This document shows positions 1 to 44,182 of a stretch of 44,182 nt of DNA, one piece after another (position 1 is the first letter of the stretch; every line of letters starts with the position of its first letter). The notes under the pieces are model-generated. The model searched no databases. It was not told the origin of the DNA and saw nothing but the letters and a program-made list of their open reading frames with translations. The position numbers were made by a program, and so were the translations under genes. Location: the IMG/VR virus record IMGVR_UViG_3300009182_002237, positions 1 to 44,182 of that record; one strand, 5' to 3'. Source of the stretch: a virus.

Positions 1-1
1 G

Positions 2-778
2 AAGGCAGATTCTAAGTGGCATGAAAAAATACAAAATACAACTACACGAGCATCAATCACAAAAGAATATCCATTGTTCTATGAAACACACCTTAAAGAT
101 AAGAATATATTAGTAAAAGATATATGTGACGTTTATTCTATTTTTATGGCAAATACTGATAGATATAATTTATTGGGTATACATGGTAGTCCATTTCCTC
201 GGCATACAAGTGATACATGGAGAAAAAGAATTAAAATCTATTCAATGCTTGATGATGATGGTACTATGTCTTTCAATACAATTAAAGATAAAATTACAAT
301 TGATCGTGGTGAAATTAATGCATTAAGTTTATTTTTTAATAAAGATGCTGTTATTGATCAACTTAATCAGTATAAGAATAAATGTCCTGTTGAAATTAAT
401 AATTTATTGGATCTGCAGTGGTTTATTTGGCTTTCACGCTGGGGTAAAGCATATAACGTATGTGTAACAAGAGGAGAAAATCCAAATATATTTGATACAA
501 TAAAAGGATTTTACGATACTGAAGATTTTATCAATTATGCTCTTACATATAATGGTGTATTAAAGACACAAGAAATAAAAGGACCAATTAAGAAAATAAT
601 TTATGATTATACCAATGATGAAGATTATTATTTGAATAAAGAGCCATTGGCATCAACATCCGCATCTGGTGGTGCGTCTAATCCTCCTCAGTATTTTAGA
701 TTAATTGATGATGTTGGTAATGTATTTAAAAGTTCTGAAACAATACCAAAAGATACTATTGAAAAGTTACTGAAGTGA
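2..778 (+). CDS. Unknown protein, 5' end outside window
   Basis: The reading frame is open from base 2, so the true start lies upstream. About 258 C-terminal residues are visible. I do not recognise the family. The protein is rich in Asp, Asn, Tyr and Ile, has a Ser/Ala/Gly-rich stretch (ASTSASGGASNPP) and ends in a short segment reading FRLIDDVGNVFKSSETIPKD. There is no signal peptide or membrane segment in the visible part. It overlaps the next gene by 4 nt (GTGA), so the two are probably translationally coupled. A TTG at 74 is a possible internal start but nothing favours it over an upstream one. Confidence 0.7.
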   Translation, partial: KADSKWHEKIQNTTTRASITKEYPLFYETHLKDKNILVKDICDVYSIFMANTDRYNLLGIHGSPFPRHTSDTWRKRIKIYSMLDDDGTMSFNTIKDKITIDRGEINALSLFFNKDAVIDQLNQYKNKCPVEINNLLDLQWFIWLSRWGKAYNVCVTRGENPNIFDTIKGFYDTEDFINYALTYNGVLKTQEIKGPIKKIIYDYTNDEDYYLNKEPLASTSASGGASNPPQYFRLIDDVGNVFKSSETIPKDTIEKLLK

Positions 779-1824
779 GTAATTTATTAATATATAAGAA
801 TCCATCTACATTTGATCGGTTAGATGAATTGGGTATTGATTACACAGACACACTAACCGCATATCAAATAGGATTTTTAGGCAACACAGGTATGGGTATT
901 GATAGAACAGTGCCAAGTATTTTCAATCTAACACCATGTCCTATACCTAGTTATTTAACAACAAAGAGTTTCTCTGATATCGTATATGAGAGGGCAACAG
1001 ACTTAAAGAACCAAGGTTATCAAGATGTATTGGTATCCGGTCTATCATCATTAGTTGTTGTTAAAGCATTAGAGGATGTTGGTGCAAGACCTCATGTTAT
1101 AATAACAGATAATGATATACAGACTTTACCCGAAGTATATGAGAGAATAAAACATCTGTCTCATGATATTGTACCTTTAAGTGAGTTAATGAATGGTAAT
1201 ATATTAAAAACTAAAGTTATTACCGGAAGTGGTGGAAAATATCTTTATAATGTATCAAACAATTATTGGTTATCCAATTTTCCAGGTATTGATATGGGTA
1301 AAAATGTTATTCCTTTTAATTTATCGGTAATAGTTTTTAATGCAATGAATATGGGCATTTGGTATAAAAATAGATTTAAGAGTAGTGCCATGGCAAAATA
1401 TTATTCTGATAAAAAGGTTGCATTTAGAAATATAGAAGAATATCTACAGGGTTTAATGAGTAGATCACCAATAGAGATAAAAACTAAGTATGATTTTTAT
1501 TGGTGGATATCTTTTGTAATGAAATGGTATTCTATAAGATATCGGTTTATAGGTATAACTGGCAATTTTGTTAATACTGAATCTTTCTTTGATACACCAG
1601 ATTTTCAATCTTGGTCAATAGCCAATCATTATACAAAATCAAGAAAAGTATTTTCTGATTTTATTGGTCAGGATATTGAATTAAAATCATCTAATGTTGT
1701 GAGATATTATTCCAACAATGTTACTTGGAAAATATGTTGGGCAGATAGTGATGGCCAAATGGTACCTGAATCAATATCTCCAACTATAGACCAAGTGCGG
1801 TCTGTATTATCTAATCAACCGTAG
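775..1824 (+). CDS. Asparagine synthase/ATP-pyrophosphatase-like protein (degenerate)
   Basis: 349 aa from a GTG that overlaps the previous stop. Residues around 85-95 read VLVSGLSSLVVVKAL, which resembles the PP-loop SGGxDS of adenine-nucleotide alpha hydrolases, but the Gly-Gly and Asp are not kept. The C-terminal half has YDFYWWISFVMKW and FFDTPDFQSWS, a pattern I associate with phage asparagine-synthase-like or PP-loop proteins. The fold assignment is an inference from these motifs. With the signature changed, ATP activation may be lost or altered. Its end overlaps by 18 nt the convergent TctC-like gene on the minus strand. Confidence 0.5.
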   Translation: MSNLLIYKNPSTFDRLDELGIDYTDTLTAYQIGFLGNTGMGIDRTVPSIFNLTPCPIPSYLTTKSFSDIVYERATDLKNQGYQDVLVSGLSSLVVVKALEDVGARPHVIITDNDIQTLPEVYERIKHLSHDIVPLSELMNGNILKTKVITGSGGKYLYNVSNNYWLSNFPGIDMGKNVIPFNLSVIVFNAMNMGIWYKNRFKSSAMAKYYSDKKVAFRNIEEYLQGLMSRSPIEIKTKYDFYWWISFVMKWYSIRYRFIGITGNFVNTESFFDTPDFQSWSIANHYTKSRKVFSDFIGQDIELKSSNVVRYYSNNVTWKICWADSDGQMVPESISPTIDQVRSVLSNQP

Positions 1825-2658
1825 AGATTTCCACTGATTTATTTGATTAGTCAGGAGCATATCATATTCAATATTATTCAATGATTTTACTGATATTCCA
1901 TTCTCTTGCATTTTTAATTTAAATTTATCAGATTCTATTATACTAACGATATTATCTTTAAATTTATTATCAATCCTACCTTTTTTACTTAGTATCATTA
2001 CATTGGTATGGACAATTAAATTCTTTGATCCTTTAATATCATCAAGAGGTTCATCAAATAATTTGAGTATTATTCTAATTTTACCTATTTTATGTAGTGG
2101 TCTTGATAATAATACAGTTGATGATGTAACATCTATTTGACCACTGATAAGATCAATATGTGAACCTATAGAAGATTTATATGGTATGTTATAGAATTTA
2201 TTACCTAGTAATCTATAGACAATATCTGAGGTACTTCCTTTGCCTGTAGTGCCAAAATTTATAGTATTTGGATTAGTATTTGCAATTTGAATTAATTGGT
2301 TAATAGTTTTAACTGGAACATTTGGATGGATAATTATCACACTTAATACATTTCCAACATGGGCAACATAATCAAATTCTTTTTGGACATTAATACTCTT
2401 ATTACCATCATCAATATTCATATAATACTTTAGATATGCATTGAGTTGACCGATGTAATATGTATTTCCTTTAGAATTAATTACATTTTCTAAAGCAATA
2501 TCACCATCAGCACCAGGTCTATTTTCTATAACAATAGGAGTATTTTTAATCAATTCTCTAGAGATAGTATCAACAGTACCACCCGGACTTGATCTAGTGA
2601 CTAGTGTTTGTGCATATGTGTTACTGCCGATCAATATCAATATTAATAGTATAATCAT
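1807..2658 (-). CDS. Tripartite tricarboxylate transporter receptor (Bug/TctC family) periplasmic binding protein
   Basis: 283 aa. An N-terminal signal peptide (MIILLILILIGSNTYA, cleavage before Q) is followed by typical Bug-family motifs in order: SPGGTVDTISREL, VIENRPGADGDIALENV, a VAHVGNVLSVIIIHPNVP strand and NTINFGTTGKGSTSD. The family binds organic acids or other small carboxylates in the periplasm and hands them to TctAB permeases. It is greatly expanded in Betaproteobacteria. The protein is shorter than the usual 310-330 aa, mainly at the N-terminus. No permease genes are nearby, so it would have to work with host TctAB or act as a free binder. It is the only minus-strand gene in the left part of the window, which suggests a cargo gene. 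Confidence 0.85.
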   Translation of the reverse strand: MIILLILILIGSNTYAQTLVTRSSPGGTVDTISRELIKNTPIVIENRPGADGDIALENVINSKGNTYYIGQLNAYLKYYMNIDDGNKSINVQKEFDYVAHVGNVLSVIIIHPNVPVKTINQLIQIANTNPNTINFGTTGKGSTSDIVYRLLGNKFYNIPYKSSIGSHIDLISGQIDVTSSTVLLSRPLHKIGKIRIILKLFDEPLDDIKGSKNLIVHTNVMILSKKGRIDNKFKDNIVSIIESDKFKLKMQENGISVKSLNNIEYDMLLTNQINQWKSLRLIR

Positions 2659-2696
2659 GACAATATATATAATTTTATGCCAAGGAGTTAATTATA

Positions 2697-3272
2697 GTGA
2701 ATTCACAGAGATTTGATATATTCCCAACACCTATTATGGTCTTTCATAATCTAGGAGTTTTGGATGAAGTTCAATCATTTATTGATACTTTAGATCCACA
2801 AAAAAGAGTTAGAAATTTTCATACAGATGATACGGTTCTAATAACATTTAAAAAAATGATCTTTGAATGTGTTACCGAATACTTTAAACCATACTATGAA
2901 TTTAGTTCAGTCAATATAAAAGCATGCTGGGTAACCTCTAATAACTTTCTAGAAGGAATGGGCACACATAATCATATGTCATGTGTAGTCAATGGTATAT
3001 ACTATATCAATTCAGCACCTCTATGTGGTGACTTAATTCTTTTAGATCCAAGAGGAGGCACCACTTGGCCTGAAACAAAAGAATATAATAATTTGAATAT
3101 AACAACCTCAGATAAAAGATTAGAATCTGGTGGTAAAAGAATGTATAGGATATCACCAGAGCCAGATAAGTTCGTAGTATTTCCTGCGTATATGATGCAT
3201 ACAGTTGAAATCAATCTAAATCCTACATTCCGTAGAAGGTCAATAGGACTAAATTTTGAGTTCATTCGGTAA
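2697..3272 (+). CDS. 2OG-Fe(II) oxygenase superfamily protein
   Basis: 191 aa from a GTG behind a clear AAGGAG (2682-2687). The core resembles the phage-type 2OG-Fe(II) oxygenase family (Pfam 2OG-FeII_Oxy_5-like): a GTHNHMSCVVNGIYYINS segment (first metal-binding His region), GDLILLDPRGG, then FPAYMMHTVEINLNP with the distal His, and RRRSIGLNFEF with the Arg that would hold 2-oxoglutarate. Proteins of this type are common in T4-like marine and freshwater phages; their substrates are unknown. No neighbour indicates a substrate. An intergenic stretch of 366 nt follows. Confidence 0.75.
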   Translation: MNSQRFDIFPTPIMVFHNLGVLDEVQSFIDTLDPQKRVRNFHTDDTVLITFKKMIFECVTEYFKPYYEFSSVNIKACWVTSNNFLEGMGTHNHMSCVVNGIYYINSAPLCGDLILLDPRGGTTWPETKEYNNLNITTSDKRLESGGKRMYRISPEPDKFVVFPAYMMHTVEINLNPTFRRRSIGLNFEFIR

Positions 3273-3355
3273 TGTATAATTCATGTATAATATGTGTATA
3301 AGTGTCCTGCAACCGGTCATTCGTAATTTTCGAAGTAAGTGGTCACTAACCGACA

Positions 3356-3363
3356 TATAAATA
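3356..3363 (+). promoter_or_regulatory. T4-type late promoter box TATAAATA
   Basis: Exact match to the T4 late promoter consensus. The next reading frame is nearly 280 nt downstream, so its target is unclear. Low confidence as a working promoter here, because the motif is AT-only and could occur by chance. Confidence 0.35.
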
Positions 3364-3491
3364 AACACCAGGAATATAATCCAAAACACCTCACGTTTAC
3401 GTAATCTGAGAGATGGACCGTCAAGAATCCTCAGAAAAGGTCAATCCAATCAATGACTTAGGGATCCTATCAAAGGATCCTCAGAAAATGC

Positions 3492-3520
3492 TTGACATCC
3501 AGTGCCGTTTATGGTATAAT
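3492..3520 (+). promoter_or_regulatory. Sigma70-type promoter
   Basis: TTGACA at 3492-3497 and TATAAT at 3515-3520, 17-nt spacer, both perfect consensus. It lacks the shared AGTCTGA downstream sequence. It is the upstream one of a tandem pair. Confidence 0.8.
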
Positions 3521-3577
3521 AACAGGGTGGACAGGGCGGGATCATAGAAATCCTCTAGATAATAACGGAAATAATGC

Positions 3578-3605
3578 TTGACATTCGGTACCGACCTGGT
3601 ATAAT
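3578..3605 (+). promoter_or_regulatory. Sigma70-type early promoter with shared initial transcribed sequence
   Basis: TTGACA 3578-3583, 16-nt spacer, TATAAT 3600-3605, followed by AGAGTCTGAATTGATTGAT, the downstream sequence shared by eight promoters here. It drives the small gene at 3639. Confidence 0.85.
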
Positions 3606-3638
3606 AGAGTCTGAATTGATTGATACGAAGGAATCCCT

Positions 3639-3767
3639 ATGTACCTAGTAAAATGCCCTGATGAGACTTTGATTGCCAACGACTGGATTCAAGTTTATGA
3701 GATTATGCAAGAGGTTATTCAGCAATTTGGCGCCGAGGATGCTGTAATTACTGTTACTATGATATAA
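3639..3767 (+). CDS. Small protein, 42 aa, unknown
   Basis: ATG at 3639 behind AAGGA, directly downstream of an early promoter, and the reading frame ends just before the next promoter. The product starts MYLVKCPDET and contains a helix-like segment WIQVYEIMQEVIQQFGAEDA. No family is recognised. Its placement in a promoter-gene-promoter unit makes it a credible early gene. Confidence 0.6.
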   Translation: MYLVKCPDETLIANDWIQVYEIMQEVIQQFGAEDAVITVTMI

Positions 3768-3772
3768 AACGC

Positions 3773-3800
3773 TTGACTTTCGGTATAGTTGTGGTATAAT
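3773..3800 (+). promoter_or_regulatory. Sigma70-type early promoter
   Basis: TTGACT 3773-3778, 16-nt spacer, TATAAT 3795-3800, then AGAGTCTGAATTGA. Drives the genes from 3830 to 5884. Confidence 0.8.
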
Positions 3801-3829
3801 AGAGTCTGAATTGAGAAAAAGGAATTATT

Positions 3830-4036
3830 ATGAGTCTAGAAGATAAAATTTATGAGTTGCAATACAGTGATGCCTATGCAGATTTCATTATGGACCAAGG
3901 ATATATGGGTGAAATTGCGATTTATAACGGTGATTCTCTTGTAAAAGCGATGGAGATGGGATACTTGTTTAAGGACTTTCTGTTTTCCATTGGATGTGCT
4001 GATTTAGCATATATTTACACTAAAGAATTTGCTTAA
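3830..4036 (+). CDS. Hypothetical early protein, 68 aa
   Basis: ATG behind AAGGAATT, 30 nt after the -10 box of the promoter. An acidic, aromatic-rich small protein starting MSLEDKIYELQYSD. No recognised domain. First gene of an operon running through the DUF262-HNH gene. Confidence 0.65.
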   Translation: MSLEDKIYELQYSDAYADFIMDQGYMGEIAIYNGDSLVKAMEMGYLFKDFLFSIGCADLAYIYTKEFA

Positions 4037-4037
4037 T

Positions 4038-4295
4038 ATGAACATTGGTGATACTAAATCCTTGTGGTTTTCTCATGTGGCTTTCAACCAAGCGCTTCCT
4101 TGCGAAGTTGTCGAGGACCGGTTGACTGCAGTTAAGTTCAGAGTGTTATCCACCAAGCGATTTGTGTGGATGCCAAAGAAAGCACTATATGAGTTGCCTA
4201 ATTTACCAGGGATTCTCAATGTAAAAAGATGGTTTACCGTAGAACCTCAGTTACAAGTAGTTTTAGACCGATATGGTAATTCATATAGAAAATAA
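4038..4295 (+). CDS. Hypothetical protein, 85 aa
   Basis: The ATG at 4038 (MNIGDTKSLWF) starts 1 nt after the upstream stop; a TTG at 4029 would add three residues. The product is a mixed beta-rich small protein with VKRWFTVEPQLQVVLDRYG near the end. No family is recognised. Its stop overlaps the possible ATG of the next gene. Confidence 0.6.
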   Translation: MNIGDTKSLWFSHVAFNQALPCEVVEDRLTAVKFRVLSTKRFVWMPKKALYELPNLPGILNVKRWFTVEPQLQVVLDRYGNSYRK

Positions 4296-4306
4296 TGGAG
4301 ATAATT

Positions 4307-5731
4307 ATGAGTTTTAGCCCTACTTATGGATGTTGGAGAGTTATTAAGACAGTAAAAGAGCTCTCGGATATGATTAATAAAAAGGAATTGAATCCTGATC
4401 CTGTTGGCCAGCGCCCTCCTCTATTCACTATAATAGGTAGTAAAAAGGATCGAGGCATTATTAGTGCTATTATGATAGGTCTTGGTATTGGTTCTTTGAC
4501 TCTTCGGGATATCACAAAAACAACCGAAGAAAAAGTTAAGAAAATGTATGTGGGATATGATTCACTAGTTATTGATGGTGGACACCGATGCCGTGCAATT
4601 AATAATTTTAGAGATAATAAGTTTACAGTTACCGTGTGTGGCGTAGAGAAGTATTATCGTGAATTTACGGATGCAGAAAGAAAACATTTTGATAATTTTC
4701 AAGTTACATTAGATTATATAACCTGTACCTCATTAGCGGCAATTGATGCTTTTAAGATTGTAAATCAAACGACTTCTGCCAATGGTTATGAGTTGATTAT
4801 GAATAATGACTCCTCTGTTCTTTGTGAAGAAGTGCGGAAAATAACAAAATCTTATCCAGAGTATAATTTTAATAAGTGTCATCCAATCTTTGAAATCCGT
4901 ACCAGTGACCAAGGACAACCAGAGTCTGTTTATTTCAGTTCAATTAATGAACGAGCCATCTGGCATACCTGGGTTTGGGTAATCCTTCATAAGATATTAA
5001 GTGGCGGTCATGTGGATGCGGGTGAGAAAAAGACTATCCGAATGATTGAAAAGGAAGATAATGTTGTAATCACTAAGAAGCATCGGTCAGATATGGCACG
5101 ATTTTTTGATGATCTTATGAATTTTGGTAATGTTTATGGAAAAAAGTTGCGGGATAGTGATTTTGGCGCATTCCAATGTGTGTGGTTTCATCTGTATGCA
5201 CAAAATAAAGCATTTAAGATTGATATGGAGAAATTTGTAAAGCCTTTTGATCAAGTTCGTTCCGCTTTGACTGGTACTGTAGATAAGACTCTTGATAATG
5301 TGCCGATATCATTTAAAAATGAAATACATTCTATTAAGCATTTTGTCCGTGTTAATGATGGTGCGTATTCAGAACCAGATGTTCAAGAGGAAGTTGGTAA
5401 GATTATATTGCAGTATATGAAAAAGAAAGGTAATCTGTCTAAATTGGGTGTTACTCTCCTTCAATCCAAACGAAGTTATAGTTTAACTCAACGCCGTCAA
5501 GTTTTTAATCATCAAGACTGTAAATGCTGGGCTTGTGAGAAATCCGTAAAATTGGAAAATACAGAATGGGCACACGATACTCCATATTCTGAGGGTGGAC
5601 TAGTTGAGGATGGCGTAGTTCTCTGTAAAGATTGCCATTCATTACAAGGCCAAATGACTCACCAAGAGTTGAAAGGAGTATTAAATGGTCGCAAAAAAGT
5701 ATCTTTAAAAGTTGTTAGAAAGGCGGCATAA
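4307..5731 (+). CDS. DUF262-like (ParB/GmrS-type N-domain) plus C-terminal HNH endonuclease
   Basis: 474 aa from the ATG at 4307, preceded by GGAG at good spacing; the ATG at 4295 lacks a site. Residues about 85-100 carry VIDGGHRCRAINNF, which resembles the DGxQR motif of DUF262/ParB-like NTPase-nuclease domains. The C-terminus holds an HNH zinc-type domain: CWACEKSV, EWAHDTPYSEGG with the catalytic His region, then LCKDCHSLQG (two CxxC pairs). DUF262 plus HNH proteins include type IV modification-dependent enzymes (GmrSD) and other defence nucleases. In a phage it could act against host DNA or a rival phage, or be a mobile nuclease. The DNA target is unknown. Confidence 0.7.
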   Translation: MSFSPTYGCWRVIKTVKELSDMINKKELNPDPVGQRPPLFTIIGSKKDRGIISAIMIGLGIGSLTLRDITKTTEEKVKKMYVGYDSLVIDGGHRCRAINNFRDNKFTVTVCGVEKYYREFTDAERKHFDNFQVTLDYITCTSLAAIDAFKIVNQTTSANGYELIMNNDSSVLCEEVRKITKSYPEYNFNKCHPIFEIRTSDQGQPESVYFSSINERAIWHTWVWVILHKILSGGHVDAGEKKTIRMIEKEDNVVITKKHRSDMARFFDDLMNFGNVYGKKLRDSDFGAFQCVWFHLYAQNKAFKIDMEKFVKPFDQVRSALTGTVDKTLDNVPISFKNEIHSIKHFVRVNDGAYSEPDVQEEVGKIILQYMKKKGNLSKLGVTLLQSKRSYSLTQRRQVFNHQDCKCWACEKSVKLENTEWAHDTPYSEGGLVEDGVVLCKDCHSLQGQMTHQELKGVLNGRKKVSLKVVRKAA

Positions 5732-5884
5732 GTGATTGATTATAATATGTTAATTACTGCAGAACCTGAGGTAGTTCGGACCGAGTTGAAGAAGTTACCC
5801 GAGAATGAATTAATGAGTGTTTTACTAGTTCTGGACGCTTATGAGGATTATCTAAGGAATATTGACCAGATAATATTGCATTAG
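5732..5884 (+). CDS. Small protein, 50 aa, unknown
   Basis: GTG directly abutting the previous TAA, so coupled to the nuclease gene. Product begins MIDYNMLITAEPEVV and ends in an acidic helix LVLDAYEDYLRNIDQIILH. No family is recognised. It could be a small partner of the nuclease; only its position suggests this. Confidence 0.5.
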   Translation: MIDYNMLITAEPEVVRTELKKLPENELMSVLLVLDAYEDYLRNIDQIILH

Positions 5885-5905
5885 AATCAATGACTTACAA
5901 AACGC

Positions 5906-5933
5906 TTGACATTCGGTACCATTATGGTATAAT
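5906..5933 (+). promoter_or_regulatory. Sigma70-type early promoter with shared flanks
   Basis: TTGACA 5906-5911, 16-nt spacer, TATAAT 5928-5933, then GTAGTCTGAATTGATTGAT. Upstream AATCAATGACTTAC recurs before other promoters. Confidence 0.85.
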
Positions 5934-5963
5934 GTAGTCTGAATTGATTGATTAGGAGTTGTT

Positions 5964-6176
5964 ATGATTATTGAAAGATACGAAGAAGGTGCCCATGTTG
6001 TTATTATAACCTCTGAGGGTGCTGAGTGCTGGGGTACCGTGTTGGATAGTCGTGTTAAGTTCGGTGCTGATGCAGTTATTCAGTATGAAGTTAGGTTGGA
6101 CTGGCAATCCAAGGTGGAATATGTTAATATGGATAAGGTTTTGTGTCTGGTATCTGAATTGGAAAATAATAATTAA
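5964..6176 (+). CDS. Hypothetical beta-rich protein, 70 aa
   Basis: ATG behind AGGAG (TAGGAGTTGTT), a single-gene transcription unit between two early promoters. The pattern HVVIITSEGAECWGTVLDS and VIQYEVRLDWQSKVEYV suggests a small SH3-like beta barrel; this is inferred from alternating hydrophobics only. Confidence 0.65.
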   Translation: MIIERYEEGAHVVIITSEGAECWGTVLDSRVKFGADAVIQYEVRLDWQSKVEYVNMDKVLCLVSELENNN

Positions 6177-6179
6177 TGC

Positions 6180-6207
6180 TTGACATTTGGTATAGTTGTG
6201 TTATAAT
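6180..6207 (+). promoter_or_regulatory. Sigma70-type promoter for the structured RNA-tRNA unit
   Basis: TTGACA 6180-6185, 16-nt spacer, TATAAT 6202-6207, then GTAGTCTGAATTGATTGAT. No protein gene follows for 470 nt; the transcript carries a boxA-like site, two structured RNAs and a tRNA. Confidence 0.85.
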
Positions 6208-6226
6208 GTAGTCTGAATTGATTGAT

Positions 6227-6242
6227 TGTTCTTTAAAAATTT
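6227..6242 (+). promoter_or_regulatory. boxA-like antitermination site
   Basis: TGTTCTTTAAAAATTT, near the 5' end of a stable-RNA transcript. It resembles the boxA of bacterial rRNA leaders (E. coli TGCTCTTTAACA), and in particular the TTCTTTAAAAA form I associate with betaproteobacterial rRNA operons. It would recruit NusB/NusE so that polymerase passes the strong hairpins that follow. Function is inferred from sequence and position. Confidence 0.5.
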
Positions 6243-6243
6243 G

Positions 6244-6378
6244 AGAGTATTATAAGAGTGAATGCTGTTGCCAGTCCTGTTTCTGACCGGGAAGAGTAAA
6301 ATCTTTAGAAAAACCATGTGGCGTTAGCCTAGGTTGTTAAGAAGAGTCAACGGATAGTGTTCACCCTTATAATACTCT
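6244..6378 (+). ncRNA. Structured RNA 1, closed by a 17-bp terminal helix
   Basis: AGAGTATTATAAGAGTG (6244-6260) pairs with CACCCTTATAATACTCT (6362-6378), 16 of 17 pairs. The interior holds smaller possible hairpins such as GGC-GTTA-GCC and GTTG-loop-CAAC. There is no open reading frame of note. Length about 135 nt. Position beside a tRNA recalls the stable RNAs C and D of the T4 tRNA cluster, but I see no sequence match to a named family. Confidence 0.7.
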
Positions 6379-6391
6379 TAGAGTAGTTATT

Positions 6392-6528
6392 GTAAAGTGC
6401 TATAGGGTATCGTGGAATTGATCAGCCACTATGCGGGCCTAACTGTGCGAGGAACAGGTCCTGATATAACCGCTATTCGCTTGTCAGAGGAAGCACCTTT
6501 GTTGACAAATCGGCACATAGCACTTTAC
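6392..6528 (+). ncRNA. Structured RNA 2, closed by a perfect 12-bp helix
   Basis: GTAAAGTGCTAT (6392-6403) pairs perfectly with ATAGCACTTTAC (6517-6528). Inside are GTGG-loop-CCAC, AGGA-loop-TCCT and TTGTCA-loop-TGACAA hairpins, suggesting a multi-branched fold. Length 137 nt, almost the same as RNA 1, 13 nt upstream, although their sequences differ. A TTG-initiated frame crossing this RNA and the tRNA is a shadow. Confidence 0.7.
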
Positions 6529-6541
6529 AATGATTATTTTT

Positions 6542-6616
6542 GGGCCTATAGCTTAATGGTAAAGCATTCGACTCATAATCGAACGAGTCTAAGTTCAATT
6601 CTTAGTAGGCCCACCA
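6542..6616 (+). tRNA. tRNA with CAT anticodon (elongator Met or Ile2)
   Basis: Acceptor GGGCCTA/TAGGCCC, D stem GCTT/AAGC, anticodon stem TTCGA/TCGAA with loop CTCATAA, T arm CTAAG/CTTAG, discriminator A, encoded CCA. The anticodon is CAT; whether C34 is converted to lysidine (Ile, AUA codons) cannot be told from sequence alone. Ile2 would suit the AT-rich codon use. Confidence 0.93.
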
Positions 6617-6627
6617 CAGTGAAACGC

Positions 6628-6655
6628 TTGACATTGGGTACAGTTCTGTTATAAT
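6628..6655 (+). promoter_or_regulatory. Sigma70-type early promoter
   Basis: TTGACA 6628-6633, 16-nt spacer, TATAAT 6650-6655, then GTAGTCTGAATAGTTGATT. Drives the genes from 6685 to 7686. Confidence 0.85.
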
Positions 6656-6684
6656 GTAGTCTGAATAGTTGATTAGGAGTTGTT

Positions 6685-6897
6685 ATGAAAATTAGAGCAA
6701 TTGTAAATAATGTTTGTTTTTATACTAGTACCACTGCAATTAAGAGGCGCACTGTATCGGATTTTAGTTTACAGAATACTGCTATGTTCTTTGCTTTGGA
6801 TTGTATGGGTAAAGACCGTGGTATTGGTAAGACGGTTACTCTATACGATGAGAAAATGAACCAGTTTAAATTTGATATTCAATTGACGAGGGCCTAA
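6685..6897 (+). CDS. Hypothetical protein, 70 aa
   Basis: ATG behind AGGAG. Starts MKIRAIVNNVCFYT; no known motif. First gene of a five-promoter-spaced set of small early genes; ends 1 nt before the next start. Confidence 0.65.
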   Translation: MKIRAIVNNVCFYTSTTAIKRRTVSDFSLQNTAMFFALDCMGKDRGIGKTVTLYDEKMNQFKFDIQLTRA

Positions 6898-6898
6898 G

Positions 6899-7234
6899 AT
6901 GAAAACAGTTGAACAGTTGGTATGTGAGTATTGCGATATTTTACATGGAATTTATGAGAAAACCGCTTCTAATTCTTTTTTTACTCAATATTACTTGATT
7001 GACTCTGGTAATAAGTATTTTAAGATTATTATGAAGCAAAAATACAAGGAAACTGATGAATGGAGTAGTAGTGCTTCAGTTCATGCCTTCGTAGAGAAAA
7101 AGACGGGTAATGTGTTAATGGCATCCAGTTACAAAGCACCCGCAAAGAATGGTGTCCGATATAATCTATTCAAAGATTTAGAGTATATCAAGGATAATGC
7201 CGATTGGGCTGGTTCTTACTTATATAAGAGGTAA
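6899..7234 (+). CDS. Conserved phage protein, 111 aa
   Basis: The C-terminal pattern ASSYKAPAKNGVRYNL followed by DWAGSYLYKR is, as I recall, recurrent in small conserved phage proteins of unknown function. The middle FKIIMKQKYKET...SVHAFVEKKTGNVLMA looks like a beta sheet packing domain. No catalytic motif. Cytoplasmic. Confidence 0.7.
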   Translation: MKTVEQLVCEYCDILHGIYEKTASNSFFTQYYLIDSGNKYFKIIMKQKYKETDEWSSSASVHAFVEKKTGNVLMASSYKAPAKNGVRYNLFKDLEYIKDNADWAGSYLYKR

Positions 7235-7238
7235 TATT

Positions 7239-7436
7239 ATGAATCCTAATAAATCAGTTAGAATTGATATTTTAAAGGTTGGTGTGGAGGTATTCAGTAC
7301 CACTAATCATGGTCAGATTATGGTTACTGAATTCTATAATAAAGAAGAGATTGGTGGTGGTTTCTTTGATACTTTAGAAGAAGCATATAAGCATGTAGAG
7401 GAATACTTAAATGATGAAGAAAACAAGGATTGCTAA
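7239..7436 (+). CDS. Hypothetical protein, 65 aa
   Basis: I chose ATG 7239 (MNPNKSVRIDI), behind AGAGG, rather than an upstream start inside the previous gene. Ends FDTLEEAYKHVEEYLNDEE, a C-terminal acidic helix. Overlaps the next gene by 26 nt. Confidence 0.65.
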   Translation: MNPNKSVRIDILKVGVEVFSTTNHGQIMVTEFYNKEEIGGGFFDTLEEAYKHVEEYLNDEENKDC

Positions 7437-7686
7437 TAAAGTTGCAGAGGATGCTATGAATAGACTAGACGAGTTGGCGATACTGTGTTACTATGATACT
7501 GATTTTAACCCAGTATTTGATAAACAGATGTATGGCCAATTGATTGTAAAAGAGTGCGCTTGGTTGGTAAGACAGGAAATATTGAGACAGGAAATATTGA
7601 AGATTTTTAACGATCTTACGAGTTATACCTTGGAGGTTCTACTAGAGGAGAAGCTCAAAAAACACTTTGGAATCAATGACTTATAA
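7411..7686 (+). CDS. Conserved phage protein with IVKECAWLV-type helix, 91 aa
   Basis: Carries YGQLIVKECAWLVRQEI, the same FAeLIVrECa helix seen in the small genes at 9169 and 12099. This motif family is frequent in tailed phages with no assigned function. Residues EILRQEILK are a short internal repeat. Confidence 0.65.
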   Translation: MMKKTRIANKVAEDAMNRLDELAILCYYDTDFNPVFDKQMYGQLIVKECAWLVRQEILRQEILKIFNDLTSYTLEVLLEEKLKKHFGINDL

Positions 7687-7692
7687 AAACGC

Positions 7693-7720
7693 TTGACATT
7701 TGGTTGGAATCTGGTATAAT
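7693..7720 (+). promoter_or_regulatory. Sigma70-type early promoter
   Basis: TTGACA 7693-7698, 16-nt spacer, TATAAT 7715-7720, then AGAGTCTGATTAATTGAT. Upstream AATCAATGACTTAT matches the other promoter flanks. Confidence 0.85.
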
Positions 7721-7751
7721 AGAGTCTGATTAATTGATAAGGAATACTGAG

Positions 7752-7835
7752 ATGAAGAATTTTGATGCTGATGCGATGGTTGGGTATGTGTGTATTATGG
7801 CTGCTGTAGTTGTTATTGTCTTTGGTCTCTACTAG
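7752..7835 (+). CDS. Small membrane peptide, 27 aa
   Basis: MKNFDADAMVGYV then a single hydrophobic segment CIMAAVVVIVFGLY. ATG lies behind AAGGAA and just after an early promoter. One transmembrane helix, function unknown. Confidence 0.5.
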   Translation: MKNFDADAMVGYVCIMAAVVVIVFGLY

Positions 7836-7845
7836 GAATTTTATT

Positions 7846-8067
7846 ATGACTGAATTTAAGCGCACTGTGGTTGATGATTTTACTGATATGATCCAAGATG
7901 GTGCTAAGGATATGATATCTGGTGCTGGTGATTATGAGATTAAAGCATTTACAGTAGGTTACCTAAATGGTTTTCTGAATATGTTGGCCAAAGAGATTCC
8001 AGAGGTTCGTGAAGCGATAGAATTGCGGATGAGGAATTCATCATTAATGAGAAAGGAAGCAGCATAA
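7846..8067 (+). CDS. Hypothetical protein, 73 aa
   Basis: ATG 7846 (MTEFKRTVVDDFT) behind AGGAATTTT. Helical, with DFTDMIQDGAKDMISGAG and a C-terminal basic end. ATG of the next gene overlaps its stop by 1 nt, so the pair is coupled. Confidence 0.65.
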   Translation: MTEFKRTVVDDFTDMIQDGAKDMISGAGDYEIKAFTVGYLNGFLNMLAKEIPEVREAIELRMRNSSLMRKEAA

Positions 8068-8504
8068 TGGGTCTAGATATGTATTTGAGAGGTAATCGGC
8101 AGGTACGTGAGTATAAATCTGAAGATAAACAGTTATGCAGTGATATTAATGCATTACTTCCTAAGAATTTATTAGTATATGGTATTGATGCTGAAGTTGG
8201 TTACTGGCGCAAAGCTAATGCTATCCATAACTGGTTTGTGACTAATGTTCAGGATGGAAAAGATGATTGCGAAGAGTATGATGTAAGTAGAGAGCAGTTG
8301 GAACAATTGCGCCAGCAGTGTAAGATAGTATTGGGAAATGCTTCTTTGGCTTCTAGTATGTTACCATCTCTTGGCGGTTTCTTTTTCGGTGGTGTAGATT
8401 ACGATGAGAGTTATATGGGTGATCTAAGAGATACTATAACTATTATAGATAATACACTAGAGTTAGATAAACAATGGTCTTTTAGTTATACGAGTAGTTG
8501 GTAA
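8067..8504 (+). CDS. Conserved phage/bacterial protein (MGLDMYL family), 145 aa
   Basis: The layout MGLDMYLRG, then EVGYWRKANAIHNWFV, then DDCEEYDVSREQLEQL and a terminal GGFFFGG...YDESYMGDL, belongs to a widespread phage and bacterial family without assigned function. I recognise the motif order but know no activity. Soluble, cytoplasmic. Confidence 0.75.
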   Translation: MGLDMYLRGNRQVREYKSEDKQLCSDINALLPKNLLVYGIDAEVGYWRKANAIHNWFVTNVQDGKDDCEEYDVSREQLEQLRQQCKIVLGNASLASSMLPSLGGFFFGGVDYDESYMGDLRDTITIIDNTLELDKQWSFSYTSSW

Positions 8505-8529
8505 CTTATGATTCCGTCTGTAGTTATTA

Positions 8530-8559
8530 ATAAGTATATACATTTTCATAAGTATATAC
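8530..8559 (+). repeat. Two direct copies of ATAAGTATATAC
   Basis: The 12-nt element occurs at 8530-8541 and 8548-8559, an 18-nt period, just upstream of the gene at 8581. The spacing is near two helical turns and could form a paired operator; a 28-aa frame (8508-8594) also runs through it. Confidence 0.4.
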
Positions 8560-8580
8560 TCTTGAAAAGAGAGGTTAATC

Positions 8581-8778
8581 GTGGAAGAGGATAAATTTTG
8601 GTTAGCAGTATATAAGTTAATTACAATTACTGTATGTATTTTAATTGTTACATTAGGTGTTTGCACAGTATATACTAATGATAAGATATCAAAGGCTGAT
8701 GATCCGTTAGCTTATGCATGTGCTACAAGTGCTAATCCTACGATTTGTTTAACATACGCTGGACAGAAAAATGAATAA
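8581..8778 (+). CDS. Small single-pass membrane protein, 65 aa
   Basis: GTG start after GAGAGG. One N-terminal membrane helix (LITITVCILIVTLGVCTVY), then KADDPLAYACATS and ICLTYA. It is a paralogue of the protein at 42385, which has SKGVDPLSVKCAYTT and ICITYA. The two Cys could pair in the periplasm. A recurrent T4-like phage type; function unknown. Confidence 0.7.
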   Translation: MEEDKFWLAVYKLITITVCILIVTLGVCTVYTNDKISKADDPLAYACATSANPTICLTYAGQKNE

Positions 8779-8980
8779 ACCACAACTATGGTTTAGCAAA
8801 ACTAATTTGGAAACTGGTATAGTCTTTGAAGATAAGATATCTTCAAAGAATTGTTTAGATTGGGATAAAACTCCATTTGAGAGGCTGAATATCAAAGCGA
8901 AAACACGCATAGATGAGTTGAATACCAAAATGCCAGATGCGTGGAAATATGAACTGATTGGATGGAGGATTGAGGAATGA
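8771..8980 (+). CDS. Hypothetical protein, 69 aa
   Basis: Overlaps its neighbours by 8 nt and 4 nt. Product starts MNKPQLWFSKTNLETG and ends WKYELIGWRIEE. No recognised domain. Confidence 0.6.
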   Translation: MNKPQLWFSKTNLETGIVFEDKISSKNCLDWDKTPFERLNIKAKTRIDELNTKMPDAWKYELIGWRIEE

Positions 8981-9150
8981 AACAGGTGTTTTCTTATTCA
9001 TATGGTGAAGAATCATATGGAATAGTTTATCAAAATGGAATGGGATTGTATGAGGTATATGAAATCCCGCAGTATGGTGGTAATGAACGGTATTACCAGA
9101 CTTATAATTCAATTGATGATGCTATTCAAGCGGCAAAATCATTTACCTAA
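8977..9150 (+). CDS. Hypothetical protein, 57 aa
   Basis: ATGA overlap with the previous gene and GAGG upstream. Tyr- and Gly-rich (MKQVFSYSYGEESYG; YEIPQYGGNERYYQTY), ending SIDDAIQAAKSF, a common ending of small phage beta-alpha proteins. Confidence 0.6.
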   Translation: MKQVFSYSYGEESYGIVYQNGMGLYEVYEIPQYGGNERYYQTYNSIDDAIQAAKSFT

Positions 9151-9168
9151 TATGTTGGAGATGAAATA

Positions 9169-9327
9169 ATGAACGAACGAATCAAGGAGTTGAAAGATCA
9201 GTGTTATATTAGCATTATCAATCGAGACGGTGATAATCCATATGATATGGAGAAGTTTGCCGAGTTGATTGTTCGGGAATGTATTAATGTAGTAGAACGA
9301 GATTATCTCCGCCACGGAGCTTGGTGA
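9169..9327 (+). CDS. Conserved small phage protein with FAELIVRECI motif, 52 aa
   Basis: MNERIKELKDQC..., then EKFAELIVRECINVVERD and a short basic end. It belongs to the same recurring family as 7411 and 12099. GGAG (9157-9160) stands upstream of the ATG at moderate spacing. Confidence 0.65.
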   Translation: MNERIKELKDQCYISIINRDGDNPYDMEKFAELIVRECINVVERDYLRHGAW

Positions 9328-9402
9328 GTTGTTGTTAGATCATTTTTTTGATTGGGATTGAAGAATGAACAAGATATACATCATTTGTGCAAGGGGACAA
9401 GC

Positions 9403-9840
9403 ATGACTACAGAATGGAGTCACTTACCTAACGCAGAGCATATTAATTGGGTTTTGGACACACTAAAAGAAAATCCAGAGGTGTGGAGCGCTGCAACAGA
9501 TGCTGCTTGGCGTGTTGCGTGGGATGCTTCTAGGGCTGCTGCGTGGAGTGATGCGTGGATTGCTGCGAGGTATGCTGGGTGGGGTGTTGTGCGGGATGCT
9601 TCAATAAAGAATGCTGCGTTGGATGCTGCGTGGGCTGCTGCGTTGGATGCTGCGAGGAATGATGCGTTGGATGCAATTTTTGCACTTATCGCTTGGGATG
9701 ACTCAAACAAGTTGCTGAATATGTCAATTGAAGAAGTTGCTAAGTTAGGTAGTGAAGGTAACCATTCTGCTGTTCTTATGTTGCCAGCTGTCGTTGTCAA
9801 ATATAAACTAAAGGAGTTAAAGAATGAACGATATGTTTGA
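9403..9840 (+). CDS. Ala/Trp/Asp (AAWD) repeat protein A, 145 aa
   Basis: ATG 9403 behind GGGG; the first line MTTEWSHLPNAEHINW matches the paralogue at 10111. Residues about 30-90 are a degenerate repeat of D-A-A-W tetrads (for example DAAWRVAWDASRAAAW), expected to form one long alpha helix with Trp on one face. The C-terminal cap has AWDDSNKLL, GNHSAVLMLPAV. Function unknown; similar Ala/Trp-rich proteins occur in phages and bacteria. The gene and its paralogue flank one unrelated small gene. Confidence 0.7.
   Translation: MTTEWSHLPNAEHINWVLDTLKENPEVWSAATDAAWRVAWDASRAAAWSDAWIAARYAGWGVVRDASIKNAALDAAWAAALDAARNDALDAIFALIAWDDSNKLLNMSIEEVAKLGSEGNHSAVLMLPAVVVKYKLKELKNERYV
9480..9680 (+). repeat. 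GATGCTGCG(T/A)GG-type coding repeat
   Basis: Imperfect repetition of GATGCTGCGTGG (Asp-Ala-Ala-Trp) units inside the first AAWD gene. It is locally GC-rich against an AT-rich genome and creates long spurious frames on both strands. Confidence 0.7.
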
Positions 9841-10114
9841 GCCAAATAAAACCCATGGAATACTATATTGGAACGGAATCATGGAGGTGGAAGGTTTGGA
9901 ACTCAATAGGAAAATAGAAAGGGAAAGAATAGAGAAAATGAGCAACCAAGACATTATTAATTATGTAGACAATAGTATAGAAGAAATACAAAAAGCAATA
10001 GAAGCAGAGCGTGAAGCGTGTGCAACTATTTGTGAAACTCTTGAATTGCCTGAGTGGCCTGACAAAGTGCGTCAGCCATTAGCGCAAGCGATTCGAGCGA
10101 GGGGACAAGCATGA
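9824..10114 (+). CDS. Conserved phage protein with AEREACATICE motif, 96 aa
   Basis: Contains IEAEREACATICETL and ends LAQAIRARGQA. This Glu-Ala-Cys helix followed by AIRARG is, as I recall, recurrent in small phage proteins of unknown role. It sits between the two AAWD paralogues, overlapping both slightly, which suggests the duplication copied around it. Confidence 0.7.
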   Translation: MNDMFEPNKTHGILYWNGIMEVEGLELNRKIERERIEKMSNQDIINYVDNSIEEIQKAIEAEREACATICETLELPEWPDKVRQPLAQAIRARGQA

Positions 10115-10797
10115 CTGAAAAATGGAGCCACTTACCCAATGCCAATCACATCGACTGGGTCATAAAGACGCTAGAAGAAAACCAAGACGTGTGGGATGCT
10201 GCGGAAGATGCTGCGTTGGCTGCTGCGTGGGCTGCTGCGTGGAGAGCTGCGTGGGATGCTGCGAGTGCGGCTACGTTGAATTCTGCGTTGGTTGCTGCGA
10301 GGGATGCTGCGTTGGCTGCTGCGTGGGATGCTGCGTGGGATGCTGCGTGGGGAGCTATTGCCGCACTTGTTGCTTGGGATGACTCAAGCAATTTGTTAGA
10401 TAAGTCAGTTGAAGAAGTTAAAGGATTAGCTAGAGCAGGTAATCATGCGGCTGTTCTGTTATTACCGGCAGTGATTGTTGAGAACAAACTAAAGGAAAAT
10501 AAAATGACAAAAGACGAAAGTCATTTACCAGTTGAGGAACAGAGTCTAGTATTTCGGTTACAGAAACGGGCAGAGATTCGCAGACAGATTCCTGGTCGTA
10601 AAAGTGTTCAAGAAGGTTCTAATGATCGTATTGCTGATTTACTAGAAGAAGCGGCAAGAATTCCATCTGAGATTATAGATATACTAAAGAATGATGATTC
10701 TATCAGGCATCATGGTATGACTACATTTACTAGAGATGTAATAGATGCAGCAATGGCTAAAGCAATTAAATTGATTGAGAAGAAGTATAATGTCTAA
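10111..10797 (+). CDS. AAWD repeat protein B fused to a conserved phage C-domain, 228 aa
   Basis: Residues 1-131 are a paralogue of the protein at 9403: MTEKWSHLPNANHIDW, a purer DAAW repeat (about 30-85), then AWDDSSNLLDKSVEEV. From about residue 132 a different domain begins at an in-frame ATG (10504, after AAGGAAAATAAA) with QKRAEIRRQIPGRKSVQEG and DRIADLLEEAA, a common separate small phage protein. So this is either a gene fusion or two products from one frame via internal initiation. Confidence 0.7.
   Translation: MTEKWSHLPNANHIDWVIKTLEENQDVWDAAEDAALAAAWAAAWRAAWDAASAATLNSALVAARDAALAAAWDAAWDAAWGAIAALVAWDDSSNLLDKSVEEVKGLARAGNHAAVLLLPAVIVENKLKENKMTKDESHLPVEEQSLVFRLQKRAEIRRQIPGRKSVQEGSNDRIADLLEEAARIPSEIIDILKNDDSIRHHGMTTFTRDVIDAAMAKAIKLIEKKYNV
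10190..10370 (+). repeat. GATGCTGCGTGG coding repeat, second copy
   Basis: Near-tandem 12- to 15-nt units with GATGCTGCGTGG and GCTGCGTTGGCT forms. Purer than the first array, so it is probably younger or recently expanded by slippage. Confidence 0.7.
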
Positions 10798-10827
10798 TGA
10801 TAGTATTACTTGGATAGGAGTGGAAAG

Positions 10828-11130
10828 ATGACATACACACCAAATAGATGGTTAATGGTAAAGATTGATACAATCTATAAGATATTTGCTACATGGAGTG
10901 GTGGATATACTGATGGTGATAGTTGGCAATTAAATTCTGGTGTTAAGAGTGTTACAGAGGATGATGACTATTATTACTTCCACGGCCATAGTGGTTCTGT
11001 ATATGAATGTAGAAAAGGTTCATATGGAACAACAGGATACGGTGCTGGCGTGTTAAGTGGGTTTATGAAGAAGTATCCAATGGAAATTATGCCTGATAAT
11101 GTTAAAGTAATGGATATTGAATATTCATGA
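10828..11130 (+). CDS. Conserved phage protein (WSGGYTDGDSW family), 100 aa
   Basis: ATG 10828 (MTYTPNRWLMVKID) behind GGAGTGG. The segment YKIFATWSGGYTDGDSWQLN followed by YYFHGHSGSVYECRKGSYG is a recognisable pattern in tailed-phage accessory proteins with no assigned function. Probably a compact beta domain. Confidence 0.7.
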   Translation: MTYTPNRWLMVKIDTIYKIFATWSGGYTDGDSWQLNSGVKSVTEDDDYYYFHGHSGSVYECRKGSYGTTGYGAGVLSGFMKKYPMEIMPDNVKVMDIEYS

Positions 11131-11288
11131 CCTGGGCATTAATAATTATTACTATTGGAGCAATGAACCCAAATATGGAGATATGGGCAAAGTATGATTT
11201 GAAAGAAGATTGCATAGAAGCAAAGAATACTTTATCTGATAAAAAGATTAACTGTGTTTGTATTAAGATACCAACTAAAGGCAAATAA
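11127..11288 (+). CDS. Small exported or membrane protein, 53 aa
   Basis: ATGA overlap with the previous gene. Short hydrophobic N-terminus (MTWALIIITIGAM) and three later Cys (DCIEAKNTL; NCVCIKIP). Could be a small periplasmic protein; no family known to me. Confidence 0.55.
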   Translation: MTWALIIITIGAMNPNMEIWAKYDLKEDCIEAKNTLSDKKINCVCIKIPTKGK

Positions 11289-11452
11289 TGAATAACTGGA
11301 AAGTAGTATATACTGAAGATGAAAAGAAGTATGGAGAACAAAGACAAGCATATATTGATTACTTGTTAATGAAGGTACAAGAGAGTGATTGGCATGGAGT
11401 ATCTGATGCGGCAAATGATTTAAGAGTATTAGAAGCAAAGCATGGAAATTAA
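11288..11452 (+). CDS. Conserved small phage protein (DWHGVSDAANDLR), 54 aa
   Basis: TAATG overlap with the previous stop. The C-terminal QESDWHGVSDAANDLRVLEA is a recurring small-phage-protein motif. Helical, soluble, function unknown. Confidence 0.65.
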   Translation: MNNWKVVYTEDEKKYGEQRQAYIDYLLMKVQESDWHGVSDAANDLRVLEAKHGN

Positions 11453-11936
11453 TCCAAAGCATCTTCAAGCACATATGGAAGTAGCACATGTGTATGCGAA
11501 GTTGAGTAGTGCAGTGCGATTAAAGGTCGGTGCATTGATTATTAAAGATAATCGGATTATAAGTATTGGTTATAATGGTATGCCTTCTGGATGGGATAAT
11601 ACTTGTGAGAATACCGAATACGTTGGTAATAACGAACAAATCCCCTCTCCAGATGAAATGAAGCGATTAGGATTTACCGGCACTGGTAAAGGTTGGTATC
11701 GTTTAAAAACTAAACCAGAAGTAATTCATGCTGAGTCTAATGCGATATCTAAGTTAGCAAGGTCTACTGAATCAGGTGATGGTGCAATAATGGTATGCAC
11801 CCATGCACCTTGTTTAGATTGTGCAAAGTTAATCTATCAATCTGGTATTAAAGCATTTTATTATAATAAAGAATATAGAAGTATAGAAGGATTATCTTTT
11901 TTACGTAAATGTAATATTCATGTAGCAGAGGCTTAA
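11442..11936 (+). CDS. dCMP deaminase
   Basis: 164 aa. Zinc-dependent deaminase of the ComEB/dCMP deaminase family: the signature IHAESNAISK (His zinc ligand and catalytic Glu, residues about 95-104) and APCLDCAKLI (two Cys ligands). The substrate-side segment IISIGYNGMPSGWDNTCE is typical of phage dCMP deaminases. It converts dCMP to dUMP for dTMP synthesis in the cytoplasm, as T4 Cd does. It overlaps the previous gene by 11 nt. Confidence 0.92.
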   Translation: MEINPKHLQAHMEVAHVYAKLSSAVRLKVGALIIKDNRIISIGYNGMPSGWDNTCENTEYVGNNEQIPSPDEMKRLGFTGTGKGWYRLKTKPEVIHAESNAISKLARSTESGDGAIMVCTHAPCLDCAKLIYQSGIKAFYYNKEYRSIEGLSFLRKCNIHVAEA

Positions 11937-11940
11937 AACT

Positions 11941-12102
11941 ATGAATGTAGAACAATACCGAAGAATGGTTGAGAATAGAATCTATGAGAGGAAAATAGAT
12001 GATATTAAGCAACAAAGACGGGTAATGGAAATACAAGAAGAAAGACTAAGAGAAGAAAATAAAGTTAAACAATTAGGTCAAAATGTGGATGTTAAGGTAT
12101 GA
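11941..12102 (+). CDS. Hypothetical coiled-coil protein, 53 aa
   Basis: Highly charged helix rich in Arg, Glu and Gln (RIYERKIDDIKQQRRVMEIQ). Likely a coiled coil. ATGA overlap with the next gene. Confidence 0.55.
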   Translation: MNVEQYRRMVENRIYERKIDDIKQQRRVMEIQEERLREENKVKQLGQNVDVKV

Positions 12103-12347
12103 ACGAAGAATTATTTAAATCTAAAACTACAATGTTCTCTAGAGTACCCGTTAAGAGTCGCATAGATACTTACTATGAATTCACTGAACAACAATTAGAA
12201 GAATTTGTAAGGGATATCGTTAGAGAGTGTGCGGCAATTGCTAATGATAACCATGAGAATTGTGTAAAGTATGGAGAGAGTTTAGCTGGACTCATTTTAC
12301 CTAATACTGCAGACTTGATTAAATCACATTGGGAGTTAGACGAATAA
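12099..12347 (+). CDS. Conserved phage protein with VRDIVRECAAIA motif, 82 aa
   Basis: Shares the helix FVRDIVRECAAIAND with 7411 and 9169. Its final A overlaps the ATG of the exonuclease gene, indicating translational coupling. Confidence 0.65.
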   Translation: MNEELFKSKTTMFSRVPVKSRIDTYYEFTEQQLEEFVRDIVRECAAIANDNHENCVKYGESLAGLILPNTADLIKSHWELDE

Positions 12348-12922
12348 TGTTCATGTTTGATGTAGAGACTCTAAATAAAAATTCAAGTTCGGTAATACTA
12401 TCAATGGCTTGTGTTCATTTTGATCCTGATGCAAAACCATCACCAGAGACATTAAGAAAAGATTCTATCTTTATAAAATTTGATGCACAAGAACAGATTA
12501 AACAATATAAAAGAAGTGTATCTAAAAGCACTATTGATTGGTGGGCAAAGCAGTGTGAGAATGCTAGAATCAAATCATTTAAACCATCTGATATTGATGT
12601 ATCAGCAAAGAATGGTTTAGAACAATTAGCAAAGTGGGCTAATACTTATGGTAATGATAAAAAGAAATGGGTATGGGCTAGAGGTAATCTAGATCAGTCT
12701 GTATTGGATTCGTTATGTGATGATGTTGAAATAGAACCTGTATTTGAATACCATAGATGGAGAGATGTTAGGACAGCAGTTGATTTTCTTTATAATACAG
12801 AGAACGGTTATTGTAAGATTGAATATCCAGGTTTTGATTCTTTTTTACATGTTACCAAACATAATCCTGTTGATGATTGTATCTTGGATGTAATGATGAT
12901 TCTGTATGGAGTAAAGAAGTGA
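12347..12922 (+). CDS. dexA: DexA-like 3'-5' exonuclease
   Basis: 191 aa from ATG 12347. DEDD-type exonuclease resembling T4 exonuclease A: FMFDVETLN (DxE), STIDWWAKQ, WVWARGNLDQ (second Asp), YHRWRDVRTAVDF, YPGFDS and KHNPVDDC (His and final Asp). It would degrade single-stranded DNA ends in host DNA breakdown or recombination. The segment order matches T4-like DexA proteins. A longer TTG start at 12329 is unlikely. Confidence 0.85.
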   Translation: MFMFDVETLNKNSSSVILSMACVHFDPDAKPSPETLRKDSIFIKFDAQEQIKQYKRSVSKSTIDWWAKQCENARIKSFKPSDIDVSAKNGLEQLAKWANTYGNDKKKWVWARGNLDQSVLDSLCDDVEIEPVFEYHRWRDVRTAVDFLYNTENGYCKIEYPGFDSFLHVTKHNPVDDCILDVMMILYGVKK

Positions 12923-13098
12923 AAATAATAACCGAGATATTAATTATTATCATACTTTTTTCTTTATTGTTGGTTAGCATTAGTCTGAATATCGAAGATC
13001 AAAAGGTAATTGACTGTAGGTGGGCGGAGATTAGTCCAGATATGCCAGTCCAAGCAAAAGAAGAGTGTAGAAAAAACCCTTTAAAAACAACAACTTAG
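12919..13098 (+). CDS. Small membrane protein, 59 aa
   Basis: GTG start overlapping the previous TGA by 4 nt. Hydrophobic helix IITEILIIIILFSLLLVSISL, then a short external tail with DCRWAEISPDM and EECRK. This C-AEIsPD tail is a recurring phage small-protein type. Function unknown. Confidence 0.65.
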   Translation: MKIITEILIIIILFSLLLVSISLNIEDQKVIDCRWAEISPDMPVQAKEECRKNPLKTTT

Positions 13099-13105
13099 AA
13101 AACGC

Positions 13106-13133
13106 TTGACATTTGTTCCAACTATGGTATAAT
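13106..13133 (+). promoter_or_regulatory. Sigma70-type early promoter
   Basis: TTGACA 13106-13111, 16-nt spacer, TATAAT 13128-13133, then GTAGTCTGATTAATTGATT. Confidence 0.85.
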
Positions 13134-13163
13134 GTAGTCTGATTAATTGATTTGGAGCAGTAA

Positions 13164-13808
13164 ATGTTACATATTTCTAAAACCAGCAAGTTAGACAATA
13201 TTAAATCTTGGTCTTTACAGGCATTAACTACATGTCCTGGAAGTAAAGCAAAAGATGGTGGGTTGGTTGATGCATGTAAAGGTTGCTATGCTACTCAAGG
13301 TACATATCATTTTCCTGGCGTTAAATTAGTCCGTGCTGAGAATCAAGAGGATTGGGAACGAGATGGTTGGGTTGCCGATATGGTTGAAGCATTAAAGAAA
13401 CAAAAATATTTCCGTTGGTTTGATTCTGGTGATATGTATTCACTAAAGTTGGCAAATAAAATGCTTGAGGTAATGAAAGCTACTCCTCATGTGAAGCATT
13501 GGTTACCAACTCGCATGTTTAAATTTGTAAAATTTCAACCAATCTTGAAAGAGATGGATTCTTTACCTAATGTTAAGGTTCGCTTTTCAAGTGATTCTGT
13601 TATGGGTGAATTCACAAAAGGTATTCACGGTTCAACAATATTGCCTACTGATAATGTACCAGAAGGTGTTACATTGTGTACCGCATATCAGAATGGTGGA
13701 AAATGTTCTGGTTGCCGTGCATGTTATGATAAGTCGGTAGATGTGATTGGTTATCCTCAACATGGTCGGGCAATGAAAAAAGTTATTATGTTGAAAATTG
13801 CCGCTTGA
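13164..13808 (+). CDS. GP88-like cysteine-motif protein
   Basis: 214 aa. Conserved pattern: TTCPGSKAKD, DACKGCYATQGTYHF, FRWFDSGDMYS, HWLPTRMFKF, and a C-terminal cluster NGGKCSGCRACYDKSVDVIGY. This resembles the phage 'gene product 88' family, whose clustered Cys suggest metal or Fe-S binding. The biochemical role is not known to me. It is a single-gene unit between two promoters. Confidence 0.7.
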   Translation: MLHISKTSKLDNIKSWSLQALTTCPGSKAKDGGLVDACKGCYATQGTYHFPGVKLVRAENQEDWERDGWVADMVEALKKQKYFRWFDSGDMYSLKLANKMLEVMKATPHVKHWLPTRMFKFVKFQPILKEMDSLPNVKVRFSSDSVMGEFTKGIHGSTILPTDNVPEGVTLCTAYQNGGKCSGCRACYDKSVDVIGYPQHGRAMKKVIMLKIAA

Positions 13809-13833
13809 CATTGTAGTGATTCTGTTATATAAT
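13805..13833 (+). promoter_or_regulatory. Sigma70-type promoter overlapping a stop codon
   Basis: TTGACA 13805-13810 contains the TGA stop of the GP88-like gene; 17-nt spacer; TATAAT 13828-13833. It drives 13856 onward. Confidence 0.75.
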
Positions 13834-13855
13834 GTATTCTTTGATGGAGATTATT

Positions 13856-14011
13856 ATGAAGCCTATTACCAGTTTATATGAATTGTTGAATGAAACAAAT
13901 TGGCAACCATCCGAGCAGGAAATTGTAGAGATGGCAATGGAGTATGAATCACTGCAATATGCGGCAAATTCTTATGATGATGATGCACAATTTTATGGGG
14001 AGAATGTATAA
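13856..14011 (+). CDS. Hypothetical acidic protein, 51 aa
   Basis: ATG behind GGAG. MKPITSLYELLNETNW..., acidic C-terminus (SYDDDAQFYGENV). Its last base is the A of the next ATG. No known family. Confidence 0.6.
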   Translation: MKPITSLYELLNETNWQPSEQEIVEMAMEYESLQYAANSYDDDAQFYGENV

Positions 14012-14241
14012 TGGGTTATTTTTCTAATATGCAAGAACAAATTATTGATGCTTTTGAGGATGGTTGGACTCCGTTAGAAGTTGCAAAGATGTTGAAGGTA
14101 GATTTTTCCGATGTTAATTATGTTATTCAAAATTATTTGAATGATGATTATGATGATAGTATGGATGGTGACTTTGATAGTGCCATGACTTCTGCAGGTT
14201 TTGGCATGGATGAGGATTATGGAAACTTTGAGTATATTTGA
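14011..14241 (+). CDS. Small HTH-like acidic protein, 76 aa
   Basis: The N-terminal half, IIDAFEDGWTPLEVAKMLKV followed by DFSDVNYVIQNYL, looks like a helix-turn-helix; the rest is very acidic (DDYDDSMDGDFDSAM). Could be a small regulator or a DNA mimic. Inferred from pattern only. Confidence 0.55.
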   Translation: MGYFSNMQEQIIDAFEDGWTPLEVAKMLKVDFSDVNYVIQNYLNDDYDDSMDGDFDSAMTSAGFGMDEDYGNFEYI

Positions 14242-14398
14242 TATATCGTTTGCCCGACTTAATTTATTTTCTTTTATGTTAGGCATGACGTTTGCTTTTT
14301 TTAATCAAGGTTTATTTGGTAAAAATATAGGCAAATATATTATTGTATATTTCGCTTCAATTGCATTTTGGTATTATGTTATGGGGAACAGTGTATGA
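14219..14398 (+). CDS. Small membrane protein, 59 aa
   Basis: ATG 14219 with GAGG upstream inside the previous gene. Two likely membrane segments: LNLFSFMLGMTFAFF and KYIIVYFASIAFWYYV. Function unknown. Confidence 0.55.
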   Translation: METLSIFDISFARLNLFSFMLGMTFAFFNQGLFGKNIGKYIIVYFASIAFWYYVMGNSV

Positions 14399-14514
14399 TG
14401 CCTTTAAATAATGATCAGGTAATGGCTTTATTCATTTTGATCAGTATTGTATTTTTTCTCGGTTATTATGTTGGTAGAGATATTGAACGAACAAGGAAAA
14501 AAGATGAGTCCTAA
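14395..14514 (+). CDS. Small membrane peptide, 39 aa
   Basis: ATG overlaps the previous TGA (second ATG at 14398). One membrane helix (MALFILISIVFFLGYYVG) and a basic tail ERTRKKDES. Overlaps the next gene by 11 nt. Confidence 0.5.
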   Translation: MMPLNNDQVMALFILISIVFFLGYYVGRDIERTRKKDES

Positions 14515-14701
14515 ATGTAAAGAATTAGCATTGATGGCGGGTGGCAGTCATTATCCATTAGTGGGTGGTGATACTCTGGAACAGTTTATGCGGTTAACAG
14601 TAGAGGAATGTATTAAGATATTGCATGAACGGGAGGTACGCAATTCCAACTCTGCCAGACTGATTTTAAAGGAACATTTTGAGTTAGAAAAAAGTCAATA
14701 A
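14504..14701 (+). CDS. Conserved phage protein, 65 aa
   Basis: ATG 14504 (MSPKCKELALMAGGSHYPLV) behind AAGGAA. Contains LEQFMRLTVEECIKILHE, the recurrent phage FxxLtVeECi helix related to the IVRECI motif elsewhere here. Function unknown. Confidence 0.6.
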   Translation: MSPKCKELALMAGGSHYPLVGGDTLEQFMRLTVEECIKILHEREVRNSNSARLILKEHFELEKSQ

Positions 14702-14723
14702 AATCAATAAGTTACGATTACGC

Positions 14724-14751
14724 TTGACATTTGGATATAATCGTGTATAAT
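14724..14751 (+). promoter_or_regulatory. Sigma70-type promoter placing +1 at the start codon
   Basis: TTGACA 14724-14729, 16-nt spacer, TATAAT 14746-14751. The expected start of transcription (about 14758) coincides with the ATG at 14759. Confidence 0.8.
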
Positions 14752-14758
14752 GGTATAC

Positions 14759-14971
14759 ATGATGATGAATAACTACTTGAAATGGTTTGCAACGGCAATT
14801 ACTTTGGCAGGTGCTTTATGTACCAGTTTTCGTATTGATCCGTTGAATATATACTTACTTAACATGGGTTCTATTGTATTCCTTATATGGAGTATTCGTA
14901 TTAAGGATTCGGCAATGATCGCTGTTAATTCTGGTCTTTTACTAATTTACTTTATAGGGATAATCAAATGA
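14759..14971 (+). CDS. Small multi-pass membrane protein, probably leaderless mRNA, 70 aa
   Basis: Starts MMMNNYLKWFATAITLAGAL. Three likely membrane segments, with FRIDPLNIYLLNMGSIVFLI and NSGLLLIYFIGII. The layout resembles one repeat of a SemiSWEET/PQ-loop-like protein, conserved in T4-like cyanophages as a small membrane protein. There is no room for a ribosome site between promoter and ATG, so it is either leaderless or starts at a later ATG (14765). Confidence 0.6.
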   Translation: MMMNNYLKWFATAITLAGALCTSFRIDPLNIYLLNMGSIVFLIWSIRIKDSAMIAVNSGLLLIYFIGIIK

Positions 14972-15123
14972 AATTTATTTTATCACGGGTTGTTAATAAA
15001 AGAAAAGTTACTCTATATCAATTGGACAGTGGTGGATATCGTATAAAATCTGGTAATTTTACCCAGACTTTTAAAGTATCATGTTTTGATTTTGTGTATG
15101 ATGTTTTCAAAGGTTTTAATTGA
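14968..15123 (+). CDS. Hypothetical protein, 51 aa
   Basis: ATGA overlap. MKFILSRVVNKRKVTLYQLD followed by GYRIKSGNFTQTF suggests a three-strand sheet. No family recognised. Confidence 0.55.
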   Translation: MKFILSRVVNKRKVTLYQLDSGGYRIKSGNFTQTFKVSCFDFVYDVFKGFN

Positions 15124-15134
15124 TAAATAATAGT

Positions 15135-15740
15135 ATGATATCATTCAAAGAATTTATTAAAGAGGATATTGAGTCAAGTTTATCAATATTTGATATTGAT
15201 GATACTTTATTCCGCACCAAAACTTCGGTTCATGTAATGAAGGATGGTAAGAAGGTTGGATCACTTACACCTGCAGAATACAATGTATATGATAAAAAAG
15301 ATGGTGAAGTATTTGATTTTTCTGAATTCAGATCCTCGGCAATATTTAATAAGACTGCTAAACCAGTTGATACAGTATTTAAAACTGCAAAGCGGATGCT
15401 TGATAAGTTTAGAAATACACCTCAAAAAGAGATTATCATAATCACTGCTCGGGTTGATTTGGATGATAAGAATTTATTCTTAAAGACCTTTGACAAATAT
15501 GGTTTTGATATTAAGCGGGTGCATGTGCATCGTGCCGGTAATTTATCAATGCCTGGTCCAGCAGCAAAGGCAGAGATTGCTCGAACCAAGTTAAAAAAAG
15601 GTAATTATACTATTGCCAGAATGTTTGATGACCATGCAGGTAATCTAGATGCATTTTTAGGATTGAAAAAAGAATTTGACAATATTAATTTTGAAGCATT
15701 CTTTGTCCATGAAAACGGTAATATTACAAGATATAGTTGA
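15135..15740 (+). CDS. HAD-superfamily phosphatase
   Basis: 201 aa. Motif I SIFDIDDTLFRT (nucleophile and acid Asp), motif II IIIITARVD, a conserved Lys region (AKAEIARTKLKKG) and motif IV MFDDHAGNL. The start MISFKEFIKED is typical of phage HAD proteins. It may hydrolyse a nucleotide or polynucleotide 5'/3' phosphate; the substrate cannot be read from sequence. The stop overlaps the next promoter. Confidence 0.8.
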   Translation: MISFKEFIKEDIESSLSIFDIDDTLFRTKTSVHVMKDGKKVGSLTPAEYNVYDKKDGEVFDFSEFRSSAIFNKTAKPVDTVFKTAKRMLDKFRNTPQKEIIIITARVDLDDKNLFLKTFDKYGFDIKRVHVHRAGNLSMPGPAAKAEIARTKLKKGNYTIARMFDDHAGNLDAFLGLKKEFDNINFEAFFVHENGNITRYS

Positions 15741-15765
15741 CATTCAGGTTTAGTTGTTATATAAT
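15737..15765 (+). promoter_or_regulatory. Sigma70-type promoter overlapping a stop codon
   Basis: TTGACA 15737-15742 overlaps the upstream TGA; 17-nt spacer; TATAAT 15760-15765. Drives 15793 onward. Confidence 0.75.
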
Positions 15766-15792
15766 ATGTTTTTAATTGAGAAAGTTTATATT

Positions 15793-16044
15793 ATGATTCC
15801 TATTGCATTTGCTCGTAGTCAAGCGGCACAAGAGATTGAAGAGACTATTCAATATGCCGGACTTACCGATGCCCCTCTTTTAACAAGATTAAGAGAAAAA
15901 ATAAACGATAAAAAAGTATTTTACAAGATTCCATTCAAGTATGGAATTGTAAAAGTTTATAGTCAAAGATATATATTAATAAACAAAGAAAAATATACCT
16001 CTGTTACTGCAGCACGAAGAGGTCTAGGAGAATTCATTAACTAA
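15793..16044 (+). CDS. Hypothetical protein, 83 aa
   Basis: ATG 15793 (MIPIAFARSQAAQEI), about 28 nt after the -10 box, with GAGAAAG upstream. Basic C-terminus with YTSVTAARRGLGEFIN. No domain recognised. Confidence 0.6.
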   Translation: MIPIAFARSQAAQEIEETIQYAGLTDAPLLTRLREKINDKKVFYKIPFKYGIVKVYSQRYILINKEKYTSVTAARRGLGEFIN

Positions 16045-16142
16045 TGTGGCATTATATAAGTTACCAATTACCAAATTGGTGTTATCAATTTACATTTACT
16101 GAATGGTTAGTGATAGGAGTAGTATTATGGATGATAATTTAA
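16044..16142 (+). CDS. Small Trp-rich membrane peptide, 32 aa (tentative)
   Basis: TAATG overlap with the previous stop. MWHYISYQLPNWCYQF and a hydrophobic end TEWLVIGVVLWMII. It overlaps the next gene by 16 nt. The DNA also holds an ACCAAT-loop-ATTGGT hairpin (16063-16080). Coding status is uncertain. Confidence 0.35.
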   Translation: MWHYISYQLPNWCYQFTFTEWLVIGVVLWMII

Positions 16143-16522
16143 AAGATGAATTCTATGATGGTTTTATGGTTTCACCAGATGATGATGGGAATGTTGATAT
16201 ATCTTTCTTTGAATTGAAAGACAAATATAGTCGTGGTAATCCTATAGAAGGTACCAAAGTAGGTGACAAATATCATGTAATATTGTTTAAATCTAATAAA
16301 GAAAATGTGGCTGAAATGGATTTTGATGATACTTTTGAAGCAATATTCAGAGATCCAGTTTACTATGCAACAAGTTTATTACCTAAATTTTACGGTATGT
16401 TTATAAAAAAGACAGATAAGACAGTAGAATGGTTTGAAAGTTTTTTACAAGAAGTATTGATAAAAGTTTTAGAACAACAAAAGAATGTGAAAGAGATGGC
16501 AGAAAGTATTGCTAACAATTAG
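16127..16522 (+). CDS. Hypothetical protein, 131 aa
   Basis: ATG 16127 (MDDNLKDEFYDGFMV) behind AGGAG. Acidic, mixed alpha/beta; C-terminal helices EWFESFLQEVLIKVLEQQ. No family recognised. Confidence 0.65.
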   Translation: MDDNLKDEFYDGFMVSPDDDGNVDISFFELKDKYSRGNPIEGTKVGDKYHVILFKSNKENVAEMDFDDTFEAIFRDPVYYATSLLPKFYGMFIKKTDKTVEWFESFLQEVLIKVLEQQKNVKEMAESIANN

Positions 16523-16531
16523 GAGATTATT

Positions 16532-16816
16532 ATGGAACTATTATTTACAGATAAAAAAAGTAAGACATGGTTGAAGAAGTTACTAAGTAAAGAAGGTGCT
16601 ATTGTTACATTTACCAAAAAAGATGGTACTGAGCGTGTAATGAAAGCAACATTAAATGAGAATGTTATTCCACAAGAGTTTGCGCCAAAATCTGAAGATA
16701 ACAGAAAAGTAAATGATGAAGTTATTGCGGTATTTGATTTAGAGAATCAAGGTTGGCGGAGTTTTAGATATGACTCTATTAAACAAGTTGAGGTTGTTTT
16801 AGGAGGTGTTAAATGA
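16532..16816 (+). CDS. WYL_2/Sm-like SH3 beta-barrel protein (DUF2693-like), 94 aa
   Basis: IVTFTKKDGTERVMKATLNE, then VFDLENQGWRSFRYDSIKQV. This matches the small phage family with an Sm-like SH3 barrel annotated as DUF2693/WYL_2. It may bind nucleic acid; role unknown. Starts behind GGAG. Confidence 0.75.
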   Translation: MELLFTDKKSKTWLKKLLSKEGAIVTFTKKDGTERVMKATLNENVIPQEFAPKSEDNRKVNDEVIAVFDLENQGWRSFRYDSIKQVEVVLGGVK

Positions 16817-17013
16817 ATATGATTATGAAAATATTATTAGGAATTAGTATAGTTGTTATAGCAGCAAGTATTATAGTTTTTTCACCACTTTTATCTATTT
16901 GGTGTTTTAATACTTTGTTTCCTGTTTTAGCAATTCCGTATACCTTTGACACATGGTGTGCGGCATTTTTATTAACGTCATTTTTATCATTTAATATATT
17001 GAAAGCAAGATAA
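16813..17013 (+). CDS. Small membrane protein, 66 aa
   Basis: N-terminal helix (ILLGISIVVIAASIIVFS), then the characteristic LLSIWCFNTLFPVLAIPYTF and TWCAAFLLTSFLSF. This NTLFPvlaIPYT pattern recurs in small T4-like phage membrane proteins. ATGA overlap with the previous gene. Confidence 0.7.
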   Translation: MNMIMKILLGISIVVIAASIIVFSPLLSIWCFNTLFPVLAIPYTFDTWCAAFLLTSFLSFNILKAR

Positions 17014-17522
17014 TGAAAGTAAAAATTGGGCCATACTTAGACTGGTGGGGTCCATACCAATTTGCTGATTTATTTCAAAAGGTTGGTGTGTCTGAAGATA
17101 CATGTTATAAGATTGGTGAATGGTTGTGTGAAACTTGGGTGAAAGATTTGTGTGAATGGATCCATAATAAACACAAACGAAAAATATCAATTCAGATTGA
17201 TAAGTGGGATACTTGGAGTATGGATCATACTTTAGCAATGATTATCTTACCAATGTTGAAACAGTTAAAAGCAACTCAACATGGTATTCCTGGCGGTTTG
17301 GTAAAGTATGATAGTAATAGTGTCCAATCATGTTTTGAGTTTTATAAGGAAGGAGATGATGCAGCATTCAATTCTGCAGTAGAAGAATGGGACAAAATTA
17401 TGGATAAAATGATTTGGTCTTTTGAAAAAATAATAAAAGATGATGATAAAATTATTAACGATCCAAAGATACAAGAAGGTTTAGATTTATTTGGTAAATA
17501 TTACAGAGCATTATGGGACTAG
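17013..17522 (+). CDS. Conserved phage protein (MKVKIGPY family), 169 aa
   Basis: Starts MKVKIGPYLDWWGPYQ; core KISIQIDKWDTWSMDHTLA, IILPMLKQLKATQHGIPGG, and end EGLDLFGKYYRALWD. A well-marked family in many tailed phages with no assigned activity. Soluble, no membrane segment. Confidence 0.8.
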   Translation: MKVKIGPYLDWWGPYQFADLFQKVGVSEDTCYKIGEWLCETWVKDLCEWIHNKHKRKISIQIDKWDTWSMDHTLAMIILPMLKQLKATQHGIPGGLVKYDSNSVQSCFEFYKEGDDAAFNSAVEEWDKIMDKMIWSFEKIIKDDDKIINDPKIQEGLDLFGKYYRALWD

Positions 17523-17531
17523 GAGACTAAC

Positions 17532-17873
17532 ATGAATGAAGCAATTAAGAATTTAGCAATCAAGTATGGTATTGTTATTGACCGTGCATTAAATGATCCT
17601 GAAGGATATGATAGTTATAGAACATATGATAGAATGAATTTGTTTATTAGTGCAACAAAAGAATATTATTTAAGTAGGTATGAAGAAATGCAGAAACAAA
17701 AGAAAGAACAAAAAGAAGAAATTCTTCTTGATTTAGAAAAAGATGAATTACATAATTTAATGTTAATGGCACATGATAGAGATATCACATTAAATGAAAT
17801 GTGTGAGATCATACTTAGCGAGTTTATTGAGCAGGATAGATTAAACCATATTAGTAACAAAGAGAATGAATGA
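17532..17873 (+). CDS. Phage protein with C-terminal RHH-like segment, 113 aa
   Basis: The central charged coiled coil (EMQKQKKEQKEEILLDLEKD) is followed by ELHNLMLMAHDRDITLNEM and IILSEFIEQ, which looks like a ribbon-helix-helix DNA-binding unit. It may be a small regulator. ATGA overlap with the next gene. Confidence 0.65.
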   Translation: MNEAIKNLAIKYGIVIDRALNDPEGYDSYRTYDRMNLFISATKEYYLSRYEEMQKQKKEQKEEILLDLEKDELHNLMLMAHDRDITLNEMCEIILSEFIEQDRLNHISNKENE

Positions 17874-18070
17874 AAGATGCAGAATTCATAAGACGAGAAA
17901 TCGCTTATGATTTAGATAGTATTACTAAGTATAAAGATAAGAATTTAATTCTTTCTTATCAGTTAGGCGTATTGCAGAAACAGTTAGCAGAGATATATTA
18001 TAATGATCCTATATTGTATAGGGAATGGCGTGATAAGATTGAATGGATAAGAGATGTGAGAAATGAATAA
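17870..18070 (+). CDS. Hypothetical helical protein, 66 aa
   Basis: MKDAEFIRREIAYDLDSITK..., helical and charged, ending EWRDKIEWIRDVRNE. No family recognised. Overlaps the next gene by 8 nt. Confidence 0.6.
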   Translation: MKDAEFIRREIAYDLDSITKYKDKNLILSYQLGVLQKQLAEIYYNDPILYREWRDKIEWIRDVRNE

Positions 18071-18452
18071 TCAAATTGTAGCAAATAGAATCAAAACACC
18101 AGATGGTACTATTCTACAATCATACCATAGACACGATTATAAAGAATATACCGATAAGAATGGTAAAGAATATATGGTTGATGGTGGTCTAGATTATCTT
18201 CGTAGAAATGTTCACGATGATGCACCATATATAGAATTATCATTAATGATGAGTGATTCTTTTGTAGAGATTAGAGAATCATTTCATTGGGGCACTCGTG
18301 GCAAAGATGGTAAACAACCATTAACTTGGGTACCATTAACAGATATGACAACAGATCATATTTTTGCTACACAAGATAATTGTAAATTGACACCATGGTT
18401 AAAAGAATTATTTGATAAAGAATTGGAGTATAGAGATGAAAGTCGTGATTAA
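18063..18452 (+). CDS. Conserved phage protein (TPDGTILQSYHRHDY family), 129 aa
   Basis: RIKTPDGTILQSYHRHDYKE, then YMVDGGLDYLRRNV, and SFHWGTRGKDGKQPLTWVPL followed by TDHI. This layout is well conserved in T4-like and other phages; function unknown. Confidence 0.8.
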   Translation: MNNQIVANRIKTPDGTILQSYHRHDYKEYTDKNGKEYMVDGGLDYLRRNVHDDAPYIELSLMMSDSFVEIRESFHWGTRGKDGKQPLTWVPLTDMTTDHIFATQDNCKLTPWLKELFDKELEYRDESRD

Positions 18453-18786
18453 TAAATGTTTTGGTGGATTTGGTTTATCACATGAGGGTGTTATGCGATA
18501 CGCCGAGTTGAGTAATACTAATATAATTGCTGTTGATGCGGAAAAAGATGATTATGTTAGAAAACATTATTATTTAAATGAAGTTAGTAATGATAATTAT
18601 TGGGCATCAATGGATTTATTAAGAAATTGTCCTTATCTAGTTCAAACGGTAGAAGAATTGGGTAATGCATCATTCGGTGATTATGCAGAATTAAAAGTTG
18701 TTGATGTACCTGATGATGTTGATTGGGAAATTGGTGAGTATGATGGTACAGAGTGGGTTGCTGAGAAGCATCGCACATGGAGTTAA
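18436..18786 (+). CDS. Conserved phage protein (MKVVINKCFGGFGLS family), 116 aa
   Basis: ATG 18436 behind GGAG. N-terminus MKVVINKCFGGFGLSHEG and C-terminus DVDWEIGEYDGTEWVAEKHR are the two conserved ends of a very common phage family of unknown function. It overlaps the previous gene by 17 nt. Confidence 0.8.
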   Translation: MKVVINKCFGGFGLSHEGVMRYAELSNTNIIAVDAEKDDYVRKHYYLNEVSNDNYWASMDLLRNCPYLVQTVEELGNASFGDYAELKVVDVPDDVDWEIGEYDGTEWVAEKHRTWS

Positions 18787-18787
18787 T

Positions 18788-19240
18788 ATGGAATTTTTTA
18801 TGGATGATAAAAGAGATTATAGTAATGTAATTCAATCTTGGTTAGAAGAATTCAGAGCAACAATGGATCCTGATCCAAGTGATGGCATTTCAGTTCAAGG
18901 TGATAATTCAGGAGATACATTTCCTGGTGTAAAGATTATCTTTGATGGTTATGCTGAATTAGATGATGGACAACCCGATCTTAAGACAGAATCATATACA
19001 GTATTTGTTCATAAAGAATCATTACGCAATAAACATTTTCCTGAACATGAAGTATTTCCAACATCATTCGGTTCATGGATTATTCATAGACCAGATGAAG
19101 AGGTTTGTATCTATGCTTGGTATAGTTCTGATGACGCTAGGTGGGACGTAATACCATTTGAAGATAATAATGGTACTAATATGAAACCTCATGTAATATC
19201 AGATTTAATTTTTAAGATACATAAAGCATACACAGAATAG
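18788..19240 (+). CDS. Hypothetical protein, 150 aa
   Basis: ATG 18788, 1 nt after the previous stop, with GGAG upstream inside that gene. Asp-rich; central PTSFGSWIIHRPDEEVCIYA strand. Last protein gene before the tRNA cluster. No family recognised. Confidence 0.65.
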   Translation: MEFFMDDKRDYSNVIQSWLEEFRATMDPDPSDGISVQGDNSGDTFPGVKIIFDGYAELDDGQPDLKTESYTVFVHKESLRNKHFPEHEVFPTSFGSWIIHRPDEEVCIYAWYSSDDARWDVIPFEDNNGTNMKPHVISDLIFKIHKAYTE

Positions 19241-19246
19241 TTTTAT

Positions 19247-19330
19247 GGAGTAGAAGCATCAACGGTGATGCAGTGGACTGTAAATCCGCCGGCTCTGCCA
19301 CGCCTGGTTCGATCCCAGGATACTCCACCA
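19247..19330 (+). tRNA. tRNA-Tyr (GTA)
   Basis: Class II tRNA with a long variable arm (GGCTCTGCCACGCC region). Anticodon loop CTGTAAA gives GTA. T arm TGGTTCGATCCCA, encoded CCA. Acceptor GGAGTA pairs with TACTCC; the seventh position is a G-A mismatch. Confidence 0.92.
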
Positions 19331-19338
19331 AGTTTTAT

Positions 19339-19426
19339 GGAAGTTTGGGTGAGAGGTTTAAACCAGCAGACTTGAAATCTGCCGATCTGAAAGGGTCCGT
19401 GAGTTCGAATCTCACAGCTTCCGCCA
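19339..19426 (+). tRNA. tRNA-Ser (TGA)
   Basis: 88 nt, class II, acceptor GGAAG.../...CTTCC, anticodon loop CTTGAAA (TGA), long variable arm, T arm GTGAGTTCGAATCTCAC, discriminator G, encoded CCA. Confidence 0.95.
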
Positions 19427-19428
19427 AC

Positions 19429-19503
19429 GCCCGATTAGCTCAGTGATAGAGCAACGCACTTGTAATGCGTAGGCCGTCTGTTTGATCCAGACATCGGGCA
19501 CCA
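19429..19503 (+). tRNA. tRNA-Thr (TGT)
   Basis: Acceptor GCCCGAT/ATCGGGC, anticodon stem ACGCA/TGCGT with loop CTTGTAA (TGT). The T loop TTTGATC departs from TTCRA at one base. Discriminator A, encoded CCA. Confidence 0.93.
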
Positions 19504-19509
19504 AAATAT

Positions 19510-19585
19510 TCCCCGATAGCTCAGTCGGTAGAGCGACGGACTGTTAATCCGCAGGTCCCTGGTTCAAGTCCAGGTCGGGGAGCCA
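19510..19585 (+). tRNA. tRNA-Asn (GTT)
   Basis: Acceptor TCCCCGA/TCGGGGA, anticodon stem CGGA/TCCG with loop CTGTTAA (GTT), T arm CCTGGTTCAAGTCCAGG, discriminator G, encoded CCA. Very close to bacterial tRNA-Asn. Confidence 0.95.
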
Positions 19586-19589
19586 TTTT

Positions 19590-19665
19590 CTGCTTGTAGT
19601 TCAGTGGATAGAACAACAGCCTTCTAAGCTGTGGGTCGCTGGTTCGATTCCAGCCAAGCAGGCCA
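19590..19665 (+). tRNA. tRNA-Arg (TCT)
   Basis: Acceptor CTGCTTG/CAAGCAG, anticodon stem ACAGC/GCTGT with loop CTTCTAA (TCT), T arm GCTGGTTCGATTCCAGC, discriminator G, encoded CCA. Reads AGA/AGG, the Arg codons favoured in AT-rich phages. Confidence 0.95.
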
Positions 19666-19678
19666 AATATATAATATT

Positions 19679-20212
19679 ATGACTAAACCGATAATTAAAA
19701 AAGAACCATATAAACAAGGACTACTTGATGGTCTTTGTGGATTCTACTCTATTATCAATTCATTTCATTATCTAGACTCAAAGTATGGCCAAGACCGTGC
19801 AGAGAAACTAATGCGAGAGATGTTATCAATCAATCCTAATCTCTTTCACAAATATTATGCCGAAGGTACATACTTAGAGAATGTTACAAAAATATTACAA
19901 AAGGTAACTCAAAAAGAAAAAAAGTTTAAATTTGAAGTAATTTTTGAGGATGAATTCTTTGATGATCATTATGAATACTTTGCTTGTCTAAATGAACATA
20001 TAAATGAAAAGAAAGTTGCAATTATTTCGTTTGGACCACCTTGGCATCATTGGTCTGTAGTAACGAAAATTGATTGCCGAACAGAGAAAATATATCTTTT
20101 TGACTCTGCAGATGCCAAAAACTACATGAATTTTGATGAGTTTTCATTAAAAAGACGCAAAAACACAATCCAACTCTATACTCACGAAACTATAATAATA
20201 AAACATAAATAG
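19679..20212 (+). CDS. Papain-like cysteine peptidase-like protein
   Basis: 177 aa from ATG 19679; a longer frame would start in the tRNA. The order QGLLDGLCGFYSIINSFHYL (Cys at an NlpC/C39-like position), FGPPWHHWSVVTKI (His) and IYLFDSADAKNY (Asp) is that of a Cys-His-Asp papain-fold enzyme. No signal peptide, so it is cytoplasmic unless exported by another route. It stands 5 nt before csgF and may be in the same operon. It could process a phage or host protein; the target is unknown. Confidence 0.6.
   Translation: MTKPIIKKEPYKQGLLDGLCGFYSIINSFHYLDSKYGQDRAEKLMREMLSINPNLFHKYYAEGTYLENVTKILQKVTQKEKKFKFEVIFEDEFFDDHYEYFACLNEHINEKKVAIISFGPPWHHWSVVTKIDCRTEKIYLFDSADAKNYMNFDEFSLKRRKNTIQLYTHETIIIKHK
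20204..20211 (+). promoter_or_regulatory. Possible late promoter box CATAAATA before the curli operon
   Basis: One mismatch to TATAAATA, overlapping the peptidase stop and 6 nt before the csgF ATG. If used, the csgF mRNA would be nearly leaderless. Weak evidence. Confidence 0.25.
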
Positions 20213-20217
20213 TCTTT

Positions 20218-20676
20218 ATGAAAACAATAACCAAGTTGCTTTGTGTTATTTGTTATTATACATTTTTTGCGGTTTCTACTGCAAGTGCCGGTGAGTTAAT
20301 CCATCAATTCAATAGTCCTGTATTTTCGGGTATAGGGTATTCTTCGCATGTCCTGACTATTGAGCAGATTGAACAACAACGCAGACAAAAATTAAAAGAT
20401 GATGCCAAAGCCGCCAATGATGCGGCTAATCGTGCTGCATCTAGTACCAACTTAGCAAAATTTCTTGTTAATGTTGAATCACGAATTTATGCACAATTAT
20501 CAAAACAATTAGCAGATTCTATGTTTACTGATAATGGTGCAACATCTGGTACAATGGATTTTCAGGGGACCAATATATCATGGGTTAAATCAAGCACAGA
20601 GGTAACACTAACGATAACGGAGTCAAATGGTAATAGAACAGATATCACTGTGCCTATTGCTACATTTGGTTTCTAA
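20218..20676 (+). CDS. csgF: CsgF-like curli assembly factor
   Basis: 152 aa. Signal peptide (to about ASAGE), then the CsgF N-terminal signature: GELIHQFNSPVFSG, parallel to the FxNPxFGG of CsgF that enters the CsgG pore, followed by an Ala/Asn-rich helix and a C-terminal beta segment (VTLTITESNGNRTDITVP) matching the CsgF tail. CsgF links the CsgG channel to the extracellular nucleator. It is followed by a barrel gene and csgG in one operon. Length is close to E. coli CsgF (138 aa). Confidence 0.85.
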   Translation: MKTITKLLCVICYYTFFAVSTASAGELIHQFNSPVFSGIGYSSHVLTIEQIEQQRRQKLKDDAKAANDAANRAASSTNLAKFLVNVESRIYAQLSKQLADSMFTDNGATSGTMDFQGTNISWVKSSTEVTLTITESNGNRTDITVPIATFGF

Positions 20677-20688
20677 AAAAGGAAAAAA

Positions 20689-22734
20689 ATGCTTAGAAAA
20701 ATTATAACAGTATCATTGTTATGTTTTTCGTCATGGATATATGCTCAAACAACTGGATCGATTTTTGCGCTTACAGGCGACTACATTAAAATTGGTGTGA
20801 GTGATTATGGTACAATTGGAAGTAAAGGTAACACAAGTCCTGGTATTCTCTATGATAATACCGGTACAAGAACATTTAATACATCATACGATTATTTAAC
20901 TCCAGGAACTCCGTTTGAGGGTTTCACTGTTAAGTATACGAATGGTGCTGGCACAGTTATAACACAAACAAATAATAACACTGGTGCTACTTCTATCACT
21001 GGTGGTATTTTAACTAATTACAGTGGAATTGCTTACGCAAGTTCTACATTTGATAATCGTGCAGTTTGGACTGGTAACGGTAATGGTTACAGTTTAATCA
21101 ACGATGTTCGTTTTAATAACAATCAAAAATTTGTTGATATCACTACAACATTAACATCATCGGTAGCAATGACTAATCTTTACTTTGGTCGTTTCACTGA
21201 TCCAGATGCTAGAGCGGCAGCAGGTGATAGTTCAGCAACAACAAATACTTTAGGATTCAGTCCTATTGGTATTAAACAAGTAGTATTCTCTGAAGCATTA
21301 TCATCAAAGTATGCATTAGGTTTATATTCTGCTGCAACTAATGTTGGTGCTGGTATCAGTAGCGGATGGACAACCGATCCAATTCAATATTACAACGGTG
21401 TTAATAATGGCACTGGTGACTATACAATTGGTTTAGGTTTTCTTGTTCCATCAGTTGCAGTTGGTGATATTGTTAAGTTTCAATATGCATATATTTTTGG
21501 ACCATCCACATTGACCGCTGGTGCTACTGCAGTAAGTTCTGGTGCAGGTGGTGGAACGCCAGGTGTTGTTCCTGGTTGCACATCAAGTTGCGATATGGTT
21601 GGAGTCACACCAGTAGCACCTGCCGCACCTACAGTTGTTAGCACAAGCACTGCTACAGTTACCGTTTCAGATAATACAGTAGTTAATACTGGATTGCCTG
21701 TAATCACTGCCAGCACTGCACATCATGTTGCAACCGAAAACAAAACAAAGCAAACTATTGCAAGAGAAACAACCACTAATGTTACAACACCATTTACACG
21801 AACAATTACCACTCTAGTTCGCACTACAACAACATGGAGTGATGGTTCTGTAACAACATCGGATAGTTCTACAAGTGCTGCCTCATCTTTAGTTAATGAT
21901 GTAGTTACTTCAGTTGCTAATGATAGTTTCTCTGGTCGCATTGACCAACAAGCACAATTGTCTGATTTGAATAAAGGTATCAATCGTGGTTTAGATATGG
22001 ATCCATTCCGTCAAGATGGATACAAGACAGACAACGGAACATTCTATACCACAATCGGTAGTTTAAAAACTACAATGGCTGATGGTTATAGTTCTAAGAG
22101 TGATATATCCGCAATTGCTTTTGATAGAGATGTCAATAGTGATTTAAAGATTGGTGGTCAATACAGTTTAGTATCAACAAGAATGTCAGGTGTAGATAGT
22201 CTTACTAAACAAGAAAAACAACACTTTGGTGTTTATAGTGTTTACAAGTTGCCTAAAGATTTAATTTTATCAACCAATATTGGTAGTGCAAGTAATGATA
22301 TTGGTTCAATAAGAAATGTTGAAGGATTGTTTAGAAACTATTATGCAACAAAAGGAACAGATAGTTGGATATCTAATAAAGTTTATAGTCCTGAGCTTTC
22401 ACAAATGATTAGACTATTTGCTGGATACACATTTGGAACAACAAAAGTAAATAGTTACACTGAAAAAGGTAGTATTCAAAGTGCCAGAGCAGTTGATAGC
22501 AATTCAAGAAGTTTTGATTATGCTGAATTTGGTGCAATGATTCGTAAGAATTTTGATAATAAGATTAGTGTCACTGGTCAGTTAAGTTCAACAACAGATG
22601 GTTATTTAACTGCCTCTGCTGGTGCGTTTTACTCACCACAAAAGAATAGTAATGTTGGTATACAAGTAGCACAGCAACAAAAAGAAGGTAACAAGACTGA
22701 TTCAATGATTTTTAAAGTAAGAATGAATTTCTAA
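20689..22734 (+). CDS. Large outer-membrane beta-barrel protein with passenger and linker
   Basis: 681 aa. Signal peptide MLRKIITVSLLCFSSWIYA. Residues about 20-280 are a Gly/Thr/Asn-rich beta region; 285-400 a Val/Thr/Pro linker (APAAPTVVSTSTATVTV); from about 440 a region that ends in amphipathic strands and a terminal Phe (MIFKVRMNF), as in BAM-inserted barrels. It is placed between csgF and csgG, so it is likely part of the curli-like surface complex or an adhesin that uses it. The family is not named from sequence alone; autotransporter-like is a guess. Confidence 0.6.
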   Translation: MLRKIITVSLLCFSSWIYAQTTGSIFALTGDYIKIGVSDYGTIGSKGNTSPGILYDNTGTRTFNTSYDYLTPGTPFEGFTVKYTNGAGTVITQTNNNTGATSITGGILTNYSGIAYASSTFDNRAVWTGNGNGYSLINDVRFNNNQKFVDITTTLTSSVAMTNLYFGRFTDPDARAAAGDSSATTNTLGFSPIGIKQVVFSEALSSKYALGLYSAATNVGAGISSGWTTDPIQYYNGVNNGTGDYTIGLGFLVPSVAVGDIVKFQYAYIFGPSTLTAGATAVSSGAGGGTPGVVPGCTSSCDMVGVTPVAPAAPTVVSTSTATVTVSDNTVVNTGLPVITASTAHHVATENKTKQTIARETTTNVTTPFTRTITTLVRTTTTWSDGSVTTSDSSTSAASSLVNDVVTSVANDSFSGRIDQQAQLSDLNKGINRGLDMDPFRQDGYKTDNGTFYTTIGSLKTTMADGYSSKSDISAIAFDRDVNSDLKIGGQYSLVSTRMSGVDSLTKQEKQHFGVYSVYKLPKDLILSTNIGSASNDIGSIRNVEGLFRNYYATKGTDSWISNKVYSPELSQMIRLFAGYTFGTTKVNSYTEKGSIQSARAVDSNSRSFDYAEFGAMIRKNFDNKISVTGQLSSTTDGYLTASAGAFYSPQKNSNVGIQVAQQQKEGNKTDSMIFKVRMNF

Positions 22735-23519
22735 TGAGATATTTTGTTATTTTGGTTGTTATTATGTTATCGGGGTGTGCATCTAATGAAATGCAACGGT
22801 TGCAGGAAGATCCTGTTAAGTTAACCGTTAAAGAATCATTATTAGATAAAATGCCAGAATTAGATGGACCTCCGATTGCAATTGCTGTATATGGTTTTTT
22901 AGATAGAACGGGACAGAACAAATCAAGTGATAAGATGGCTCTGTTTAGTAAAGCAGTAACACAAGGCGCCGAAGTATTTTTAATTAAAGCATTACAAGAT
23001 TCAAAGAATTGGTTCAAAGTTGTTGAAAGAGTTGGGTTAGAGAATTTAGTTAAAGAACGGCAATTGATTAGGAACCAAAGAGAAGTTTATGAAGGTAAAG
23101 AAGCAAAACCATTAAAACCATTGACAGTTGCAGGTGTAATGATTGAAGGTGGTATTATTGGTTATGATAGTAATATTCGTTCTGGTGGTAATGGTGCAAG
23201 ATTTTTAGGACTCGGTGCAAGTCAGCAATACAGAGTTGATGAAGTTGTTATCTCTATGAGATTGGTTAGTGTAACAAGTGGAGAAGTATTAATAACAAAT
23301 TCTGTATCTAAGACAATTTATAGCACTGCACATAATGTAGGTGTGATGAAGTTTATTGATGCGGGTACTCATGCTTTAGAATTAGAGAATGGAAACGCAT
23401 TAAATGAACCAACGACATATGCTGTTCGTGTAGCAATAGAACATGCAGTGTCTCAAATGATTATAGATGGTGAACAGAAAGGAATATGGAAGTTCAAACA
23501 AAAGGAAGAAACAAAATGA
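22734..23519 (+). CDS. csgG: CsgG curli secretion channel lipoprotein
   Basis: 261 aa. Lipobox LSGC with lipid Cys15. Core CsgG motifs: GPPIAIAVYGFLDRTGQ, NWFKVVERVGLENLVKERQL, GVMIEGGIIGYDSNIRSGGN, YRVDEVVISMRLVSVTSGEV. CsgG forms a nonameric outer-membrane pore that exports curli subunits. Size is close to E. coli CsgG (277 aa). Its stop overlaps the curlin subunit gene by 4 nt, so the channel and a substrate are co-translated. Confidence 0.95.
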   Translation: MRYFVILVVIMLSGCASNEMQRLQEDPVKLTVKESLLDKMPELDGPPIAIAVYGFLDRTGQNKSSDKMALFSKAVTQGAEVFLIKALQDSKNWFKVVERVGLENLVKERQLIRNQREVYEGKEAKPLKPLTVAGVMIEGGIIGYDSNIRSGGNGARFLGLGASQQYRVDEVVISMRLVSVTSGEVLITNSVSKTIYSTAHNVGVMKFIDAGTHALELENGNALNEPTTYAVRVAIEHAVSQMIIDGEQKGIWKFKQKEETK

Positions 23520-24112
23520 AAAAGATAACAGGCTATATTATTATGGCTTTGTTGTTATTTGCTAATAATATATTTGCTAATGAGATATATGTTGAGCAGG
23601 TGGGTGACAGTTCTACAGTTACCATTACACAAGATGGAACAGGTAATGCTATTGGTGATTCACTAGTTTCCGCTTTTATGGGCGGTGGTTCTAACACAGT
23701 TGCAATAGAACAGATTGGTGACAACAATACATTAGCCATGATTGTGAATGGTGCATCAACAAATACGACTGTTACAACACATGGTAGTGGTAATCTACAA
23801 TCAATTACTTGTGGGTCAACAGGAACAGCAAGTTGTTCTGGATCAACAATAAAACAAATTATTACTGGTGATGATAACACAGTAACAACGAATTTGGGTA
23901 CCGGTGGTAATCATATAAGTGAAATCACAGTTCTTGGTGACACTAATACAATTACACATTCATCAACAAATACAGGTGCAACAACGGCCTATATTACTGC
24001 AACCGGAAACACAAATACAATTGGAGTTACACAAAGTGGTACATTGGCAAAAAGTGTTAGCGTCAGTTCAACTGGCAATAGCAACAGTATTACTATCAAT
24101 CAGTCTAACTAG
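23516..24112 (+). CDS. Curlin-repeat protein (CsgA/CsgB-like amyloid subunit)
   Basis: 198 aa from ATG 23516, behind AAGGAAG. Signal peptide MKKITGYIIMALLLFANNIFA. The mature part has repeated curlin-type units: IYVEQVGDSSTVTITQDG, VAIEQIGDNNTLAMIV, ITVLGDTNTI, ITATGNTNTIGVTQSG, VSVSSTGNSNSITINQS. The Q-x-G-x-x-N spacing and Ser/Thr/Asn/Gln content match curlin repeats. Two Cys (CGSTGTASCSG) are unusual for a curlin. Likely the exported fibre subunit or nucleator. Its last 59 nt overlap the start region of fecR in another frame. Confidence 0.85.
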   Translation: MKKITGYIIMALLLFANNIFANEIYVEQVGDSSTVTITQDGTGNAIGDSLVSAFMGGGSNTVAIEQIGDNNTLAMIVNGASTNTTVTTHGSGNLQSITCGSTGTASCSGSTIKQIITGDDNTVTTNLGTGGNHISEITVLGDTNTITHSSTNTGATTAYITATGNTNTIGVTQSGTLAKSVSVSSTGNSNSITINQSN

Positions 24113-25139
24113 TTTCGGTGGTGTTGGTAAAGTAACAGAACAGACCGGTCCTACCGAAATTATTAGAAATAAAAAATCAATACCAAGTGCGGTAAATACT
24201 GGTATTGAAATGAATGATACTATATCCACTGCTAAGTCCAAAGCACAATTGACATTTGATGATGCCACAACAGTAAAGATTACTGAGCAGTCACGTTTAA
24301 TCATTGACGATTTTGTCTACGATCCTGCAAAAGGAACAGGCAAACTGGCAATGAAAGTAGCATTAGGTACCGCTAGATATGCTAGTGGTCAAATAGCAAA
24401 AAGCAATCCTCAGAGTGTGAGTATACAAACACCCACTGCAACAATAGCAGTAAGAGGTACAGATTTTTCAATGACGGTAGATGAATTAGGTAGAAGTATG
24501 GTTATGTTATTACCGTCATGTGATGAAAAAGCATGTGTTACAGGTGCAATATCAGTTACGAATGATTCAGGTACAGTCCACATGGATGTTGCGTATCAAG
24601 CAACATTAGTAACATCACTAAGCACACCACCAACAAGACCAGTTATTGTTCATATGGATCAAATGAATATTAACAATATGTTGATTATTGATCCACCAAG
24701 AGAGATTCAAAGAGAACAAAGTGAACAAAGAGGACCAGAAACTAGAAATGCGCTTGATGTAAATTTTTTGAATAAAGATTTATTAAAGACCTCTGTATTG
24801 GATCAAGATGTATTACGATATAATGCATTAGATATTAATTTTTTAGATTTTGATTTATTACCTAATGTATTGGATCAAGTTAATGCTGCATTGTTTGCCA
24901 GTCAAGATGTATTGACTGCAGAGTTATCAATGTTACCTGGTTATGATCCCGCATCAGGATTACTCTATGGTATAGATGAGTATGATAGATTAGTATTGAC
25001 AAAAGGTGGTACACATTTTGCACAGGTAATTGTAGGAAAAGACGCAAATCTGATACTAAATATTACACAGAGTAATGTTCCACTATATCAAAGAATCAAT
25101 AGTGGAGGATCAACAACAATTACTATTATACAAAAATGA
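24054..25139 (+). CDS. FecR-domain protein
   Basis: I propose the GTG at 24054 as start: it gives a signal peptide (LASVQLAIATVLLSISLTSF); an ATG at 23919 would lie deep inside the curlin gene. The FecR domain follows: TEIIRNKKSIPSAVNTGIEM, AQLTFDDATTVKITEQSRLI, GKLAMKVALGTARYASGQIA, TPTATIAVRGTDFSMTVDE. FecR-domain proteins are periplasmic sensor-like or polymer-binding domains. The C-terminal third has NxLDxNFLN-type repeats and a final ITQSN segment resembling the curlin gene product. It overlaps the next gene by 4 nt. Confidence 0.75.
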   Translation: MLASVQLAIATVLLSISLTSFGGVGKVTEQTGPTEIIRNKKSIPSAVNTGIEMNDTISTAKSKAQLTFDDATTVKITEQSRLIIDDFVYDPAKGTGKLAMKVALGTARYASGQIAKSNPQSVSIQTPTATIAVRGTDFSMTVDELGRSMVMLLPSCDEKACVTGAISVTNDSGTVHMDVAYQATLVTSLSTPPTRPVIVHMDQMNINNMLIIDPPREIQREQSEQRGPETRNALDVNFLNKDLLKTSVLDQDVLRYNALDINFLDFDLLPNVLDQVNAALFASQDVLTAELSMLPGYDPASGLLYGIDEYDRLVLTKGGTHFAQVIVGKDANLILNITQSNVPLYQRINSGGSTTITIIQK

Positions 25140-25516
25140 AAAAATATTACGTAATGATATTGTTATTGTTTACTAGTTTTTCTTGTTTTTCTATGTGTTT
25201 GAAACCAACAGCAAAAGAAGGTGCTATTGCAGATACAGCAACAACAGCAATAGCATTGAATATGCCTAATGTTTATGAAATCAATCCACTGGGGTTTATA
25301 GGAACAACGATAGGAAAGATTTTTTTATTAAATTACAAAGATGGTTTACCAAAAGAATCACAAGTAAAAATGGATAATTTTATGGGTTCTATTTGGATGG
25401 GTGGAGCAATAAATAATATATTTGTAATAGCGGGCGCAGCAACACCAGTTTCAATAGTAGTAGGAATAATTAGTGGTATAACATTTTACAATATGCCTCC
25501 ATGTGAGGAAAAATAA
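25136..25516 (+). CDS. Small membrane protein in the curli-FecR operon, 126 aa
   Basis: Hydrophobic N-terminus MKKYYVMILLLFTSFSCFSM (signal or anchor), a VYEINPLGFIGTTIGKIFLL segment and a second hydrophobic stretch FVIAGAATPVSIVVGIISGI. Reminiscent of DUF5658-type small membrane proteins, a weak resemblance. Between fecR and the cyclase, probably part of the same envelope complex. Confidence 0.55.
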   Translation: MKKYYVMILLLFTSFSCFSMCLKPTAKEGAIADTATTAIALNMPNVYEINPLGFIGTTIGKIFLLNYKDGLPKESQVKMDNFMGSIWMGGAINNIFVIAGAATPVSIVVGIISGITFYNMPPCEEK

Positions 25517-25518
25517 CT

Positions 25519-27525
25519 ATGAAAAAATTATTATCTCCGTGGACCGCAATACTAACATTAATATTATTAGTATGCATTAGAATCGCTAATCCCTCATTTG
25601 TTGAATCCGTAAGACTTCGGTATTTCGACACTTTAATAACTAATAAGGAGACTACTGTATCCGAACAGATACATGTAGTAAACATAGACGATGAGTTTAT
25701 TCAAAAAGAAGGACAATTTCCGTTCCCAAGAAGTAAATACGCAACCATTATTGCTGATTTGTATTCTCGTAATGCTGGGCTTGTTGTGTTTAATGTCTTT
25801 ATGCCTGAGCGTGATCGCTTTAATCAAGACAATCAGTTAGCACAAACACTAAAACAATTTTCAGTCATTCTTCCACATACAGGAAGTGATGACCCAATTA
25901 AAGCAAATTACGATCCATTCAGACCTGGTGTATCAGTTATTGGTTCTGGTTCAGTAGGTATTGAATATAATAGTATTCAACCTAACACAAGGATAATAAA
26001 TGAGAGTGCTGCTGGCATTGGTGTTGTTAATACACTTCCCGAGATTGATGGCGTCACCAGAAGAATTCCAATGGTCGTCAGATTTGAAGAAAAGTTGTAT
26101 CCAAGTATCAGTCTTGAAACATTGCGAGTTGCTTCAGGAGATCCAAGTTTTCAAGTTAAAGTTACAGAGACAGGAATTGAAGCAGTCAGAATTCCTAAAT
26201 TTGGCAAAATCACAACGGATGAGTTCGGTAGAATTTGGGTTGATTGGAAATCAAGACCTAAAGAACATTCTCTTAATAAGTTACCCAAATCCTTCGATGG
26301 TGGAATCGTCATTGTTGGTCTCACAGCAAAAGGGTTTAACAACCCGGTCGCTACTTCTATTGGAGCAGTCTACCCACATTATTTACAAGCGGCAGTTTTA
26401 GATACTTTAACTAGTCAAACCAATATTCAAAGACCTGATTGGGCAGATGGCGCAGAAATATTATTAATGATTTTTGGTAGTATATTAATTATTCTTTTAT
26501 CAAGGTGGACATATGTGGGGATTGGATTTGCGGCATTGGTTATTGCTGGTGGTGTTGGTGGTAGTCTTGTTTATTATGATGCGGCTTTGTCCTTACTGGA
26601 CTCAACTGCTTTGGTTGTATGTTTTGTTTTGGTTAGTTTACATTGTTATGCCGTAAAGTTTGTATCTGAATTCTTACAAAAGATGCAAATCAAGAAACAG
26701 TTTGGTACATATCTATCACCCGCACTTGTTGAAAAATTACAAAAGAATCCAGAGTTATTAACACTTGGTGGTGAATCAAGACAATTATCAATTATGTTTA
26801 CCGATGTAAGGGGATTTACAAGTATCAGTGAACATTATGGTAAAGATGTTCAAGGTCTTACTAAAATTATGAATCGGTACATGACTGCAATGACCGCAAA
26901 GATTTTAGAGAACAATGGAACACTAGATAAGTATATTGGTGATGCACAGATGGCATTTTGGAATGCGCCACTAGATGAACCTAATCATGCAAAGATGGCA
27001 GTTAAAACCGCATTAGAAATGATGGAGAGTCTAGATGGATTTAATGAAGAAGTTATTAAAGAAGGTATACCCGCCTTTGGTATGGGCTTGGGTATTAACA
27101 GTGACATTGTTGTTGTCGGTAATATGGGTTCCTCTCAGCGTTTTGATTATACTTGTCTTGGTGATGGAGTCAATCTCGCAAGTCGCCTTGAAGGTCAATC
27201 TAAGAATTATGGGGTACGTATTATATTGGGTCCAGAAACTGCCAAATTAGTTCAGGATGAATATGATGTATTTGAATTGGATTGTATTGCAGTTAAAGGT
27301 AAGAAGGAAGGCGTGAAGATATATACATTGTCAAAGCAAACAGAAGGACAAAATGCTTTTCTGTATTGGTATTATGAAGGTAAATGGGATGAAGCATTAA
27401 CTACAGCAAGAACGCAAATGATTCAGAATAAAGAGATGTATGAGTATTATAAATTAATGATAGATAGATTAGAAGAAGGTAAACCAGAAGATTGGGCAGG
27501 GACTTATAAAGCAACATCAAAATAA
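25519..27525 (+). CDS. CHASE2-domain class III adenylate cyclase
   Basis: 668 aa. N-terminal membrane helix, a periplasmic CHASE2 sensor domain (about 30-300), three membrane helices (about 305-380), then a cytoplasmic class III cyclase domain (about 420-600): SIMFTDVRGFTS (metal Asp), KYIGDAQMAFWNAP (Lys and second Asp), YTCLGDGVNLASRLEG (transition-state Asn and Arg). The Lys with Thr/Asp context fits ATP rather than GTP. It would make cAMP in response to an envelope signal, perhaps through FecR. CHASE2 cyclases and FecR proteins are often neighbours in bacteria. A T4-like phage carrying one is unusual. Confidence 0.9.
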   Translation: MKKLLSPWTAILTLILLVCIRIANPSFVESVRLRYFDTLITNKETTVSEQIHVVNIDDEFIQKEGQFPFPRSKYATIIADLYSRNAGLVVFNVFMPERDRFNQDNQLAQTLKQFSVILPHTGSDDPIKANYDPFRPGVSVIGSGSVGIEYNSIQPNTRIINESAAGIGVVNTLPEIDGVTRRIPMVVRFEEKLYPSISLETLRVASGDPSFQVKVTETGIEAVRIPKFGKITTDEFGRIWVDWKSRPKEHSLNKLPKSFDGGIVIVGLTAKGFNNPVATSIGAVYPHYLQAAVLDTLTSQTNIQRPDWADGAEILLMIFGSILIILLSRWTYVGIGFAALVIAGGVGGSLVYYDAALSLLDSTALVVCFVLVSLHCYAVKFVSEFLQKMQIKKQFGTYLSPALVEKLQKNPELLTLGGESRQLSIMFTDVRGFTSISEHYGKDVQGLTKIMNRYMTAMTAKILENNGTLDKYIGDAQMAFWNAPLDEPNHAKMAVKTALEMMESLDGFNEEVIKEGIPAFGMGLGINSDIVVVGNMGSSQRFDYTCLGDGVNLASRLEGQSKNYGVRIILGPETAKLVQDEYDVFELDCIAVKGKKEGVKIYTLSKQTEGQNAFLYWYYEGKWDEALTTARTQMIQNKEMYEYYKLMIDRLEEGKPEDWAGTYKATSK

Positions 27526-27535
27526 TGGAGATATT

Positions 27536-27694
27536 ATGTTTGTATTAACTTATATTGCAATTGGATTTATTACTGTATTTGGTTGGAACACAGGACAAAA
27601 AGTCTGGGACAAATATGTTGAACCAGATACCTATCATGAAGTGCAAATAGGAAAGGTTGACAATGGAAGACGGGATCAAGAACAAAAACAGTGA
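27536..27694 (+). CDS. Small membrane protein, 52 aa
   Basis: ATG behind GGAG. One N-terminal helix MFVLTYIAIGFITVFGW followed by NTGQKVWDKYVEPD and a charged tail. Typical of small T4-like phage membrane proteins. Overlaps the next gene by 32 nt. Confidence 0.6.
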   Translation: MFVLTYIAIGFITVFGWNTGQKVWDKYVEPDTYHEVQIGKVDNGRRDQEQKQ

Positions 27695-27800
27695 TACTAA
27701 ATCATGGTTAGATCATTTTGAAAGATGGTTTGATATTGCATTAAGATTTGGTTGGGTATTATTCATCTATGTGGTAGTCACTGGAAACTATATCAGGTGA
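27663..27800 (+). CDS. Small membrane protein, 45 aa
   Basis: Starts MEDGIKNKNSDTKSW and ends in a hydrophobic segment LRFGWVLFIYVVVTG. GGAAAGG upstream. Overlaps the next gene by 4 nt (GTGA). Confidence 0.55.
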   Translation: MEDGIKNKNSDTKSWLDHFERWFDIALRFGWVLFIYVVVTGNYIR

Positions 27801-28492
27801 AACCCGTAATAGCGTTATTCGTGCATCAACCTAAGTGTTCGATACAGTCAGGTAACGGTATTATTAAATCATTAGAAAGTGAATATAATTTTAAGATATT
27901 TACTAGACATGAATTAGATGATAATTTTTTTGATGATGTAGATATGGTTGCGTTTCCTGGTGGTATAGGAGATGCAGATAGTTTTGATTATCTATTCAAA
28001 CAGAATCGTAATGTTATCAGAGAATTTGTGGAAAAAGGTGGCGCATATCTAGGTATCTGTATGGGTGCATATTGGGCAGGTAAAGATTACTTTGACATTT
28101 TAGATGGTGTTGAAGCAGTTCAATATATTAGACAACCTAATACAGATACTAGACGACCACACGCAAAAGCAATAGATATAACATGGGAAAACAAACCAGA
28201 AAAAATGTTTTTCTATGATGGATGTGCTTTAGTTGGTGATGAAACTAAATTTGAAGTTGTTGCAACATATGCCAATAATGATCCAATGGCAATTATTCAA
28301 GACCGTATAGGATTAATTGGGTGTCATCCAGAAAGTGAATATAATTGGTATCAGAGTTATAGTTGGATGAAGAAACACTGGCACAATAATGACCATCACG
28401 AATTGTTACTCAATTTTGTGAATAGATTATATAAACCTAACCTTCACCGGCTGATGCAGTTTTCTTATCCTCATCATCCACAAATGCGTTAA
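27797..28492 (+). CDS. Class I glutamine amidotransferase-like protein (BPL-N type)
   Basis: 231 aa from a GTG overlapping the previous stop. DJ-1/PfpI-class GATase fold: MVAFPGGIGDADSF, nucleophile elbow GAYLGICMGAYWAG (Cys), and IGCHPESEYNW with the His-Glu pair. It resembles the N-terminal domain of biotin-protein ligase-like amidotransferases found in T4-like phages. Substrate unknown. Its tail overlaps a convergent gene by 56 nt. Confidence 0.7.
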   Translation: MKPVIALFVHQPKCSIQSGNGIIKSLESEYNFKIFTRHELDDNFFDDVDMVAFPGGIGDADSFDYLFKQNRNVIREFVEKGGAYLGICMGAYWAGKDYFDILDGVEAVQYIRQPNTDTRRPHAKAIDITWENKPEKMFFYDGCALVGDETKFEVVATYANNDPMAIIQDRIGLIGCHPESEYNWYQSYSWMKKHWHNNDHHELLLNFVNRLYKPNLHRLMQFSYPHHPQMR

Positions 28493-28757
28493 TTTTTTGT
28501 TCTGCTAATACCCGTTCATGTTCAATTGTTTTACCACGGAGATGTAGAACAACATCAACCTTTTGATTCAATCTAATTAAATCATTATCTAACATTCTGA
28601 TTCTATCAATTAATCCAATTAGAGTTGCATTTGCTTCACTGAGAACAGGTTTAACTTCTTTAGTAGCCCAAGACCAAACATAAAACACCATATATCCGCA
28701 ACCCGAAGCTGCAACAATAGGAAAACCATACTTATTAACAAGTTCCACAACATCCAT
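28437..28757 (-). CDS. Membrane protein with coiled coil, holin-like, 106 aa
   Basis: MDVVELVNKYGFPIVAASGCGY then a membrane helix (MVFYVWSW) and a heptad-rich helix (LIDRIRMLDNDLIRLNQKVD). A paralogue of the protein at 30417. Small single-pass proteins of this layout in phages are often annotated as holins. Function is inferred from topology only. Confidence 0.55.
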   Translation of the reverse strand: MDVVELVNKYGFPIVAASGCGYMVFYVWSWATKEVKPVLSEANATLIGLIDRIRMLDNDLIRLNQKVDVVLHLRGKTIEHERVLAEQKINAFVDDEDKKTASAGEG

Positions 28758-29368
28758 TATAATATCCTTTTACAATTATTGAAATGAAATCTGTTCATAT
28801 TATGTCCTTCTTTTCCTTCTTTCTCACAAAATGGACATTTTACTGTTGGTTTATTAGCCCAAGTTGAAGATATTTTTTGTTTAACTTCTAAACTATCTAA
28901 CGCTTTATTTATCGCTTCTTGATGAGATATACTTTTTTGTTTCCCTTTAAGCGATGAAGCGTGTTTATTTCCTTTTAACCAATCTTTTTTCATTCCTACA
29001 TGAGATTTAGAAATCCTATTTTTATGTTCCTCTGAAAAAATTTTACCTAAATTAGAAGAACTTATTTTTAACTTTATTTCATCACTGTGTTTATATGGAT
29101 TTAATTTTTTTGTGTATTTAATCTTTTCTATAGTTTCATCGCTTCGTGGACCACGTGGACGATGCATAATTAAAGAAATAACTTCTTGGTGATTAATCAT
29201 TCCCGATAATCCTTGCCAAGCAAGTTTGTCTTGCCATTGTCCATGTAATTCATACAACTCACGATGAGCTTTTGCATGTTGTTCAACTGTCAACAAAATT
29301 AAATTTGATTCATCATCAGTTCCACCCATATGCTTAGGAACAATGTGATGTTTGTGATAAATAGTCAT
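28757..29368 (-). CDS. HNH homing endonuclease with NUMOD3-like repeats
   Basis: 203 aa. N-terminal HNH-type domain: HKHHIVPKHMGGTDDESNLILL and VEQHAKAHRELYELHGQW, as in the HNH protein at 41186. Then repeats of the NUMOD3 type (HSDEIKLKISSSNLGKIFS; SEEHKNRISKSHVGMKK) and a C-terminal Cys pair (KCPFCEKEG). A mobile, freestanding endonuclease inserted between the two holin-like genes. Its leader has a late promoter and a hairpin shared with the gene at 34170. Confidence 0.85.
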   Translation of the reverse strand: MTIYHKHHIVPKHMGGTDDESNLILLTVEQHAKAHRELYELHGQWQDKLAWQGLSGMINHQEVISLIMHRPRGPRSDETIEKIKYTKKLNPYKHSDEIKLKISSSNLGKIFSEEHKNRISKSHVGMKKDWLKGNKHASSLKGKQKSISHQEAINKALDSLEVKQKISSTWANKPTVKCPFCEKEGKEGHNMNRFHFNNCKRIL

Positions 29369-29393
29369 GCTGGCATAGTCCTTTTATGTTAGA

Positions 29394-29423
29394 GTAGGTG
29401 CGAGCGGTAACTCGGCGACCTAC
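29394..29423 (-). promoter_or_regulatory. Conserved hairpin in homing-endonuclease leader
   Basis: GTAGGT/ACCTAC outer stem with CGAG/CTCG inner stem, just upstream of the ribosome site AAAGGAC on the minus strand. The counterpart at 34621 has GTAGAT/ATCTAC, a compensatory change that keeps pairing. Confidence 0.65.
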
Positions 29424-29426
29424 AAC

Positions 29427-29434
29427 TATTTATA
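29427..29434 (-). promoter_or_regulatory. T4-type late promoter TATAAATA
   Basis: Exact TATAAATA on the minus strand, directly upstream of the conserved leader hairpin and the HNH gene at 28757. Confidence 0.7.
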
Positions 29435-29445
29435 AAAAGAACAAT

Positions 29446-30219
29446 TTAGTGCAACCCACTCCACTTAGTTAAGTCTGGTTTGTTTGCTTCTAATCTTTTT
29501 AATTCAGGTGGTAACTGAGGCATAAAATCAATTTGTGTTATACCTTCAATATCTGCAATCGATACTGCATACTTTGGTAAATCTGGTACTGGTAATGCTT
29601 CATTAGGAAAGAAAAATGCAATTGATTTAACATTCTTACGGTCAACAATTACTTTCCATAAATGAGTAGGTACACCAACTTTGTTAGTACCAATAGTTAA
29701 GTAACCAGGAGCATAAAATGTTCCCGTAATAACATACAGATCACCACCTTCAATTGCCCAATTACGAGTATAGGTTTCTAATTGTTTCCAAATACCACGA
29801 TTGTGATTAGGTACTTGCGGTACCATATTAGATAAAAAGAAACTTTCACTCATAACAATTGCGGATTGTGTATTGTTACCTGCAGGTGATAGATGACCTC
29901 TATCATATGGGTTGCCAGCATAGTCTGATAGTAAAGATTGATTTTGTTTAGGGATATCTGGATCAGGTCTAAAATCATCTTGGCGTTTAACTGTACCTGT
30001 TACTGCGGGTAGTGTAAGATGTTCAACGACATATTCTGCAGTTTTGGTATCGTTTCTGTAATGAATAGCATAGTTTTGTTTACATAGGTATTTTGTAGTG
30101 TTCTGAGTTAATTTACTCACTGGTGCACCACGTAGAACGAATTGTGGGCAGTTATCGTCAATAGGATTTGCTAATACATTAACGCAAACAAAAAGTAAAG
30201 CATAAATTAATTTTTTCAT
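29446..30219 (-). CDS. Exported DNA/RNA non-specific endonuclease (NUC1 family)
   Basis: 257 aa. Signal peptide MKKLIYALLFVCVNVLA. The NUC1/EndA motif YDRGHLSPAGNN (catalytic His and metal-site Asn) is intact, with SNMVPQVPNHNRGIWKQLE downstream (second metal-site Asn). The enzyme cleaves DNA and RNA. With a signal peptide it would act in the periplasm or outside the cell, for example on released host DNA or on DNA of a competitor at the surface. Start chosen at the second Met; the first would put polar residues before the signal. It overlaps the gene at 30216 by 4 nt. Confidence 0.85.
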   Translation of the reverse strand: MKKLIYALLFVCVNVLANPIDDNCPQFVLRGAPVSKLTQNTTKYLCKQNYAIHYRNDTKTAEYVVEHLTLPAVTGTVKRQDDFRPDPDIPKQNQSLLSDYAGNPYDRGHLSPAGNNTQSAIVMSESFFLSNMVPQVPNHNRGIWKQLETYTRNWAIEGGDLYVITGTFYAPGYLTIGTNKVGVPTHLWKVIVDRKNVKSIAFFFPNEALPVPDLPKYAVSIADIEGITQIDFMPQLPPELKRLEANKPDLTKWSGLH

Positions 30220-30404
30220 TTTGATTCCTCGGGTGGACATGCACATAATGTCCCTTTTGTTTTTCTTAATAACACCTTATCATTGTATACGGTGGCAACA
30301 AATATATCACCTTCTTTAACCTCAATCATTGCTGGTCTTAATGTTTCATCCATGAATATTGAACCATCTGGTCCCAAGTCAAAGTCATAGTCTACAAATC
30401 TCAT
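30216..30404 (-). CDS. Hypothetical protein, 62 aa
   Basis: MRFVDYDFDLGPDGSIFMDE..., then VKEGDIFVATVYNDKVLLRK, a pattern recurrent in small phage proteins. Ribosome site AGGAG upstream. Overlaps the nuclease start (ATGA). Confidence 0.6.
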   Translation of the reverse strand: MRFVDYDFDLGPDGSIFMDETLRPAMIEVKEGDIFVATVYNDKVLLRKTKGTLCACPPEESK

Positions 30405-30416
30405 TTTATTCTCCTA

Positions 30417-30695
30417 TTAGTCACGCCGAGCATCATTTTTACCGTCTGCTCTTGCAATTCGGTTTGTATCTGGTTTTAATCCTAAAGCATTTGAAACAAT
30501 CGTATCAATACGGATAACATCATGGTTCATCGTCTTTACTCTATTATCTAGTGCGCCAATAATCCCAGTTAATCCTTTAATGGAACCCATGACACCCGCC
30601 AATATAAATTTAAGAGTTAAGAAAATAAAGTATCCGCCTGCCATTGCTGCGGCAATTGGAAATCCTAATTCTGCTACAAGTTTGAAAAAGTCCAT
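30417..30695 (-). CDS. Membrane protein with coiled coil, holin-like, 92 aa
   Basis: MDFFKLVAELGFPIAAAMAGGY, membrane helix FIFLTLKFILAGVMGS, then a heptad-rich helix (LDNRVKTMNHDVIRIDTIV). A paralogue of the 28437 gene. First gene after the minus-strand late promoter, with GGAGG upstream. Consistent with a late, lysis-related role, which remains unproven. Confidence 0.6.
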   Translation of the reverse strand: MDFFKLVAELGFPIAAAMAGGYFIFLTLKFILAGVMGSIKGLTGIIGALDNRVKTMNHDVIRIDTIVSNALGLKPDTNRIARADGKNDARRD

Positions 30696-30713
30696 TTTAC
30701 CTCCATATAGTGC

Positions 30714-30742
30714 TTGACATTCCTTTCTATTTATAGTATAAT
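30714..30742 (+). promoter_or_regulatory. Sigma70-type promoter, overlapping an opposed late promoter
   Basis: TTGACA 30714-30719, 17-nt spacer, TATAAT 30737-30742 on the plus strand. It is followed by a 39-codon frame (30754-30873) that runs through the next promoter and is probably not coding. Confidence 0.75.
30728..30735 (-). promoter_or_regulatory. T4-type late promoter TATAAATA for the minus-strand cluster
   Basis: Exact late box on the minus strand, about 33 nt upstream of the ATG at 30695. It lies within the spacer of the plus-strand sigma70 promoter, so early and late polymerases would exclude each other here. Confidence 0.65.
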
Positions 30743-30831
30743 TAGTATTGAAATGAGTGAAGAAATGTCCAATAAAATCAATAAGTTACAGAATACAGAA
30801 AACCTTTATAAATCAATGAGTTACAAAACGC

Positions 30832-30859
30832 TTGACATTCGGTACAGTTGTGGTATAAT
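30832..30859 (+). promoter_or_regulatory. Sigma70-type early promoter
   Basis: TTGACA 30832-30837, 16-nt spacer, TATAAT 30854-30859, then AGAGTCTGAATAATTGAT; upstream AATCAATGAGTTAC. Drives 30893 onward. Confidence 0.85.
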
Positions 30860-30892
30860 AGAGTCTGAATAATTGATAAGGAGTAGTAAATA

Positions 30893-31309
30893 ATGGCTTA
30901 TATGAATCAAGAGAAAAAAGCGAAGATTGCCGAGAATTTGAAAAAAGCACTAAAAGGAACTGGTGTCAAATACAGTTTATCAGTGTCAAATCATTTAGCA
31001 ATTGTTTGCACCATTAAATCTGCACCTGTAGATTTTATTGCCAACAGTAACGAAACTTGTCAAAAAGATTATTATCAAGTGGCACAAGGTTTTAAACCAA
31101 ATGACTCTGGTTATGAACAAGTAAATACATACCACTATAAAAATCACTATTCTGGTAAGGCACTTGAGATTATGGAAAAGATTGTAAGTTGTTTGTATAG
31201 TGCAGATTATTATGATCATTCCGATGCTCAGACCGATTATTTTAATACTGCCTACTATGTTCACTTGAATGTTGGTCGTTGGAATAAACCATTTGAGGTT
31301 GTTAAGTAA
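30893..31309 (+). CDS. Conserved phage/plasmid protein, 138 aa
   Basis: KYSLSVSNHLAIVCTIKSAPVDF, then NTYHYKNHYSGKALEIMEK, and a C-terminal DYFNTAYYVHLNVGRWNKPF. This 'INVGRWNKPF' ending belongs to a family seen in phages and plasmids without a settled function. Soluble. Its last base begins the next ATG. Confidence 0.7.
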   Translation: MAYMNQEKKAKIAENLKKALKGTGVKYSLSVSNHLAIVCTIKSAPVDFIANSNETCQKDYYQVAQGFKPNDSGYEQVNTYHYKNHYSGKALEIMEKIVSCLYSADYYDHSDAQTDYFNTAYYVHLNVGRWNKPFEVVK

Positions 31310-31590
31310 TGAGTGGCATTTATATATTAAAAACAATTGATGGGTACCGTGTTGTATACTCTAATCGGTATGATGATTTTTTCGGTGCTTTTAATGATGA
31401 TACAATAAAATATGAACCCAATAAAGTTGCAATTAAGGAAGTATTTGGTTTGTGTTATACATTTGAATTAGAATTAACTGCATTGAATGCTGCCATGCGT
31501 ATAAGTAGTTTATACGATGAAACGGACGATGGAATTATGTTTATTAAAGATTATCAAAATTATACATTTAAGGAATTAACTAATGGCTAA
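31309..31590 (+). CDS. Conserved phage protein, 93 aa
   Basis: GIYILKTIDGYRVVYSNRYD and a C-terminal acidic region GIMFIKDYQNYTFKEL. A recurring T4-like phage small protein of unknown role. Overlaps the next gene by 8 nt. Confidence 0.65.
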   Translation: MSGIYILKTIDGYRVVYSNRYDDFFGAFNDDTIKYEPNKVAIKEVFGLCYTFELELTALNAAMRISSLYDETDDGIMFIKDYQNYTFKELTNG

Positions 31591-32665
31591 AGTTCGCAAA
31601 TCAATGGCGGAAATTCAAGAATCAATGAGTGGCGGTGAACCTAAGTTTACCACCAGTGATATATTAACTGAAGAACAAGTTGGGCATACACTTACTTGGT
31701 ATTCACAAAATAAAGATGGTAAATCTGCAGCAAAGTATATTGCCGACTATCTTAAAAAGAATAAAATTAAACATGATACAGATGGTTTGAATAAACAGGT
31801 ACCCACTTTTGGTTTTCTATGCCGAATGAAGATGCGTGGTGCAGTCTTATCTGATAAACATGAGATTAAATTTAAGCAATACTTAGATACTGTTAAACCG
31901 GAATCAGTAGAACCAGTTGATAAACCAGTGTCTAATGTTATCTCAATTCAAGACCGTATACATGAAAAGACTATGGAAATTGCTGGTCTAATTGATGAAT
32001 CACTAGATGAATATATCTTAGGTGGATTTAAGAAGATGCCATCTCCGTTAGGTATTATGCAAGATACTATTAAATCAGTTCATGCAAGTAGAATCATTGC
32101 CATTTATAAGACTGATAAAGAAGAATTCTTACAGGTATTGGATGGTACCGATGAACAATTGGTAGAAGGTTATAGTAATTATTCTAAGACTGAGATTAAG
32201 AAAATTATTGCCTATCACGATTTAATTATTAGTGATGCCTTAAAGATTACTGGCACTGCTAAACAGAATCGTAAACCTCGTAAGCGCAAGGCAAAGAGTC
32301 CGGAACAGTTGGTAGCGAAGGTTAATATTTGTATTGAAGATGATACATATAAGATTAAATCTGTATCTGCAAAAGATATTATTGGTGCTAATCAGTTATG
32401 GGTATTTAATATTAAGACTAAAAAGTTAGGTGTTTATGTTGCAGACGATTCCAGTGGATTATCAGTAAAGGGTAGTAGTATTATTAATTTTAGTGAGCGC
32501 AATTCAATATGTAAGACCTTGCGTAAACCAGAAGCAATATTACCGGATGTTATTAAAGGTGGCAAAGTTTACCTACGAAATGTAATGATTACCATTAAAG
32601 CAAAAGAAAAAAGCTTGACAGGTCGTTTAAATTCTGATACAATATTGTTGAAAATTACTAATTAA
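31583..32665 (+). CDS. Conserved T4-like phage protein, 360 aa
   Basis: Segments VISIQDRIHEKTMEIAGLID and a basic linker KQNRKPRKRKAKSPEQL separate an N-terminal helical half from a beta-rich C-terminal half (LWVFNIKTKKLGVYVA). It is conserved next to rnh in some T4-like cyanophages, as I recall. No catalytic motif. The basic linker suggests nucleic-acid contact. Confidence 0.65.
   Translation: MAKVRKSMAEIQESMSGGEPKFTTSDILTEEQVGHTLTWYSQNKDGKSAAKYIADYLKKNKIKHDTDGLNKQVPTFGFLCRMKMRGAVLSDKHEIKFKQYLDTVKPESVEPVDKPVSNVISIQDRIHEKTMEIAGLIDESLDEYILGGFKKMPSPLGIMQDTIKSVHASRIIAIYKTDKEEFLQVLDGTDEQLVEGYSNYSKTEIKKIIAYHDLIISDALKITGTAKQNRKPRKRKAKSPEQLVAKVNICIEDDTYKIKSVSAKDIIGANQLWVFNIKTKKLGVYVADDSSGLSVKGSSIINFSERNSICKTLRKPEAILPDVIKGGKVYLRNVMITIKAKEKSLTGRLNSDTILLKITN
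32615..32643 (+). promoter_or_regulatory. Sigma70-type promoter inside the 31583 gene
   Basis: TTGACA 32615-32620, 17-nt spacer, TACAAT 32638-32643. It would drive 32676 and rnh. Confidence 0.65.
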
Positions 32666-32675
32666 GGAGATTGTT

Positions 32676-33347
32676 ATGCCAAACTGGTGCATGAATACTA
32701 TAGTGTTGGAAAACGAATCAAAACAAGAAGTTGATAAACTTGTTGAATTTTTAGAAACAAAATCAACAGATTCTAATGGTTTGTTTTCATATTTTTGTCC
32801 ACGACCCGAGAGTGAAGAAGAAGATTGGTATAACTGGAATGTAAGTAATTGGGGTACCAAATGGGAAGTAATGCCAGATAAAGATTCCATATCTCGGTTG
32901 TCGGATACGACAATACAATTATCGTTTGATACTGCATGGTCAGCACCAATCACTTTCTTTGAATACTTAGATAACAACACAGAATGGAAAGTTGCTGAGG
33001 CAAACTATCACGAACCTGGTATGTGTCTTGTTGGTCGTTATGCAGATGGTATTGATGATTCATATGAATATAATGATGCATATGATGATATTGATGAATT
33101 GGATAATATACCCGAAGATATTTTAGAATATTGGTGTATTCGTGATGATGTAATGGAACGAATTGAAGAAAATTCGGAAGATGAAGAAGATATAGAATTG
33201 GATGAAGAATCTGAAGAAGAATTGGAAGATTTGGCCAAACTAGCTGAATTACAAGAAGAATATAAAGATGTAGATTTAGAAAAAACAATTGAAGAATTGA
33301 ATGAAGCACTTGTTGAAGCACTTGAGAAAGAGAAAAAGAAAAAATGA
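32676..33347 (+). CDS. Api92/DUF1281-like protein with acidic tail
   Basis: 223 aa. PNWCMNTIVLENESKQEVDK, NWGTKWEVMP and SFDTAWSAPITFFEYL define the ferredoxin-like fold of Api92-like/DUF1281 proteins. From residue about 130 a long Glu/Asp-rich tail follows, ending in KEKKKK. Overlaps rnh by 4 nt. Confidence 0.7.
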   Translation: MPNWCMNTIVLENESKQEVDKLVEFLETKSTDSNGLFSYFCPRPESEEEDWYNWNVSNWGTKWEVMPDKDSISRLSDTTIQLSFDTAWSAPITFFEYLDNNTEWKVAEANYHEPGMCLVGRYADGIDDSYEYNDAYDDIDELDNIPEDILEYWCIRDDVMERIEENSEDEEDIELDEESEEELEDLAKLAELQEEYKDVDLEKTIEELNEALVEALEKEKKKK

Positions 33348-34186
33348 TATTATTTGACTTTAACCAGATTGTAATTTCCAATCTGATGGAACAAATTGGA
33401 TCCTCAAAGAAACCAGTTGAGGAAGACCTTGTTCGTCATATGATTTTGAATAGTATTAGAAGTAATATTAAAAAATTCAAATCTTATGGTGAAGTGATTA
33501 TTGCTTGCGACAATAAAAAATATTGGCGCCGTGATGTATTTCCTTTCTATAAAGGTAATAGAAAGAAAAGTAGAGATAGTTCTGGTCATGATTGGGCATC
33601 AATATTTGAATGTATGAATAAAGTTCGGTCTGAATTAAAAGAATTTGCACCATATAAAGTTATTGATATTGAAGGTGCAGAAGCCGATGATATCATTGGT
33701 GTATTGGTTCAACATTATTCTGAAAAAGAAAAAGTAATCATTCTATCATCTGATAAAGATTTTGTTCAGTTACAGACTAATTCTAATGTGCAACAATATT
33801 CACCTTCAATGAAGAAGTTTATTAAGACTGATAATGCTGCCGATCAATTAAAAGAATTAATCATTAACGGTGATAAAGGTGATGGTGTACCTAATATCTT
33901 ATCGGGTGATAATTTTATTGTAGATGGTATTCGTCAGAAATCAATTACCAAAGTTAAATTGAATGAGATGATGAGCATGATTATTCCACTTCAAGGTAAT
34001 GATGAGTTAAAACGTAATTGGGCACGTAATAAACAATTGATTGATTTATCAGAAATTCCACAATCTCTTGTAAAAACTATTATAAGTAGATATGAAGAAG
34101 TTAAACCAGCAACCAAACAGCAGTTTATGAATTATATGATTGCAAAAAGGTTGGTAAATTTACTTGAAGTTATTGATGAATTTTGA
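33344..34186 (+). CDS. rnh: Ribonuclease H / 5'-3' flap exonuclease (T4 Rnh type)
   Basis: 280 aa against 305 in T4. Conserved acidic residues of the FEN family: MILFDFNQ, IIACDNKKYWRRD, FPFYKGNR, IEGAEADDIIGVLV, ILSSDKDFVQL, GDKGDGVPNIL. It removes RNA primers and 5' flaps from lagging-strand fragments. It is in the T4-like replication set, though here it is separated from dsbA by about 8 kb, unlike in T4. A homing-type gene lies convergent at its 3' end, overlapping by 17 nt. Confidence 0.9.
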   Translation: MILFDFNQIVISNLMEQIGSSKKPVEEDLVRHMILNSIRSNIKKFKSYGEVIIACDNKKYWRRDVFPFYKGNRKKSRDSSGHDWASIFECMNKVRSELKEFAPYKVIDIEGAEADDIIGVLVQHYSEKEKVIILSSDKDFVQLQTNSNVQQYSPSMKKFIKTDNAADQLKELIINGDKGDGVPNILSGDNFIVDGIRQKSITKVKLNEMMSMIIPLQGNDELKRNWARNKQLIDLSEIPQSLVKTIISRYEEVKPATKQQFMNYMIAKRLVNLLEVIDEF

Positions 34187-34595
34187 TATAACCTAATTTT
34201 TTAGACTGATATCCTTTGTATTTATTTTTGGGGTATTTTCCGTTAGATAATGATGCCATAGAAGTATAACTTATATTTTTTTCTTTACAGTATGATTTCA
34301 AATCTATTACTATTATTTTGTTTCCATCGGGTTCAGTTATTTCATAATGACCATATGCTCTGTATTTAATGAATTTTAAATTGTCTTTAGCCCAAGGTTT
34401 AGGACTATATGGATGTCTAGTTCCAGTTAATTTCTTAGATATCAGTTTTTTAGTTTCTAAAGTGTGTTTTTTACCATAAAAACTATTGAATTTATCTTTT
34501 TGATTACTACCAGGTACAAATGAACATAAATCTGTCAGGTCAACATCTTTTAGTCCGACAAATATTTCATCTTTTGGTGGAGTATATATATACAT
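34170..34595 (-). CDS. Orphan NUMOD protein, homing-endonuclease remnant
   Basis: 141 aa. NUMOD3-type segment FYGKKHTLETKKLISKKLTG and a NUMOD1-like C-terminal helix-turn-helix (VIDLKSYCKEKNISYTSMAS). There is no GIY-YIG or HNH catalytic motif, so it looks like the DNA-binding part of a homing endonuclease that lost its nuclease. Its leader is shared with the HNH gene at 28757. Confidence 0.7.
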   Translation of the reverse strand: MYIYTPPKDEIFVGLKDVDLTDLCSFVPGSNQKDKFNSFYGKKHTLETKKLISKKLTGTRHPYSPKPWAKDNLKFIKYRAYGHYEITEPDGNKIIVIDLKSYCKEKNISYTSMASLSNGKYPKNKYKGYQSKKLGYIKIHQ

Positions 34596-34620
34596 GCTGA
34601 TACGGTCCTTTCGTGTTAGA

Positions 34621-34650
34621 GTAGATGCGAGTTCCCGCTCGGCGATCTAC
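34621..34650 (-). promoter_or_regulatory. Conserved hairpin in homing-gene leader
   Basis: GTAGAT/ATCTAC outer and CGAG/CTCG inner stems, then AAAGGAC on the minus strand. Compare 29394. Confidence 0.65.
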
Positions 34651-34655
34651 ACCTT

Positions 34656-34663
34656 TATTTATA
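34656..34663 (-). promoter_or_regulatory. T4-type late promoter TATAAATA
   Basis: Exact TATAAATA on the minus strand upstream of the hairpin and the orphan NUMOD gene. Confidence 0.65.
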
Positions 34664-34682
34664 TAAAAAAGTGAGAAAAAAA

Positions 34683-35114
34683 ATGAATTCTAAATTATTT
34701 TCTGAGATTATGGATGATTTTAAGTTGGCATCCACAAAAGCAGAACGATTAGATGTATTACGAAAAAATGATAGCGAAAGATTTCGTGAGTTCTTAGTTT
34801 TAGCATTTATGAAAGATATTCAATTTGATGTAGAGATACCCGATTATAGACCATCAAAAGATCCAGCAGGTCTGAATTACATGTATCTACAAAATGAAGT
34901 AAGAAAACTATATCGGTTTATTAAAGGTCACCCGCAACAAGCACCCGGACTTGTAGGTAAAAAACAAAGTAATATATTAATGCAGGTACTAGAATCTTTA
35001 TATAAAGATGAAGCAGAATTACTTGTTAATCTATTTAAGAAAGATTTAAAAGTTCCTTTCTTAACCGCAAAACTAATTAAAGAAGCATACCCAAATATAA
35101 ACATTCAGGATTGA
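34683..35114 (+). CDS. DUF6433 T4-like phage protein
   Basis: 143 aa from ATG 34683. Core ERLDVLRKNDSERFREFLVL, FDVEIPDYRPSKDPAGLN, EVRKLYRFIKGHP and ESLYKDEAELLVNLFKKDLK are the DUF6433 signature of T4-like phages. Function unknown. It follows rnh after the homing-gene insertion. Confidence 0.8.
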   Translation: MNSKLFSEIMDDFKLASTKAERLDVLRKNDSERFREFLVLAFMKDIQFDVEIPDYRPSKDPAGLNYMYLQNEVRKLYRFIKGHPQQAPGLVGKKQSNILMQVLESLYKDEAELLVNLFKKDLKVPFLTAKLIKEAYPNINIQD

Positions 35115-35116
35115 TT

Positions 35117-35875
35117 ATGCAGAAAGTTATTGTTATTGTTTCCGGTGGATTTGATCCTATTCATAGTGGTCATATTTCTATGTTTAGTGAAGCGAAGGAG
35201 TTAGGTGATCATTTAATTGTAGGTATTAATTCTGATGCATGGTTAGAACGAAAGAAAGGTAAATCATTTTTACCTTTCGATGAACGCCATGCAATTGTAA
35301 GTAATATGAAAATGGTTGATGAAGTAATTGTATTTAATGATAATGATAATACTGCATGTGACCTATTAAGAAAAGCAAGGATTAAATATCCCGATGATGT
35401 AATTATTTTTGCAAATGGTGGTGATAGAACAGAAAAAAATATACCAGAGATGAATATTGAAGGTATTAATTTTGAATTTGGTATTGGTGGTAATTATAAA
35501 AAGAATTCATCAAGTGTTATATTACAAGATTGGCAACAACCAAAGACAACACGACCATGGGGTTACTATCGTGTATTATATGATATTGAAGGAACTAAAG
35601 TAAAAGAACTTACTATTAATCCTAAATCTAGTTTATCAATACAGAGACATAAACATCGTGCCGAGTATTGGCATATTGCAGAAGGTTGTGCAGTAGTCAA
35701 TACTATGTTAGATTCTGATTATAAAATGCCAGCACAAACTTTATATAAACATAGTAATATAAAGATACCAGTTGGTGGATGGCACCAATTAACAAACCCA
35801 TTTGATGAACCATGTAAGATTATTGAAATACAATATGGTATCAAATGTATTGAAGAGGACATTGAGAGAAAATGA
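35117..35875 (+). CDS. Cytidylyltransferase-type domain fused to a phosphomannose isomerase-type cupin
   Basis: 252 aa. Residues 1-125: nucleotidyltransferase Rossmann domain with GGFDPIHSGHISMF (the HxGH site) and a later FANGGDRTEKNIPE. Residues about 140-252: type II mannose-6-phosphate isomerase/guanylyltransferase cupin, RPWGYYRVL, PKSSLSIQRHKHRAEYWHI, PVGGWHQLTNPF. It would activate a sugar or polyol phosphate and modify it. Together with the next two genes it forms a small sugar operon, possibly for glycosylating virions, DNA or host envelope. Confidence 0.8.
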   Translation: MQKVIVIVSGGFDPIHSGHISMFSEAKELGDHLIVGINSDAWLERKKGKSFLPFDERHAIVSNMKMVDEVIVFNDNDNTACDLLRKARIKYPDDVIIFANGGDRTEKNIPEMNIEGINFEFGIGGNYKKNSSSVILQDWQQPKTTRPWGYYRVLYDIEGTKVKELTINPKSSLSIQRHKHRAEYWHIAEGCAVVNTMLDSDYKMPAQTLYKHSNIKIPVGGWHQLTNPFDEPCKIIEIQYGIKCIEEDIERK

Positions 35876-36618
35876 AAGTTGCAGTAGTTACTCCAACAAT
35901 TGGTTCCGCACATCTTAAACAATGTGTTGAATCTATAGAAAATCAATCTTATAAAGATATTGTCCATTACATTTTTGTAGATGGATATGCACATAGAAAA
36001 AATGTATTTGATACGTGTATTGAGAGTTCTACCACTAAGTTTGTTGTATTAGAAGATAACGTAGGACAAGGTTGGTATGGACACCGTGTCTATGCCGCAT
36101 GTTCATTTTTAGTTAATGCAGATGTTATCTGTTATCTAGATGAAGATAACTGGTTTGAACCTAATCATGTTCAATCATTAGTTGATGTTTTGAATGAAGG
36201 TAATGATTGGGCATATTCACTAAGAAAAATCTATGATAAAGATGGCAACTATTTGTGTGAAGATAATTGTGAATCATTAGGTAAATGGCCAGTGTATTTT
36301 GATGATAATGTAAATCATATTGATACATCTAGTTTTGCCATTCGTAGAGATGTTGCTGTTAAAGTTGGACATGCATGGTATGGTCAATGGGGTGCAGATA
36401 GAAAGTTTTTTAGTGCATTGAAACATCACTTCCCAAAGTATGAATGTAATAATGAACATACAATGAGTTATAGATTAGATGGTAATCCTAATTCAGTAAC
36501 ACAAGATTTTTTTGATAAGGGTAATAGTATACAAAATGAAAAGTATAAAGGTGAGTTTCCATGGAAAGTAAAAGAGCGCTTATTACAGGTGGCGCCGGGT
36601 ATTTGGGTAGTCATTTAA
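35872..36618 (+). CDS. Family 2-type glycosyltransferase
   Basis: 248 aa. GT-A fold: VAVVTPTIGSAHLKQCVESI, DVICYLDEDNWFEPNH (DxD-like metal site), and a C-terminal EFPWKVKERLL. Overlaps the upstream gene by 4 nt and the epimerase by 58 nt. The acceptor is not identifiable. Confidence 0.75.
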   Translation: MKVAVVTPTIGSAHLKQCVESIENQSYKDIVHYIFVDGYAHRKNVFDTCIESSTTKFVVLEDNVGQGWYGHRVYAACSFLVNADVICYLDEDNWFEPNHVQSLVDVLNEGNDWAYSLRKIYDKDGNYLCEDNCESLGKWPVYFDDNVNHIDTSSFAIRRDVAVKVGHAWYGQWGADRKFFSALKHHFPKYECNNEHTMSYRLDGNPNSVTQDFFDKGNSIQNEKYKGEFPWKVKERLLQVAPGIWVVI

Positions 36619-37529
36619 GTAAAGCACTTAAGAAAGCAGGATGGCATGTTGTTATATTTGATTTAGTGCCACCAGCACATAGGTATTACGATTATTGGTG
36701 TCATGGTAACATATGCGATAACAATGATTTATTTACATTATTTGATTCATATCAATTTGATACTGTATTTCATCTTGCGGGTAGAATTGAAGTTGGTGAA
36801 TCAATGAAACATCCAACTGAGTTTTGGTATAATAATGTTGCTGGCACTGCAAACTTATTAAGACGTATGGAATCATCTAATACCAATAAGATTATATTCA
36901 GTTCTACTGCTGCAGTATATGAACCAAAACTTCTTGGTTCGTGGAACAAATATATGATACATGAACATCATCCACTTACTAATAATAATTCTGTTTATGG
37001 TAATACTAAATTGGCATGTGAACAGATGATTAAAGATTCTGGAATGAAATATGGTATATTCAGATACTTTAATCTTGCGGGTGCTGATCCTGATGGTGAA
37101 ATGGGTGAAAACCATAAACCAGAAACACATTTGATACCTAACATTCTAGAAAATCTAAATAATGTTATCGTATATGGAGATGATTATAATACAAAAGATG
37201 GAACGTGTGTTAGAGATTATGTTCATGTATCAGATGTAGCAGATGCTCATGTGACTGCATCATCATACATTGACAATAAATCATTTATATTAAATTTAGG
37301 TAATGGAACAGGATATTCAGTATTAGAAATCATTGAGTATATTAAAAAATGTGGAGTTAATGTTAAATATACATTTGGTAAAAGACGTTCTGGTGATCCA
37401 GATATTCTTATTGCTGATAGTTCATTAGCAAAACAAAAACAGATTTTTAATCCTAAGCACGATATTGAATCAATTATTAATACGGCATTTTATTGGCATA
37501 TTTGTAAAAGGGAAGAGGAAGTAATATGA
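36561..37529 (+). CDS. galE: UDP-glucose 4-epimerase-like SDR
   Basis: 322 aa. NAD-binding ALITGGAGYLGSHLSKAL, catalytic SSTAAVYE and SVYGNTK (Tyr-x3-Lys), FRYFNLAGADP, GTCVRDYVHVSDVADAH, LNLGNGTGYSV: all GalE signatures in order. Produces UDP-galactose or a related nucleotide sugar for the adjacent transferase. Confidence 0.88.
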   Translation: MESKRALITGGAGYLGSHLSKALKKAGWHVVIFDLVPPAHRYYDYWCHGNICDNNDLFTLFDSYQFDTVFHLAGRIEVGESMKHPTEFWYNNVAGTANLLRRMESSNTNKIIFSSTAAVYEPKLLGSWNKYMIHEHHPLTNNNSVYGNTKLACEQMIKDSGMKYGIFRYFNLAGADPDGEMGENHKPETHLIPNILENLNNVIVYGDDYNTKDGTCVRDYVHVSDVADAHVTASSYIDNKSFILNLGNGTGYSVLEIIEYIKKCGVNVKYTFGKRRSGDPDILIADSSLAKQKQIFNPKHDIESIINTAFYWHICKREEEVI

Positions 37530-37678
37530 TAGCAGGTGGTAAGAAGTTTGAGAAGTTGAACAAATCTAAAATGCGTAAACATGAAGATGGTAAAGATACT
37601 TTCAAACAGTTCAGAAAAAAACATAAAGACAAAACCGCATATCGGTTATTAAAACAGGAAAAGAATAATGACTACTGA
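37526..37678 (+). CDS. Small basic protein, 50 aa
   Basis: ATGA overlap with galE, ribosome site GGAAGAGGAAG. Very basic (GGKKFEKLNKSKMRKHEDGK; QFRKKHKDKTAYR). Could bind nucleic acid. No family known to me. Confidence 0.55.
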   Translation: MIAGGKKFEKLNKSKMRKHEDGKDTFKQFRKKHKDKTAYRLLKQEKNNDY

Positions 37679-37826
37679 AGAGATACAAGAAAGAATTAGA
37701 TTACTTCAGGTACAATTAACATATACTCATAGGGAAACTGAGATAATCTCAATGGAATTAGACAGATTAAAGCGCCAGTTATCTGAAAATAATCAAGGAA
37801 ATAGTCAAGTTTTACTCAAAGGATAA
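37668..37826 (+). CDS. Small coiled-coil protein, 52 aa
   Basis: MTTEEIQERIRLLQVQLTYTHRETEI..., a clear heptad helix. Overlaps the previous gene by 11 nt. Function unknown. Confidence 0.55.
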   Translation: MTTEEIQERIRLLQVQLTYTHRETEIISMELDRLKRQLSENNQGNSQVLLKG

Positions 37827-37858
37827 GTGACTGTTTTATAAGGGTTATTTTTTATAGC

Positions 37859-37887
37859 TTGACATTTGATACCAATCATGATATAAT
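37859..37887 (+). promoter_or_regulatory. Sigma70-type promoter
   Basis: TTGACA 37859-37864, 17-nt spacer, TATAAT 37882-37887. Drives 37915. Confidence 0.8.
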
Positions 37888-37914
37888 GGTATTTGAAATG
37901 AGAAAGGATACATT

Positions 37915-38253
37915 ATGATTTTACATTTGAACCAAAAGTCTAAGAAAAGACGCAAGCCTAAAAAAGTTGTGGCACAATATCAAGAGTGGTTGACTAGTGT
38001 TAAAAATACTAGTTCAAGTTTTTCTGGTAAAAAGAATATTAAATCTGTAATGCCTTTAAAACAACCGGAGCCATTTCGGCGTGAGACACCAGTATATAAG
38101 AGTTTACCTTTCACTGGTGATGCTTGTATTCGCAAAGCCGATAAGTTTTATACTGGTGATAAAATGCTAGGCATCGGTACTTTACATAAATCTAATGCGG
38201 TACCAATTTTTAGTAAAGAAGATGCTAAAGATCAGGCAAACATGAGGCGATAA
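37915..38253 (+). CDS. Conserved phage protein (IGIGTLHKSNAVPIF family), 112 aa
   Basis: PEPFRRETPVYKSL, then GDKMLGIGTLHKSNAVPIFS and DAKDQANMRR. This RRETP...HKSNAVPvF pattern is very common in tailed phages; function unknown. Basic N-terminus (KSKKRRKPKK). Confidence 0.75.
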   Translation: MILHLNQKSKKRRKPKKVVAQYQEWLTSVKNTSSSFSGKKNIKSVMPLKQPEPFRRETPVYKSLPFTGDACIRKADKFYTGDKMLGIGTLHKSNAVPIFSKEDAKDQANMRR

Positions 38254-38256
38254 TGC

Positions 38257-38284
38257 TTGACATTTGGTGTAGGTGTAGTATAAT
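38257..38284 (+). promoter_or_regulatory. Sigma70-type promoter
   Basis: TTGACA 38257-38262, 16-nt spacer, TATAAT 38279-38284. Drives 38327. Confidence 0.8.
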
Positions 38285-38326
38285 GTTTGAACAGTGTAGT
38301 TATTTTTAATTTGATAGGAGTTTATT

Positions 38327-38659
38327 ATGAAAAAAGCAAATGGTTATCAGAAGTTTTTGTTGGTGATGCAAACTGGTGAAGTATTTACCAAAACACAATT
38401 AAATGATTTGTTGGGCAATCAAATTCATATGTACCGAATTTCCAACTATTTGTTAGATTGTAAGTTGTTTGCTAATGCAGTTATTAAGACTATTAAAGAT
38501 GGTCGCAAAGCAGTTGCATATCAAATCGTGAATCCTGAAGTAGTTCAGGCATATCTAAAACAAGTTGGTCTTATCGGTGGTACAAAATCTAAAGTTGCTA
38601 ATCTAAAAGATTTGACTGCTGAAGAAGTAAACCAACAAGTAACTGAACAAGTTGCTTAA
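38327..38659 (+). CDS. Winged-helix-like phage protein, 110 aa
   Basis: GYQKFLLVMQTGEVFTKTQL, then MYRISNYLLDCKLFANAVIK and GRKAVAYQIVNPE look like a winged helix with a beta wing. A single-gene unit with its own promoter and terminator. Possible regulator. Confidence 0.6.
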   Translation: MKKANGYQKFLLVMQTGEVFTKTQLNDLLGNQIHMYRISNYLLDCKLFANAVIKTIKDGRKAVAYQIVNPEVVQAYLKQVGLIGGTKSKVANLKDLTAEEVNQQVTEQVA

Positions 38660-38669
38660 TATCAACAAT

Positions 38670-38695
38670 GGGAGACTAGTTCTCCCTATTTTAGA
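38670..38695 (+). terminator. Rho-independent terminator
   Basis: GGGAGA-CTAGT-TCTCCC stem followed by TATTTTA, just after the winged-helix gene stop. Confidence 0.7.
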
Positions 38696-38706
38696 TGAAA
38701 TAAAAA

Positions 38707-38973
38707 ATGTATAATAAGATTACTGAAATTAATGAGCGCAAGCGTGTATTTGATGCTAAAAGTCAAAAAGATTTAGAAGAATTCAAATACTATATGGTAA
38801 ACAAACGATGGCGTGATTTGTGTCCATTTCAATCTCGTTGGCCATATCTTAGTGTAGTTGATATGATTAAAGATGATATTGTATTATCAGTATTAGACCA
38901 ACCAAATACAATTACCTATAAAAGATATAATTTTGATGGATTAAATAATGTTATGAAGAAAAAATTATCGTGA
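38707..38973 (+). CDS. Hypothetical protein, 88 aa
   Basis: Contains FKYYMVNKRWRDLCPFQSRW and a basic end. No family recognised. Overlaps the next gene by 4 nt. Confidence 0.65.
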   Translation: MYNKITEINERKRVFDAKSQKDLEEFKYYMVNKRWRDLCPFQSRWPYLSVVDMIKDDIVLSVLDQPNTITYKRYNFDGLNNVMKKKLS

Positions 38974-39521
38974 ACATATTTTATTTGTCAAATATCCCAC
39001 AAGAATGTGCCAAATTTCATGTGGATCGTCATGTAACCAAAATGGTTTTAGAATATGCTCAATTACTTTCTACTGCCCATCGTTATCTTGACGGCACTCA
39101 ATCTGTTGGTGCATCTAAAACTGGTAGAAAACAAACAAGGTATGTTTTACCTGACCAACGTGAGAGTATTCTTTATAGTGCTACTCACCTTAATCATCCT
39201 TCCGCTATTTGGGTAAGACAATCTATTCCTAATTACATTTGGCTTGCAGAGTTACTTGAGATGCTTTGTATTGAATACACTTATCGTTATGGTAAAATTC
39301 ATAAAGTTGAATCTAGTGGATTAATGCAGACTCTTAAAAATAGGTTTCCAGAGAATATTCCATCAGGTAAATGGTCTGAACCTACACCTGCAATGCCTGA
39401 TGATGTTAAAGTTGAAAACGATTCTATTAGTTCATATCGCAATTACTATATAAAGAACAAGACACACTTAGCAAAGTGGAAAAATAGAAACGTACCGGAG
39501 TGGTTTAATGCCAACATATAA
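38970..39521 (+). CDS. Conserved phage protein (FYLSNIPQECAKFHVDRHV family), 183 aa
   Basis: Conserved: CAKFHVDRHVTKMVLEYAQL, LSTAHRYLDG, THLNHPSAIWVRQSIPNYIW, SEPTPAMPDDVKVEND, SYRNYYI...LAKWKNRNVPEW. A very well conserved phage family; I know of no proven activity. The conserved His/Asp and Arg could be an active site. Confidence 0.8.
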   Translation: MNIFYLSNIPQECAKFHVDRHVTKMVLEYAQLLSTAHRYLDGTQSVGASKTGRKQTRYVLPDQRESILYSATHLNHPSAIWVRQSIPNYIWLAELLEMLCIEYTYRYGKIHKVESSGLMQTLKNRFPENIPSGKWSEPTPAMPDDVKVENDSISSYRNYYIKNKTHLAKWKNRNVPEWFNANI

Positions 39522-39831
39522 TTTTTTAGATACTGTAACGGGTGAAGAGTTTGAAACATTTATGAAGATATCAGAAAGAGAAGAATATCTAAATCTAAAT
39601 CCTCATATTCAAACGATTATTTCTGCACCAATGATTGTATCTGGTGTATCAGTATCAAAAGCAAATAGAGTACCAGATGGTTTTAAAGAAGTATTATCTA
39701 AAGTTGCAGAAGCACATCCTAATAGTGCAGTAGGTGAACGCCATGGTAAAAAATCAATTCAGAAAGTAAAGACTGATAGAATTGTTAAAGAGCATGTGGA
39801 TAGAATCACTAAACGAATCGGAGTTGCATGA
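39508..39831 (+). CDS. Conserved T4-like phage protein (FmdB-like N-terminus), 107 aa
   Basis: MPTYNFLDTVTGEEFETFMKI looks like the FmdB zinc-ribbon start without the Cys pairs; then EREEYLNLNPHIQ. A basic C-terminus (GKKSIQKVKTDRIVKEHVDR). Conserved in T4-like cyanophages. Overlaps both neighbours. Confidence 0.65.
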   Translation: MPTYNFLDTVTGEEFETFMKISEREEYLNLNPHIQTIISAPMIVSGVSVSKANRVPDGFKEVLSKVAEAHPNSAVGERHGKKSIQKVKTDRIVKEHVDRITKRIGVA

Positions 39832-40508
39832 GTTTTAGTTTTGTTAAGTTGCCAGAATTAGATTTTGAATTGGAATCAGAGACATTATCTAGTGGTAGAT
39901 ATTATACAACACCTAAAGGTAAATATGCATCTATCACTACTGTGTTATCACATTTTGGTAATAAAGAAGCATTAAAGGAATGGCGTAATAGAGTAGGTGA
40001 AGAACAAGCAAATAAAATAACACATCAGGCAGCATCACGTGGTACTGCAATGCATACTGTATGTGAAGATTTGTTGAATGGTAAAGTTAATTCATTTTAT
40101 ATGATGAAGTTAATGCCGCATATAAAAGAATTATTTTTGCAGGTAAAACCTATTATAACAGATAAAGTTAATAATGTATATGCAATAGAACAACCATTGT
40201 TTAGTAATCATTTAAAGGTTGCTGGTCGTGTAGATTGTATTGCAGAGTATGATGGCAAGTTATCAATTATAGATTATAAGACATCTACTAGAGAAAAAAG
40301 AGAAGATTGGATTGAAAATTATTTTCTTCAATGTACCGCATATGCGATTATGTTTGAAGAGATAACAGGCAAGAAAGTGGAACAAATAGTGGTAATGATT
40401 GCCTGTGAAACGGGGTTTGCCCAAGTATTCATCAAAAAACCTGATGATTATAAGGAAAAACTAGAGGAATATGTCAAAAAGTATTACTTGACATGTAATG
40501 AAGTATGA
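39828..40508 (+). CDS. PD-(D/E)XK exonuclease (MGME1-like)
   Basis: 226 aa. ASRGTAMHTVCEDLL, then the nuclease core VAGRVDCIAEYDGKLSIIDY followed by KTSTREK (Asp, then D-x-K), and LQCTAYAIMFEEITG. Annotated as a DNA exonuclease of the PD-(D/E)XK/MGME1 type in T4-like phages. Probably processes DNA ends in recombination or host DNA degradation. Confidence 0.8.
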   Translation: MSFSFVKLPELDFELESETLSSGRYYTTPKGKYASITTVLSHFGNKEALKEWRNRVGEEQANKITHQAASRGTAMHTVCEDLLNGKVNSFYMMKLMPHIKELFLQVKPIITDKVNNVYAIEQPLFSNHLKVAGRVDCIAEYDGKLSIIDYKTSTREKREDWIENYFLQCTAYAIMFEEITGKKVEQIVVMIACETGFAQVFIKKPDDYKEKLEEYVKKYYLTCNEV

Positions 40509-40516
40509 TGTATAAT
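40488..40516 (+). promoter_or_regulatory. Sigma70-type promoter
   Basis: TTGACA 40488-40493, 17-nt spacer, TATAAT 40511-40516, overlapping the exonuclease end. Drives the outer-membrane protein gene and, reading on, the tmRNA acceptor half. Confidence 0.8.
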
Positions 40517-40584
40517 AAATACATAAAGTCATTTCATTTTTTGACTGTATTAAAGGTAGTTAAACAAAACAAAGAGGAGTTATT

Positions 40585-41034
40585 ATGAAGAAGTCTATTC
40601 TAGCAGTTTCATTGATGGCAGTTATTGGTTCAGCACAAAGCGTAGAAGTAGGTGTTAATGTAACTAAAGATTATAGTGGTACAGATCGTAATAGTCAAGG
40701 TATTACCGTTGGTCAAAAATTTGGTAGTGTTACTGCTACTTTAGGTTATGACCAGTTTACTAAAGGCAAAAACAATCAGGATCGTTATAGTTTAGTTAGT
40801 GCTTATGATGTTGCCAAAGTTGGTCCAGTTCAAGTTTCAGTTAAAGCTGGTGCCGCAATGCTTGATAATCAAACTGGTAAAGATGGATATGCTGTAACAG
40901 GTGGTGTTGGTTTATCTTATCCTATTGTTAAGAATGTTGCCGCAACAGTTGATTATCGTTATCAGATTGGTCAAAGTCGTGTATCGTCATTTGATGGTAA
41001 TTCAATCGGTGCAGGTGTTAAAGTATCCTTCTAA
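40585..41034 (+). CDS. Small outer-membrane beta-barrel protein
   Basis: 149 aa behind AGGAG. Signal peptide MKKSILAVSLMAVIGSAQSV; then amphipathic strands (ITVGQKFGSVTATLGYDQF; AGVKVSF) ending in a terminal Phe as in BAM substrates. About eight strands would fit the mature length. In the window's second outer-membrane set. A phage-made barrel could mask a receptor and so block superinfection. Confidence 0.75.
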   Translation: MKKSILAVSLMAVIGSAQSVEVGVNVTKDYSGTDRNSQGITVGQKFGSVTATLGYDQFTKGKNNQDRYSLVSAYDVAKVGPVQVSVKAGAAMLDNQTGKDGYAVTGGVGLSYPIVKNVAATVDYRYQIGQSRVSSFDGNSIGAGVKVSF

Positions 41035-41044
41035 TAGGATATTT

Positions 41045-41114
41045 AATAGAATTGTTGTATGAAGTGAAGTAAAAGGTGTTCTGGACGGGGGTGCGAATCC
41101 CCCCCGGTCCACCA
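41045..41114 (+). ncRNA. ssrA: Permuted tmRNA, acceptor (3') piece
   Basis: Carries the 3' half of the tRNA-like domain: P2 3' strand GTTCT and the conserved GGAC (41082-41086 region), T arm GGGGG-TGCGAAT-CCCCC (41087-41103), acceptor strand CCGGTCC (41104-41110), A and CCA (41112-41114). It cannot be a full tRNA, since no 5' half stands upstream. Its acceptor strand pairs all seven positions (one G-U) with GGGCCGG at 41646-41652. The upstream limit is approximate. Confidence 0.85.
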
Positions 41115-41134
41115 TAAGGGCATATGTTAAATCT

Positions 41135-41175
41135 CTGTCGATTATAAATAATTATAAATAAGTAACAATCGACAG
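41135..41175 (+). other. Hairpin with embedded late promoters before the tmRNA-inserted HNH gene
   Basis: CTGTCGATT (41135-41143) pairs with AATCGACAG (41167-41175), 9 bp, immediately before the GGAG of the HNH gene. The loop holds the two TATAAATA boxes. It could limit HNH translation in readthrough transcripts or guide RNA processing. Confidence 0.65.
41143..41160 (+). promoter_or_regulatory. Two tandem T4-type late promoter boxes
   Basis: TATAAATA at 41143-41150 and 41153-41160. They would transcribe the HNH gene, the tmRNA coding piece and the SleB lysin, but not the acceptor piece. Confidence 0.65.
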
Positions 41176-41185
41176 GAGAAAACAA

Positions 41186-41644
41186 ATGAAACACAAACAC
41201 CATATAATACCTAAACATATGGGCGGTACTGATAGTAAAGACAATTTAGTGGAATTAACTGTTGAGGAACACGCTTTAGCACATAAAGAATTGTGGGAAA
41301 AACATGGATTACATGAAGATTATTTGGCTTGGCAAGGATTAGCAGGGTTAATGTCCAAAGAAGAATTAGTCAAAGAACTATTGAGTATCGCAGGAAGAAA
41401 AGGTGCTAGAAAATCCAACATGAAACAATGGGGTGTTGGAAGTTATGATGATGGAATTCCTTTTTGGAAAAGAAAATCATTATATGCACCTGATGTTGAT
41501 GGTAGAAAAGTTAGAGCAAAAAGATTTTGGTTTAACAATGGTGAAAAAGAAGGACAATTTTCTTTGGATAATCATCCTGAAAATTGGACTAGAGGTAGAT
41601 TACGTTCAGTTATGAATAAAGTTAATCCTCATGTGTCTTTATGA
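41186..41644 (+). CDS. HNH homing endonuclease inside the permuted tmRNA gene
   Basis: 152 aa behind AGGAG. N-terminal HNH-type motif HKHHIIPKHMGGTDSKDNLV and VEEHALAHKELWEKHG, close to the HNH protein at 28757 (both have YLAWQGL/LAWQGLSG). The C-terminal half lacks NUMOD repeats and has an FWFNNGEKEGQFSLDNHPEN segment, often seen with recognition of an RNA gene or tail gene context. Its stop codon ends 1 nt before the 5' base of the tmRNA coding piece. Likely a homing gene that uses this RNA gene as a site. Confidence 0.9.
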   Translation: MKHKHHIIPKHMGGTDSKDNLVELTVEEHALAHKELWEKHGLHEDYLAWQGLAGLMSKEELVKELLSIAGRKGARKSNMKQWGVGSYDDGIPFWKRKSLYAPDVDGRKVRAKRFWFNNGEKEGQFSLDNHPENWTRGRLRSVMNKVNPHVSL

Positions 41645-41645
41645 T

Positions 41646-41810
41646 GGGCCGGATTTAGTTTCGACAGGACAATGAGTAACGAAACAGACAACACGACACA
41701 GATAGTCGTTAAAAGTAAAATCTTTAAATGCAAACGAAAGCGTTTATCAATTAGCAGCCTAACGGCTACTTAGGGTTTCGATGGGTTTCCTCGTAACAGA
41801 ATAACCCATC
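41646..41810 (+). ncRNA. ssrA: Permuted tmRNA, coding (5') piece with proteolysis tag
   Basis: Begins GGGCCGGATTTAGTTTCGAC, parallel to the start of E. coli tmRNA (GGGGCTGATTCTGGATTCGAC). P2 strand AGGAC pairs with GTTCT of the acceptor piece. The tag frame ends ANESVYQLAA-stop (41730-41762), like ANDENYALAA of E. coli. A post-tag hairpin AGCC-TAAC-GGCT and a perfect 8-bp stem GATGGGTT/AACCCATC (41780-41810) close the piece. Transcribed from the late promoters in the intervening segment and possibly from upstream. Confidence 0.88.
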
Positions 41811-41830
41811 ACAATCATAGGGAGAGAACA

Positions 41831-42388
41831 ATGCGAATACCATTAACCATAATGGGTATCTGTGTGGCATTTTCTGTTGTTGTATTATCAGTTAATGTGC
41901 CAAATACTTATTTCTTACCGATCAATGTCTCATATAAAAGTTTAACTGATCCTGTTAAAAAACAAGTTGATTGTTTAGCAGAGAATATTTACTTTGAAGC
42001 GGGACATGAACCGGATGTTGGTAAGGTAGCAGTAGCACTTGTAACTTTGAATCGTGTAGCATCTGGTAAATATGCACCAACAATTTGTAGTGTAGTTCAC
42101 CAGAAATCAAATAACGTATGCCAATTTTCATGGGTTTGTGAACAGGCAAACTTAAATAAAGCATTGACAATTAGAGATACTTTATTGTATAATAGTATAC
42201 GTGAAATAGCAGTAAGAGTATTAATGAATTATGAATTTATAGATGATGTGACTGAAGGTGCAACATACTATCATGCAGATTATGTAAATCCAGGTTGGAA
42301 CTTACCTAAGACTACAAAGATAGGTAGACACATTTTTTATAAGAAGCAGAGTGATTTGAATGATTTAACAAAGGAGATAAAATTATGA
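41831..42388 (+). CDS. SleB-type cell-wall hydrolase (endolysin)
   Basis: 185 aa behind GGGAGAG. N-terminal membrane or signal-anchor segment (IMGICVAFSVVVLSV), then the Hydrolase_2/SleB core: CLAENIYFEAGHEPDVGKVA (catalytic Glu region), LVTLNRVASGKYAPTICSVV, CQFSWVCEQ, and TEGATYYHADYVNPGW. Acts on peptidoglycan. The N-terminal helix suggests export through Sec, with release or anchoring in the membrane. The usual lysin of T4-like cyanophages is of this type. Confidence 0.9.
   Translation: MRIPLTIMGICVAFSVVVLSVNVPNTYFLPINVSYKSLTDPVKKQVDCLAENIYFEAGHEPDVGKVAVALVTLNRVASGKYAPTICSVVHQKSNNVCQFSWVCEQANLNKALTIRDTLLYNSIREIAVRVLMNYEFIDDVTEGATYYHADYVNPGWNLPKTTKIGRHIFYKKQSDLNDLTKEIKL
42164..42193 (+). 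promoter_or_regulatory. Sigma70-type promoter inside sleB
   Basis: TTGACA 42164-42169, 18-nt spacer, TATAAT 42188-42193. It would give early transcription of 42385 and dsbA-33-59-32 without making the lysin. Confidence 0.6.
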
Positions 42389-42597
42389 TTAACGATATGG
42401 ATTGGTTTTCAGCAACAATGTTTGGTATGATTTTCACTGCAGTAGTAGCAGTAACATTATACATGATTAATGATAGAAACTTGATGTCAAAGAATATTGA
42501 ACAAGCAATTTCAAAAGGTGTAGATCCACTTTCAGTTAAGTGTGCATATACAACTACACCAGATGCAATTTGTATTACCTATGCAATGAAAAAATAA
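42385..42597 (+). CDS. Small single-pass membrane protein, 70 aa
   Basis: Membrane helix FGMIFTAVVAVTLYMI, then ISKGVDPLSVKCAYTTTPDA and ICITYAMKK. Paralogue of the protein at 8581 (shared DPL...CA...IC.TYA). ATGA overlap with sleB suggests a lysis-linked or membrane role here. Confidence 0.7.
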   Translation: MINDMDWFSATMFGMIFTAVVAVTLYMINDRNLMSKNIEQAISKGVDPLSVKCAYTTTPDAICITYAMKK

Positions 42598-42610
42598 AGG
42601 AGAGTATATT

Positions 42611-42883
42611 ATGGCAGTTGCACAATTGAGTATTAATATGATTAGTAATCCAGCAGACCAACAGAAATTACTTGGCGTATTACGTGAGTGTTCTGGATCA
42701 ATGACACGTATGGAAGGTGAAAAAGATTTAATTAAAAATGCAGTTGCAGATATCTGTAGTCAATTAAATCTACCCAAGAAAATTGTTAATCGTATGGTAA
42801 AAGTTTATCATAAACAAAATTATGATGAAGAAGTTGCTGTGCATGAACAGTTTGAAACATTATATCAAACGATTGTAAAGTGA
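42611..42883 (+). CDS. dsbA: dsDNA-binding protein, DsbA-like
   Basis: 90 aa, the same size as T4 DsbA (89 aa), in the T4 order dsbA-33-59-32. Sequence LLGVLRECSGSMTRMEGEKD, LIKNAVADICSQLNLPKKIV. In T4 it binds double-stranded DNA near late promoters. The call depends on position and size as much as sequence. Confidence 0.75.
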   Translation: MAVAQLSINMISNPADQQKLLGVLRECSGSMTRMEGEKDLIKNAVADICSQLNLPKKIVNRMVKVYHKQNYDEEVAVHEQFETLYQTIVK

Positions 42884-43104
42884 TGGCAACCAAAGAGGAG
42901 ATGAGGGAATTTGCTAAGGCAATAGAAAAGATTGTTGTAGAAACTGACTATACTCATTATGAAGCGATAGTTGAATACTGCACAAGAACAGGTCTTGAAG
43001 TTGAAATTGCTGCCACTCTGGTAAATAATAATCTTAGAGATAAGATTCAAATGGATGCACAAGACCATAATCTATTGCCTAAATCAGCAAGATTACCTAT
43101 TTAA
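42883..43104 (+). CDS. 33: Late-promoter transcription accessory protein gp33
   Basis: 73 aa from ATG 42883, overlapping dsbA by 1 nt. Contains DYTHYEAIVEYCTRTGLEVE and ATLVNNNLRDKIQMDAQ, ending in SARLPI, as in the short gp33 of T4-like cyanophages. gp33 links RNA polymerase to the sliding clamp for late transcription, which agrees with the TATAAATA boxes in this window. Confidence 0.8.
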   Translation: MATKEEMREFAKAIEKIVVETDYTHYEAIVEYCTRTGLEVEIAATLVNNNLRDKIQMDAQDHNLLPKSARLPI

Positions 43105-43106
43105 TT

Positions 43107-43694
43107 ATGACAGGTTATGAAGTTTTCTGTTTATATAATTCTCTTAAATTACATTTCTCAACCGATTCATATGATTACTTTAAGTATCAGGGTAAATCTA
43201 GAATAAGCATTGAATCATTTGAGAACCGTAAAGACAAGTATTATTTTTACAAGTTATCACGTAGAAATGAGAAAGAGGATTGTATAGAATTTCTTATATC
43301 TAATTTTTTATGTGAAGAAAACATGTGGGTTGGTAAGTTATTTGAAGAGGATGCTATGACTCGTCACAGAGATCGGATGAAGATAATCCAAGCATTGACT
43401 TACAATTTTACTAATGATTGCAAATTCATTAAAGAGAATTGTGAGAATACAACCGAATTGTTTAAGACTAATGGAGACTATCCAAAGTTATTAACAATGA
43501 CTCTTCAAAAAGATATTCAATTAGAGACATTATGTATTATGAATTCTCTAATGAATTTCTTTCCGATGTGGTCTAAACGAATCACTGATACTATTCGTTG
43601 GCCAGAATTCAATCGGAAATGTTTGAAATATTTGCCGTTTATTCACTTTGAATGTGATAAAATGAAATCTATATTATTGAAGGAGTTCGCATGA
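43107..43694 (+). CDS. 59: gp59 helicase loader
   Basis: 195 aa. MTGYEVFCLYNSLKLHFSTD, YDYFKYQGKSRI and ENRKDKYYFYKLSRR are the gp59 N-terminal signature; LYNSL and YFKY residues are highly conserved. It loads the gp41 helicase onto gp32-coated forks. Followed by a 16-codon frame (43691-43741) that is probably not a gene, then gp32. Confidence 0.9.
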   Translation: MTGYEVFCLYNSLKLHFSTDSYDYFKYQGKSRISIESFENRKDKYYFYKLSRRNEKEDCIEFLISNFLCEENMWVGKLFEEDAMTRHRDRMKIIQALTYNFTNDCKFIKENCENTTELFKTNGDYPKLLTMTLQKDIQLETLCIMNSLMNFFPMWSKRITDTIRWPEFNRKCLKYLPFIHFECDKMKSILLKEFA

Positions 43695-43767
43695 CTAAAT
43701 ACTATTATATTATGAATCATGTGGACAAGACGATATATTAACATACAACTAATACGAGGTAAAACAA

Positions 43768-44182
43768 ATGAGTTCATTCGCAAATTTAAAACGTGGTCAA
43801 AATAATTTTGAAAAATTGACCAAAGCAATCGAAGCAACAACAACAAATCAAACTGCCGAAGCAGGATCAAGAGATGATCCTAGAATGTGGCAACCATCAG
43901 TAGATAAAGCAGGAAACGGTATGGCAATCATTCGGTTTCTTCCTGCACCTGCAGTAGATGGTGATGATGGTCTTCCATGGGTACGAGTATTCAATCATGG
44001 TTTTCAAGGACCAGGTGGATGGTTGATTGATAATTGTTTAACTACAATCAACAATGGTAAGTGTCCAGTGTGTGAACATAATTCAACACTGTGGAATTCT
44101 GGTATTGATGCAAACAAAAACATTGCACGGAATCAAAAACGTAGGTTAAGTTACTATGCTAATGTTTATATTGTTTCTGATC
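43768..44182 (+). CDS. 32: gp32 single-stranded DNA-binding protein, 3' end outside window
   Basis: 138 residues visible, still open at the edge. N-terminal basic cooperativity region (FANLKRGQNNFEKLTKAIE), then MWQPSVDKAGNGMAIIRFLP, WVRVFNHGFQ and a zinc site with His, NCLTT and CPVC, matching the His-Cys3 site of T4 gp32. Preceded by GAGG. Coats single-stranded DNA in replication and recombination. Confidence 0.95.
   Translation, partial: MSSFANLKRGQNNFEKLTKAIEATTTNQTAEAGSRDDPRMWQPSVDKAGNGMAIIRFLPAPAVDGDDGLPWVRVFNHGFQGPGGWLIDNCLTTINNGKCPVCEHNSTLWNSGIDANKNIARNQKRRLSYYANVYIVSD

Follow-up and report, generated by a model that had tools for sequence, protein, structure and literature searches.

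The stretch of DNA analysed here (the window) comprises 44,182 nt, positions 1 to 44,182 of IMG/VR record IMGVR_UViG_3300009182_002237. It contains a circularly permuted tmRNA gene in which the 3' half precedes the 5' half, and the intervening segment (IVS) between the halves holds an HNH gene of homing-endonuclease type. The features of the locus are as follows.

40488-40516, plus strand: sigma-70-type promoter, TTGACA-17-TATAAT, 12/12 matches
41045-41114, plus strand: 3' half of the permuted tmRNA; mature 5' terminus not defined
41078-41082, plus strand: P2 strand GTTCT of the 3' half, partner of AGGAC at 41666-41670
41087-41103, plus strand: T stem, loop and stem
41104-41110, plus strand: acceptor 3' strand CCGGTCC
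41111-41114, plus strand: ACCA end
41114-41124, plus strand: 5' strand of the IVS-closing helix, pairing with 41632-41642 at 11/11 positions, three of them G-U
41115-41645, plus strand: IVS, 531 nt; removal by end processing is inferred from known two-piece tmRNAs
41132-41179, plus strand: predicted hairpin (arms 41132-41143 and 41167-41179) pairing the AGGAG ribosome site at 41174-41178
41143-41150, plus strand: first T4-type late promoter, TATAAATA
41153-41160, plus strand: second T4-type late promoter, TATAAATA
41186-41644, plus strand: intact HNH gene, 152 aa; its TGA stop lies 1 nt before the 5' half
41632-41642, plus strand: 3' strand of the IVS-closing helix
41646-41811, plus strand: 5' half of the tmRNA (acceptor, P2, tag, then hairpin); mature 3' end not defined
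41646-41652, plus strand: acceptor 5' strand GGGCCGG
41666-41670, plus strand: P2 strand AGGAC of the 5' half
41730-41762, plus strand: tag reading frame ANESVYQLAA plus stop

The order of the halves and their pairing in the acceptor and P2 had been proposed in a sequence-only reading, all of whose coordinates held; the tag frame, the Rfam matches and the relatives agree with it. Across the loci collected, at least 196 distinct permuted pairs of halves were recovered. The acceptor strands form seven of seven pairs, one of them G-U (G3-U70). A G-U at acceptor position 3 is an alanine identity element, and with this pair and a CCA end the window tmRNA has what alanine identity calls for. Its tag ends in hydrophobic residues followed by a stop, as expected of a permuted tmRNA. 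In half order, pairing, tag, alanine-type acceptor and expected processing the gene matches the permuted two-piece tmRNAs already known (RF04321, RF01849/RF01850/RF01851; marine phages such as Melnitz, PMC9004378, in the part of that paper available). A second complete tmRNA would have counted against the assignment; none was found in the window or in a related 161-kb contig, whose completeness is unestablished. No SmpB gene was found in either of these or in the 174-kb contig of L011 (L numbers denote the viral contigs compared), so host SmpB would be used if the contigs are representative. Promoter-like sites were about as frequent in the window as in shuffled sequence (7 found, 5.8 expected), and only the one at 40488-40516 matched at 12/12 positions; by inference, it may drive an OMP-like gene and the tmRNA precursor.

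The 531-nt IVS, with an HNH reading frame that ends 1 nt before the 5' half, was as described in that reading, and the homing type of the HNH protein was supported: it matched PHROG 655 'homing endonuclease' at E 2.6e-15 and Pfam HNH at 20.0 bits, slightly under the cut-off of 21.4. The motif residues H5 H6, N20 and H29/H33 were invariant in 13 relatives. AlphaFold gave a mean pLDDT of 72, with 80-92 over residues 1-70. Foldseek against the PDB returned nothing at E <=0.001, and the HNH chains among its matches (8ydb_J, 4h9d_C) had E values of no better than 3.2 and 3.9. Among the IVS HNH genes, dN/dS was 0.06-0.30 in six pairs and dS was saturated in a seventh; the ratios are rough because many dS values exceed 1, and, with that qualification, they indicate purifying selection on these genes. 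Among isolate phages, no relative reached 80% coverage of the window protein, and one narrow pattern for an HNH gene in the IVS gave 0 hits in cellular genomes. Free-standing PHROG 655 genes of Synechococcus phages S-SKS1, S-B05 and S-SRM01 have a related HNH domain; their neighbourhoods held no annotated tmRNA and no match to the half profiles at E up to 10.

Both late promoters that had been noted in the IVS are present. Across the whole window TATAAATA was not enriched (6 on both strands, 9.4 expected in shuffles), so its weight lies in its place and its recurrence in relatives. Both boxes sit at the loop of the hairpin at 41132-41179, which has a predicted stability of -11.9 kcal/mol (z -3.69; 1 of 200 shuffles as stable). 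Late transcription would presumably start at 41156 or 41166, going by the T4 distance from promoter to start. Transcripts from these points, which are predicted and not mapped, would be without the 5' arm of the hairpin; the piece 41160-41191 had no stable fold (0 kcal/mol, against -11.9 for the long form). On folding prediction alone, the leader fulfils the pattern of I-TevI-type control, with a ribosome binding site hidden on the long pre-tmRNA and free on late transcripts. The related 161-kb contig encodes a T4-type Gp23 capsid protein (459 bits). A switch between a hairpin over the ribosome site and late transcripts is described for I-TevI, I-TevII, I-TevIII, segB and Aeh1 mobE in the accessible part of PMC2988022, and the window shares with these a nested or intergenic homing gene, the hairpin and the late release; it differs in that its host is a split RNA gene without an intron and that its regulation is only predicted.

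A hairpin before the start codon occurred in seven of nine distinct IVS HNH genes, and six of these seven had a T4-type late promoter inside it. The layout seen in the window was found with different arm sequences in L009, L012, L013, L202, L203 and L204 (z -2.20 to -6.81), the weakest being that of L202 (9 of 200 shuffles as stable). The exact TATAAATA was absent from the leader of L204, and neither hairpin nor late promoter was found in the leaders of L003 and L008. Mimicry of an operator, in which the HNH leader would resemble the tmRNA 5' half as reported for I-TevI, gave a mixed result and is kept only as an idea. Shuffles matching the 5' half as well as the real leader numbered, out of 500, 7 for the window, 6 for L009, 2 for L202, 70 for L204, 167 for L203, 401 for L012 and 484 for L013, and the match in L202 fell outside the D-arm. 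The leaders of the window and L009 each have the 9-mer TCGACAGGA in common with their own tmRNA 5' half.

The two ends of the IVS pair with each other in a covarying helix, which may be why an insert can be tolerated. In 159 distinct IVS ends, the bases from A76 of the CCA onward pair with those before GAU of the 5' leader. The register was fixed, with 83-98% of sequences paired per position against 41-98% with shuffled partners; at positions 1-9, where several pair types occurred, 0 of 1000 shuffles did as well. Registers slid by -3, -2, -1 or +1 scored lower at most positions, with single positions up to 97%. These figures are inflated by the relatedness of the sequences, and the set excludes L336 (2053 nt), L358 and any IVS <40 or >600 nt. 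The window lineage retains 11 of 11 pairs; the helix is lost from IVSs that bear a staphylococcal-nuclease-type (SNase) gene. The idea that it is specific to phages was rejected: of 35 cellular hits, five could be resolved as permuted genes, each with 9-11 of the 11 pairs, and 30 remained unresolved. As the five resolved bacterial genes have the helix, we do not claim it as new. The leader UGAU can pair with ACCA except for one mismatch, which may explain both the use of UGA as the stop of many IVS reading frames and the VSL C-terminal end of unrelated ones, found in three of four HNH genes in clade I and in L106, L309 and L322. The Rfam matches included no intron family, whether at gathering score for the whole window or with E as permissive as 10 across 40900-41950; the locus therefore does not qualify as a tmRNA group I intron encoding a homing endonuclease.

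Relatives with the same site and no HNH gene, which the sequence-only reading had called for, were found in L118 and L195. Both tmRNA halves there surround an IVS of 66 and 82 nt, respectively, and the neighbouring proteins are 89% (RecB-like), 97-98% (OMP-like) and 91% (hydrolase) identical to those of the window. At the DNA level, identity is 93-94% as far as 41117 and resumes at about 90% from 41638 (L118) or 41633 (L195). The site thus has alleles with the HNH gene (the window, L001, L002) and without it (L118, L195). The acceptor of L118 and L195, GGGGGTG/CACCTCC, differs on both strands from the GGGCCGG/CCGGTCC of the window, which is also that of the HNH-bearing L009 group. As judged from the few groups available, the pattern fits a transfer in which the IVS and both acceptor strands moved in one tract; this is an inference.

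The arrangement recurs in other viruses. Nine distinct HNH genes were found in the IVS of permuted phage tmRNAs, on 18 viral contigs plus the window, and belong to two HNH clades (window lineage with L001 and L002; L003-L007; L008; L009-L011; L012; L013; L202; L203/L207; L204/L210). All nine are in sense orientation, seven stop 1 nt before the 5' half, and the frames of L012 and L013 run 15 and 27 nt into it; the 5' half encodes a tag ending in AA at every one of the nine loci. In two scans not selected for the IVS, the HNH form made up 1 of 89 and 0 of 84 distinct phage tmRNAs among the matches listed, and an IVS of at least 120 nt was present in 14 of 89 and 7 of 84, again among the matches listed. 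The census left out any IVS >600 nt, and the figures of all three tmRNA scans hold among the matches listed (about 120 each). Within these bounds the HNH-bearing form is rare among phage tmRNAs.

Of 64 distinct HNH relatives, 9 lay in an IVS, 13 beside a tmRNA fragment or second copy, and 2 adjacent to a tmRNA; the remaining 40 carried none of these labels, which means that the family at large is not bound to tmRNA. Four labels rest on a 3'-half match alone (L055, L063, L076, L078) and one on two 3'-half matches (L017). Association with tmRNA is clustered on the tree of these 64 members: the split between none and associated took 3 changes, against a shuffled mean of 19.6, with 0 of 500 shuffles as low. 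The relatives were picked by similarity to the window HNH protein, and the tree was built by a quick method without bootstrap. The IVS genes form one group with SH-aLRT 98 (window, L003, L008, L009) and another with 97 (L012, L013, L202-L204, with the adjacent L040). A third group (support 97, 13 rows) lies entirely antisense to the matched tmRNA piece, adjoins pieces truncated within the T-loop or past the acceptor, and in several cases has a complete tmRNA elsewhere in the locus.

Partial tmRNA copies beside an HNH gene were observed at ten loci (L015, L017, L036, L057, L072, L073, L075, L077, L079, L080), cut in the T-loop or just past the 5' acceptor strand; most of these loci also hold a complete tmRNA. 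The T-loop is also the entry point of group I introns into tmRNA genes. The antisense HNH genes of L015, L017, L036 and L019 have GGATCGACATAAATA or GGTTTCGACATAAATA directly upstream of the start. Both are near the two common forms of the tmRNA D-arm and are a possible operator.

Immunity of HNH-bearing tmRNAs through a changed target site was considered and dropped after it failed a control conditioned on the tag. The D-arm contained CGACAGGG in 78 of 85 tmRNAs found by a 3'-half pattern, which also fixes a P2 strand, against 0 of 9 distinct HNH-IVS tmRNAs. In a tag-only scan, CGACAGGG or CGACGGGG was found in 9 of 69 newly collected distinct loci with a D-arm call, among the matches listed; 6 further loci had no call. 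That set is depleted of canonical D-arms because previously collected loci were left out (18 of 80 among the matches listed). Non-canonical D-arms are thus frequent without an HNH gene as well, and we abandoned the idea. In L072 and L079, where the HNH gene lies away from the complete tmRNA, the D-arm is canonical.

The description given by the sequence-only reading is confirmed and its interpretation supported, as far as sequence comparison can carry it; the hairpin around the late promoters, the closing helix, the recurrence and the unrelated IVS genes were not part of it. The reading that we think probable is a functional permuted tmRNA gene of the two-piece kind whose IVS houses a homing endonuclease gene, the latter gated by its leader and spreading by cutting the tmRNA genes of relatives. 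Counting against it are the rarity of the HNH-bearing form, the leaders of L003 and L008, the overrunning frames of L012 and L013, the mixed operator result, the failed immunity idea, the many HNH relatives without a tmRNA label and the lack of a significant Foldseek match. Processing, timing, cutting and homing are inferred, without RNA or enzyme data, from observed anatomy, recurrence and conservation and from predicted structures. The upstream host-type promoter would make a precursor before late transcription, from which RNase P and 3'-end processing would excise the IVS to leave a two-piece tmRNA; as the IVS is removed in any case, the insert may cost the RNA nothing. On the precursor the HNH start site would be locked in the hairpin. 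Late in infection the promoters within the hairpin would start shorter transcripts, and since these would be without its 5' arm, we propose that HNH protein is then made. The protein may cut the tmRNA genes of co-infecting relatives, with repair copying the IVS plus the acceptor strands on either side.

The IVS might instead be a permissive slot in which the HNH gene is one tolerated passenger, with no homing at the tmRNA. That other, unrelated genes occupy the IVS (the SNase gene, a CxxCxxCC protein gene, a 101-aa reading frame in L412 and several small ones) is what such a slot would produce. A neutral slot fails to explain why three HNH clades occur at tmRNA in several configurations, including between fragments, and the purifying selection that the IVS HNH genes appear to be under also speaks against it; we consider it unlikely.

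The SNase gene (Pfam SNase E 2.6e-12) fills an IVS of 453-455 nt in 7 contigs (L130/L216, L217-L220, L227, L252), and in L252 its frame reads into the tmRNA 5' half. Three pairs of SNase genes gave dN/dS of 0.03-0.20, again roughly, with many dS >1. The CxxCxxCC protein is encoded in L099, L161 and L174. Small IVS reading frames (23-101 aa) were seen in L062, L097, L134, L143, L105, L309, L393, L146, L121, L087, L106, L322, L139, L099 and L412; in many, an AAGGA-type site directly follows the CCA and the stop codon is 1 nt short of the 5' half. Those of L062, L134 and L097 encode short hydrophobic peptides.

A decaying gene, non-functional or one-piece only, into which the HNH gene had inserted would account for the poor showing of the tmRNA in standard searches. 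The covariance check suggested by the sequence-only reading came out in part: RF04321 (tmRNA_permuted) matched both halves, and every tmRNA family stayed below its gathering score in the window. RF04321 scored 42.7 bits with the halves scored apart (cut-off 47, E 5.8e-7), in an alignment whose 5' part overlaps the last bases of the HNH gene; for the 3' half its score was 26.1 bits (E 0.0038). The beta_tmRNA family (RF01850) reached 32.3 bits against a cut-off of 84 (E 3.7e-8), and RF00023, matching the 3' half, gave 21.9 bits against one of 47. ARAGORN missed the gene, and its T-loop carries U55G, in the form TGCGAAT. The gathering score is a detection threshold and not a defining trait of a permuted tmRNA, however, and the same T-loop occurs in 15 distinct 3' halves tabulated, including that of L195. 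With the acceptor at 7/7, P2, tag and closing helix intact, and AA-ending tags at all nine HNH-IVS loci, we regard decay as very improbable. That the HNH gene is kept for another phage task, such as excluding competitors or regulating the tmRNA promoter, and not for its own spread, is hardly credible: low dN/dS and the operator-like TCGACAGGA common to leader and 5' half in the window and L009 (7 and 6 of 500 shuffles as good) would allow it, but close relatives L118 and L195 manage without an HNH gene at the site and the five other HNH-IVS leaders tested are without the TCGACAGGA stretch.

Beyond the nested, leader-gated gene that we favour for the locus itself, the evidence is evenly poised on a wider proposal: that such genes form a class of mobile gene using the end processing of a split RNA in place of splicing, with the IVS of permuted tmRNAs serving as the intron and as a slot for genes. 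The HNH proteins would target tmRNA genes; since the IVS has an acceptor strand on each side, repair would transfer the endonuclease gene along with a matching acceptor stem.

Each component has been described before: phage tmRNAs made in two pieces, endonuclease genes carried by group I introns of tmRNA genes, and the switch by a hairpin. PMC9004378 reports, where its text was available, 133 unique phage tmRNA structures, 53 of them two-piece and 50 of these 53 from marine or aquatic phages; the words 'homing' and 'HNH' are absent from its main text. In the accessible portion of PMC11915505, endonuclease genes occur in 36 of 883 intron-form tmRNAs, and one IVS contains a tRNA-Ala and another a repetitive element. 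The window resembles those introns in nesting an endonuclease gene within a tmRNA gene; it differs in having HNH in place of LAGLIDADG and, with no intron, in expecting end processing where the carrier in PMC11915505 is a self-splicing T-loop intron. It resembles the tRNA-Ala and repeat cases in having extra sequence within a permuted-tmRNA IVS, and differs in that no protein gene is reported for them in the sections available. A 531-nt IVS with a protein gene thus sets the window apart from permuted tmRNAs as covered in the available parts of PMC9004378 and PMC11915505, and the portions of PMC4131195 and PMC3978253 at hand report no IVS genes either. The earlier statement of knowing no described case stands within the open-licence papers searched, where we found no precedent for a homing gene in the IVS of a permuted tmRNA. 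What we did not find in print there is the combination, with end processing of RNA replacing splicing. The new element, as sequence comparison supports it, is the place: a homing-type gene in the segment, by inference excised, of a split RNA gene, recurrent and mostly with a putatively timed leader.

Besides self-splicing introns and inteins, these loci point to a further way for a selfish endonuclease gene to occupy a functional gene and leave its product unharmed: it may reside in RNA that end processing discards. They also lend themselves to testing how a phage sets the timing of a nested gene relative to a structured RNA, and the window gene, missed by ARAGORN and by the Rfam cut-offs, shows that annotation programs lose such tmRNAs.

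Several further observations concern the window and its relatives. In L009, L012, L036, L040, L055, L075, L086, L098, L114 and L126 the tmRNA T-loop reads GGCRGYN or GGCAGTA instead of TTCRANY, and phages with these loops include some with and some without HNH genes. In the window, five tRNA genes (Tyr, Ser, Thr, Asn, Arg) are clustered at 19247-19665, and a tRNA-Met lies at 6542. A second HNH gene (203 aa; 28757-29368, minus strand), which is not at a tmRNA, has a hairpin-like leader and, likewise on the minus strand, a TATAAATA box at 29427-29434.
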